This document shows positions 1 through 36,025 of a stretch of 36,025 nt of DNA, in pieces. A model generated the notes under the pieces. The model ran no database searches. It saw nothing but the letters and a program-made list of their open reading frames with translations, and was not told where the DNA came from. Numbering within the stretch: position 1 is the first letter of the stretch; each line of letters begins with the position of its first letter. This DNA is from an uncultured Erysipelotrichaceae bacterium (GTDB lineage Bacteria > Bacillota_I > Bacilli_A > Erysipelotrichales > Erysipelotrichaceae): positions 1-36,025 of the forward strand of contig CADCRE010000056.1 of the NCBI GenBank assembly GCA_902803785.1, read 5' to 3'. A program made the translations under genes and the position numbers.

Positions 1-300
1 GCTCAGTCCTTTTTCGATGAATTCACAGATCGTATCCGTCTGATCTCCGTTGGTGACGACGATCATCCCATCGATGTGACGGATGGCATTGTAGATGATC
101 AGGGAAGGATCTTTCACCTTTGTCTCATCATAGGCTTTTGTATAGACGGTTTCCCGATCCTTGCAGAAGATGCGGTTGCGGCTGTTTTCGCTGCGTCCCA
201 TGATGAAATAGGCGATCACGGGCTCTCCGTCGTATCTTCCGATGATCAGTCCCCTTCCGGGGTAGCTGTTGTTTCGCAGGTATTCAAAGATGTCCGTCAT
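1..300 (-). CDS. IMP cyclohydrolase-like protein, partial at left edge
   Basis: The first 100 residues are present; the gene runs off the left edge with no stop. It begins MTDIFEYLRNNSYPGRG and continues with an IAYFIMGRSENSRNRIF stretch, which I recognise as the IMP cyclohydrolase-like family (PF07826, archaeal PurO type). Family members close the purine ring, FAICAR to IMP, or are assumed to. The ATG (298-300) overlaps the stop of the upstream phosphoribosyltransferase as ATGA, so the two should be translationally coupled. The pairing with a purine-type phosphoribosyltransferase supports a purine role. The family call comes from the N-terminal half only, so the catalytic residues further on cannot be checked here. 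Confidence 0.75.
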   Translation of the reverse strand, partial: MTDIFEYLRNNSYPGRGLIIGRYDGEPVIAYFIMGRSENSRNRIFCKDRETVYTKAYDETKVKDPSLIIYNAIRHIDGMIVVTNGDQTDTICEFIEKGLS

Positions 301-863
301 TCGATCACCTCATATCCTTCTTCCGTCTTTCTGAACAGCGGCAGTTTTTCCAGATAGATCAGGTCGTCCCTGTCCGCTGCCTCTCCCTCTGCCAGAAGGC
401 AGGCCTTTTTCGTGACGATCGCACCGGCCTGTTCGGTCAGTACCTGTAAAGCCGCCAGGGAATCTCCGGTCGATACCACATCGTCCAGAAGACAGATCTT
501 CTTTCCCTTCAGTTTCTCTTTGTCCGTTCCGTCCAGATAGAGATGCTGGGGGACCGCTGTCGTGATGGATTTTACGGAAACTTCCAGTGTATCTTTCATG
601 TAACTCTTCTCGGATTTCCTGGCAACGATGAATTCCTTCTGACCGAGGCATCTGCTGACTTCATAAGCCAGCGCGATCCCTTTGGCCTCTGCCGTCACGA
701 TCATATCGCATTCCCCGATCCGCTTCGCCAGCAGCGGCGCAGCCGCACTGACCAGTTCGGTATCGGAGATCACCACGAAGCTCGCAAAAGCCAGTTCATC
801 ATTGATATCCACATAGGGAAGCTGTCGCTTTAATCCGGCGATGTTCAGAGTATAAGCGTTCAT
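297..863 (-). CDS. Adenine/xanthine-type phosphoribosyltransferase
   Basis: This 188-residue protein is a type I phosphoribosyltransferase. The PRPP-binding loop reads ICLLDDVVSTGDSL (about residues 123-136), with the two acidic residues and TGDS expected of the family, and the N-terminal half carries the usual hood region with DMIVTAEAKGIALA. Length and layout resemble adenine or xanthine phosphoribosyltransferases and the PurR C-terminal domain; there is no N-terminal helix-turn-helix, so it is an enzyme rather than a PurR repressor. It would make a nucleotide from a free purine base and PRPP in the cytosol. A short leader with GTGAGGTGA precedes the ATG. The gene is coupled by ATGA overlap to the IMP cyclohydrolase-like gene. 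The exact base used cannot be told from sequence. Confidence 0.8.
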   Translation of the reverse strand: MNAYTLNIAGLKRQLPYVDINDELAFASFVVISDTELVSAAAPLLAKRIGECDMIVTAEAKGIALAYEVSRCLGQKEFIVARKSEKSYMKDTLEVSVKSITTAVPQHLYLDGTDKEKLKGKKICLLDDVVSTGDSLAALQVLTEQAGAIVTKKACLLAEGEAADRDDLIYLEKLPLFRKTEEGYEVIE

Positions 864-882
864 ATCGTCACCTCACGCTATC

Positions 883-888
883 AGTATA
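883..888 (-). promoter_or_regulatory. -10 box for the phosphoribosyltransferase operon
   Basis: A TATACT hexamer on the minus strand lies 19 bases before the ATG at 863, leaving a short leader that holds the GTGAGGTGA ribosome-binding site. No good -35 box is visible at 17 bases. Confidence 0.5.
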
Positions 889-903
889 CACCAGACATAA
901 AAA

Positions 904-927
904 GAGAGATCCTTTTCATGATCTCTC
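904..927 (-). terminator. Intrinsic terminator after the membrane-protein gene
   Basis: On the minus strand GAGAGATC pairs with GATCTCTC across an 8-base loop and is followed by TTTTT. It sits just downstream of the stop at 937 and would end the long leftward unit before the phosphoribosyltransferase promoter. Confidence 0.7.
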
Positions 928-936
928 CTGTTCCGC

Positions 937-1572
937 TTAATTTGTCCTGCGGGATCCGGATCTTTCTTCCAGTTCCCGCTGATGGCGTTCCGCCAGTCGG
1001 GCATATTTCTTCGCCTCGGAATGAACCCCCTTGTTTTCATACATCCGGGAGATGTTTCTCTCCAGTGCCGGGAGTTCCTGCGGTTTTGCCTTCTTCGCTC
1101 TTTCCAGAGTTTCGTTCAGGTATTTATGACCGCCGTTGATGAAGGTATCGTAAGTCACTTCCACGTCTTTCTTGTTTTTATAGACGTTCAGCGATTCCAG
1201 TTCCTGATAGTACTTCTTCGCCTCAGCCTTTTTGTTGCGATCGACGTAGTAGTAGAAGATCCTCTGATAGATCTTTTTCTTCTGCGAATCCTTCAGAGTC
1301 ATCTGTTCGAAATTCCGGATCGAAGCTTCGATGCTGTTTTGTTCCTTGCGGGCTTCCGCAACATTGAAACGGATCAGTTCCTTATCGAAAGCGCTGAGTG
1401 TCTTGCCGCCGAGGGATCCCGCGATCGCCTCGAATCTCGCATCATCGCCCTGAAAGGCCGCCTGAAACAGCTTGTTGGAAGTGTTCCTGCGCAGGATGAA
1501 ATACAGCAGTTCGAACAGCAGGAGCGCATCCGCTACGATCACACCGATCAGTACCAGTACATCTTTGTTCAT
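937..1572 (-). CDS. Membrane-anchored helical-repeat protein, function unknown
   Basis: I do not recognise a family for this 211-residue protein. One N-terminal membrane helix (about residues 5-27) is followed by a hydrophilic, strongly charged, alpha-helical region. That region has TPR-like spacing of aromatic and small residues, for example KKIYQRIFYYYVDRNKKAEA and a later AKKYARLAERHQRELEE, so a TPR-type protein-binding domain is plausible. The start ATG overlaps the stop of the preceding zinc-ribbon gene (ATGA at 1569-1572), so the two products are probably made together and may form a complex. It is the last gene before a clear terminator. Topology and function are open. Confidence 0.6.
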   Translation of the reverse strand: MNKDVLVLIGVIVADALLLFELLYFILRRNTSNKLFQAAFQGDDARFEAIAGSLGGKTLSAFDKELIRFNVAEARKEQNSIEASIRNFEQMTLKDSQKKKIYQRIFYYYVDRNKKAEAKKYYQELESLNVYKNKKDVEVTYDTFINGGHKYLNETLERAKKAKPQELPALERNISRMYENKGVHSEAKKYARLAERHQRELEERSGSRRTN

Positions 1573-1976
1573 ACGGGCTGCCTCAATGTCAGGACCAGAA
1601 AGACCACGGAGATCGCAATGATGATAGCTCCGAGGATCCTGACCATCTTCGTCAGTTTTTTGATCGGATATCTCGTAAATGTGATGAAACTGGAAAAGAT
1701 GTAGGGATAGATCAGCAGTGCCGCACCGGCAATGATCATTCCGATATACATCGGTACCAGTTTATACTTACCGGAAAAGATGAATGTGGAAAGGATGAAG
1801 CCGATGCTTCCGCAGAAGATCATGATATAGGAACGGTTCTTGTATTCCTTGTCCCTGTTCAGATAATCTACGGTCAGTTTCCTGCATTCATTCGAACAGA
1901 CATCGAAAGTACCGTTGGATACGTTGATCTTCAGGCCCCCTTCCGAATACTCTTTTCCGCAATAGACGCACTTCAT
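1569..1976 (-). CDS. Zinc-ribbon membrane protein, function unknown
   Basis: This 135-residue protein starts with a treble-clef or zinc-ribbon-like module, C3-x2-C6 and C27-x3-C31, then three predicted membrane helices at about residues 49-67, 73-95 and 113-131. The cysteine module should bind one zinc ion on the cytoplasmic side; what it contacts is unknown. The ATG lies 3 bases after the stop of the class II aldolase gene, and its own stop overlaps the next ATG, so it is embedded in the leftward operon. Position suggests co-transcription with the PTS genes, but nothing in the protein suggests sugar metabolism. It may simply be a read-through passenger. Confidence 0.6.
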   Translation of the reverse strand: MKCVYCGKEYSEGGLKINVSNGTFDVCSNECRKLTVDYLNRDKEYKNRSYIMIFCGSIGFILSTFIFSGKYKLVPMYIGMIIAGAALLIYPYIFSSFITFTRYPIKKLTKMVRILGAIIIAISVVFLVLTLRQPV

Positions 1977-1979
1977 TGT

Positions 1980-2624
1980 TTACTTCTTTCTGTAATCTCC
2001 GAATCCGCTTCTGACGACATCCATCTGTTCATCTGTCAGAAGGATCGGCTCCTTGCCGGTGAGACGGCAATTGTAATACAGCTGGCAGCAGAATTCGATC
2101 TGTTCCGCGACATCCATCGCATACGGAAGAGACTTCCCGGTCGACAACAGACCGTGGTTACCTAAAATGCAGGCACGGTTATCACCCATGGCGTTATAGG
2201 CGGTTTCGGCCAGTTCATATGTTCCGAACTGAACATAAGGGATATAAGGCACTTCGCTTCCGGAATAGGCGACCAGATAGTGCAGCTGCGGAACGCTCCA
2301 GCCCAGGCACGCCAGAGTCGTCGCATAGACGGAGTGCGTATGGACGACGGCATTGATGTTGTTCTTTCTCTGATAGAAGATCCTGTGCATATCCACTTCG
2401 CTGGAAGGTTTCCTGTCTCCTTCCACGATGGTTCCGTCCGGTCTCAAAACGACACAGTCTTCCGGTGAAGTCTTATAGTAGTCGAAACCGGAAGGCGTGA
2501 TCGCAAACAGGTCCAGTTCCCTGTTGTATACAGAGATATTGCCGAACGTTCCTACCGTCAGATGGCGGTCCACCATGATCTTGCCGTACTTTACGATCTC
2601 TTCTCTTTCTTCTTTCAGTAACAT
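1980..2624 (-). CDS. Class II aldolase, FucA-like
   Basis: This 214-residue protein belongs to the class II aldolase/adducin family. Zinc ligands expected from L-fuculose-1-phosphate aldolase are present as H95 and H97 (VVHTHSVYATT) and H157 (LGNHGLLSTG). The catalytic acid of the aldolases is kept as E76 in RKPSSEVDMH, favouring an aldolase over an epimerase. Such enzymes split a ketose 1-phosphate into DHAP and an aldehyde. I chose the ATG at 2624, which follows AAAAGGGGAAAAAGAA; a longer frame to 2708 would overlap the upstream dehydrogenase by 68 bases and adds no family-like sequence. The gene starts 16 bases after that dehydrogenase and most likely shares its operon. The natural substrate is not determined. 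Confidence 0.85.
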   Translation of the reverse strand: MLLKEEREEIVKYGKIMVDRHLTVGTFGNISVYNRELDLFAITPSGFDYYKTSPEDCVVLRPDGTIVEGDRKPSSEVDMHRIFYQRKNNINAVVHTHSVYATTLACLGWSVPQLHYLVAYSGSEVPYIPYVQFGTYELAETAYNAMGDNRACILGNHGLLSTGKSLPYAMDVAEQIEFCCQLYYNCRLTGKEPILLTDEQMDVVRSGFGDYRKK

Positions 2625-2640
2625 TTCTTTTTCCCCTTTT

Positions 2641-3726
2641 CTATAATGTGATCTTTCTGTAGTTGACGATCCTGTCCGGAATGTCTTTTTCGATGATCTC
2701 GTCGACATCTCTGGTCACGATATACGGTGACAAGGCGATCGAATCCAAAGTCGTGCCGGCCAGATGGGATGCCACAAGAACGTTCTCCATCTGTAAGAGC
2801 GGATCATCTTCCGCGATCGGTTCCCTGTCAAAGACATCGAGCGCAGCACCGGCGATCAGTCCTTCCTTCAAAGCCTGACGCAGATCGTCGTAGTTCAGTA
2901 TCCCGCCTCTGGCAGAATTGATGAAGTAGGCATCCTTTTTCATTTTACGGAATTGTTCGATGGTAAACCACTTCTCCGTAGCCGGAACAAGTCTCAGATG
3001 CAACGAGACGATGTCTGACGTAGAGAGCAGATAATCCAGATCATCCGTATATTCCAGGGCGTTCAGACCTTTCTTTTCGAGAGATTCTTTTGTAACGAAA
3101 GAATCATATACGATCGTATGGACTCCGAGTCCCAGCAGTTTTTTCGCCAGGACACAACCGATGTTGCCCATGCCGATGAGACCGACATGGGAGTTGCATA
3201 AGGTCTTCTGGAAGGAGGAATTGTAATAGGTCCTCTTCCACTGGCCCTGATGCAGGAAATTGTGAGACAGTGTGATGTCTCTGGTCAGATCTATCATCAT
3301 TCCGATCACAAATTCTCCGACCGCATCCGCATTGCGGACACAGTTGACGACCGGAATGTTTCTTGAAGTAGCGGCTTCGACATTGATATGTTCGACACCG
3401 CCGCGATTTGTCATAATCAGTTTGAGATCTTTTGCGGCTTCGATCAGTCTGGAAGATACCGGACAGAAATGGACCATCAGTACATTGGCGTCGCTGATCA
3501 GCTCATAGGCTTCTTCCGGGATCTCGATCCCCTCCGGACCGTGGCGTTCGATATTCAGCTGCAGTTCCGGGAAATCCTCCTTGTTTTCCGGTCCGAAAAA
3601 CAGTGTACGGATCTCCCCGCAGTTAATTTTACTCTTCTTTACGGCATCGATCATGACTTCGATGTCGACATTCGCATCGGTGATCAGCAGGATCTTCTGC
3701 GGATCTCTTGACAATTCATTGAGCAT
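2641..3726 (-). CDS. D-isomer-specific 2-hydroxyacid dehydrogenase (phosphoglycerate dehydrogenase-like)
   Basis: The 361-residue protein has the NAD-binding glycine motif GMGNIGCVLAKKLLGLG near residues 187-203 and the catalytic triad of the family: the arginine in NSARGG, the glutamate in DVFDREP, and the histidine in ASHLAGTT. It would interconvert a 2-hydroxyacid and a 2-oxoacid with NAD(P). There is no C-terminal ACT domain, so it is not the regulated serine-biosynthesis SerA form. It sits between the PTS EIIC gene and the FucA-like aldolase, so a role in oxidising or reducing a C2-C4 fragment from sugar breakdown is plausible. A perfect 14-bp stem-loop lies in the 87-base gap upstream. 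The substrate is not known. Confidence 0.85.
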   Translation of the reverse strand: MLNELSRDPQKILLITDANVDIEVMIDAVKKSKINCGEIRTLFFGPENKEDFPELQLNIERHGPEGIEIPEEAYELISDANVLMVHFCPVSSRLIEAAKDLKLIMTNRGGVEHINVEAATSRNIPVVNCVRNADAVGEFVIGMMIDLTRDITLSHNFLHQGQWKRTYYNSSFQKTLCNSHVGLIGMGNIGCVLAKKLLGLGVHTIVYDSFVTKESLEKKGLNALEYTDDLDYLLSTSDIVSLHLRLVPATEKWFTIEQFRKMKKDAYFINSARGGILNYDDLRQALKEGLIAGAALDVFDREPIAEDDPLLQMENVLVASHLAGTTLDSIALSPYIVTRDVDEIIEKDIPDRIVNYRKITL

Positions 3727-3749
3727 AGGAACGACCTTTCCTTTTTTAA

Positions 3750-3781
3750 AGGGCTATTGCTATTTTCATAGCAATAGCCCT
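3750..3781. other. Perfect 14-bp intercistronic stem-loop
   Basis: AGGGCTATTGCTAT (3750-3763) and its exact complement (3768-3781) flank a 4-base loop. Neither strand has a proper U-run after it (minus strand continues TTTAAAAAAGG), so it is a weak terminator at best. Lying between the EIIC gene and the dehydrogenase, it more likely protects the transporter mRNA 3' end or lowers expression of the enzyme genes. Confidence 0.7.
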
Positions 3782-3813
3782 ATATCACTCTTGTGTTTAC
3801 CCTTAACTAAATG

Positions 3814-5226
3814 CTATGCCTTGTAAGCAGCAGCGTTGTTCTCCAGGTAATCGTAAACCTTCTGCTTGTTCTTTCTGAACCAGACATACAGAACAGCATA
3901 TACAACTACCAGAGCAGCGATGGCGACGATGCCGCCTTTGTAGAACGCATAGAATAATGCGATCATTAACGGGTGACATACGATACCGAATGAGCAAACG
4001 TTCAAAGCGCCTTCAGGAACGGTGAACTGGCCGGTGCCGACAGCGACTTCCGTGAATGTAGGAGCCAGCTGAGAGAACAGGATCAGACCGAGACCGAACC
4101 AGATAGCACCCATGACGATGGACTTCGCGATGTTACCATTGGATACACAGACGAATACTTCGACCATGTAAGGTAATGCACAGAGGTCAGCCATCGGCAG
4201 GACGTTGTTGCCCGGAAGGATGAAGGACAGGAACAGCATGATTGGGATCAGCAGGACGCCTGTGACCAGGGTATTTGTTTCACCGTAACCGCAAGCGTCG
4301 TTGACAGACAGGAACCATCTGCGGTTCTTAGCGGAAGCGGCTGCTTTTGACTTGTAAGCATCTGACATTGAAGTGAATGCAGAAGCGAAGATAGCAGCAA
4401 CTTTCGGGAAGACAGCCATGATGGCAGCCGTGTTGATTGCAACACCTAATGCAGTACCCCAGGCATTCATTGCGTTAGCACCGAACAGGAATGGCCATTC
4501 GCCGAGTAAACCGATCAGAAGACCGACAAACAGACCGATCATCATTGGTTCACCGAGCAGACCTAACTTCTTCTGCAGGTCAGCAGCGTTGATCTTGATC
4601 TTGTTGAAGCCGAGCTTCGTCAGGATCCAGTCCATCAGAACGGCGAACGGGAAGGACTCGAGGTGGTGAGGAGCTGTCATACAGCATCCATCATACTCGT
4701 AGTATGTGCCCCATCTTAATGCGCACATTTCAGAGAACAGCAGGATGTAGAACAGCTGGCATACCATCAGAGCCATAGCCAATAACATATTCTTTGTTAA
4801 AGCATACAGCATGGAGCCCCAGACCATGAAGGAATAGTTGTTCCAAAGGTCGGATGCCATGAAGACATCAGTGTAACCTACGAAGAACAGGATGAGCTGC
4901 AGAGCGATCGCAACACCGATGAACAGGATACCTACTGTAGTAGAGTAAGCGATGATCGAAGTTGACTGCCAGCCGGTATCAATCGTAGAAAGATGAACGC
5001 CGGTATTGTCGACCATGGACTGAACAACAGGAGCGATAACGCCTGAGTAAGAGTTGATGACGAGGTTGAAGCCTGTCAGACCAACACCACACAGCAGCGC
5101 GGAATTGAATGCTTTCTTGGTGTCAACACCCATCACCTTAGAAAGAATGAAAAGGATGATTGGGATGATGATGCCGGAACCGAAAGCTCCAAAAATACCA
5201 GATAACGTGTTTAAAAACGCTTCCAA
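3814..5226 (-). CDS. PTS EIIC component, galactitol (Gat) family
   Basis: The 470-residue membrane protein has around 10-12 hydrophobic segments and matches the EIIC-Gat family in length and in its opening. It forms the membrane channel of a phosphotransferase system and moves the sugar or sugar alcohol in while EIIB phosphorylates it. The start codon is TTG (5224-5226), preceded by AGAGGGGGAAATCTATT; no ATG fits better. The 88-base gap before it is AT-rich and holds no clear promoter. Separate genes for HPr, EIIA and EIIB lie directly upstream on the same strand, giving a full PTS. Gat-family permeases carry galactitol, arabitol, xylitol and other polyols or pentoses, so the substrate cannot be named. 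Confidence 0.9.
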   Translation of the reverse strand: MEAFLNTLSGIFGAFGSGIIIPIILFILSKVMGVDTKKAFNSALLCGVGLTGFNLVINSYSGVIAPVVQSMVDNTGVHLSTIDTGWQSTSIIAYSTTVGILFIGVAIALQLILFFVGYTDVFMASDLWNNYSFMVWGSMLYALTKNMLLAMALMVCQLFYILLFSEMCALRWGTYYEYDGCCMTAPHHLESFPFAVLMDWILTKLGFNKIKINAADLQKKLGLLGEPMMIGLFVGLLIGLLGEWPFLFGANAMNAWGTALGVAINTAAIMAVFPKVAAIFASAFTSMSDAYKSKAAASAKNRRWFLSVNDACGYGETNTLVTGVLLIPIMLFLSFILPGNNVLPMADLCALPYMVEVFVCVSNGNIAKSIVMGAIWFGLGLILFSQLAPTFTEVAVGTGQFTVPEGALNVCSFGIVCHPLMIALFYAFYKGGIVAIAALVVVYAVLYVWFRKNKQKVYDYLENNAAAYKA

Positions 5227-5314
5227 AATAGATTTCCCCCTCTTTTTTAAAGTTAAGAAATAAAAACTGAATTAATACAAATTTTTGCGGTAAACAACAA
5301 GAACAATAACAAAT

Positions 5315-5614
5315 TTATTTGTATTTTTCTTCGAGAACAGCGATTATCTCATTGATAACCTTTTCTTCGCCCATACCGGTGACCATGCCCATTCCCTTTA
5401 CTTTAGGAATGCCGACATCTTCGGTGACCGGAGAAGCGCAGACGATGACATCGATGTCTTTTCCTGTAATGACGGAATTCAGACTGACAGGGCTTGCCTC
5501 ATACATCGTGGCATCCCAGCCTTTGTCTTTGAGCTGATCTTTGATCTTCAGTGCGATCATTGAAGATGTGACAACTCCGGATCCGCATACAGTAACTACC
5601 GTGCATGTTTTCAT
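5315..5614 (-). CDS. PTS EIIB component, galactitol type
   Basis: This 99-residue protein carries the phosphocysteine loop VTVCGSGVVTSSM, with C10 as the phosphoryl acceptor, as in GatB. It passes phosphate from EIIA to the incoming substrate at the EIIC site. I chose the ATG at 5614, which follows TAAGGAGGAAAATTCT; an ATG 30 bases earlier would place this site inside the gene and adds ten residues without family similarity. It lies between the EIIA and EIIC genes. Later residues such as IDVIVCASPVTEDVGIPKVKG fit the family fold. Confidence 0.9.
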   Translation of the reverse strand: MKTCTVVTVCGSGVVTSSMIALKIKDQLKDKGWDATMYEASPVSLNSVITGKDIDVIVCASPVTEDVGIPKVKGMGMVTGMGEEKVINEIIAVLEEKYK

Positions 5615-5659
5615 AGAATTTTCCTCCTTATGCTTTATTAACACCCTGTTTCCAAGGTA

Positions 5660-6118
5660 CTAACCAATGTACTTTACGGCAGCTTCATAGACTTCTTCCT
5701 CGGAAGCAGCTGCCTTGAATGCTTCCAAAGCTTCCTTGTTCTGGAATACGCCCAGAACTCTGGTGATCGTTCCGATCTGATCTTCCGGATTGGTGATAGC
5801 CATCATGAACAGCATCTCGGCCTGGACCTTGCGTCCCGGTTCACCCATATGTTCGAATTCGACCGGATGAGCCAGTTTCGCGACAGTCACGCCCGGCTTG
5901 TTGACATGGATGATGTCGGTATGCGGCATGGCGATGGAGATCCCATCCAGTTCCAAACCGGTCGCGAAGACCTTTTCTCTGGCAACGACTGCATCGATAT
6001 AGGTATCCTTGACATACCCTTCCTTCAAAAACAGCTGTCCGACCTGACGGATCGCATCTTCGCTGTCTTTGGCATCGACGCCGTACATGATCAGTTCTCT
6101 GTGAATCGCCTGTTCCAT
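5660..6118 (-). CDS. PTS EIIA component, fructose/mannitol/galactitol type
   Basis: The 152-residue protein is an EIIA of the fructose-mannitol class. The phosphorylated histidine is H66 in SIAMPHTDIIHV. It takes phosphate from HPr and gives it to the EIIB cysteine. The start is well supported by GGAGGATCTC before the ATG, and the gene begins 9 bases after the HPr stop. Length and the closing VFQNKEALEAFKAA region fit GatA-like proteins. It is in one leftward operon with HPr, EIIB and EIIC. Confidence 0.9.
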   Translation of the reverse strand: MEQAIHRELIMYGVDAKDSEDAIRQVGQLFLKEGYVKDTYIDAVVAREKVFATGLELDGISIAMPHTDIIHVNKPGVTVAKLAHPVEFEHMGEPGRKVQAEMLFMMAITNPEDQIGTITRVLGVFQNKEALEAFKAAASEEEVYEAAVKYIG

Positions 6119-6127
6119 GAGATCCTC

Positions 6128-6391
6128 CTACTCCTCGAAGCTCTCCAGAAGATCCATGATCTTCTTCAGAGATTCCTCTTCATGTTCTCCTTCGACCTGG
6201 ACCGTGATATGCATGCCCTTGACCATGGCACCCATCAGCACGGAAAGGATGGACTTCGGATTTATGGAGAGACCCTTCTCAGTGATGATCGTGATGTTGT
6301 CCTCCAGACCTGAACACAGCTGCGTGAGCATCGATGCCGGTCTGGCATGGATCCCCGTCGGGTTCTTTACAATGAATTCCTGGCTAACCAT
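6128..6391 (-). CDS. HPr-family phosphocarrier protein
   Basis: At 87 residues this is a full-length HPr. H15 sits in NPTGIHARPAS, the site phosphorylated by enzyme I, and S47 in INPKSILSVLMGAM matches the regulatory serine (Ser46) that HPr kinase uses in Firmicutes. It therefore keeps both known control sites. It is the first gene of the PTS operon, after AAGGAGATAGCATT. HPr is usually next to ptsI; its place here at the head of a sugar-specific operon suggests a dedicated copy, though it could also be the only HPr of the cell. The genome outside the window would settle that. Confidence 0.9.
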   Translation of the reverse strand: MVSQEFIVKNPTGIHARPASMLTQLCSGLEDNITIITEKGLSINPKSILSVLMGAMVKGMHITVQVEGEHEEESLKKIMDLLESFEE

Positions 6392-6409
6392 AATGCTATC
6401 TCCTTTTCA

Positions 6410-6415
6410 ATCATA
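6410..6415 (-). promoter_or_regulatory. Putative -10 box for the HPr-PTS operon
   Basis: TATGAT on the minus strand lies 18 bases before the HPr ATG, directly abutting the TATAAT of the opposing regulator gene. The -35 region is poor, which suits a regulated promoter. Confidence 0.4.
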
Positions 6416-6421
6416 TATAAT
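6416..6421 (+). promoter_or_regulatory. -10 box of a leaderless promoter for the SorC-type regulator
   Basis: A consensus TATAAT ends 6 bases before the ATG at 6428, so transcription should begin at or next to the A of the start codon. No ribosome-binding site is present and no good -35 box is seen. Confidence 0.6.
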
Positions 6422-6427
6422 TTAAGT

Positions 6428-7372
6428 ATGAGCAAGAACGATAATCTATTGGCCTATGTTGCTGAACTGTACTACGAACGCGGCCTTTCTCAGCAGGAGA
6501 TCGGTTCGATCATCGGGTCTTCCCGTCCGACCGTTTCCCGTCTCATCGAGGATGCCAAGCGTCAGGGGATCGTCAAGATCATCATCGAGACGCCTGTCAG
6601 CAAGAACAACAAACTTTCCAACAAACTCCGCAAGGCTTTCAAACTTCGCGATGCGATCGTCGTGAATGCCGCATTCGATTTCGATAAATCCATCGATGTC
6701 TGCGGCAAGGCCGTTGCAGCGATCCTCTCTACCTATCTGCAGCCGGGCATGACTCTGGGAGTCACCTGGGGCAGATCTGTCAATGCGGTCGTCGATGCGA
6801 TCGATGACTCTACGTTCTACGATATCAACGTCGCTCAGATGGTCGGCTGCATCAGTATGGGGAATCCCGCGATCGACGGTTTCTCCACGGCACAGCGCCT
6901 GGCCCGCAAGATGCATGGAACTTACTCTTCCATCAATACTCCTCTCTTCGTCGAAGGGAAGGAAGTATACCGTTATCTGATCAATGAACCGATGATCCAC
7001 GACGCCCTAACCAAGGCCGCTTCCGTCGATGTCTGTATCAACGGTGTCGGTGTATTTGACGACCGGAAGAATTCCATCCATCAGTCCGGCTACTTCGAGA
7101 GCTACAATCTGGACCGTTATCGGGAGAAAGGAGCTGTCGCTTCGCTTGCCGGAAGGTTCATTGACATCAACGGCAGACAGGTCGATGTCGAGAATATCTA
7201 TACCATTTCCGCCCCTCTCGATGTCGTACGCAATGCGCCGATCTCGATCGTCATCAATGCGACAGCGGAGAAGGCAACGGCTACTCTGGCAGCACTCAAC
7301 GGCGGGTATGTCGATATCCTGGTCGTCGATGAGCCGCTGGCTCAGGAACTTCTTGAACTCAGAGAGAGATAG
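6428..7372 (+). CDS. SorC/DeoR-type sugar-responsive transcriptional regulator
   Basis: The 314-residue protein has an N-terminal helix-turn-helix (about residues 19-48, GLSQQEIGSIIGSSRPTVSR) and a long C-terminal sugar-binding domain of the SorC/CggR family, with GVTWGRSV and INGVGVFD as typical stretches. Such regulators bind DNA as oligomers and respond to a phosphorylated sugar. I start at the ATG at 6428, because the upstream extension in frame reads through the promoter and HPr leader. It lies between the divergent PTS operon and the convergent alcohol dehydrogenase gene, and should control both plus the transketolase operon. Whether it activates or represses is not visible. Confidence 0.85.
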   Translation: MSKNDNLLAYVAELYYERGLSQQEIGSIIGSSRPTVSRLIEDAKRQGIVKIIIETPVSKNNKLSNKLRKAFKLRDAIVVNAAFDFDKSIDVCGKAVAAILSTYLQPGMTLGVTWGRSVNAVVDAIDDSTFYDINVAQMVGCISMGNPAIDGFSTAQRLARKMHGTYSSINTPLFVEGKEVYRYLINEPMIHDALTKAASVDVCINGVGVFDDRKNSIHQSGYFESYNLDRYREKGAVASLAGRFIDINGRQVDVENIYTISAPLDVVRNAPISIVINATAEKATATLAALNGGYVDILVVDEPLAQELLELRER

Positions 7373-7386
7373 ATCTCTCTTTTTTT
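7363..7386 (+). terminator. Terminator after the SorC-type regulator
   Basis: AGAGAGAT and ATCTCTCT form a near-continuous palindrome followed by a T-run on the plus strand. It overlaps the regulator stop codon and the dehydrogenase stop codon (7385) on the other strand. Confidence 0.55.
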
Positions 7387-8431
7387 ATTCCAATGTATCG
7401 TCGAGGACGATGATGCCTTTGGTGACTTCGCCCTTGATCATCTTCTCGAAACCTTCACGCCAGTTTTCCAACGGCGTGAGATAAGTGGCGATCTTTTCCG
7501 GGACGACGACGCCGTCTCTCATCAGTTCCAGGGCTTTGACCCAGGAAGAAGGTTTCTGGGAACGGGAACCGACGTATACGATCTCCCTGTGGAGGATCAG
7601 ATCGGTCCAGATCGTCTCGTGTGTATTGGAGAAGACGCCCATCTGTACGACTGTACCCTTGCGTCTTACGATCTCCAGGGCCTTGTTCAATGCAGGAACA
7701 GCTCCGGAACATTCGAAGCACTTGTCTGCACCGACATTGTTGGTCATCTCCATGACGATCGCCTTGAGGTCTTCCTTCTGCTGGTCGACACAGCGGTCTG
7801 CACCGGCAGCAAGCGCAAGTTCGAAACGGTGTTCATCCTGCGTCAATCCTGCAATGATGACGGTCGCACCCTGTGATTTCGCGACCTGAGATACCATCTG
7901 GCCGATTGCACCGGCACCGAAGACGACAACGATGTCACCCGGCTGAACATTGCCCTTTTCGATCACGGAATGGACACCGCAGGCAAGCGGCTCCGTCAGA
8001 CTCGCACTGAGCAGGCTGACGTTATCCGGAAGCACATGGACGGATTCTTCTCTGGAGACCAGATATTCCGCCATGGAACCGTTGATCTGTGTACCGATAC
8101 CCTGACGGTTTCCGCAGAGGTTGTAGTCTTTGCTTAAGCACATCGGGCAGACACCGCATGTCTTGAACGTCGTTTCGGATGTGACACGGTCACCGACCTT
8201 GATCTTCTTGACATCCGGTCCGACTTCTACGACGACGCCGGAGAATTCGTGTCCCAGGATGACCGGCGGCTTCGTGCTGGCATACGTTCCGTTGAACGCA
8301 TGCAGATCGGTACCGCAAATACCAGAATAAGCGATCTTGATCTTTACCAGATCCCCTGTCGCTTCCGGTTCCGGAACATCCATATATTCCATATGGTCAT
8401 AGCCAACTTCGGTTTTTACAACAGCTTTCAT
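7385..8431 (-). CDS. Zinc-dependent alcohol dehydrogenase, polyol (GatD/sorbitol/threonine dehydrogenase) type
   Basis: This 348-residue MDR-family enzyme has the catalytic zinc residues in SGICGTDLHAF and GHEFSGVV, the structural zinc lobe with four cysteines in CGVCPMCLSKDYNLC, and the NAD-binding loop VVFGAGAIGQMVSQVAK. In a PTS context the likely reaction is oxidation of an imported alditol phosphate to a ketose phosphate, as done by galactitol-1-phosphate and arabitol-phosphate dehydrogenases. It has its own strong promoter in the intergenic region shared with the transketolase operon, and ends against the SorC-type regulator. Substrate choice is inference from neighbours; plain threonine or butanediol dehydrogenases look similar. 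Confidence 0.85.
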   Translation of the reverse strand: MKAVVKTEVGYDHMEYMDVPEPEATGDLVKIKIAYSGICGTDLHAFNGTYASTKPPVILGHEFSGVVVEVGPDVKKIKVGDRVTSETTFKTCGVCPMCLSKDYNLCGNRQGIGTQINGSMAEYLVSREESVHVLPDNVSLLSASLTEPLACGVHSVIEKGNVQPGDIVVVFGAGAIGQMVSQVAKSQGATVIIAGLTQDEHRFELALAAGADRCVDQQKEDLKAIVMEMTNNVGADKCFECSGAVPALNKALEIVRRKGTVVQMGVFSNTHETIWTDLILHREIVYVGSRSQKPSSWVKALELMRDGVVVPEKIATYLTPLENWREGFEKMIKGEVTKGIIVLDDTLE

Positions 8432-8484
8432 ATTACCTGCCTTTTCTAAGATTATCTAACGTCAATATCTACGTTCTTACAATC

Positions 8485-8513
8485 ATTATAAAACCTCCAT
8501 ATTTCAGCGTCAA
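8485..8513 (-). promoter_or_regulatory. Promoter of the alcohol dehydrogenase gene
   Basis: TTGACG (8508-8513) and TATAAT (8485-8490) are spaced by exactly 17 bases on the minus strand. The predicted leader is about 45 bases. This is the best-matching promoter in the window. Confidence 0.8.
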
Positions 8514-8521
8514 CAAAAAAT

Positions 8522-8574
8522 GTAAGCCTTTACTTTTTACTTTTGTAATGTGCATGTTGACATTTGTTCACAAA
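8522..8574. promoter_or_regulatory. Candidate operator cluster between dehydrogenase and transketolase genes
   Basis: GTAA and TTAC half-sites alternate at 8522-8548 (GTAA, TTAC, TTAC, GTAA). A separate inverted repeat, TTTGTTCACAAA at 8563-8574, lies between the -35 and -10 boxes of the transketolase promoter. These are plausible binding sites for the SorC-type regulator; that link is inference. Confidence 0.35.
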
Positions 8575-8585
8575 AAAAGAATAAT
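8557..8585 (+). promoter_or_regulatory. Promoter of the transketolase operon
   Basis: A consensus TTGACA (8557-8562) is followed after 17 bases by AATAAT (8580-8585). The leader is about 42 bases and ends in the strong ribosome-binding site AAGAAGGAGGTAACA. Confidence 0.7.
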
Positions 8586-8633
8586 GAAATTAAGCTTTAA
8601 GTATTACTAAAATCTATAAAGAAGGAGGTAACA

Positions 8634-9539
8634 ATGGACAAAAAAATCTACTCTACCGAAGAGATCCAGGCCATTGCCAACAGCATCCGTAAGCAGATCC
8701 TTGGGATCGCTTTAAAGACAGGCGGCTGTTACTTGGCCCAGGCATGCTCTTCCGCCGAGATCGTGGCTTCTCTGTACACGAACGTAATGAATCTCGGTCC
8801 GTCTGAAGGTTTATGGGAGCCGATCCCGTTCCCGGGAGTACCGGGTCCGGACAACATGGACTACCCGAAAGGTGCCATGTACAACGGCGCACCTGCACCA
8901 GACAAGGACCGTTTCTTCGTTTCCTGCTGCCACTACGCATCTGTCATCTACTCCGCATTGGCTGCCGTAGGAAGACTCACTCCTGAATGGGTCGACAAGT
9001 TCAATGTCGATGGCTGGAACATGGAAATGATCGGTGCCGAACATTCTCCTGGTTTCGAGAACACTGCCGGCTCACTCGGTCAGACCATCTCCATCGCCGG
9101 AGGTACCTGCCATGCCAGAAAGAGAAGAGGCGACACCGGAAGATGCTTCGTCATGCTCGGAGACGGTGAACTGCAGGAAGGTCAGACCTGGGAATGCATC
9201 CAGGCTGCCAGCTACTACAAACTTGACAACATGATCGTCGTCATCGATGCCAACGACCAGCAGGTCGAAGGACAGATCGAAAATCAGATGACGGAAGAAC
9301 CGCTGGTCGAACGTTTCAAATCATTCGGTGCGGAATGTGTCGAAGTCAACGGTCACGATATCGAAGCTTTCTGCAAGGCATTCGAAACACCTCACGAAGG
9401 AAAGCCGCTGGTCGTCATCGGAAGGACACGCGGTACTACCGGGATTCCGCCTCTTGAGAAGCGCTGGCCGTTCTTGCACTTTGTAAGGATCTCAGCTGCC
9501 GAGAAGGAAGAATTCCAGAAGATCTACGATGCAATGTAA
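8634..9539 (+). CDS. Split transketolase, N-terminal (thiamine diphosphate-binding) subunit
   Basis: This 301-residue protein has the thiamine-diphosphate/Mg motif GDGELQEGQTWE (residues 176 on) with N208 about 30 residues later, and a TAGSLGQTISIAGG stretch typical of transketolases. The usual N-terminal substrate motif GHPGGS is missing: the aligned segment reads GGCYLAQACSS (residues 30-40). H100 in FFVSCCHYASVIYSA replaces the usual SKGH segment but keeps the histidine. It moves a two-carbon ketol unit between sugar phosphates once paired with the next gene product. Altered residues suggest a substrate other than, or besides, xylulose 5-phosphate. It is first in a four-gene operon. Confidence 0.88.
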   Translation: MDKKIYSTEEIQAIANSIRKQILGIALKTGGCYLAQACSSAEIVASLYTNVMNLGPSEGLWEPIPFPGVPGPDNMDYPKGAMYNGAPAPDKDRFFVSCCHYASVIYSALAAVGRLTPEWVDKFNVDGWNMEMIGAEHSPGFENTAGSLGQTISIAGGTCHARKRRGDTGRCFVMLGDGELQEGQTWECIQAASYYKLDNMIVVIDANDQQVEGQIENQMTEEPLVERFKSFGAECVEVNGHDIEAFCKAFETPHEGKPLVVIGRTRGTTGIPPLEKRWPFLHFVRISAAEKEEFQKIYDAM

Positions 9540-9553
9540 GAAGGAGAAAAAGA

Positions 9554-10540
9554 ATGAAAATCGAAGTTAATACACATGAAAAGAATATTCTCCGTCTTGC
9601 GGAGGAACATCCAGAACTCGTCGTCCTGTCTGCTGACCTGGGTACATCCTGTGAAGTAAAGAAGTTCAGGGCTATGTATCCTGACCGCTACTTCACCATG
9701 GGTATCGCCGAACAGAACATGGTCTCATGGGCTGCCGGTCTGGCCAGAGAAGGATACAGACCTTTCATCCACACCTTCGCCGTATTCGAATACAGAAGAG
9801 TGCTGGACCAGGTCGAAATGTCCGTTGCCTACCCTAACCTTCCGGTCGTCTTCGTCGGCTTCGTGCCGGGCATCACGACACCGGGCGGTGTCTCCCATCA
9901 GTCCATCAACGACGTCGCTGTCATGCGGTCCGTTCCGAATATGGCGGTCTTCGATGTCGGCGATGCGACAGATATCGACTATGTCCTTGACCTCGCTTAC
10001 AACTACAACGGTCCTGTCTACATCAGACAGCTGCGCAAGGAAGTTCCGCGTCTGTTCCCGGCGGATGAACCGGTCGTCTTCAACAGAGCGAGAGTCCTTT
10101 CCGAAGGTGACGATGTCGTCCTGTTGTCTTCTTCCATCTGCACGGAAGAAGCGATGCGTGCAACCGCTGTGCTGAAGGAAAGAGGCGTCTCTGTCCAACA
10201 TATGCATGTCACGACCCTGAAGCCGTTTACCGATCCGACGATCGTAGATGCGATCGCCAAGGCAAAATACGGTGTCGTCACGATCGAGAACCATCTGAAC
10301 ATCGGCGGTCTCGGTTCTGCGACAGCTGACCTGATGGCTGAACACGGTCTCGGCAAGAGACTGATCAAGATCGGTCTGGAAGGCTACGCTCACGGCGCAT
10401 CCAAGATGTATCTGATGGAAAAATACGGCATCAACGCCATGAACCTGGTCAAGGCTGTCGAAAGCCTGACCGGCAAAGAACTCAACATCAAGAAAGAAGA
10501 CCTGGAAGAAGTTCGTTTCGTCGACTTCCTGGAAGTCTAA
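9554..10540 (+). CDS. Split transketolase, C-terminal subunit
   Basis: The 328-residue partner supplies the pyrimidine-binding domain: the catalytic glutamate that activates thiamine diphosphate is E53 in TMGIAEQNMVSWAAG, and a typical C-terminal domain follows (ENHLNIGGLGSATADLMAE). The segment that reads DGPTHQ in ordinary transketolases is GGVSHQ here (111-116), again a change near the substrate site with the His-Gln kept. It starts 14 bases after the N-terminal subunit gene, with AAGAAGGAGAAAAAGA as ribosome-binding site. Split transketolases with this kind of divergence occur in pentose, apulose and other sugar operons. Its last base overlaps the next gene's ATG. Confidence 0.88.
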   Translation: MKIEVNTHEKNILRLAEEHPELVVLSADLGTSCEVKKFRAMYPDRYFTMGIAEQNMVSWAAGLAREGYRPFIHTFAVFEYRRVLDQVEMSVAYPNLPVVFVGFVPGITTPGGVSHQSINDVAVMRSVPNMAVFDVGDATDIDYVLDLAYNYNGPVYIRQLRKEVPRLFPADEPVVFNRARVLSEGDDVVLLSSSICTEEAMRATAVLKERGVSVQHMHVTTLKPFTDPTIVDAIAKAKYGVVTIENHLNIGGLGSATADLMAEHGLGKRLIKIGLEGYAHGASKMYLMEKYGINAMNLVKAVESLTGKELNIKKEDLEEVRFVDFLEV

Positions 10541-11208
10541 TGCGATACGAGATGTGCGTCTGGGACCTGGACGGTACCCTCCTGCACACCCTTCCCGGAC
10601 TGAGATACTTCGATAATCTGACTCTGGAACACTTCGGATTTCGGCAGATCACCCCGGAAGACAGTTTCGAACTGATCAAGTATCCGCTCGGTCAGTACTA
10701 TGAAAACATGCTTCTGAAGGGCGGCTGTCCGGAAGAGAAGGTCGATGAACTTGCGGCGGAAGTGACCGCATATGATTTCTCTTTGTACAGTGCAGACTGT
10801 ACCAGACTGGTGGAAAAATTCGCCGGTGTCAAGGAGACAGTCAGAAAGCTGAACGGTCTGAAGATCGTCAATGCGGTCCATTCCAACAAGTTCGACAGCA
10901 TCTCGAAGAAGATCGTAAAGACGTTCTTCACGGATGAGATCGCCTATATCTGCGGTCAGTCGGACGATCATCCTTCCAAACCGAAGCCCGGAAGCCTGGA
11001 CAAGCTTCTGAAAGAAGCGAATATCCCTTCCGACAGAGTCCTCTATATCGGAGATACCGAAGTCGACATCCTCACGGCCCGCAACAATCACGTCGACTGT
11101 GCCGCCGTGACCTGGGGCTACCAGTTAAGAGAAGTCCTGGAATCCTATCATCCGGACTATCTCATCGACAGTCCCGAAGAAATACTGAGAATCATTAAGG
11201 AGAAATAA
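10540..11208 (+). CDS. HAD-family phosphatase, phosphoglycolate phosphatase-like
   Basis: The 222-residue protein carries all HAD motifs: DLDGTLLHT (motif I, nucleophile Asp in residues 9-11), NAVHSNK (motif II serine), KPKPGS (motif III lysine) and YIGDTEVDI (motif IV acids). A helical cap lies between motifs I and II, as in phosphoglycolate phosphatases. It would remove phosphate from a small sugar or acid phosphate. The ATG overlaps the stop of the transketolase C subunit (TAATG), so translation is coupled. In this operon it may dephosphorylate a side product or an end product that leaves the cell; the substrate is not known. Confidence 0.8.
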   Translation: MRYEMCVWDLDGTLLHTLPGLRYFDNLTLEHFGFRQITPEDSFELIKYPLGQYYENMLLKGGCPEEKVDELAAEVTAYDFSLYSADCTRLVEKFAGVKETVRKLNGLKIVNAVHSNKFDSISKKIVKTFFTDEIAYICGQSDDHPSKPKPGSLDKLLKEANIPSDRVLYIGDTEVDILTARNNHVDCAAVTWGYQLREVLESYHPDYLIDSPEEILRIIKEK

Positions 11209-11209
11209 G

Positions 11210-11902
11210 ATGTTTTCTGAACAGAAACGGCAAATCATTGAATACGGCATGCTGCTGGACAGATATGAGCTCGTCTCTCTGACCTGCGGCAATCTGGCGA
11301 TCCGCATGCCGACAGGAGAGATCCTGATCACTCCTTCCGGAATGATGTATGAAAAGATGGTCGAAGATGATGTCATCGTCTGCGACATCGACGGAAATAT
11401 CATCGAAGGCGACAAGAAACCTTCTTCCGATACTCCGGCTATCCTTTACATCTTCAAACACAGACCGGACGTCAACGGCGTCATCCATACGCATCAGCCG
11501 TATGCGACTGCCCTGTCCCTGATCCCGGGCATGAATGAATTCAGAGTCTGCTTCACCGGTATGGCGAATGCCTGCTGCGGCAATGTCCCGATCACTCCGT
11601 ATTCCAATGCGGGTTCCGTAGATATGGGCATCGATGTCGTAAACAACGCCGGAAGTTCCCGTGCAGTCATCCTGTCCAACCACGGTGTCATGACCATCGG
11701 ACCTTCCCTGAAGGATGCGATGTATGCGGCAGTCTATCTCGAAGAGACCGCAAAGGCATATCTGGCTGCAAGAGCCTGCTGCCCGGACGGAAAGATCAAC
11801 GGAATGACCGATGAACAGATCCAGACGATGGTCGATGTCTTCAAGTTCTACGGTCAGGGTACCGCAACGATCCCTGCTGATCTGGTAAACAAAAAACAGT
11901 AG
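11210..11902 (+). CDS. Class II aldolase / sugar-phosphate epimerase family
   Basis: This 230-residue member of the class II aldolase/adducin family has metal ligands H93 and H95 (VIHTHQPYAT) and H158 (LSNHGVMTIG). At the catalytic position it has aspartate, D74 in KKPSSDTPA, where FucA-type aldolases have glutamate and L-ribulose-5-phosphate 4-epimerases have PSSDTP. That points towards an epimerase, but other AraD residues are not clearly visible. It follows the HAD gene after one base; AAGGAG lies at the HAD gene's end. It is the last gene of the operon. If an epimerase, it could feed xylulose phosphate to the transketolase. Confidence 0.75.
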   Translation: MFSEQKRQIIEYGMLLDRYELVSLTCGNLAIRMPTGEILITPSGMMYEKMVEDDVIVCDIDGNIIEGDKKPSSDTPAILYIFKHRPDVNGVIHTHQPYATALSLIPGMNEFRVCFTGMANACCGNVPITPYSNAGSVDMGIDVVNNAGSSRAVILSNHGVMTIGPSLKDAMYAAVYLEETAKAYLAARACCPDGKINGMTDEQIQTMVDVFKFYGQGTATIPADLVNKKQ

Positions 11903-11936
11903 GACTCAGATCCCTGTATCCGTTCACATTATGAAC

Positions 11937-11962
11937 AAAGCAGAACTGTAAAGTTCTGCTTT
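11937..11962. terminator. Bidirectional terminator
   Basis: AAAGCAGAACT and its exact complement form an 11-bp stem with a GTAA loop, with T-rich sequence after it in both directions. It ends the transketolase operon and the MarR gene on the opposite strand. Confidence 0.8.
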
Positions 11963-11965
11963 TCT

Positions 11966-12406
11966 TTATTCTTCTTCCAGGATCTTGTACAGGATGGAAT
12001 ACAGATACATGGCTTCTTCCGGTTCCAGATGGATCGTCTCTGCGATCGATGCGGGAACATCCACCGCCCTGTCTTTCAAGGCGTTCCCTTTTTCCGTCAG
12101 GGAGATCACCAGATTCCGCTCATCCGAACGGTTCCGGATCATCCGCACATATCCCTTCTCCTCCAGTTTCTTCAGTAACGGAGTCAGAGTGTTCGGTTTC
12201 AGGAACAGTCTCTCTCCCAGTTTCTTCTCATTGATGTCTTCTTCTTCCCAAAGGACCATCATGACGATGTACTGTGTATAGGTCAGATCCAGTTTATCCA
12301 ACAGCGGCTTATAGTTGCGGATGATCTTGTTGGAGACCGCATACAACGGAAAGCACAGCTGATTGCGTAAACGGATCGGTTCGTATCTGTCTTTGATCTC
12401 GCTCAT
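11966..12406 (-). CDS. MarR-family transcriptional regulator
   Basis: The 146-residue protein is a typical MarR regulator: DLTYTQYIVMMVLWEEEDI leads into a winged helix with LFLKPNTLTPLLKKLEEKG as recognition helix, and RSDERNLVISLTEKG as wing. The RNLVISLTEKG wing and the cysteine in QLCFPLYA near the N terminus recall the OhrR branch, in which that cysteine senses organic peroxides; this is suggestive only, since no Ohr gene is adjacent. It may instead control the neighbouring acetyltransferase. Its promoter is of the leaderless kind (TATAAT ending 6 bases before ATG). Confidence 0.85.
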   Translation of the reverse strand: MSEIKDRYEPIRLRNQLCFPLYAVSNKIIRNYKPLLDKLDLTYTQYIVMMVLWEEEDINEKKLGERLFLKPNTLTPLLKKLEEKGYVRMIRNRSDERNLVISLTEKGNALKDRAVDVPASIAETIHLEPEEAMYLYSILYKILEEE

Positions 12407-12412
12407 AGTTTC

Positions 12413-12441
12413 ATTATATCGTACACGAATTATTCAGGCAA
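12413..12441 (-). promoter_or_regulatory. Leaderless promoter of the MarR gene
   Basis: TTGCCT (12436-12441) and TATAAT (12413-12418) are 17 bases apart on the minus strand; the -10 ends 6 bases before the ATG. The -35 lies inside the end of the acetyltransferase gene. No ribosome-binding site is present. Confidence 0.7.
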
Positions 12442-13083
12442 ACTCTCACCCGCCAATGTCTCCAAATAATGATCCATCCGTTCCTTAAACATCCCGATGT
12501 GGACCCCGTCTATGAAACGGTGGTTCACTTCCAGTGAGATCGAAAGATAGATCCTGTCGTTCTCTCTGGTATATTTGCCCCAGGCGATATGCGGGATATT
12601 GTCGTCCTTCATCTTCGGATCGTTCCTGTCCCGTTCATTGGTCAGAGCGGTCAGCTCGATCCAGGGCAGACAGGAGAAATAGATCAGATCGTCCGTTTCC
12701 TTATTCAGTTCGATGAAACAGTCCTGATCCATAGACTGCTTTGCGGCCATCCGGCAGTATTCATCGATGGGATCGATCATATCGGTCGTGACGATATAGA
12801 ACTGTTCTTCCCCTTTTCTCAGATCGGTAAAGCTCGGTCTCCTGTAAGGATATATGACGAGTTCCTCATCTTTGATGCCGATCCGGAACGCTTCGATGTC
12901 GTTCAAAGCCTTCGTACACAGCCAGATCATCCCGTAGTAAAAGGAAAGAGAATGTTTCTTCGTATATTCATACAGTTCCGTCACATCCTGTCGGAACGTA
13001 ACCATATAGAAAGGATCGGATATGTTTGAAAAGAACTCATAGGCTTCTCTTCTCTTCCAGTGTTCAGGATCCAGTTTCTTCAT
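12430..13083 (-). CDS. Chloramphenicol acetyltransferase (CatA)-like O-acetyltransferase
   Basis: At 217 residues this matches the CatA trimeric acetyltransferase family in length and order. The catalytic histidine is H188 and the paired aspartate D192, in EVNHRFIDGVHIG; true CatA enzymes have HHxxxDG, so the first histidine is asparagine here. The IPHIAWGKY segment matches the conserved WGK region. The acetyl acceptor may be chloramphenicol or something else, since many chromosomal homologues confer no resistance. The start overlaps the previous gene by 20 bases, with GGAGGGAAGAAACAG as ribosome-binding site inside it. No terminator separates it from MarR downstream. Confidence 0.8.
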   Translation of the reverse strand: MKKLDPEHWKRREAYEFFSNISDPFYMVTFRQDVTELYEYTKKHSLSFYYGMIWLCTKALNDIEAFRIGIKDEELVIYPYRRPSFTDLRKGEEQFYIVTTDMIDPIDEYCRMAAKQSMDQDCFIELNKETDDLIYFSCLPWIELTALTNERDRNDPKMKDDNIPHIAWGKYTRENDRIYLSISLEVNHRFIDGVHIGMFKERMDHYLETLAGESLPE

Positions 13084-13510
13084 CTGTTTCTTCCCTCCTT
13101 TTGTTCAGTTTGATCTCTACCTTGTTCAACGTATCGAAGAACCTTTCCGTTGCGACCGCCGGTCCGACCAGGACCAGGATCCCGAATACGTTCCAGTTGA
13201 ACATATGCCGATAAGACGTATATGGCCCTTCGATCCCGAGACTGATCGCCTTTTCTTTCAGTTCTTCCGCGATCTTCGCCATCCATACGAGCGTATAAAG
13301 AAACAGGTTTGGGATCCCCAGAAGATAGGCTTTCCAGTATTTCTGGGTCTTTCTTTCCAGGACTTCGTCGATCTCATCCTGAAGCCCGTGTTCCATGTAA
13401 TACAGGAAAAACAGACCTGCCGTACAGAAGTCGATCGCTCCCAACAGAAAACCTTTTCTGTCTGTATGTTCGAATCTCATCTTTTTCTGTTCACGATCGG
13501 CCTGTTTCAT
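13064..13510 (-). CDS. DUF4234-like membrane protein
   Basis: This 148-residue protein has around four hydrophobic stretches and an internal pattern of a membrane helix followed by a short charged loop, as in KGFLLGAIDFCTAGLFFLYY and a later AYLLGIPNLFLYTLVW. That pattern recalls the DUF4234 family of small membrane proteins; I hold this assignment loosely. It is first in a unit with the CatA-like gene, which it overlaps by 20 bases. Its -10 box (TATAAT at 13521-13526) ends 10 bases before the ATG, so the leader is only a few bases. Function unknown. Confidence 0.6.
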   Translation of the reverse strand: MKQADREQKKMRFEHTDRKGFLLGAIDFCTAGLFFLYYMEHGLQDEIDEVLERKTQKYWKAYLLGIPNLFLYTLVWMAKIAEELKEKAISLGIEGPYTSYRHMFNWNVFGILVLVGPAVATERFFDTLNKVEIKLNKRREETDEETGS

Positions 13511-13520
13511 CTTCTTCTTT

Positions 13521-13526
13521 ATTATA
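13521..13526 (-). promoter_or_regulatory. -10 box for the DUF4234-like gene
   Basis: TATAAT on the minus strand ends 10 bases before the ATG, giving a nearly leaderless transcript. It follows directly on the tRNA-Leu terminator. Confidence 0.5.
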
Positions 13527-13553
13527 AAAGAAAACCGTATCAGTCAGATACGG
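13525..13553 (-). terminator. Terminator after tRNA-Leu
   Basis: On the minus strand CCGTATC and GATACGG form a 7-bp stem with a 5-base loop, followed by TTTTCTTTT. It sits 12 bases downstream of the tRNA-Leu CCA end. Confidence 0.75.
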
Positions 13554-13565
13554 GTCATTTACGAT

Positions 13566-13648
13566 TGGTCCGGGCTAAGGGACTCGAACCCCCACGGTCG
13601 CCCACCAGATTCTAAGTCTGGCGCGTCTACCAGTTCCGCCAAGCCCGG
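13566..13648 (-). tRNA. tRNA-Leu (UAG anticodon)
   Basis: An 83-base type II tRNA with encoded CCA. The acceptor stem pairs CCGGGCT with AGCCCGG, D-loop contains CTGGTAGAC, the anticodon stem CCAGA/TCTGG holds loop CTTAGAA (anticodon TAG), a long variable arm follows, and the T-loop is TTCGAGT. Anticodon and long variable arm both point to leucine. The first base pair is C-G rather than G-C. Confidence 0.95.
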
Positions 13649-13660
13649 GCGTGTCTATAT

Positions 13661-13666
13661 ATTATA
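13661..13666 (-). promoter_or_regulatory. -10 box for tRNA-Leu
   Basis: TATAAT on the minus strand ends 12 bases before the tRNA 5' end. TTTGCT at 13683-13688 is a weak -35 candidate. It is divergent from the coaX-like promoter. Confidence 0.55.
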
Positions 13667-13675
13667 ATATGCGAC

Positions 13676-13704
13676 TGGAAAAAGCAAATTCAAACCGCTA
13701 TAAT
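13676..13704 (+). promoter_or_regulatory. Near-leaderless promoter of the pantothenate kinase-like gene
   Basis: TGGAAA (13676-13681) and TATAAT (13699-13704) are 17 bases apart. The -10 ends 8 bases before the ATG, so any leader is one or two bases. Confidence 0.6.
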
Positions 13705-13712
13705 AGTAAGGT

Positions 13713-14474
13713 ATGTTATTGACAGTAGATCTGGGAAACACCAGCACAAAATTAGGCTTATTCGACAAAGATGTACAGAAAGGTTTCATCTGTGTCGACG
13801 GAGCTATCGACAATTACCGCAGCCTGATCCTTTCGTTTATCTACAAATCCAATCAGAGAGAAGACGCCATTGACAAGGCGATCCTTTCCTGTGTCGTTCC
13901 TCACGCCTACAACAGCATCTTTGATGCTCTGGCAGGGATCGTCGGAGAAGAGAACATCGTTGACATCAATCCTTATAAGGATTACGGCATCAAACTGGTG
14001 ATGCCGAGCCCGCAGGACACCGGCGACGATCTGATCGTCATGTGTTCCTATGCCTACAATCTCTATCACAGAGAACTTCTGATCGTATCCATGGGAACGG
14101 CGAGCGTCATCTGCCATGTCAACAAGAACGGCGAATTCCAGCACTGTATCATCGCTCCGGGCTTCTCCAAGATCGCTGAGACCTTATGGAAGAACGCGGC
14201 ACAGCTGCCTGAATTCGAACTGAAGCACACCGATACCTATCTGGCAGACAATACGGTCGATGCGATGAACGTCGGTATCTATAACGGTTATATCGGAATG
14301 CTGAGATCGCTGGTCGAAGGCATCAGGAATGAGATCGGCGAAGATCTCTATATCATCGGATGCGGCGGATTGGGAAAGATGATCGCTCCGTATCTGGATA
14401 TCTTCGATGAATACGATCCGGATTTCGTCACCAAGGGACTCAATTATATCTGTCAGAGGTACGGAAATGACTAG
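13713..14474 (+). CDS. coaX: Type III pantothenate kinase homologue, divergent active site
   Basis: The 253-residue protein has the family's length and N-terminal phosphate motif VDLGNTSTKLGLF (D6), the IIAPGF segment and a late IIGCGGLGK glycine motif. CoaX phosphorylates pantothenate as the first step to coenzyme A. Two conserved stretches have drifted: the usual GADRI reads GDDLI (104-108), keeping the aspartate at position 106 but losing the arginine, and the usual VDFGTATTFD reads VSMGTASVIC (125-134), losing both aspartates. It may be a slow, altered or regulatory member. It overlaps maf by 8 bases. The fold call is firm; the activity is not. Confidence 0.75.
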   Translation: MLLTVDLGNTSTKLGLFDKDVQKGFICVDGAIDNYRSLILSFIYKSNQREDAIDKAILSCVVPHAYNSIFDALAGIVGEENIVDINPYKDYGIKLVMPSPQDTGDDLIVMCSYAYNLYHRELLIVSMGTASVICHVNKNGEFQHCIIAPGFSKIAETLWKNAAQLPEFELKHTDTYLADNTVDAMNVGIYNGYIGMLRSLVEGIRNEIGEDLYIIGCGGLGKMIAPYLDIFDEYDPDFVTKGLNYICQRYGND

Positions 14475-15024
14475 AGTGATCCTCGCCAGCAAATCTCCCC
14501 GTCGCAGGGAACTGATGGAACTGCTGCAGATCCCCTTCGAAGTGATCGTTTCCGATGTCGATGAACAGATCGATCATGACAATGACCTGGTCAAGGAGAT
14601 CGAGAAGCTCTCCTATCAGAAGGCGGAAGCGGTATATCAGACTCATTCCGATGCACTGGTCATCGGATCCGATACGATCGTCAAGATCGGAAACAAGGCA
14701 TTAGGCAAGCCTCATTCCCTTGAGGAAGCGAGAAAGATGCTGGAACTTCTTTCCGACAACACGCATGAAGTCGTCACTGCCGTCTCGATCCTGGATCAGG
14801 GACGCAGAGAGACCTTCTCCAGTATCGCCGAAGTCACCTTCTATCCCCTCACTGACGAAGAGATCGAAGAATATATCCATACCAATGAACCGATGGATAA
14901 GGCCGGTTCCTATGCGATCCAGGGAGACGGAGCGAAATTCGTGAAATCGATCAAAGGAGATTTCTATACCATCGTCGGTCTTCCCGTTGCGGAGCTCTAT
15001 CACCGTCTGAAAAAATATCTTTGA
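14467..15024 (+). CDS. maf: Maf-like nucleotide pyrophosphatase
   Basis: This 185-residue Maf protein begins MTRVILASKSPRRRELM, the phosphate-binding SxSPRR signature, and carries VIGSDTIV and the QGDGAKFVKSIKGD segment typical of the family. Maf proteins hydrolyse non-canonical or modified nucleoside triphosphates (dTTP/UTP type) to monophosphates and influence division. I start at the ATG at 14467, which overlaps the end of the pantothenate kinase gene by 8 bases, with AGAGG upstream; a frame extending to 14407 adds no family sequence. The stop codon lies inside the -35 box of the tRNA-Thr promoter. Confidence 0.9.
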   Translation: MTRVILASKSPRRRELMELLQIPFEVIVSDVDEQIDHDNDLVKEIEKLSYQKAEAVYQTHSDALVIGSDTIVKIGNKALGKPHSLEEARKMLELLSDNTHEVVTAVSILDQGRRETFSSIAEVTFYPLTDEEIEEYIHTNEPMDKAGSYAIQGDGAKFVKSIKGDFYTIVGLPVAELYHRLKKYL

Positions 15025-15048
15025 CAGACAGATTTAATATAGTAGAAT
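15021..15048 (+). promoter_or_regulatory. Promoter of tRNA-Thr
   Basis: A consensus TTGACA (15021-15026) and TAGAAT (15043-15048) are 16 bases apart; the -35 contains the TGA stop codon of maf. The tRNA starts 10 bases after the -10 box. Confidence 0.75.
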
Positions 15049-15058
15049 TGAGATAGAG

Positions 15059-15132
15059 GCCTTCATAGTATAGTGGCAATACGCATCCATGGTAAGGATG
15101 AATCCCGTGTCCGATTCACGGTGAAGGCACCA
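15059..15132 (+). tRNA. tRNA-Thr (GGU anticodon), unusual T-loop
   Basis: A 74-base tRNA with encoded CCA. Acceptor GCCTTCA pairs with TGAAGGC, D-stem GTAT with ATAC, anticodon stem CATCC with GGATG around ATGGTAA (anticodon GGT), and T-stem CCGTG with CACGG. The G1-C72 and C2-G71 pairs and A73 suit threonine. The T-loop reads TCCGATT, so position 55, normally U modified to pseudouridine, is C. Confidence 0.9.
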
Positions 15133-15141
15133 TTCCGAAAC

Positions 15142-15166
15142 AAAAAAAGCCCAATGGGCTTTTTTT
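15142..15166. terminator. Bidirectional terminator after tRNA-Thr and tex
   Basis: Seven A, GCCC, loop AAT, GGGC, seven T: a symmetric hairpin that gives an A-run/U-run in both directions. The tex stop codon lies at its right edge. Confidence 0.85.
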
Positions 15167-17447
15167 AGTGTCTGCTTCCGAAACGTTCCAGAAGTCTCTT
15201 CATCGCTTCCTCTTCCGAGATCTCCTTCACTTCTTCTTTTTCTTTTTCCTTATGATAAGGACGGTTCTGTGCCTTCTTGCGGGAACGGAACTGTTTGCGG
15301 TCCGCATCCCTCTTTGCGAGCTCATCCAGAGGCAACAGAGAGAGCTGTACACGCTGTTTCGCCTCATCAACTTCATAGACGTAGACCTTGACGATATCCG
15401 CAACGGAGACGACTTCACTCGGATGAGAGATCCTCTTCTTCGACATCCTGGAGATATGGACCAGTCCGTCATCGTGCAGACCGATATCGACGAACGCACC
15501 GAAGTCGACGACGTTCCGTACCGTTCCGGAGAGTTCATCCCCGACCTTGAGATCCTTCAGTTCCAGGACATCCGATTTCAGGATAGCGCCGTCGAACTGT
15601 TCACGGTAGTCACGCAAAGGCGCCTTGATACATTCCTTGATATCCTCGAGAGTATATGGATCGATGCCAAGCTCTTTGATCCTGTCGTCCGCAAAGACGA
15701 TATCCGGATCTCCCAGTTTGCTGATGCCGGAGACCTCCATGATCTTCTTTGCGATGTCGTAGGATTCCGGATGGATATTGGTCGCGTCCAAAGGTTCATC
15801 CCCGTCGATGATGCGGATGAAGCCTGCACACTGTTCGAAGGCTTTGGCTCCGAGTTTCTTTACTTTCAGGAGCTGTTTCCGGTTCGTGAATCGGCCGTTT
15901 TCATTCCGATAGGCGACGATCTCGGCAGCGATCCCCTTATTCAGACCGGAGATATGTTCCAGCAGCTGAGCGGAAGCGGTATTGGCGTCGGCACCGACAC
16001 GGTTGACGACCTTCATGATCGCTTCGTCCAGACGTTCGTTCAATGCCTTTTCCGGAAGGTCATGCTGATATTGTCCGACACCGATGGATTTCGGATCGAT
16101 CTTGATCAGTTCTGCCAGAGGATCCAGAAGTCTTCTGCCGATGGAAACAGCCGATCTTTCTTCGACAGCCAGATCAGGGAATTCCTTTCTGGCTTCTTCC
16201 TGTGCCGACCAGACGGAAGCTCCTGCCTCCGATACGATCGCATAGGAAACATCCAATCCGTTTTCCCGGATCAGTTCTGCGACCAGTTTCTCCGATTCTC
16301 TCGATGCTGTACCGTTACCGATCGCAACGATCTTCACATCGTATTTGCGGATCAGAGAAAGCAGTTTCTGCTTGCTGCGAGGAATATCGCCGTCCTTGCG
16401 GAACGGGAACACCTTGTCCACCGCCAGCATCTTTCCGGTCGCATCCAGTACAGCCAGTTTGCAGCCGTTGTAGTATCCCGGGTCGAATCCCAGAACGACT
16501 CTTCCCTTTAACGGAGCCTGTGAAAGGAGCTTTTCCAGGTTGAGAGAGAATACTTCGATCGAAGTATCGTGTGCCTTCTGGGACAGATCACTGCGGATCT
16601 CATTCTCGATCGAAGGCATCAGAAGACGGTCGATACCGTCATCGATCGCTTCCTTTACGATCTCTTCGACATCGGAGATCCGGTCTTTGAGATAGGTCTC
16701 GTGAGCGATCTCTTTGATATGATCGAGGTCATAGGAGAAAGCGACCGTGATCACTTTCTCTTTTTCAGCGCGGTCTAAGGCCATTACCCGATGATCGGCG
16801 ATCGCAGAGATCTTCTCCGAGAAATCGTAGTACATCTCATAGACTTTCTTCTCATCGACCGCATCCTTCTTCAGTTTGGAAGTGATCGAACCTGCCTTGA
16901 CGATCAGATCCTTGAACCTCCATCTGAGTTTCGCATTATCCGATACGTTCTCAGCGATGATATCTTTCGCACCCTGGATCGCATCCTTGACGGTCTTGAC
17001 TTCATCGTTCAGATATTTCGCAGCTTCCGTCTCGATCTCGGCCTTCTCCGGCAGAGAAAGCAGATACTGGCTCAAAGGTTCCAGACCGTTCTTGATCGCG
17101 ATGGCCGCTCTCGTCTTTTTCTTCTGTTTGTACGGCTTATACAGATCTTCGACCTGTGACAGTTTCGTACAGGATTCGATCTGTTTCTTTAGTTCATCCG
17201 TCAGTTTTCCCTGCGTCTCGATCAGATTCAGGACGCTTTCTTTCCTCTCGGCCAGATTCAGCTGATATTTATACTGTTTGTCGATATAAAGGATCTTTTC
17301 TTCATCCAATGCGCCTGTCGCTTCCTTGCGGTAACGGGCGATAAACGGGACAGTATCTCCTTCTGAAAGCATCTTCAGAACGGTATCGACCTGTTTCGTA
17401 CCGATCTGAAGTTCTTCCGCTATCGTTTTGATGATTTTTTCTTCCAT
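15165..17447 (-). CDS. tex: Tex-family RNA-binding transcription accessory protein
   Basis: This 760-residue protein is a full Tex. The N-terminal region has the family's GDTVPFIARYRKEATGAL; the YqgF/RNase H-like core shows VVLGFDPGYYNGCKLAVLD and AIGNGTASRESEKL; helix-hairpin-helix segments follow (NRVGADANTASAQLLEHISGL); and an S1 RNA-binding domain near the C terminus begins VGDELSGTVRNVVDFGAFVD, ending in a basic tail. Tex binds RNA and is tied to transcription elongation and stress tolerance. I prefer the ATG at 17447; a GTG at 17465 is also open, with GTGAGG serving as ribosome-binding site for the ATG. It is a single-gene unit. Confidence 0.95.
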   Translation of the reverse strand: MEEKIIKTIAEELQIGTKQVDTVLKMLSEGDTVPFIARYRKEATGALDEEKILYIDKQYKYQLNLAERKESVLNLIETQGKLTDELKKQIESCTKLSQVEDLYKPYKQKKKTRAAIAIKNGLEPLSQYLLSLPEKAEIETEAAKYLNDEVKTVKDAIQGAKDIIAENVSDNAKLRWRFKDLIVKAGSITSKLKKDAVDEKKVYEMYYDFSEKISAIADHRVMALDRAEKEKVITVAFSYDLDHIKEIAHETYLKDRISDVEEIVKEAIDDGIDRLLMPSIENEIRSDLSQKAHDTSIEVFSLNLEKLLSQAPLKGRVVLGFDPGYYNGCKLAVLDATGKMLAVDKVFPFRKDGDIPRSKQKLLSLIRKYDVKIVAIGNGTASRESEKLVAELIRENGLDVSYAIVSEAGASVWSAQEEARKEFPDLAVEERSAVSIGRRLLDPLAELIKIDPKSIGVGQYQHDLPEKALNERLDEAIMKVVNRVGADANTASAQLLEHISGLNKGIAAEIVAYRNENGRFTNRKQLLKVKKLGAKAFEQCAGFIRIIDGDEPLDATNIHPESYDIAKKIMEVSGISKLGDPDIVFADDRIKELGIDPYTLEDIKECIKAPLRDYREQFDGAILKSDVLELKDLKVGDELSGTVRNVVDFGAFVDIGLHDDGLVHISRMSKKRISHPSEVVSVADIVKVYVYEVDEAKQRVQLSLLPLDELAKRDADRKQFRSRKKAQNRPYHKEKEKEEVKEISEEEAMKRLLERFGSRH

Positions 17448-17475
17448 ATGCTTTTTGAACCTCACAACTCTTACA

Positions 17476-17481
17476 ATTTTA
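17476..17481 (-). promoter_or_regulatory. -10 box for tex
   Basis: TAAAAT on the minus strand ends 10 bases before the possible GTG start and 28 before the preferred ATG. Confidence 0.4.
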
Positions 17482-17524
17482 CCACCTTTTGACTCCGCTT
17501 TACAGAGCTATTGAAAAATCTTTC

Positions 17525-17553
17525 AAGAAAAAGACTGACTCATGTCAGTCTTT
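17525..17553 (-). terminator. Terminator of the zinc-ribbon/lipoprotein operon
   Basis: On the minus strand AAAGACTGAC and GTCAGTCTTT form a 10-bp stem with a 4-base loop, followed by T-rich sequence. The stop codon at 17545 lies within the stem. Confidence 0.75.
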
Positions 17554-17946
17554 GCTTTCATTCAGTTCTCTCTCCAGCTGATCGACGACCGTCAGAATCT
17601 TCTTCCAGGTGATCTTTGGCTTTTCTTCCGCCATCTGCTGACGGTAGATTGGATCGTCATCGATCCGTGCCATCATATAGGCGTGATAGAAACGTCCGAA
17701 GGCCTCATACTGGCTCACATCCACGGCCGGTTCCTCATCCGCGATACTGTTTTTGACCGTATCGGTATAGATCGCATAGTATTCGCCGTTCTCGAAATGG
17801 TCATCCATGGAACTTAAGCCATATGCCCGATTTCCATAAGTGAGATCTCTCTTGATCTCCATGAAGGCAGCCAGGGCATTCATGAACAGTATGAGGGAAA
17901 AGATCACGATCAGTACTTTTCCGAAACGGATCCAGTTATTCTTCAT
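17545..17946 (-). CDS. Small membrane-anchored protein, function unknown
   Basis: This 133-residue protein has one N-terminal membrane helix (about 8-28) and a charged helical domain beyond it, probably outside the cell. It has no zinc ribbon. The segment FENGEYYAIYTDTVKN and then YEAFGRFYHAYMMA resembles in spacing the matching part of the two upstream neighbours (aromatic residues around a Y-x3-F/Y pattern), so it is probably a shortened paralogue lacking the zinc module. The ATG overlaps the preceding gene by 11 bases, with AGGAGGATGAACG as ribosome-binding site. It is last in the four-gene operon. No family recognised. Confidence 0.6.
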   Translation of the reverse strand: MKNNWIRFGKVLIVIFSLILFMNALAAFMEIKRDLTYGNRAYGLSSMDDHFENGEYYAIYTDTVKNSIADEEPAVDVSQYEAFGRFYHAYMMARIDDDPIYRQQMAEEKPKITWKKILTVVDQLERELNESKD

Positions 17947-18655
17947 CGTTCATCCTCCTGTTCACCAGCAGCAGGACCTCGGAATTACTCAAAGATCCCA
18001 GAGATTCGATATCCTCATCCGTCAGTTTCAGGAACGTCTTCAGACAGGCATCATATTCCTGATAGATCTGATCGAGGTGTTTCATCGTGAAGTCGCTGTA
18101 ATCATGTCTCCGGTAGCGTTCATAGTCCTCTTTGAATTCCTTGATATACTGGCATCCCCGGACCAGAGGATCGGAATACAGATTCTTACCGTAGAGATAG
18201 TCGCTCAGGTTTTCCTTGATATTCACGAGAGTGCTCGCCAGATAGTAGATCGGACTGTATTCTTCATACTCTCGATAGTCGACTGAATATTTGTCATAGG
18301 TCACCACGAAGGCGTCGTAGTTCTTTTCTTCCAGCCAGGAGTCCATCTCAGCCTTGATCTGTTCGGTGTCCTTTCGGGAAGCGATGATCCGATCGGCGAT
18401 CTCGTAGGATGCTCCATGGATCGGGATCAGTGCCAGATTCGCCAGCAGGATGACGACCAGGAAGGTCAGAACGTTATATCCCTTCTTCGTCTTCTTTACT
18501 TCGTTTACGACTTCGAAGCGGGTATTCTGATACTGTTTATCCAGCTGAGCCAGTTTTTTCAGGTGTTCCTGAGCTTCCGGATTCGGTGTGCCGCAGTTGG
18601 GACAGACCGGGGAATCCAGGGTCAAAGGAGCTCCACAATTCTTACAGTTAACCAT
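17936..18655 (-). CDS. Zinc-ribbon membrane protein, function unknown
   Basis: The 239-residue protein has a zinc ribbon C4-x2-C7 ... C18-x2-C21, a charged linker, one membrane helix (about 61-79) and a large helical C-terminal domain that should lie outside the cell. The layout matches the next gene upstream in order and length, and both end in a short helical segment rich in Leu and Ser (LTDEDIESLGSLSNSEVLLL here). The ATG follows GAAAGGAGAAAACA and overlaps the upstream stop by 8 bases. Zinc-ribbon plus single membrane helix proteins are common in Firmicutes and mostly uncharacterised. Probable partner of its neighbours. Confidence 0.65.
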   Translation of the reverse strand: MVNCKNCGAPLTLDSPVCPNCGTPNPEAQEHLKKLAQLDKQYQNTRFEVVNEVKKTKKGYNVLTFLVVILLANLALIPIHGASYEIADRIIASRKDTEQIKAEMDSWLEEKNYDAFVVTYDKYSVDYREYEEYSPIYYLASTLVNIKENLSDYLYGKNLYSDPLVRGCQYIKEFKEDYERYRRHDYSDFTMKHLDQIYQEYDACLKTFLKLTDEDIESLGSLSNSEVLLLVNRRMNDEE

Positions 18656-19373
18656 TGTTTTCTCCTTTCACGTATTTTTTCAGATCGGAAGCACTCAGAT
18701 AGCCGTAGGAATCGGCACAGCGGTCGTAGATATTGCGCAGTTCGCTCTCGCTGTATCCCAACGCGATCAGATCGCTCAGGATCACCTTTCTGTCTTCTTC
18801 ATAGACCGCATAGTCTTCTTCGCTCATCTTCGTCGTATTTCCGTAGTACTCCGGATAGTAGAGGAAATAGAGACAATCCCGCAGATAATACTCATCCTTG
18901 AAGACGTGGTCTCCGATCCTCACATAGGCCTCCAGCAGACAGTATGCATCGTAGTGCTCCCACTGGTAGAAGGCACTGGAATTGTCGTACTGTAAACTGC
19001 TGATCGTATCGAGATCGCCTTTTGCGAAGGCATCGTTCAGTTTATCGATATTCTCTTCGGTCCACAGGATCTTCTCAAGACGTTCCTCATCATATTCTCT
19101 GTCATTATAGTAGTTCGTATTCATCATCCGTGAGAAAACGAAAGCGAGCCCGACGATCACAGCGACGGTCAAAAGCGCCTTCAACAGAGAAAACAGGATA
19201 TTGCGGCTGACGGAATGTTCCGCCTCTTCTTTCAGGCCGAGGAAACTGTCGATCATGTCGGCGATCTTCTTGCGGAAACTGCGATAGGCTCCCGCCTTGT
19301 GCATCGTTCCGCAATACGGACATTTCGTCAGACTGTCGTCAAATCTTCCTCCGCAATTCTTGCATACGATCAT
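18648..19373 (-). CDS. Zinc-ribbon membrane protein, paralogue of its neighbour
   Basis: This 241-residue protein again has C4-x2-C7 ... C18-x2-C21 (MIVCKNCGGRF, KCPYCGTMH), then an amphipathic stretch, one membrane helix (about 59-80) and an acidic, tyrosine-rich helical C-terminal domain. The segment AFAKGDLDTISSLQYDNSS followed by an aromatic YxxYCLLEAYV pattern lines up with the same region of both downstream genes. It starts 12 bases after the lipoprotein stop, with AAAGGCAG before the ATG, so it is in the same operon. No known family function is visible. Confidence 0.65.
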   Translation of the reverse strand: MIVCKNCGGRFDDSLTKCPYCGTMHKAGAYRSFRKKIADMIDSFLGLKEEAEHSVSRNILFSLLKALLTVAVIVGLAFVFSRMMNTNYYNDREYDEERLEKILWTEENIDKLNDAFAKGDLDTISSLQYDNSSAFYQWEHYDAYCLLEAYVRIGDHVFKDEYYLRDCLYFLYYPEYYGNTTKMSEEDYAVYEEDRKVILSDLIALGYSESELRNIYDRCADSYGYLSASDLKKYVKGENNG

Positions 19374-19385
19374 AGATCTGCCTTT

Positions 19386-20441
19386 CTAATGTGCCTGGTA
19401 AAACAGTTCTCCGGATCGGGACATACAGATCTCCGTCTTCAGCATCATCGTTCCCGGAGCGGTATATTCAAATTCGATGGTCTTGACATCGCCGCCCTTG
19501 AATCCCTGGATCTGGGACGCGTCATCGACATGACAGATGAATCCGTTGTCTGTCGCTTCATATGTGCCCTTGAGTTCACCCAGACCGGAATACAGGTTCT
19601 CGGTGAAGACGAAGGTCCCGTCGGTATAGAACTTCACGGACGGCAGGTATTCATCCGGGATCTCTTCCATCGGTTCATGGACCCAGAGATCCATAAAGTT
19701 CTTTTCATCGATCTGTTTTTCATTGAAATCTTCCGGCATCTTTCCGTCGGTCGTGAAGACATCGTCCCGTGAGGATGCGAAGAGATCTTCCATCAGGATG
19801 ACTGTATCCTCATCGAAGATAAAGAATTCAAAGTTGTATACCTTCTCACCGTTCCAGTCGTTGAATTCCTCGAAGTTACTGAACATATAGACGTTTCCTG
19901 CCAGTCCGTACACACCGTTGACATAGATCTCGTTTCCGCCGTTGTTTTCCGTCAGCACGAAAGTCTTGTCGTCATTCAGTGTCAGCTTGCAGTCGTTATT
20001 ATTCACGTTGTAGTAAGTTTTTGAAGTATCATCCTGGATCGGTTTGCGTTCCGGTCTCGTCGTGGAATACACATCGTCCGATCGGGAATCATGTACGGAA
20101 GTCTTCAAAGTCAGGGTATTATCATCCCTGATCTCAAAGAGGATCTTTCCGGAAAAGCCGAGATGGCTGTTTTCTGCATTCAGAGTACAGACGTTCTCGT
20201 TGATCTCCCAGGTCCCTGTGATCTCATCCGCTCCGTCTGCGGAACTGTCCGTCAGAACAAAGCTGTGATCTTTTCCGAACCAGATCTTCGCATCGTCAGA
20301 ATCCAGAAAACGATCTGCGGTATTATAGAATACCTTCTCTGAAAGATCGTAAGTTTCCGTTTCTACTGTCGTTACGACCGTGCAGGAACAGGACAGAAAC
20401 AGAACAAGAAGCATCGTCAGATATCTTGCGGCTTTTTTCAT
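19386..20441 (-). CDS. Lipoprotein with three internal repeats, function unknown
   Basis: This 351-residue protein has a signal peptide with lipobox (LFLSC, lipid-anchored Cys18 or possibly Cys20). Beyond it lie three tandem copies of a beta-rich unit of about 110 residues. Each has an opening strand with D/N-x-S/T-FV(L/F)T(D/E) (58-64, 158-164, 274-281), a middle G-T/V-W/Y turn (76-78, 176-178, 292-294) and a closing strand followed by SRSDD-like residues (119-123, 223-227, 341-344). The shape suggests small beta-barrel or sheet domains binding a ligand at the cell surface. It leads the operon, with AGGAGGGTTCACG before the ATG. Function unknown. Confidence 0.75.
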   Translation of the reverse strand: MKKAARYLTMLLVLFLSCSCTVVTTVETETYDLSEKVFYNTADRFLDSDDAKIWFGKDHSFVLTDSSADGADEITGTWEINENVCTLNAENSHLGFSGKILFEIRDDNTLTLKTSVHDSRSDDVYSTTRPERKPIQDDTSKTYYNVNNNDCKLTLNDDKTFVLTENNGGNEIYVNGVYGLAGNVYMFSNFEEFNDWNGEKVYNFEFFIFDEDTVILMEDLFASSRDDVFTTDGKMPEDFNEKQIDEKNFMDLWVHEPMEEIPDEYLPSVKFYTDGTFVFTENLYSGLGELKGTYEATDNGFICHVDDASQIQGFKGGDVKTIEFEYTAPGTMMLKTEICMSRSGELFYQAH

Positions 20442-20460
20442 CGTGAACCCTCCTCTTTTT

Positions 20461-20466
20461 ATTATA
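20461..20466 (-). promoter_or_regulatory. -10 box for the lipoprotein operon
   Basis: TATAAT on the minus strand ends 19 bases before the ATG, leaving a short leader with GGAGGG. No clear -35 box. Confidence 0.5.
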
Positions 20467-20470
20467 AGAG

Positions 20471-20494
20471 AAATAGGATGTCTCCATCCTATTT
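20471..20494. terminator. Hairpin after the AlkP-family gene
   Basis: AATAGGATG and CATCCTATT form a 9-bp stem with a 4-base loop just after the stop at 20489 on the minus strand, followed by TTTCTCTT. A weak to moderate terminator. Confidence 0.55.
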
Positions 20495-21592
20495 TTTCTT
20501 CATATAGACGATGACCGGGATCTGCATCTCATCATCGCACATTCCGGCGTGTTCTCCCTTGAATTCCACCAGATCGTATTCCGAATAACGGAAGGACAGA
20601 TCGGATTTGGCGATCGCCAGATAGTCTCCGACGAACTCCTTCATCCGCGGATGGTCTTCGTTCGTACCGAAGATCTTCAGCTGTTCGACCTGTTCATAAT
20701 TTAACAGCAGGTAGTCGTTTTCGAATTCCTTCTTGAATTCTCTCTCGAACTCTTCCCGAAGGTCTTCCCTGATACAGAAAGACATGGCCCGCGGTTCGAC
20801 GGAAGGTCTTCTCGTAAAGTACTTCTGGAAGCGGGATCCGTACAGATCGTAGGATCTGCGGGTATCGATCTGACCGTGATCGGCCGTGATCACCAGCATC
20901 GTACCTTCCGCGACCTCTTCCGAGAGTTCTTCCAGGAGGTGGTTGATATCGGAGAGATAGAGATCACAGACCTTGGAACTCGGTCCGTACTTGTGCATCA
21001 TACTGTCATATTTGTCCCAGTAGGCGTAGATATATCGGTAATCCGCTTCATAGGAATACTTCTTCAGCCGTTCGCACATCTCGTCGAGGCTCTCGCAGCC
21101 ATCCGGATCGAAGGACGGATTGAGAGTTCTGGCAGGAATGCCCATCTTCTGAAGTTCTTCATCCGTAGCCGTGACCGGAACGTATTTCTGGAAGATATCG
21201 CCTTCGTATTCCTTGTCGCTGTAATAGCTGCGGGACAGGAACGGGATCACGATATCGTCCACTTCACGAAGATACTGAGACCAGCCGATCCAGCCGTTCT
21301 CGTTCGGCGCTTTTCCGTTGCGGATCGCCGTCGTTGCGGCTGTCGTCGTCGGCGGAAAGACCGTCGAAGTATCGGTCATCATGTTCCGGTTCAGGAAGGC
21401 TTCGGATGAGAGCTTGCGTTTTATCAGGTTGGCTCCCATCGCATCGATCAGGATCAGATAGATCCGTTTCGGCTTTTCTTCTCTGATCCTTTTCGACAGT
21501 TCTCTGTTCGGCGCGAAACTGGAACTTAATCCGAAGTATTCCCGGATCGAAGCGACGTAACTGAGGATCGATTCATCATACTGAACGATCAT
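20489..21592 (-). CDS. Alkaline phosphatase-superfamily phosphodiesterase
   Basis: The 367-residue protein is a nucleotide pyrophosphatase/phosphodiesterase-type member of the alkaline phosphatase superfamily. The first metal aspartate lies in IYLILIDAMGANLI, the nucleophile threonine in TVFPPTTTAATTAIRNGKAP, and the second metal site in VITADHGQID; the C-terminal EFKGEHAGMCDDE histidine completes it. No signal peptide is present, so it acts in the cytosol. It starts 2 bases after the aminopeptidase stop, in one operon with two nucleoside hydrolases, which suggests it could release nucleosides or nucleotides from a phosphodiester. The substrate is unproven. Confidence 0.8.
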   Translation of the reverse strand: MIVQYDESILSYVASIREYFGLSSSFAPNRELSKRIREEKPKRIYLILIDAMGANLIKRKLSSEAFLNRNMMTDTSTVFPPTTTAATTAIRNGKAPNENGWIGWSQYLREVDDIVIPFLSRSYYSDKEYEGDIFQKYVPVTATDEELQKMGIPARTLNPSFDPDGCESLDEMCERLKKYSYEADYRYIYAYWDKYDSMMHKYGPSSKVCDLYLSDINHLLEELSEEVAEGTMLVITADHGQIDTRRSYDLYGSRFQKYFTRRPSVEPRAMSFCIREDLREEFEREFKKEFENDYLLLNYEQVEQLKIFGTNEDHPRMKEFVGDYLAIAKSDLSFRYSEYDLVEFKGEHAGMCDDEMQIPVIVYMKKK

Positions 21593-21594
21593 CT

Positions 21595-22965
21595 TTATGC
21601 GTCCTTCAGGAATGCCTTATAGGCACGGTAAGCTTCGTAGATATCGCCCTTGGAGGCCGTCTCATACGGAGCGTGCATATTCTGTACAGGGATACCTGCA
21701 TCCAGGACATCCATATTCTTGTTTGCCAGGATATAGGCGATCGTTCCGCCTCCACCCTGATCGACACGTCCAAGTTCGGAGAACTGGAACATGACTTCGT
21801 TCCTGTCCATGATCTCGCGGATCTTGGCGATATATTCCGCCGGAGCGTCGCTGGAACCGGACTTGCCTCCGGAACCGGTGAATTTATTGAAGGAGATGCC
21901 TTTTCCGAAATAAGCGGCATTCTTGGCTTCGTTGACGCCCGGATAGTTCGGATCGAAAGCGGCAGAGACATCGCTTGACAGCATGTACGAATTCTCCAGT
22001 GCATGTCTCAGCTGTAATTCGTTATAGTTTCCTTCCTGAGCGTTGAGCAGTTCGGCGACGCTGTTTTCGAAGAATGCGGACTGTGCTCCGGTCGAACCCA
22101 TGGAACCGATCTCTTCCTTATCCGTCAGGATACATGCGGAAGTGCGTTCCGGCTTCTCTGATTCCAGAATCGCTTTCAATGATGTGTAGGCACAGATCCT
22201 GTCATCATGTCCGTAGCCCATGACCATACTGCGGTCCAGACCCAGATCTCTGGCTTTTCCGGCCGGAACGAGTTCCAGCTCTGCGGAAATGAAGTCATCT
22301 TCCTCGATATCGTATTCCTTCTTCAGGATCGCAAGGAGGTTCTTCTTGACCAGATCGCTCTCGTCTTTCTTTCCCTTGGCCGGAATGGAACCTGCCAGCG
22401 CGTTCAGGTCTTCCCCTTCGACGACCTTGGCACCTGTCTTGGCGAGCTGGTCTCTGGAAAGATGGATCAGAAGATCGGAGATCTCCAGGATCGGTTCCTC
22501 TTCCTTCTCACCGATCGCGACGGTCACTTTCGTTCCGTCTTTCTTGCAGACGACTCCGTGCAAGGCCAGAGGGATCGCGACCCACTGGTACTTCTTGATG
22601 CCGCCGTAATAGTGCGTATCCATAAGGACCAGGCCGTTGTCTTCATATAAAGGATTCTGTTTGAGGTCGATCCTCGGGGAATCGATATGTGCACCGAGGA
22701 TATTCATCCCCTTCTCCAGTTTTTCCTTTCCGATCACAAACAGAGCCAGAGATTTCCCGCGGTTGTTGAAATAGATGCGGTCTCCCGCTTTCAGCTTGCC
22801 TTTTCCCTTGAATTCCTTGAATCCGGCTTTTTCTGCCAGAGCGATGGCTTCGGTAACCGCTTCCCGTTCCGTCTTTGCGTGATCGAGATATTTCTTATAG
22901 TCTTCCGAGAAGCCCATGACCTTCTTCAGGTCATCCTTCTGATATTTGTCCCATACTGTTTTCAT
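21595..22965 (-). CDS. M18-family aminopeptidase
   Basis: This 456-residue metallopeptidase has the M18 zinc ligands and catalytic residues: LGAHIDSPRIDLK (first His and Asp), GYGHDDRICAY (bridging Asp), DKEEIGSMGSTGA (catalytic and metal Glu) and DVSAAFDPNYP (Asp). M18 enzymes form large dodecamers in the cytosol and remove N-terminal, often acidic, residues from peptides. No signal peptide is visible. The ATG follows TAACGGAGGAAGAAT. It sits between a nucleoside hydrolase and the phosphodiesterase; no link to nucleosides is obvious, so the grouping may reflect general nutrient recovery. Confidence 0.92.
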   Translation of the reverse strand: MKTVWDKYQKDDLKKVMGFSEDYKKYLDHAKTEREAVTEAIALAEKAGFKEFKGKGKLKAGDRIYFNNRGKSLALFVIGKEKLEKGMNILGAHIDSPRIDLKQNPLYEDNGLVLMDTHYYGGIKKYQWVAIPLALHGVVCKKDGTKVTVAIGEKEEEPILEISDLLIHLSRDQLAKTGAKVVEGEDLNALAGSIPAKGKKDESDLVKKNLLAILKKEYDIEEDDFISAELELVPAGKARDLGLDRSMVMGYGHDDRICAYTSLKAILESEKPERTSACILTDKEEIGSMGSTGAQSAFFENSVAELLNAQEGNYNELQLRHALENSYMLSSDVSAAFDPNYPGVNEAKNAAYFGKGISFNKFTGSGGKSGSSDAPAEYIAKIREIMDRNEVMFQFSELGRVDQGGGGTIAYILANKNMDVLDAGIPVQNMHAPYETASKGDIYEAYRAYKAFLKDA

Positions 22966-22977
22966 ATTCTTCCTCCG

Positions 22978-23910
22978 TTATATAGTACGATATGTTTCCT
23001 TCAGGATCGCTGTGAACGCTTCTCTGTCCACTTCCAGGAACGCCGTACAGTGTCTGTCTTCGTATTTGTAGTCGGTCCACAGATCCGTACAGGTCCTTCC
23101 CGTCGTGATCTTTCCCAGCGTCTCCACGTAGATCCCGCAGTCTCTTCCTTCGAATACCTGCGGTCTGGCAGTATAGATCACAGGGCAGGCATCGTGGATG
23201 CACAGTCCCTTTCTGTCCTTGACGATATGCGACTGAAGCAGGAGCTTGTTGGAATCGCGGAACAGCTTTGCGGAAGCCGTGTCGTAAGACGAGATCTCAG
23301 CGACATCCGCATCGCTTAAATAAGCTTTCAGGGTCACATCCAGTCCGAACATGTTCACATGGATCCCGGAACGGAAGACGTTCTCTGCCGCTTCCGGATC
23401 CACATAGATATTGAATTCCGCACACGGCGTGACATTCCCGCCGTTGGCTGCACCGCCCATGATGTTGAGTTCCTTGACGTAACTTGGAAAATCAGGATAC
23501 TTCGCGACTGTGATCGCCAGATTGGTCAGAGGTCCCAGTGCACAGATGACCAGTTCCCCCTTCAGTTCCTTTGCCTTCTCATACAAGGCGTCCCAAGCTT
23601 TCTCTGTTTGTTTCACCGCTTTGGATGCGGGGATCTCAGCTCCGCCGAGTCCGTTGGATCCGTGCACATAGGCAGCCGTCTCCAGTTCTCTGATCAGGGG
23701 GCGGTCACTTCCCGCGTAGACCTTCACATCTTCTCTTCCTGCCAGAGACAGGACGTCCCGGGCATTGCGGAAGGCATTGTCCAAAGTCGTATTTCCGGCG
23801 ACCGCGGAGACACCGACGATCTCGAGTTCCTCCAGATGGTCTGCGACCAGGAGAGCTGACGCATCATCGACACCGGTATCCGTATCGATCCAGACAGGTA
23901 TTCTATTCAT
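22978..23910 (-). CDS. Nucleoside hydrolase (second copy)
   Basis: The 310-residue protein has the calcium-binding signature IDTDTGVDDASALLVA at its start (D-x-D-x-G-x-D-D) and the family's GPLTNLAITVAKYP and later GGAANGGNVTPCAEFN segments. It hydrolyses the N-glycosidic bond of nucleosides to base and ribose; base preference cannot be read off. I start at the ATG at 23910, preceded by GGGAGGTGGACT and overlapping the end of the first copy by 8 bases. A longer frame to 24045 lies wholly inside the upstream gene. It is only moderately similar to its neighbour, so the two are old paralogues with perhaps different substrates. Confidence 0.9.
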   Translation of the reverse strand: MNRIPVWIDTDTGVDDASALLVADHLEELEIVGVSAVAGNTTLDNAFRNARDVLSLAGREDVKVYAGSDRPLIRELETAAYVHGSNGLGGAEIPASKAVKQTEKAWDALYEKAKELKGELVICALGPLTNLAITVAKYPDFPSYVKELNIMGGAANGGNVTPCAEFNIYVDPEAAENVFRSGIHVNMFGLDVTLKAYLSDADVAEISSYDTASAKLFRDSNKLLLQSHIVKDRKGLCIHDACPVIYTARPQVFEGRDCGIYVETLGKITTGRTCTDLWTDYKYEDRHCTAFLEVDREAFTAILKETYRTI

Positions 23911-24862
23911 AGTCCACCTCCCAGCCTTCGTAGGATGCGCAGGCTTCATACAGATAATCGACGAACTTCTGACGGTCCAGGTCGACGACACAGCGGCAGT
24001 TCGGTTTATTTCCGGTCCGTCCATTGTAGTCGGCGATCGTAGCACCGCGACAGTATCTTCCCTGCGTTTCGATATCTACGTAGTAATCCCGGATATCGAA
24101 GATCTCCGGATGGACCAAAGACATGACGGCACACGGATCGTGCGTCGTTGCGCCTGCCCAGCCCAGTGATTTCACATGAATAAAGAAGAAATCGAACCAT
24201 CCCGCAACGACTTCCGCGATCGGATTGTGCAGGGATCGGATCTTCTCCCAGTCTTCCGGATAGACCAAAGCTCTCTCCGTTACATCCAGGCCGCACATCT
24301 GTAACGGTACACCGCTGTGATAGACGATATGCGCCGCTTCCGGATCGACCAGGATATTGAATTCCGCACCGGCAGTCCAGTTTCCGTTTCGCAGTCCTCC
24401 GCCCATCGTAGAGATCACTTCGATCTTCTCTTTCAATTCCGGATGGGCCAGAAGCATCGCTGCGACATTGGTCTGGGCTCCGGTCGAAATGATCGTCACC
24501 TTCTCTTCCGATTCCTGCAGGACCTTCGCCATCATCTCCGGCGCAGACAGTTCACTCAGCGGATGATCGGGCTCCGGGAGTTTCGGTCCGTCGAGACCCG
24601 TCTCTCCATGGAAGTTCGGAGCGATGATCAGATCACCGCAAAGCGGCTTGTTTCTGCCTTTGGCGACTTCCACATCGAGCTTCAGCAAAGCTGCGATCCT
24701 GCGTGCATTATATGTTACTTTTTCCAGGGTCTGATTCCCGGCGACCGTCGTGATCGCCCGAATATCGAATTCGGGGATCGTAGAAGCCAGGACCCAGGCG
24801 ATCGCATCGTCGTGTCCCGGATCTCCGTCGAGAATGACCGGTCTTTTCTTTCTTTCACTCAT
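23903..24862 (-). CDS. Nucleoside hydrolase (first copy)
   Basis: This 319-residue enzyme opens with the calcium site VILDGDPGHDDAIAWVLAS and carries STGAQTNVAAMLLAHP and GGGLRNGNWTAGAEFN in the expected order. It splits nucleosides into base and ribose in the cytosol. The ATG at 24862 follows GAAGGGAAGG; a GTG/ATG-type extension to 24910 would cross the promoter. It leads the operon first hydrolase, second hydrolase, aminopeptidase, phosphodiesterase. Its promoter is divergent from that of adenosine deaminase, so salvage enzymes of both strands may be controlled together. Confidence 0.9.
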   Translation of the reverse strand: MSERKKRPVILDGDPGHDDAIAWVLASTIPEFDIRAITTVAGNQTLEKVTYNARRIAALLKLDVEVAKGRNKPLCGDLIIAPNFHGETGLDGPKLPEPDHPLSELSAPEMMAKVLQESEEKVTIISTGAQTNVAAMLLAHPELKEKIEVISTMGGGLRNGNWTAGAEFNILVDPEAAHIVYHSGVPLQMCGLDVTERALVYPEDWEKIRSLHNPIAEVVAGWFDFFFIHVKSLGWAGATTHDPCAVMSLVHPEIFDIRDYYVDIETQGRYCRGATIADYNGRTGNKPNCRCVVDLDRQKFVDYLYEACASYEGWEVDYE

Positions 24863-24893
24863 AAAAGGCCTTCCCTTCAAATTCACTACTTCT

Positions 24894-24902
24894 ATTCTAA
24901 CA
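24894..24902 (-). promoter_or_regulatory. Extended -10 box for the nucleoside hydrolase operon
   Basis: On the minus strand TGTTAGAAT is an extended -10 element, 31 bases before the ATG at 24862. Confidence 0.5.
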
Positions 24903-24917
24903 TAAGTCAAGTTCCGT

Positions 24918-24923
24918 TATAAT
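24918..24923 (+). promoter_or_regulatory. -10 box for the adenosine deaminase operon
   Basis: TATAAT ends 24 bases before the ATG; the leader contains AAGGATGG as a ribosome-binding site. The divergent nucleoside hydrolase -10 box is only 15 bases away. Confidence 0.55.
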
Positions 24924-24947
24924 GAAGTCATAAGGATGGTATAACAG

Positions 24948-25973
24948 ATGAAATATTCATTTCCGAAAATCGACCTGCATCTGCATCTCGACGGTTCCTT
25001 CCGTACTCCTACGATCTGGGAACTGGCGATGCAGCAGGGTGTTGAGATGCCTGCGGAATCCCCGGAAGGATTCGAGGAATGGATGAAGAAATGTTCCTAT
25101 TCCGGAAGCGTCAATGAGTTCCTGCTGATGTTCGACGTGACCACACAGGTCATGCAGGACAGAGATTCTCTGATCCGTCTCACCAGAGAACTGATCGAAG
25201 ATATCGCCGCACAGGGTGTCGTCTACGCCGAGATCCGCTTTGCGCCGCAGCTTCATACCCGCAAGGGAATGACGCAGAGAGAAGCGATCGAAGCGGTCCT
25301 GGAAGGACGCCGTCAGGGCATGGAAAAGACCGGCATCGATATCGGCATCATCTGTTGCATGATGTGTGTCGGAGATGAGACTGTCAACTGGGATGCGAAT
25401 ATGGAGACGGCGATGATCACGCACGAGTATCTCGATAAAGGTGTCGTCTGTATCGACCTGGCCGGAGCGGAAGGTATCGTTCCTCTCAGCAATTTCGCAC
25501 CTTTATTCGCCAAGGCAAAAGAACTAGGTACACCGATCATCTGTCATGCAGGCGATTCCCAGGACTGGAAAACTGTCAAGGATGCGATCGACATGAGTGC
25601 ACAGAGGATCGGACACGGACATCACATCTACGAAAATCCGGCGCTCTCCCGCTATGCGGCAGAACACGGGATCGCGCTCGAGATCTGTCCGACTTCCAAC
25701 ATACAGTGCCAGACCAGAGAGACGTACCAGCTTCATCCGGCCTGGAACCTGTATTCCATCGGCATTCCGGTCACGATCAATACCGACAATATGACGATGT
25801 CCAGAGTCACTCTGGATGATGAATACGATCACTGTCTCCAGGAGATGGGATTCGAATACGAGGATCTGATCCTGATGAATATCAATTCCGCAAAAGTCTC
25901 CTTCATGAAAGAAGAGAAAAAGAAAGAAGTCCTCGCAGAACTGGAAAGATGCCTGGATGAGGTGAGCGAATGA
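24948..25973 (+). CDS. add: Adenosine deaminase
   Basis: The 341-residue protein has the zinc-binding LHLHLDGSFR at its start (KIDLHLHLDG), then VVYAEIRFAPQLH, CHAGDSQDWKTVKDAI with the zinc histidine and catalytic region, QRIGHGHHI, and CPTSNIQC followed by TINTDNMTMS with the last metal aspartate. This is the full set for adenosine deaminase, which converts adenosine or deoxyadenosine to inosine. The SEN segment at GAEGIVPL reads E-G, as in the family. It is coupled by ATGA overlap to the phosphorylase gene that follows, giving a deaminate-then-phosphorolyse pair. Confidence 0.93.
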   Translation: MKYSFPKIDLHLHLDGSFRTPTIWELAMQQGVEMPAESPEGFEEWMKKCSYSGSVNEFLLMFDVTTQVMQDRDSLIRLTRELIEDIAAQGVVYAEIRFAPQLHTRKGMTQREAIEAVLEGRRQGMEKTGIDIGIICCMMCVGDETVNWDANMETAMITHEYLDKGVVCIDLAGAEGIVPLSNFAPLFAKAKELGTPIICHAGDSQDWKTVKDAIDMSAQRIGHGHHIYENPALSRYAAEHGIALEICPTSNIQCQTRETYQLHPAWNLYSIGIPVTINTDNMTMSRVTLDDEYDHCLQEMGFEYEDLILMNINSAKVSFMKEEKKKEVLAELERCLDEVSE

Positions 25974-26707
25974 AACAGGCACATATCCAGCTGGATGAGA
26001 CCGTAAATGCGACCTGTGCCCTGATGCCGGGAGATCCGAAAAGAGTCGATGTGATCGCGCAGTTCCTGGAGAATGTCGAAGAACTGACCTTCAACCGGGA
26101 ATACCGTTCGATCGTCGGCACCTACAAAGGCATGCGGGTCATCGGGATCTCGACGGGAATGGGCGGATCCTCGACTGCGATCGCTGTCGAAGAATTAAAG
26201 AATATCGGAGTCCACACCATGATGCGGATCGGTTCTGCCGGAGCCATGCAGGAAGGGATAAACCTGGGCGATCTGGTCATCTGCGAAGGTGCCGTCCGCG
26301 ATGAAGGCACATCGAAGAACTACATCGATCCGATCTACCCTGCCGTACCGGACTACCGTCTGATCAATCACTGCGTAGAAGCCGCAAAGGATCTGGGCTA
26401 TGAATACCACGTCGGTGTCATCCTGTCTCACGAATCCTTCTACTATGACGAGGATGCGCAGGATTGCGAAAAGTGGTCCAGAAAAGGCGTTCTCGCATCC
26501 GACTTCGAAACGGCGGCGTTATATACCGTCGGTCGTCTCAGAAAGATCCATACCGCATCCATCCTGAACAACGTCGTCCTCTGGGGAGCGAATACGGAAG
26601 AATCCATCGGCTCCTACAAGGACGGAGAAAACAGGACTGCCGAAGGAGAGAAACGGGAAGTCCTGACCGCCTTGGAAGCGATGTACCGCTTGGAACAGGA
26701 ACTGTAA
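25970..26707 (+). CDS. Nucleoside phosphorylase, uridine phosphorylase type
   Basis: This 245-residue protein belongs to the NP-I family: CALMPGDPKRVDVIA holds the phosphate-binding glycine and arginine, STGMGGSSTAIAVEEL and MRIGSAGAMQEGI follow, and the ribose-binding acidic segment reads SDFETAALYTVG. In typical enzymes this last motif is V/MEME, so DFET is a variation. It is closer to uridine phosphorylases than to DeoD. It would split a nucleoside with phosphate into base and ribose 1-phosphate. The ATG overlaps the add stop by 4 bases. With Add upstream, inosine is a plausible substrate, but uridine is the family default. Confidence 0.8.
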   Translation: MKQAHIQLDETVNATCALMPGDPKRVDVIAQFLENVEELTFNREYRSIVGTYKGMRVIGISTGMGGSSTAIAVEELKNIGVHTMMRIGSAGAMQEGINLGDLVICEGAVRDEGTSKNYIDPIYPAVPDYRLINHCVEAAKDLGYEYHVGVILSHESFYYDEDAQDCEKWSRKGVLASDFETAALYTVGRLRKIHTASILNNVVLWGANTEESIGSYKDGENRTAEGEKREVLTALEAMYRLEQEL

Positions 26708-26711
26708 AAAC

Positions 26712-26743
26712 AAAAGGTGAAGCAGATAACTGCTTCACCTTTT
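26712..26743. terminator. Bidirectional terminator
   Basis: AAAAGGTGAAGCAG and its exact complement form a 14-bp stem with an ATAA loop, followed by a T-run; T-rich sequence also follows on the minus strand. It separates the convergent phosphorylase genes. Confidence 0.88.
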
Positions 26744-26762
26744 TTCTTTTTTAAGAGATCTT

Positions 26763-27482
26763 TTAGTCTGCTGCCGCAGCTTCCAGAGCGATCTTGATCA
26801 TATTGACCAGACTGCTTCTTCTTTCTTCCGCTGTCGTCTCTTCGTGATTGACGATACTGTCGGAAACGGTAAGCAGGCAGGCAGCTTTCTTTCCGAGGAC
26901 CTTTGCGGTCGCAAACAGACCGAAGGCTTCCATTTCAGCTGCGATCAGTTCATTTTCTTTCGCGGTCTCCATGACCTTAGGCATCTGGGAATCCTCATAG
27001 TAGAAGACATCGGATGACCAGATCCTTCCTTCGAAACATTCGATCCCCAGGCTTTCCGCAGCCTTTCTGATCTTTTCATTCAGTTCCGGATCCGGACGCT
27101 GGATCTTTTCGGGATCACCACACTTCTCCAGCGCATAGGTAGATTCAGAATAAGCTCCGTTGACCAGGATCGTATCGAAGATCTTCAGTTCCGGGACCAT
27201 CGCTCCGGTCGAACCGATACGGATGATGTTTTCTACGCCGTAGAAACTGTAGAGTTCATGCGCATAGAGACTAATCGAAGGGATGCCCATTCCCGAACCC
27301 ATGACGGAGACTTTCTTTCCTTTGTAGGTACCGGTATAGCCGAACATATTGCGTACAGAATTGAACTGGACCGGATTTTCCAGGAATGTTTCTGCGATAA
27401 ACTGTGCACGAAGCGGATCGCCCGGCATCAAAACAGTCTTGGCGATATCGCCGAATTCAGCCTGATTATGTGGTGTTGCCAT
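26763..27482 (-). CDS. deoD: Purine nucleoside phosphorylase DeoD type
   Basis: The 239-residue protein starts MATPHNQAEFGDIAKTVLM and is collinear with E. coli DeoD: PGDPLRAQFIAETFLENP (phosphate site), GSGMGIPSISLYAHEL, IRIGSTGAMV, the ribose-binding AAEMEAFGLFATA, and the catalytic aspartate in TVSDSIVNHEETT. It splits purine nucleosides with phosphate to base and ribose 1-phosphate. The ATG follows CAGGAGGAAATTC. It is a single-gene unit with its own promoter, convergent with the uridine phosphorylase-like gene. Confidence 0.95.
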   Translation of the reverse strand: MATPHNQAEFGDIAKTVLMPGDPLRAQFIAETFLENPVQFNSVRNMFGYTGTYKGKKVSVMGSGMGIPSISLYAHELYSFYGVENIIRIGSTGAMVPELKIFDTILVNGAYSESTYALEKCGDPEKIQRPDPELNEKIRKAAESLGIECFEGRIWSSDVFYYEDSQMPKVMETAKENELIAAEMEAFGLFATAKVLGKKAACLLTVSDSIVNHEETTAEERRSSLVNMIKIALEAAAAD

Positions 27483-27521
27483 GAATTTCCTCCTGTATGA
27501 TCTATTGAATTCGTTACTAAA

Positions 27522-27527
27522 ATTATA
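27522..27527 (-). promoter_or_regulatory. -10 box for deoD
   Basis: TATAAT on the minus strand lies about 40 bases before the ATG; the leader is conventional with AGGAGG. It starts right after the glycosyltransferase terminator. Confidence 0.6.
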
Positions 27528-27534
27528 CCATAGG

Positions 27535-27554
27535 AAAAACTCCTATTGGAGTTT
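27535..27554 (-). terminator. Terminator after the glycosyltransferase
   Basis: On the minus strand AAACTCC and GGAGTTT form a 7-bp stem with a 4-base loop, then TTTTT. The stop codon at 27543 lies in the loop region. Confidence 0.7.
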
Positions 27555-28700
27555 CTTGTGTTTTTCGATCAGATACTGATAGCGGTCGAGGACGGTATCG
27601 ATGATCTCATCCCAGGCGACAGGGATGGTCTCCTTGGCCTGTTCTCCGATCCTTCTCGTCCCTTCCCGATCCGCAAATGCCTTCTTGATGACCTCACAGA
27701 TACTGGCGGAATCATCTTCGCAATAGAATCCGTTGACCATATCGTCGATGCCTTCCGCAGCACTGGAACCTCTGGTGACGATCGAAGGCGTTCCCGCATT
27801 GGCCGCTTCTCTTACGACCATCGGGCCGTTGTCGTAGATGGATGGGAAGACGAACAGATCTGCCAGCATATACAGTCCCATCAGGAGATCTTCTCTTAAA
27901 ACGTGACCGACGATGTAGGTATCTTCCTCGATGCCCAGTTTCCGGATCTTTTCCCTGATCTCATCTTCATGAGGGCCTTTCCCGGCCATGATCAGATTGA
28001 ACTTCACACCGTCTTTCTTTAACAGTGACGCAGCTTCCAGGATCTTCAGGATATTCTTCTTCCAGTTCATCTGTCCGACGAAGAGGAGACACGGATCGTC
28101 ATCGATCCCGAAATGCTGTTTCGCCAGATCTTTCCAGGCCGGATCGAGTTCCTTGATCATCATACCGTTCGGCATGACTTCGATCTTTCCCTGATAGCCG
28201 TATTCCTGCAGGGTCTTGGCGGAACTTTCCGAAACGGCCCATACTTCATCACACTGTTCATAGAACTTGACGATGATATCCGTTCCCAGTCCGGCGATAT
28301 GTTTTGAGCCGGTGAGCTGAAGCAGGTCGTCATAGTACTTGGAATGGAAGGTGCCGACCAGAGGGATGTCGTGTTCTCTGGCATATCTGATCCCTTCCGC
28401 TCCGGCGATGAACGGAGTATGGACATGTACGATATCGAAGTTCGTCATCTTCAGACGTGCGTTATAGTGCAAGTCGAAGGCCGGAAGTCCGGCATCGTAC
28501 TTACTCATGAGCGGCACAGAATGAGAATAGTAATCGATGATCTCAAACGGAAACCTTCCGCGGTATCCGAATTTGTCCAGCGGCACGATCGCGGTACACT
28601 CATGGCCCTTGTTGGCGATCGTTTCACAGTAGTTGTATACGACTCTTCCTACACCGTCGATGATGGGCAGGAAAGAATCCGAGAATTCTCCAATCTTCAT
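27543..28700 (-). CDS. GT4-family glycosyltransferase, possibly diacylglycerol glucosyltransferase-like
   Basis: This 385-residue GT-B enzyme starts MKIGEFSDSFLPIIDGVGRV, the acceptor-side glycine loop, and has HVHTPFIAGAEG, a nucleotide-sugar domain from LLFVGQMNWKKNI, and the donor-binding FPSIYDNGPMVVREAANAG. In that motif the first acid of the E-x7-E pair is aspartate. Its start resembles glucosyltransferases that make glycolipids in Firmicutes, so lipid glycosylation is the best guess, at modest confidence. I start at the ATG at 28700, which overlaps the GNAT stop as ATGA; the frame opens four codons earlier with less support. Cytoplasmic, membrane-associated if lipid-acting. Confidence 0.8.
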   Translation of the reverse strand: MKIGEFSDSFLPIIDGVGRVVYNYCETIANKGHECTAIVPLDKFGYRGRFPFEIIDYYSHSVPLMSKYDAGLPAFDLHYNARLKMTNFDIVHVHTPFIAGAEGIRYAREHDIPLVGTFHSKYYDDLLQLTGSKHIAGLGTDIIVKFYEQCDEVWAVSESSAKTLQEYGYQGKIEVMPNGMMIKELDPAWKDLAKQHFGIDDDPCLLFVGQMNWKKNILKILEAASLLKKDGVKFNLIMAGKGPHEDEIREKIRKLGIEEDTYIVGHVLREDLLMGLYMLADLFVFPSIYDNGPMVVREAANAGTPSIVTRGSSAAEGIDDMVNGFYCEDDSASICEVIKKAFADREGTRRIGEQAKETIPVAWDEIIDTVLDRYQYLIEKHKKLQ

Positions 28701-29227
28701 AAACTGATCCAATACCTTTCCATATAATCTTCTTCCGGCGGATAGAATACGTCCTTCTCATAGACGCCGCCGTTATTCATGATCACCTTTCTGGAGCCTT
28801 CGTTGTTTCGGGAACAGGTGATCAGGATCTGATCCAAACCGAATCTTTCTTTCGTGATCTCCAGCATGTCCTTCAGCATCGCCGTACCGATCCCCTGTCT
28901 TCTTCGGGAAGGTCTGACGTTGTATCCGACATGGCCGCCGAAACGGCTCAGAAAAACGTGAGAAAGGGCCTCCGGACGTACATCGATCATTCCTACGACA
29001 TCTCCTTCTTCCAGATAAAGGAACTGGAAACCCGTGGAATAACCAGGCGGGACGGTCTCATGTTTCTCGAACAGGCGACAGTTCAGGTCCCACTTTTCGA
29101 TGTCTTCGTAGTTTTCCAGTCTCTGGCACCCATCAAAAAGACCATCACCGTTCAGGATCTCGGCCCTGTAACTGCGGATGGAATCGTAATACTCCGGCTT
29201 TACGGTGCTGAGATGAAACCCTCTCAT
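28697..29227 (-). CDS. GNAT-family N-acetyltransferase
   Basis: The 176-residue protein has the GNAT acetyl-CoA loop RRRQGIGTAML (about residues 110-120), the VGMIDVRPE strand before it, and SRNNEGSRKVIMNNGGVYE, the usual C-terminal motif. It acetylates an unknown amine. The gene has a leaderless-type promoter, and its stop overlaps the glycosyltransferase start by four bases, so both are made together. This coupling hints at joint action in envelope or sugar modification, but nothing in the sequence fixes the acceptor. Confidence 0.85.
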   Translation of the reverse strand: MRGFHLSTVKPEYYDSIRSYRAEILNGDGLFDGCQRLENYEDIEKWDLNCRLFEKHETVPPGYSTGFQFLYLEEGDVVGMIDVRPEALSHVFLSRFGGHVGYNVRPSRRRQGIGTAMLKDMLEITKERFGLDQILITCSRNNEGSRKVIMNNGGVYEKDVFYPPEEDYMERYWISL

Positions 29228-29233
29228 ACTTTA

Positions 29234-29239
29234 ATTATA
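29234..29239 (-). promoter_or_regulatory. -10 box of a leaderless promoter for the GNAT gene
   Basis: TATAAT on the minus strand ends 6 bases (TAAAGT) before the ATG; no ribosome-binding site. The divergent tRNA-Trp -35 starts 3 bases away. Confidence 0.65.
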
Positions 29240-29241
29240 CC

Positions 29242-29270
29242 TTGCGGAATCGTCAAGTTTAAGATAAAAT
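29242..29270 (+). promoter_or_regulatory. Promoter of tRNA-Trp
   Basis: TTGCGG (29242-29247) and TAAAAT (29265-29270) are 17 bases apart; the tRNA begins 15 bases after the -10 box. Confidence 0.6.
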
Positions 29271-29284
29271 ATATTAGCACATAT

Positions 29285-29358
29285 AGGGGAGTAGTATAGC
29301 GGTAGTACATCGGTCTCCAAAACCGCTAGTGTGGGTTCAACTCCTACCTCCCCTGCCA
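29285..29358 (+). tRNA. tRNA-Trp (CCA anticodon)
   Basis: A 74-base tRNA with encoded CCA and G73. AGGGGAG pairs with CTCCCCT, the anticodon loop is CTCCAAA (anticodon CCA), and the T-loop TTCAACT is canonical. The outermost pair of the anticodon stem (27-43) is a T-C mismatch. Confidence 0.95.
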
Positions 29359-29367
29359 TGAAAAAAG

Positions 29368-29393
29368 AAAAGAACTCATCCGAGTTCTTTTTT
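29368..29393. terminator. Bidirectional terminator after tRNA-Trp and the MATE gene
   Basis: AAAAGAACTC and its complement form a 10-bp stem with an ATCC loop and T-run on the plus strand; the minus strand also meets a T-rich stretch. Confidence 0.8.
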
Positions 29394-30780
29394 AGATATT
29401 TCCCTGAGTGAAGATCGTTGCCTCTCCGCTTCTTCCGTAACCGTAGACATCCCGGAACTTCCAGGCAAAGAATGCGGTCACCGCAAAAGAGAAAACTTCC
29501 GCGACCGGGAAGACGAACCATACCGCATCGATCCCGAACAGGAACGGAATGATGATCATGAAGAGATTCTGGAAGATCACGTTCTCCATGACCGAAAGGA
29601 AGAGAGAGACTTTCTGATTTCCCAGCACGTTGAGCAGATCCTGGGCATATACATTGTAGCCAAAGAAGATCAAAGCCAAAGGATAGATACTGAAGCCTCT
29701 GAGGACCATCTCCCGCATCGTCTGTGAACTTCCTTCCTCGAGATAGAGGAAGAGGAAGAGGTCCTTTCCGAAATAAATCAGAGAGATGATGAAGACCATA
29801 AGCAGGCTCATCAGGACGATCGTCTGACGGATGATACGTGACAGCTTCTTCGGATTCTTTTCACCGAAGGCATAGCTTGCGATCGGAGAGGTGGAACCGA
29901 TCAGTCCGAAGAACGAGTTCATAAACATGAACACGACATTGTTGACGATGGTATAGGCCGCTACGACCTGTTCCCCGCCGATGTTGAGCTGAACGGTATT
30001 ACTGATATAGCTGGAAAGAGAGATCGCCAGCGAAGTGATCGCCTGCATCCTTCCGTAACGGAAGATCTTTGCGAACAGTTTCAGAACGTTCCTGTGCGGA
30101 CGGACGAAACAGATCTCGTTGTTTCTGTCGAAAAAGAAGAACAGTGCGAATGCAGTGACGGCCAGATTGCCGATCAGGTTCGCATAGGCCGCACCGACGA
30201 TCCCGGTCTGCAGACGGACGATAAAGAGCCAATCAAAGAAGAACTGACAGACGATATTGATCGCCGAAGAGATCATCGAACATTTCGGTTTCCCCGCAAT
30301 GACGAAGAAACTGTTGAACGTATAGTTGATCAGGATGAACGGGATATAGAATCGCGAGATCCGGAAAAAACTGATCGCATATGGCATCAGGATCTCTGTT
30401 TCACCCAGGAAACGGAGGACCGGTCGGATAAAGAAGACCAGGAACAGCGTCAGACAGCAGCCGAAGAAGAAGCTCATCAGTATACTGGTTGTGAAATCAC
30501 TCTTGGCTTCTTCATTCTTTTTCTGTCCCATCTTGATCGAACAGACGACAGAGACCGAAGACATCAGCATTCCGATCGCATCGACGAACATGAACCACGG
30601 CATTGCGACCGAAAAAGCCGCAAGAGCGTTCGGACCCAGGAATCGAGACACAAAAAGGCTGTCATCCAATGTCGACAGCAGAGAGACCAGAAGCCTTGTG
30701 AAGACCGGCGGTGCTACGAAACGAAACAGCTGTGGGAGGGTGAACTCCCTGCCGATCGTGCTCACATTTTCCTTTTCCAT
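29392..30780 (-). CDS. MATE-family multidrug/solute exporter
   Basis: The 462-residue protein has about twelve membrane helices in the two six-helix halves of MATE transporters of the MOP superfamily. Family-like stretches include LFRFVAPPVFTRLLVSLLST near the start, VSRFLGPNALAAFSVAMP in the first helices, and SSFFGLIGSTSPIASYAFGE-like sequence at the start of the second half. These proteins export cationic drugs or metabolites using Na+ or H+. The substrate is unknown. The gene stands alone, with a leaderless promoter. Confidence 0.9.
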   Translation of the reverse strand: MEKENVSTIGREFTLPQLFRFVAPPVFTRLLVSLLSTLDDSLFVSRFLGPNALAAFSVAMPWFMFVDAIGMLMSSVSVVCSIKMGQKKNEEAKSDFTTSILMSFFFGCCLTLFLVFFIRPVLRFLGETEILMPYAISFFRISRFYIPFILINYTFNSFFVIAGKPKCSMISSAINIVCQFFFDWLFIVRLQTGIVGAAYANLIGNLAVTAFALFFFFDRNNEICFVRPHRNVLKLFAKIFRYGRMQAITSLAISLSSYISNTVQLNIGGEQVVAAYTIVNNVVFMFMNSFFGLIGSTSPIASYAFGEKNPKKLSRIIRQTIVLMSLLMVFIISLIYFGKDLFLFLYLEEGSSQTMREMVLRGFSIYPLALIFFGYNVYAQDLLNVLGNQKVSLFLSVMENVIFQNLFMIIIPFLFGIDAVWFVFPVAEVFSFAVTAFFAWKFRDVYGYGRSGEATIFTQGNI

Positions 30781-30787
30781 ATAGGCG

Positions 30788-30816
30788 ATTGTATGATAGC
30801 CCTATGAAAAAGTCAA
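30788..30816 (-). promoter_or_regulatory. Leaderless promoter of the MATE gene
   Basis: TTGACT (30811-30816) and TACAAT (30788-30793) are exactly 17 bases apart on the minus strand. The -10 ends 7 bases before the ATG and no ribosome-binding site exists. Confidence 0.75.
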
Positions 30817-30837
30817 ATAAAAAGCAAGGCTTTCGCC

Positions 30838-31647
30838 TTACTTCATCTTTTCGACCAGACCGTTCAGCAGATCACCGCTGTAGGATTCGATATTCCCTTC
30901 ATCGGCATCGTTCGCCAGTTCCGGATCCATCGGCAGTCTTGCGACGACTTCCAGTCCGTACTTTTCCGCTGTCGCCTCTGTCTCGTCATTCCTGTACAGG
31001 CTGATCTCATGACCGCACTGATCGCACTTGAGATAAGCCATATTCTCAACGAGACCGACGATCGGCTTGTTGACCTGCTTCGCCATATTGATCGCCTTGC
31101 CTACGACCATGGAGACCAGCTTCGAAGGCGTCGTCACCATGACGAACTGATCTACCGGGATCTGCTGGATGACAGAGATCGCGATATCGGATGTTCCTGG
31201 AGGCATATCGATCAGAAGATAATCCAGTTCGCCCCAGTGGACTTCCGTATAGAACTGTTTGATCAGACCTCCGAGGATCGGACCTCTCCACAATACGGCA
31301 TCGTCTTCGTTTTCCAGCATCATATTGATGGAAACGACCTTGATGCCCAGTGTCGATGTAGCAGGGAAGATCCCCAGTTCATCACCGTAGAGCTGTTCAT
31401 GCAGACCGAACATCTTCGGAATGCTCGGACCGGTGATATCCGCATCCATGATACCAACACGGTATCCCTGTTCCGCCAGCTTGACAGCCAGCAGAGAGGA
31501 GACCATCGATTTACCGACGCCGCCTTTTCCGGAAAGGACGCCGACGATCCTCTTTATTTTTGTATCTGCAGTCGGAACGACAGGCTCCGGTGCTCTCGAA
31601 GCACAGTCCTGTCCGCAGCTGCTGCAGTCATGTGTACATTCAGACAT
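30838..31647 (-). CDS. Mrp/NBP35-family iron-sulfur carrier ATPase
   Basis: This 269-residue P-loop ATPase has the deviant Walker A GKGGVGKS (residues 40-47), DADITGPSIPKMFGL, and LLIDMPPGTSD. The N terminus holds an extra cysteine cluster (MSECTHDCSSCGQDC), as in Nbp35-type members, and a CxxC pair lies in LKCDQCGHE near the C-terminal third. Members hold and pass on a 4Fe-4S cluster. I prefer the ATG at 31647 because GGAGG lies 9 bases upstream of it; an ATG two codons earlier has only 3 bases of spacing. The promoter region overlaps that of the divergent DUF523 gene. Confidence 0.9.
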   Translation of the reverse strand: MSECTHDCSSCGQDCASRAPEPVVPTADTKIKRIVGVLSGKGGVGKSMVSSLLAVKLAEQGYRVGIMDADITGPSIPKMFGLHEQLYGDELGIFPATSTLGIKVVSINMMLENEDDAVLWRGPILGGLIKQFYTEVHWGELDYLLIDMPPGTSDIAISVIQQIPVDQFVMVTTPSKLVSMVVGKAINMAKQVNKPIVGLVENMAYLKCDQCGHEISLYRNDETEATAEKYGLEVVARLPMDPELANDADEGNIESYSGDLLNGLVEKMK

Positions 31648-31668
31648 ATTCATTTACCTCCAACAAAT

Positions 31669-31679
31669 ATCATATCATA
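31669..31679 (-). promoter_or_regulatory. -10 region for the Mrp gene
   Basis: Two overlapping TATGAT hexamers on the minus strand (31674-31679 and 31669-31674) precede the GGAGG site. Either gives a leader of roughly 15-20 bases. Confidence 0.4.
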
Positions 31680-31682
31680 CGA

Positions 31683-31688
31683 TATACT
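31683..31688 (+). promoter_or_regulatory. -10 box of a leaderless promoter for the DUF523 gene
   Basis: TATACT ends 6 bases (GAAAAT) before the ATG at 31695, without any ribosome-binding site. Confidence 0.6.
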
Positions 31689-31694
31689 GAAAAT

Positions 31695-32138
31695 ATGAAA
31701 ATTGGCATCTCCGCCTGCCTTCTGGGAGAGAAGGTCCGCTATGACGGAACGGATAAAAGAAATGAGGATCTGATCCACCTGTTGGACGGACATGAACTGA
31801 TCGCCGTCTGCCCCGAACGGGAAGCCGGTTTTCCGATTCCCCACGAACCTCTGGAGATCAAGGGAAACACCGTGATCACATCATCGGGAGAAGACGTCAC
31901 GGAAAAACTGCATCAAGGTGCAGAAAGATGTCTGGAAAGGATCGTGGATTGCGATCTTCTGATCTTCAAAAGCAAGTCCCCTTCCTGCGGGATCGGACGT
32001 GTCTATGACGGTTCCTTCAGTGGGAAACTGATTGAAGGAGACGGCGTGTTTGCGTCAATGTGTAAAAAGAAAAAGATCGTCCTCTGTGATGAGAACGATC
32101 TTGAACGGATCAAAGCGTTACTGAACGGTCAGAGATGA
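31695..32138 (+). CDS. DUF523 family protein
   Basis: At 147 residues this is a stand-alone DUF523 protein: it starts MKIGISACLLGEKVRYDGTD, with the family's cysteine in SACLLG, and carries CPEREAGFPIPHEPLEI and KSKSPSCGIGRVYDG with the second conserved cysteine. The family is widespread in Firmicutes and has no settled function; the paired cysteines suggest metal or sulfur chemistry. The frame opens earlier but inside the Mrp gene on the other strand; the ATG at 31695 is the family-like start and sits 6 bases after a -10 box. Divergent from Mrp. Confidence 0.85.
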   Translation: MKIGISACLLGEKVRYDGTDKRNEDLIHLLDGHELIAVCPEREAGFPIPHEPLEIKGNTVITSSGEDVTEKLHQGAERCLERIVDCDLLIFKSKSPSCGIGRVYDGSFSGKLIEGDGVFASMCKKKKIVLCDENDLERIKALLNGQR

Positions 32139-32149
32139 CCGTTTTTTAT
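32124..32149 (+). terminator. Terminator after the DUF523 gene
   Basis: AACGGTCA and TGACCGTT form an 8-bp stem with a 4-base loop, followed by TTTTTTATT. The DUF523 stop lies in the hairpin and the scpB stop in the tail. Confidence 0.75.
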
Positions 32150-32808
32150 TCGAAGAGATTCTCGCTCTCTTCTTCCTTCGTATATTCCGGAAGATCCGGC
32201 AGTTCATTCAGCGTATACAGCTTGAAGGAATCCATGAATTCTTCCGTCACCTCATACAGGATCGGACGGCCCGGAGCTTCCGAACGTCCCGCTTCCCGAA
32301 TCAGGTTCCTCGCCTGCAGTTTTCTCAACATCACTTCTGCGCTGACACCGCGCAGTTCTTCGATCTCCACTCGGGTGATCGGCTGTTTGTAGGCGATGAT
32401 CGCCAGTGTCTCCAGGGCAGCCTGAGACAGCGTATTCGCCTTTGCGGAACCGAAGAGTTCCTGTGCATACGGATAGACGGCCTTCTTGGTGATGAACTTG
32501 TAGACAGATCCGTATCCGACCAGTTCGATGCCGTACAGCTCGCTGGAATATTTCCGCTGGATATTCTCCAGGATGATCCTGATATCTTCCATGGAGACAT
32601 CGATCGCGGCGGCCAGCTGTTCCGCTCTGGCTCCGTCTTCTCCGACGATATATAAGAGTCCTTCGACGATGGCTTCCGGAGAATCCGGCTGTTTGACATC
32701 ATCGCTCTTGTCCAGGACTTCTACCTTTCTGACCTGGCTCTTTCCTTCCAGCCATCTCTTCTTTTCCGAGGCAGTCATCTCTCTGCCTGTCATATATGTT
32801 CTAATCAT
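32146..32808 (-). CDS. scpB: Segregation and condensation protein B
   Basis: The 220-residue protein has the paired winged helices of ScpB: PEAIVEGLLYIVGEDGA starts the first, and TLSQAALETLAIIAYKQP with RVEIEELRGVSAEVMLRKL marks the second, followed by GRPILYEVTEEFMDSF. ScpB binds ScpA and SMC in the condensin complex for chromosome packing and segregation. I start at the ATG at 32808, which overlaps the scpA stop by 8 bases with AGAGGTAACA upstream. A longer frame lies inside scpA. The N-terminal 30 residues are charged and not conserved. Confidence 0.93.
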   Translation of the reverse strand: MIRTYMTGREMTASEKKRWLEGKSQVRKVEVLDKSDDVKQPDSPEAIVEGLLYIVGEDGARAEQLAAAIDVSMEDIRIILENIQRKYSSELYGIELVGYGSVYKFITKKAVYPYAQELFGSAKANTLSQAALETLAIIAYKQPITRVEIEELRGVSAEVMLRKLQARNLIREAGRSEAPGRPILYEVTEEFMDSFKLYTLNELPDLPEYTKEEESENLFE

Positions 32809-33535
32809 GATTGTTACCTCTTGTGAACCAGATGTTGTCTCCTTCATCGATCGTGAATGCCAGATAGTGGTCTTTCGCCATATCCAGGATCGCGATGAAA
32901 GTGATGACATACTCATGGACATTGTCGCAGTCTTCGATCAGAGTATCGAAACTGAACGTTTCAGGCAGATCGCGCAGTCGTGCCTTGATCTGCAGGATAC
33001 GGTCTTCCGGGGAGAGTGCCTTCTGGGTAAAACGGATATCCAGAGGTCTCGACAGCTGCAGACGGCGCAGGACCTTGTTCATGGCCTTCAGCAGATCGTA
33101 AGGATCCCCTTCCAGTTTCTGTGTCTCGATATCGTTCCTGTGACGGACGATCTCATCAAAGGAGACCGGTTTTGACAGCTGATCCTGCCGTTCCAGATAG
33201 GAATCGTAGAGCGTCTTGGATACTTCCTTGTATTTCTGATATTCCAGAAGTCTTCTGACCAGTCTGTCTTTCGGATCTTCGTAGTCGTCTTCCAGTTCCT
33301 CTTCCCGTTTCGGAAGGAGCTTTCTCGATTTATATTCGACCAGTGTCGCCAGTTCAACCAGGTATTCACTTTCGACCTCAAGATGCAGGTCTTCCATCGC
33401 ATGCAGATAACGGATATACTGATCCGTCAGGACCTCCATATCCAGATCAAAAATATCCAGCTGCTGCTCATGGATCAGATGCAGCATCAGATCCAGAGGA
33501 CCTTCGAACTTCAATGTCTCGACTTCAAAACCCAT
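32801..33535 (-). CDS. scpA: Segregation and condensation protein A
   Basis: This 244-residue kleisin starts MGFEVETLKFEGPLDLMLHL, the ScpA signature, and continues with QLDIFDLDMEVLTDQYIRYL and LVELATLVEYKSRKLLP. The C-terminal winged helix that meets the SMC head ends near DEGDNIWFTRG. ScpA bridges SMC heads with ScpB in the bacterial condensin. The gene has a leaderless-type promoter (TATAAT ending 7 bases before ATG) divergent from rpiB, and overlaps scpB by 8 bases. Confidence 0.95.
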   Translation of the reverse strand: MGFEVETLKFEGPLDLMLHLIHEQQLDIFDLDMEVLTDQYIRYLHAMEDLHLEVESEYLVELATLVEYKSRKLLPKREEELEDDYEDPKDRLVRRLLEYQKYKEVSKTLYDSYLERQDQLSKPVSFDEIVRHRNDIETQKLEGDPYDLLKAMNKVLRRLQLSRPLDIRFTQKALSPEDRILQIKARLRDLPETFSFDTLIEDCDNVHEYVITFIAILDMAKDHYLAFTIDEGDNIWFTRGNNHD

Positions 33536-33542
33536 CCCAAAT

Positions 33543-33548
33543 ATTATA
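33543..33548 (-). promoter_or_regulatory. -10 box of a leaderless promoter for scpAB
   Basis: TATAAT on the minus strand ends 7 bases (ATTTGGG) before the ATG at 33535. The divergent rpiB -10 starts 13 bases away. Confidence 0.6.
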
Positions 33549-33560
33549 TCATTTATTTTA

Positions 33561-33569
33561 TGCTAGAAT
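33561..33569 (+). promoter_or_regulatory. Extended -10 promoter of rpiB
   Basis: TGCTAGAAT is an extended -10 element. The leader that follows contains GGTGAGGT before the ATG at 33588, a conventional ribosome-binding site. Confidence 0.55.
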
Positions 33570-33587
33570 GTTGGTGAGGTAAAAATA

Positions 33588-34037
33588 ATGAGAATCGGCA
33601 TATCCAACGACCATGCTGCGGTCGAATTAAAAAACAGCGTCCTTCAGCACCTGCTGGAAAAAGGCTATGAAGTCGTGAATTTCGGAACGGATTCCACGGA
33701 ATCCTACGACTATCCGTTAGCCGCCAAAGTCCTTTGCAAGGCCATCAAGGAAGGAACGGTCGATCTCGGGATCGCGATCTGCGGGACAGGTGTAGGTATC
33801 TCCATCGCCTGCAACAAGCACAAAGGCATCCGTGCCTGCTGCTGTTCGGAAGCGACATCCGCCAGGCTGACCAGAGAGCACAACAACGCAAACGTCATCT
33901 GTTTCGGAGCCAGAGTCGTATCGACCGAACTGGCCAACGATATCGTCGATACCTTCCTGACGACGGAGTTCTCCCACGGACCGAGGCATCAGAAACGGAT
34001 CGATATGATCACCGAGATCGAAAACAGCGAGTTATAG
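33588..34037 (+). CDS. rpiB: Ribose-5-phosphate isomerase B
   Basis: The 149-residue protein is an RpiB/LacAB family isomerase: MRIGISNDHAAVELKN at the start, NFGTDSTESYDYP, the active-site cysteine in AICGTGVGISIACNKHKG, and HNNANVICFGARV. It interconverts ribose 5-phosphate and ribulose 5-phosphate, and in the family some members act on galactose or allose 6-phosphate. The EHNNANV segment suits RpiB. Ribose 1-phosphate made by the nearby nucleoside phosphorylases would pass through this step after conversion to the 5-phosphate. Single gene, ended by a hairpin over its last codons. Confidence 0.92.
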   Translation: MRIGISNDHAAVELKNSVLQHLLEKGYEVVNFGTDSTESYDYPLAAKVLCKAIKEGTVDLGIAICGTGVGISIACNKHKGIRACCCSEATSARLTREHNNANVICFGARVVSTELANDIVDTFLTTEFSHGPRHQKRIDMITEIENSEL

Positions 34038-34054
34038 GATACTCGCTTTTTCTT
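34026..34054 (+). terminator. Terminator overlapping the end of rpiB
   Basis: AGCGAGT and ACTCGCT form a 7-bp stem with an 8-base loop that contains the stop codon, followed by TTTTTCTT. Confidence 0.65.
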
Positions 34055-34060
34055 CTGATC

Positions 34061-34069
34061 TGATAAGAT
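34061..34069 (+). promoter_or_regulatory. Leaderless extended -10 promoter of the WalJ-like gene
   Basis: TGATAAGAT, an extended -10 element, ends 6 bases (ATCTTT) before the ATG at 34076. No ribosome-binding site. Confidence 0.6.
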
Positions 34070-34075
34070 ATCTTT

Positions 34076-34837
34076 ATGAGTTCTGTATCTATTATCCCGT
34101 TTGGATCCGGTTCGACCGGCAACTCTTTCTATCTCGAGATCGGCGATCATTCCCTTCTGATCGATCTCGGTATCGGCTACCGCAAGCTCAGAGATGCACT
34201 GGAGAAATACGGAAGAGATCTCTCACAGATCGAAGGAGTCTTCCTGACCCACGGACACTACGATCATATCAAGGCGGCCAAGGCTGTCTGTAACCATATC
34301 GACTGTCCCGTCTATGCGGATCAGAGCGTCATGTACAGTATCCGAAACATATCGGCCGAGCGGAAGATCCTTCCGATGGGAAACTTCGAAGTCTTCCCCG
34401 GACTGACCGTCACGAAATTCCCGGTCCCTCACGATTTTGTGCAGACCAGCGGTTATGTCTTCTCCTGTGCAGATAGGAAGGTCGCATATGTGACCGACTG
34501 CGGAAAGATGAACGACATGCTCCTGAGACAGCTCGAAGGCTGCGATGTGGTCATCCTGGAATCCAATCATGACGTGGAGATGCTGAAACACGGACCGTAT
34601 CCGAAACAGCTGCAGGCAAGGATCCTGTCCAGGTATGGACATATGTCCAATGTCGAATGTGCCGAGACAATCGAAACTCTCTCCAAAACAGGCACAAGAC
34701 ATTTCCTGCTGGCACATCTCTCCCTTCAAAACAACACTCCTGAGATCGCCCTTCAGACCGCAAGAGACATCCTGGAAAATGATGATGTCTCGATCTACGT
34801 CTGTCCTGCCCAGGGAGACGACCTTCTGGAATACTAA
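34076..34837 (+). CDS. MBL-fold metallohydrolase, WalJ/YycJ type
   Basis: This 253-residue metallo-beta-lactamase-fold hydrolase starts SVSIIPFGSGSTGNSFYLE, the hallmark of the YycJ/WalJ branch, and has the metal site FLTHGHYDHIKAA (HxHxDH), VAYVTDCGK, LESNHDVEML and AHLSLQNNTPE. WalJ-type proteins are linked to DNA repair or cell-wall control through the WalRK locus, and a 5'-3' exonuclease activity has been reported for the group. Here it is away from any walRK genes. It is a single leaderless gene ended by a strong terminator. Confidence 0.88.
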   Translation: MSSVSIIPFGSGSTGNSFYLEIGDHSLLIDLGIGYRKLRDALEKYGRDLSQIEGVFLTHGHYDHIKAAKAVCNHIDCPVYADQSVMYSIRNISAERKILPMGNFEVFPGLTVTKFPVPHDFVQTSGYVFSCADRKVAYVTDCGKMNDMLLRQLEGCDVVILESNHDVEMLKHGPYPKQLQARILSRYGHMSNVECAETIETLSKTGTRHFLLAHLSLQNNTPEIALQTARDILENDDVSIYVCPAQGDDLLEY

Positions 34838-34842
34838 ACACC

Positions 34843-34870
34843 AAAACAGGCGGATCGCTCCGCCTGTTTT
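34843..34870. terminator. Bidirectional terminator
   Basis: AAAACAGGCGGA and its exact complement form a 12-bp stem with a TCGC loop and T-rich flanks on both strands, between convergent genes. Confidence 0.85.
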
Positions 34871-34889
34871 ATCTCTTTTTCTGTTTTTC

Positions 34890-35774
34890 TTATTCTACTT
34901 CGATGAGTTCGTATTCCTTCGTGCCGTAGCCTTCTTCTGCCGCGACATCCATCGTCACCTGACCGTGTCTGGAATTGACTCTCTCCAGGAACTCATCTCT
35001 TCCCGGATCATCCGATGCGATGATCAGATCCATGCAGGCTCTGTCCAGTGCGACCGGATCCAGAGATGACAGGATACCGATATCCTTCATGCACGGTGCA
35101 GACGCATTGCCGTCACAGTCACAGTCGACGGAAAGGTTCACCATACAGTTGATGTATGCCGCATTGCCCTTGAAGTATTCGACGACACTTCCTGCCGCAT
35201 CCGCCATACAAGTCATAAACGGATCTTTCGTGACTGCATGATCCCAGCAGGTGTACTGATTCGGATCGGTACCGCCGGAATGGATCAGAGCTTTACCGAC
35301 TGTAGAAGCACAGCCGATCGACAGCTGTTTCAGAGCTCCGCCGTATCCGCCCATCGTATGTCCCTTGAAATGAGACAGTACCAGCAGGGAATCGTATTTT
35401 GCCCAGTTCTTGCCGATATAGTTCTCTTTCAGAGTCTTTCCGTTCGGGACCGGCAGCTTGATATCCGGTCCTTCCGCATCCAGAAGATCGAAATCGAAGT
35501 ATTCATCCCAATGATGTTCATGGATCAGATGGAGGTGTTTCTCCGTCGTATTTCTCGCACCTTCATACGCCGTGTTGCATTCTACGACAGTCCCCTTGAC
35601 GTGCTCGACCATCGGCTTCACGAATTCAGGGCGAAGATAGTTCTTATTCCCTTGCTCTCCGGAGTGCAGCTTGACTGCCACTTTGCCCGGAAGAGCCTTG
35701 CCAAGCAGTTCATACATCTCTACGACCTTTTCCGGTGTGATCGTTCTCGTAAAATAGACTTTTGCCTTTTCCAT
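34890..35774 (-). CDS. DUF362-domain protein
   Basis: The 294-residue protein is a DUF362 member: it has AVKLHSGEQGNKNYLRPEF near residue 35, LLVLSHFKGHTMGGYGGALK, and the closing DIGILSSLDPVALDRACMDL. Many relatives carry a C-terminal 4Fe-4S ferredoxin domain; this one has no CxxCxxCxxxC motif, only scattered cysteines including a CDCDG, so it is the cluster-free form unless these bind metal. The function of the family is not settled. I start at the ATG at 35774, after GCGGAGGTTTAGG; a frame to 35798 adds eight residues upstream of this site. Single-gene unit. Confidence 0.82.
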   Translation of the reverse strand: MEKAKVYFTRTITPEKVVEMYELLGKALPGKVAVKLHSGEQGNKNYLRPEFVKPMVEHVKGTVVECNTAYEGARNTTEKHLHLIHEHHWDEYFDFDLLDAEGPDIKLPVPNGKTLKENYIGKNWAKYDSLLVLSHFKGHTMGGYGGALKQLSIGCASTVGKALIHSGGTDPNQYTCWDHAVTKDPFMTCMADAAGSVVEYFKGNAAYINCMVNLSVDCDCDGNASAPCMKDIGILSSLDPVALDRACMDLIIASDDPGRDEFLERVNSRHGQVTMDVAAEEGYGTKEYELIEVE

Positions 35775-35797
35775 CCTAAACCTCCGCGTATATCTCA

Positions 35798-35806
35798 ATA
35801 ATAACA
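35798..35806 (-). promoter_or_regulatory. Extended -10 box for the DUF362 gene
   Basis: On the minus strand TGTTATTAT is an extended -10 element followed by a short leader with GGAGG before the ATG at 35774. Confidence 0.45.
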
Positions 35807-35873
35807 GAGTTTGACTTCATCTTCCAGAAAACAGCCCATACCTTTTCCCATCATTTTTATCCCTTCTATCCTA

Positions 35874-35902
35874 TTGCATAAACGCTGTTTTTATGATATT
35901 AT
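35874..35902 (+). promoter_or_regulatory. Promoter of tRNA-Tyr
   Basis: TTGCAT (35874-35879) and TATTAT (35897-35902) are 17 bases apart, predicting a start near 35909, about 39 bases before the tRNA. Confidence 0.65.
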
Positions 35903-35908
35903 TTTTAA

Positions 35909-35933
35909 GCGTTCATCAGGTAGAGGTGAACGC
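35909..35933 (+). other. Stem-loop in the tRNA-Tyr 5' leader
   Basis: GCGTTCATC and GGTGAACGC pair over 9 positions (one G-U) around a 7-base loop. It begins at the predicted transcription start and ends 14 bases before the tRNA. It has no U-run, so it is not a terminator. Confidence 0.6.
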
Positions 35934-35947
35934 ACAAGCAAGTCTGT

Positions 35948-36025
35948 GGAGGGGTAGCGAAGAGGCTAAACGCGGCTGACTGTAAATCAGCTCCCCACGG
36001 GTTCGGCAGTTCGAATCTGCCCCCC
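35948..36025 (+). tRNA. tRNA-Tyr (GUA anticodon), cut by right edge
   Basis: The first 78 bases of a type II tRNA are present: GGAGGGG acceptor, T8, anticodon arm CTGACTGTAAATCAG (anticodon GTA), long variable arm, T-stem GGCAG/CTGCC around TTCGAAT, and the first four bases of the 3' acceptor strand. The last seven or so bases, including any CCA, lie outside the window. Confidence 0.93.

Follow-up and report, generated by a model that had tools for sequence, protein, structure and literature searches.

The window analysed here, a 36,025-nucleotide stretch of DNA from an uncultured rumen Erysipelotrichaceae bacterium, contains a conserved gene cluster for a phosphotransferase system (PTS), two dehydrogenases, two class II aldolases and a divergent two-subunit transketolase. 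The cluster may degrade a pentitol that has no hydroxyl group at C5, either a 5-deoxypentitol (e.g., 5-deoxy-D-ribitol) or its 5-methylthio analogue, a reading to which a probability of about 0.45 is assigned. Gene content and order, conservation, motifs and phylogeny were observed directly, and it is from these that the substrate and every reaction are inferred.

Content and conservation of the cluster

ORF and profile checks recovered all 12 genes that an earlier note had named between 1980 and 11902, with the families as named (Table 1): a full PTS with its own HPr, a SorC regulator, a polyol-type dehydrogenase, a split transketolase, a HAD phosphatase, two aldolases and a hydroxyacid dehydrogenase (HADH). 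As that note had also stated, there is no kinase gene among the cluster genes. An alternative ald1 start at 2708, which overlaps HADH and has no support from homologues, was rejected.

Table 1. Features of the cluster, with positions in the window
Feature	Position	Strand	Basis or remark
Zinc-ribbon (CxxC...C...C) and membrane-helix protein, 12th cluster gene	1569..1976	-	orthologues in 18 loci
ald1, class II FucA/DrdA-like ketose-1-phosphate aldolase	1980..2624	-	NF005302 278 bits, cut-off 264
HADH, D-2-hydroxyacid-dehydrogenase-fold (PGDH-like) NAD dehydrogenase	2641..3726	-	PF02826/PF00389
PTS EIIC, EIIC-GAT family	3814..5226	-	PF03611 207 bits
PTS EIIB	5315..5614	-	PF02302 42 bits; start set from homologues
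PTS EIIA (PTS_EIIA_2)	5660..6118	-	PF00359 106 bits
Dedicated HPr	6128..6391	-	TIGR01003 78.7 bits, cut-off 47.9
SorC/DeoR-type sugar-binding regulator	6428..7372	+	PF04198 183 bits
ADH, zinc medium-chain dehydrogenase, threonine-dehydrogenase/polyol type	7385..8431	-	PF08240, PF00107
Divergent promoter region	8485..8585		predicted hexamers on both strands, conserved TTGACATTTGTTCA
TkN, N-terminal half of divergent split transketolase	8634..9539	+	best sequence match 6yak
TkC, C-terminal half of divergent split transketolase	9554..10540	+	best sequence match 6yaj
HAD phosphatase (PGP-like), accessory	10540..11208	+	PF13419
ald2, class II aldolase/4-epimerase fold	11210..11902	+	PF00596
Intrinsic terminator 3′ of ald2	11937..11962	+	predicted from sequence

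The neighbourhood search suggested in the earlier note revealed a nine-protein core (EIIA, EIIB, EIIC, HADH, ald1, ADH, TkN, TkC and ald2). Of 80 loci fetched, 24 encode all nine together, a recurrence that exceeds chance by far; these 24 belong to Erysipelotrichaceae, other Bacillota, Coriobacteriales and Enterococcus. Within the order, close EIIC and close TkC are found in the same ten genomes, including that of the window. Because a phylum-wide sample of 392 genomes gave a close EIIC (E<=1e-90) in the window's own genome only, the wider spread was taken from a scan of genome contigs. Plasmid-borne EIIC relatives in Limosilactobacillus and Levilactobacillus (36-38% identity) lie in different contexts, one with ascorbate genes, and the full cluster was not found around them. 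Carriers in culture include Agathobaculum, Caproicibacter fermentans and Enterococcus avium, so that a direct test of the proposal is possible.

The earlier gene list needs amendment at two points. Among the 24 complete loci, SorC is present in 23 and HPr in 17, but HAD in only 10; its absence from several sister species rules it out as a core enzyme. The zinc-ribbon protein gene, which had been overlooked, belongs to the cluster: its orthologues lie directly after or near ald1 in 18 loci, those of Clostridia, Coriobacteriales and a Spirochaetales MAG included, although profile matches of the protein are weak and confined to TRASH/zinc-ribbon families.

EIIC belongs to the EIIC-GAT family (PF03611, 207 vs 24.2 bits) but falls below the galactitol-specific model (TIGR00827, 234 bits vs a cut-off of 542). 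A galactitol route was rejected, because the EIIC and dehydrogenase models are under cut-off and the cluster has no tagatose-bisphosphate aldolase. Between ADH and TkN, promoter hexamers are predicted at 8513..8485 (- strand) and 8557..8585 (+ strand). The sequence TTGACATTTGTTCA, conserved at 8557-8570 and overlapping the + strand promoter, is a possible operator to which SorC may bind, and TGAACAAATGTCAA is near-invariant across ten ADH-TkN gaps. For catabolite-repression (cre) sites, loose matches only were obtained, most of them inside genes.

A divergent transketolase subfamily with links to RuBisCO-like proteins

TkN and TkC retain the transketolase fold in two halves (AlphaFold model of TkN against 6yak, Z 30.4) and the TPP motif GDGE. 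His30, His103 and Asp477 (yeast numbering), substrate-contact residues of canonical transketolase, are altered throughout the PTS clade: His30 is replaced by Tyr, the His103 region by M/I, and Asp477 is deleted, the corresponding region of TkC reading T-PGG. The altered motifs of TkN are GGCYLxQACS and MIGAEH, accompanied by an insertion of approximately 28 residues. Judging from these motifs, the pair (TkNC) represents a non-ordinary transketolase subfamily without the usual substrate-contact residues. An ordinary split transketolase is encoded elsewhere in sister and other host genomes.

The Tyr substitution, MIGAEH, the loss of Asp477 and the insertion are common to the window pair and to TkNC encoded beside a RuBisCO-like protein (RLP). 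In the tree, a long branch (98/97, length 2.4) separates a clade of both types from the other transketolases, and within this joint clade the PTS-type TkNC form a single clade (100/99). The active site of the subfamily itself varies: the otherwise conserved equivalent of yeast His69 is Gln in the three clostridial TkNC-RLP members.

Outside PTS operons, 10 of 11 loci with this subfamily have the arrangement TkN-TkC-RLP, extended to mtnK-mtnA-TkN-TkC-RLP in three rhizobial-plasmid loci and one near relative; MtnK and MtnA of one such locus (L150) score above curated cut-offs. The mtnA gene is present in all seven sampled TkNC-RLP genomes and not in the single TkNC genome without RLP, and one Clostridia mtnA is preceded by what we read as an MTA phosphorylase gene. 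The RLP of TkNC loci has 3qfw as its nearest PDB entry; in Rhodospirillum rubrum, the product of the Deep-Ykr RLP is 1-methylthio-D-xylulose-5-phosphate (PMC4958253, PMC6302742). The PTS cluster has no RLP gene among its genes, and its clade has ADH and ald2 instead. No paper joining transketolase, RLPs and methylthioribose was found in the literature, a weak absence given that most subscription papers were not covered.

Proposed catabolism of a 5-deoxypentitol and competing readings

In the proposed pathway, the dedicated HPr and EIIABC would import the substrate and phosphorylate its sole CH2OH group, yielding 5-deoxypentitol-1-phosphate. The presence of two dehydrogenases and two class II aldolases is best explained by two branches rather than by one line. 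In the first branch, HADH would oxidise the CHOH next to CH2-O-P, in the manner of the related phosphoglycerate dehydrogenase, to give 5-deoxyribulose-1-phosphate, which the DrdA-like ald1 would cleave to DHAP and acetaldehyde. In the second, ADH would oxidise the CHOH next to the methyl group to give, from the ribo configuration, 1-deoxy-L-ribulose-5-phosphate, and the AraD-type ald2 would invert C4 to form 1-deoxy-D-xylulose-5-phosphate. Ordinary transketolase binds the C1 hydroxyl through a residue that is missing from TkNC, which would then cleave the 1-deoxy-D-xylulose-5-phosphate to glyceraldehyde-3-phosphate and a thiamine-bound two-carbon unit, either released or handed to some acceptor. 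SorC would control both divergent operons, and HAD would be an optional accessory phosphatase. The outline given in the earlier note (PTS, dehydrogenation to a ketose phosphate, epimerisation, transketolase and an aldolase branch) still fits.

The input of a C5-deoxy or C5-thio pentitol is suggested by the ties of the TkNC subfamily to methylthioribose/5-deoxyribose genes: TkNC shares its changes and its clade with RLP-linked TkNC, the loci or genomes of which carry mtnK-mtnA or mtnA, and the ordinary split transketolase that hosts own elsewhere points the same way. The nearest curated models and best PDB matches of ADH are threonine 3-dehydrogenases (the curated models of L-threonine 3-dehydrogenase all under cut-off), which oxidise CH3-CHOH, as would be required here. 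The best PDB sequence match of ald1, which keeps the catalytic Glu (KPSSE) as claimed in the earlier note, is the 5-deoxyribulose-1-phosphate aldolase DrdA (6btd; 52% identity, vs 43% for S. pneumoniae FucA and 38% for E. coli FucA). In minimal EIIABC-HADH-ald1 operons, where HADH is the sole dehydrogenase, the identity of ald1 to DrdA reaches 56-63% (56-60% in examples such as L104, L129, L131 and L144). Finally, 5-deoxyribitol is already known as a mammalian product (PMC6079011, PMC6302742).

Several observations count against this reading. Neither mtnK nor an RLP gene nor any other gene naming a deoxy sugar occurs in the PTS operons, ald1 also exceeds the cut-off of the curated FucA model, DrdA is itself 52% identical to a FucA, and the loss of His103 could suit some other C1 substituent. 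HADH, here proposed to be an alditol-1-phosphate 2-dehydrogenase, keeps the Rossmann domain and the Arg-Glu-His catalytic set of D-2-hydroxyacid dehydrogenases, and RGG(V/L/I)E is conserved across its EIIC-linked orthologues; because the carboxylate-binding Arg is kept, a true 2-hydroxyacid substrate is possible. In ald2, Asp occupies the position of the aldolase catalytic Glu, as in AraD and as noted earlier (KPSSD), and KPSSDT is invariant in 18 clostridial-type orthologues. However, ald2 scores below curated epimerase models (PRK06557, 191 vs 251 bits; araD, 108 vs 389), and its modelled fold is closer to aldolases (6btg, Z 29.5; AraD, Z 25.2), a comparison that does not tell aldolase from epimerase function, so that an epimerase role is a guess.

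The main rival, though an improbable one, is catabolism of an ordinary pentitol such as ribitol or arabitol, the class of input that the earlier note had listed without naming C5-deoxy or C5-thio pentitols, to which the transketolase subfamily points. ADH would convert the imported pentitol phosphate to L-ribulose-5-phosphate, ald2 would 4-epimerise this to D-xylulose-5-phosphate, and TkNC would feed the pentose phosphate pathway, while HADH and ald1 would make and split ribulose-1-phosphate to DHAP and glycolaldehyde. The galactitol-type EIIABC and zinc polyol-type dehydrogenase of the cluster are of the kinds found in PTS pentitol operons, Enterococcus ADH relatives (~50%) adjoin other galactitol-type PTS genes, and the second-best curated model for ald1, under cut-off, is ribulose-1-phosphate aldolase. 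This route does not account for the missing His30, His103 and Asp477, all three kept in the Carboxydothermus hydrogenoformans enzyme and the two histidines in the E. coli apiose-cluster pair, for the RLP/mtnA kinship or for a second transketolase in hosts that already own one. It is still less likely that a 6-deoxyhexitol (fucitol or rhamnitol) is converted to fuculose- or rhamnulose-1-phosphate and cleaved by ald1 to DHAP and lactaldehyde, HADH acting on lactate/pyruvate or a polyol phosphate. Although ald1 scores above the cut-off of the L-fuculose-phosphate aldolase model (278 vs 264 bits), and RhaD-type aldolase/dehydrogenase genes occur in a rhizobial locus and, by our own reading, as a large gene after ald1 in Oceanobacillus (L118), ald1 appears closer to DrdA than to FucA, and an RLP/mtnA-type transketolase, expected to use a C5 ketose phosphate, would be left unexplained.

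Import of an aldonate, with HADH acting on a 2-hydroxy/2-keto acid phosphate and a class II enzyme decarboxylating or cleaving it like 3-oxo-tetronate-4-phosphate decarboxylase, is quite unlikely. It would suit the Arg-Glu-His set of HADH, the constancy of HADH beside EIIC even where other enzymes differ, the scores of ~110 bits of both aldolases on the oxo-tetronate decarboxylase model (cut-off 250, unmet) and the EIIC relative (36%) adjoining ulaG/ulaD on a Levilactobacillus plasmid. The enzymes of known acid-sugar pathways (lactonase, kinase, isomerase, recognised decarboxylase) are nevertheless absent from the cluster, the HADH substrate loop deviates from GxGxDxID, and ADH and TkNC would have no role. 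The apulose-like input suggested in the earlier note, in which apiitol would enter and apulose-4-phosphate would be cut by transketolase and aldolase, is weakened to the point of being very improbable. Characterised apiose clusters do cleave apulose-4-phosphate by a split transketolase or a class II aldolase, but the E. coli SE15 pair is only 29-30% identical, has GGHTG and PGHP with His30 and His103, and lacks the insertion; orthology was rejected on these grounds and on the long branch between the pairs.

Almost universally, SAM enzymes leave 5-deoxyribose and methylthioribose behind as by-products; in anaerobes, to which oxygen-dependent methionine salvage is closed, the fate of both sugars is only partly known. 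A TkNC subfamily common to RLP operons and a rumen/gut PTS operon would add a C-C cleaving step to this chemistry, and gut bacteria could, if the 5-deoxypentitol reading is true, live on deoxypentitols reportedly excreted by hosts. More tentatively, TkNC may be a new thiamine-diphosphate activity on 1-deoxy- or 1-methylthio-ketopentose-5-phosphates that serves two converging pathways, mtnK-mtnA-TkNC-RLP for methylthioribose/5-deoxyribose and, in gut bacteria, a route from 5-deoxypentitols by way of PTS, ADH and an AraD-like epimerase, with HADH as a new class of alditol-1-phosphate dehydrogenase. The labels "transketolase", "galactitol PTS" and "L-fuculose aldolase" are probably wrong for these genes.

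Comparison with known systems

In agreement with the earlier note, no curated family or paper was found that describes this combination of genes. The cluster has in common with 5-deoxyribose salvage/the DHAP shunt (DrdK-DrdI-DrdA of Bacillus thuringiensis; MtnK-MtnA-Ald2 of E. coli and R. rubrum; PMC6079011, PMC10986504) a class II aldolase of DrdA type that is expected to cleave 5-deoxyribulose-1-phosphate, but entry in the cluster would be by PTS and dehydrogenase rather than by kinase and isomerase, and the ADH-ald2-TkNC branch is additional. The MTA-isoprenoid shunt of R. rubrum (Deep-Ykr RLP and cupin) is predicted to share the intermediate type, a 1-substituted D-xylulose-5-phosphate (PMC4958253); the cluster has neither RLP nor cupin, and the intermediate would arise by dehydrogenase and epimerase and be acted on by the transketolase-like pair. 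TkN-TkC-RLP operons of rhizobia, other Pseudomonadota and Clostridia (L150-L152, L167, L168, L170-L174) have the same transketolase subfamily and active-site changes, but an RLP partner, in rhizobia also mtnK-mtnA and an ABC transporter, and no PTS, ADH or ald2.

PTS D-arabitol operons (Listeria, Enterococcus avium and Bacillus methanolicus atlABCD) resemble the cluster in galactitol-type EIIA/B/C and a zinc pentitol-phosphate dehydrogenase, whereas a transketolase pair, a hydroxyacid dehydrogenase and a class II aldolase are all missing from the arabitol-induced genes described for B. methanolicus (PMC6685057). AptAB of the E. coli SE15 apiose cluster, the genes of which were located with the help of PMC13001218, is likewise split into two subunits and lies in a sugar operon that has a SorC-type regulator, but differs in its sequence (29-30% identity), its canonical histidines, and its ABC import and kinase. 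The split transketolase of C. hydrogenoformans (6yak) has the same fold and two-subunit layout as the window pair, at 33-38% identity, with canonical catalytic residues.

Organization and conservation of the gene cluster

The gene families that the earlier note had listed for the galactitol-type PTS cluster were all borne out in the window, as was its claim about the two class II aldolase-fold proteins, that Glu occupies the catalytic position of ald1 and Asp that of ald2. The gap between the zinc medium-chain dehydrogenase gene (ADH) and TkN, which together with TkC encodes the halves of a split transketolase (TkNC), contains strong promoter-like sites in divergent orientation, and a terminator is predicted 3′ of ald2.

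Features of the cluster and its flanks
Position	Strand	Feature	Remarks
1569-11902		Two divergent gene groups	Flank a SorC-type regulator
Within 1569-11902	-	ADH, then HPr-EIIA-EIIB-EIIC-HADH-ald1 and zinc-ribbon membrane gene	
Within 1569-11902	+	TkN-TkC-HAD-ald2	
1569-1976	-	Small membrane gene with CxxC zinc ribbon	Present in 18 loci
937-1572	-	211-aa protein without a family match; TPR-like on visual inspection	Downstream of zinc-ribbon gene, overlapping its end; kept in the window's genus only (7 loci)
11966-12406		MarR/OhrR-type regulator	Directly past cluster; 165 bits, below cut-off 200
12430-13083		CatA-like O-acetyltransferase family protein	Chloramphenicol acetyltransferase model 108 bits, far under cut-off 270

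Within the order, the same ten genomes, all of the window's genus and including the window, are marked by TkC (E≤1e-110) and by EIIC (high identity), and intact sister loci have the gene order of the window except for the HAD phosphatase gene. A profile from the EIIC alignment, scanned against genome contigs, yielded 80 loci; tblastn with the window proteins, at a threshold picked separately for each gene, placed a nine-protein core (EIIA, EIIB, EIIC, the D-2-hydroxyacid-dehydrogenase-fold protein HADH, ald1, ADH, TkN, TkC and ald2) in 24 of them. Its carriers are ruminant Erysipelotrichaceae, Butyricicoccus/Agathobaculum, Caproicibacter, Oscillibacter, Lachnospiraceae, Sinanaerobacter, Khoudiadiopia and Coriobacteriales; it is also found, in rearranged order, in the Enterococcus avium group, where ald2 may be an analogue rather than an orthologue of the window gene, because identity is only 33-37%. 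SorC accompanies the core in 23/24 loci, HPr in 17/24 and HAD in 10/24; several loci also encode a PTS Enzyme I of their own. The gene set is real and widely conserved, and contains a distinct transketolase subfamily.

The divergent transketolase and its relatives

Compared with reference enzymes that include the split transketolase of C. hydrogenoformans and the pair from the E. coli apiose cluster, the window pair has GGCYL for SGHPG at His30, MIGAEH for GHPD at His103 and -PGG for GEDG at Asp477, and an extra insertion of ~28 residues; residue roles and numbering are those of the yeast enzyme. All these losses and the insertion recur throughout the TkNC encoded in PTS operons. The AlphaFold model of TkN (pLDDT 86.5) has the fold of a transketolase N-chain, matching 6yak with Z 30.4 and 2.7 Å across 268 residues. 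Sister and other host genomes encode an ordinary split transketolase elsewhere; in the window's own assembly (74% complete), no ordinary transketolase was seen, only a DXS-sized frame.

The closest plasmid matches to the window TkNC are rhizobial (45-46%). The annotated Rhizobium rosettiformans plasmid locus is an operon of the methylthioribose genes mtnK and mtnA, TkN, TkC and a RuBisCO-like protein (RLP), with an ABC transporter, and tblastn likewise found its genes on two further rhizobial plasmids. Its MtnK and MtnA score above curated cut-offs; its RLP did not reach that of the MtnW model and has as closest PDB entry 3qfw, which we take to be of Deep-Ykr type. Samples of 398 Pseudomonadota and 291 Clostridia genomes added eight TkNC loci outside PTS operons, with TkN-TkC-RLP adjacent in all except L169. 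mtnA was above cut-off in 7/7 sampled TkNC-RLP genomes, and none was found in the L169 genome; since mtnA is widespread in bacteria, this co-occurrence is support, not proof. In a tree with long outgroup branches, the PTS type is a single clade (100/99) that groups with the RLP type, apart from other transketolases (98/97). The TkN-TkC-RLP operons (L150-L152, L167, L168, L170-L174), found in rhizobia, other Pseudomonadota and Clostridia, appear to form a hitherto undescribed arm of methylthioribose/5-deoxyribose metabolism.

L170 and L171 additionally carry two EamA-type transporter genes. The window's genus also encodes mtnA (L175-L177), which in two sister species adjoins a gene read from sequence as metG-like; no mtnK or DrdA-like gene is adjacent in these three neighbourhoods.

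Candidate substrates of the transketolase branch

The Deep-Ykr RLP of R. rubrum converts 5-methylthioribulose-1-phosphate to 1-methylthio-xylulose-5-phosphate (PMC4958253, PMC6302742). Encoded beside such an RLP and devoid of the C1-hydroxyl contact, TkNC of this kind is therefore a plausible transketolase for 1-substituted xylulose-5-phosphates. A PTS operon could dispense with RLP if the alditol phosphate were oxidised next to the methyl group: 5-deoxy-D-ribitol-1-phosphate would give 1-deoxy-L-ribulose-5-phosphate, and C4 inversion, the AraD reaction, would then give 1-deoxy-D-xylulose-5-phosphate, which would account for the AraD-type protein encoded after TkC. This route is stereochemical reasoning, not a result. 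The best-supported guess from these sequences is a C5-deoxy or C5-thio pentitol, to which we give a probability of about 0.45, the main rival being an ordinary pentitol.

The arabitol-induced PTS cluster of Bacillus methanolicus includes a gene annotated as S-methyl-5-thioribose-1-phosphate isomerase, an odd tie of pentitol PTS operons to mtnA-type isomerases (PMC6685057).

A proposed HADH-ald1 branch

The EIIC-HADH pair also occurs with different enzymes (L101-L103, L106, L108, L112-L115, L116, L121, L139): by eye, either a protein resembling iron-containing dehydrogenases or one resembling glycerol-1-phosphate dehydrogenase together with HAD. This suggests a broader HADH-linked PTS family serving several substrates. 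The Levilactobacillus brevis plasmid locus L069 has an EIIC relative (36%) beside ulaG/ulaD-like ascorbate genes.

Some minimal loci (L104, L129, L131, L144) comprise just EIIABC, HADH and ald1, plus a regulator where flank sequence is available. Since they encode no dehydrogenase other than HADH, it is most simply read as making the ketose-1-phosphate that ald1 would then cleave. HADH orthologues retain Arg-Glu-His and share an RGG(V/L/I)E loop that differs from that of the reference phosphoglycerate dehydrogenase. Identity to B. thuringiensis DrdA (6btd; PMC6079011), which acts as a 5-deoxyribulose-1-phosphate aldolase, is 56-60% for ald1 of the minimal loci, compared with 52% for the window ald1 and up to 63% for ald1 of L099 and L118, loci with one extra gene.
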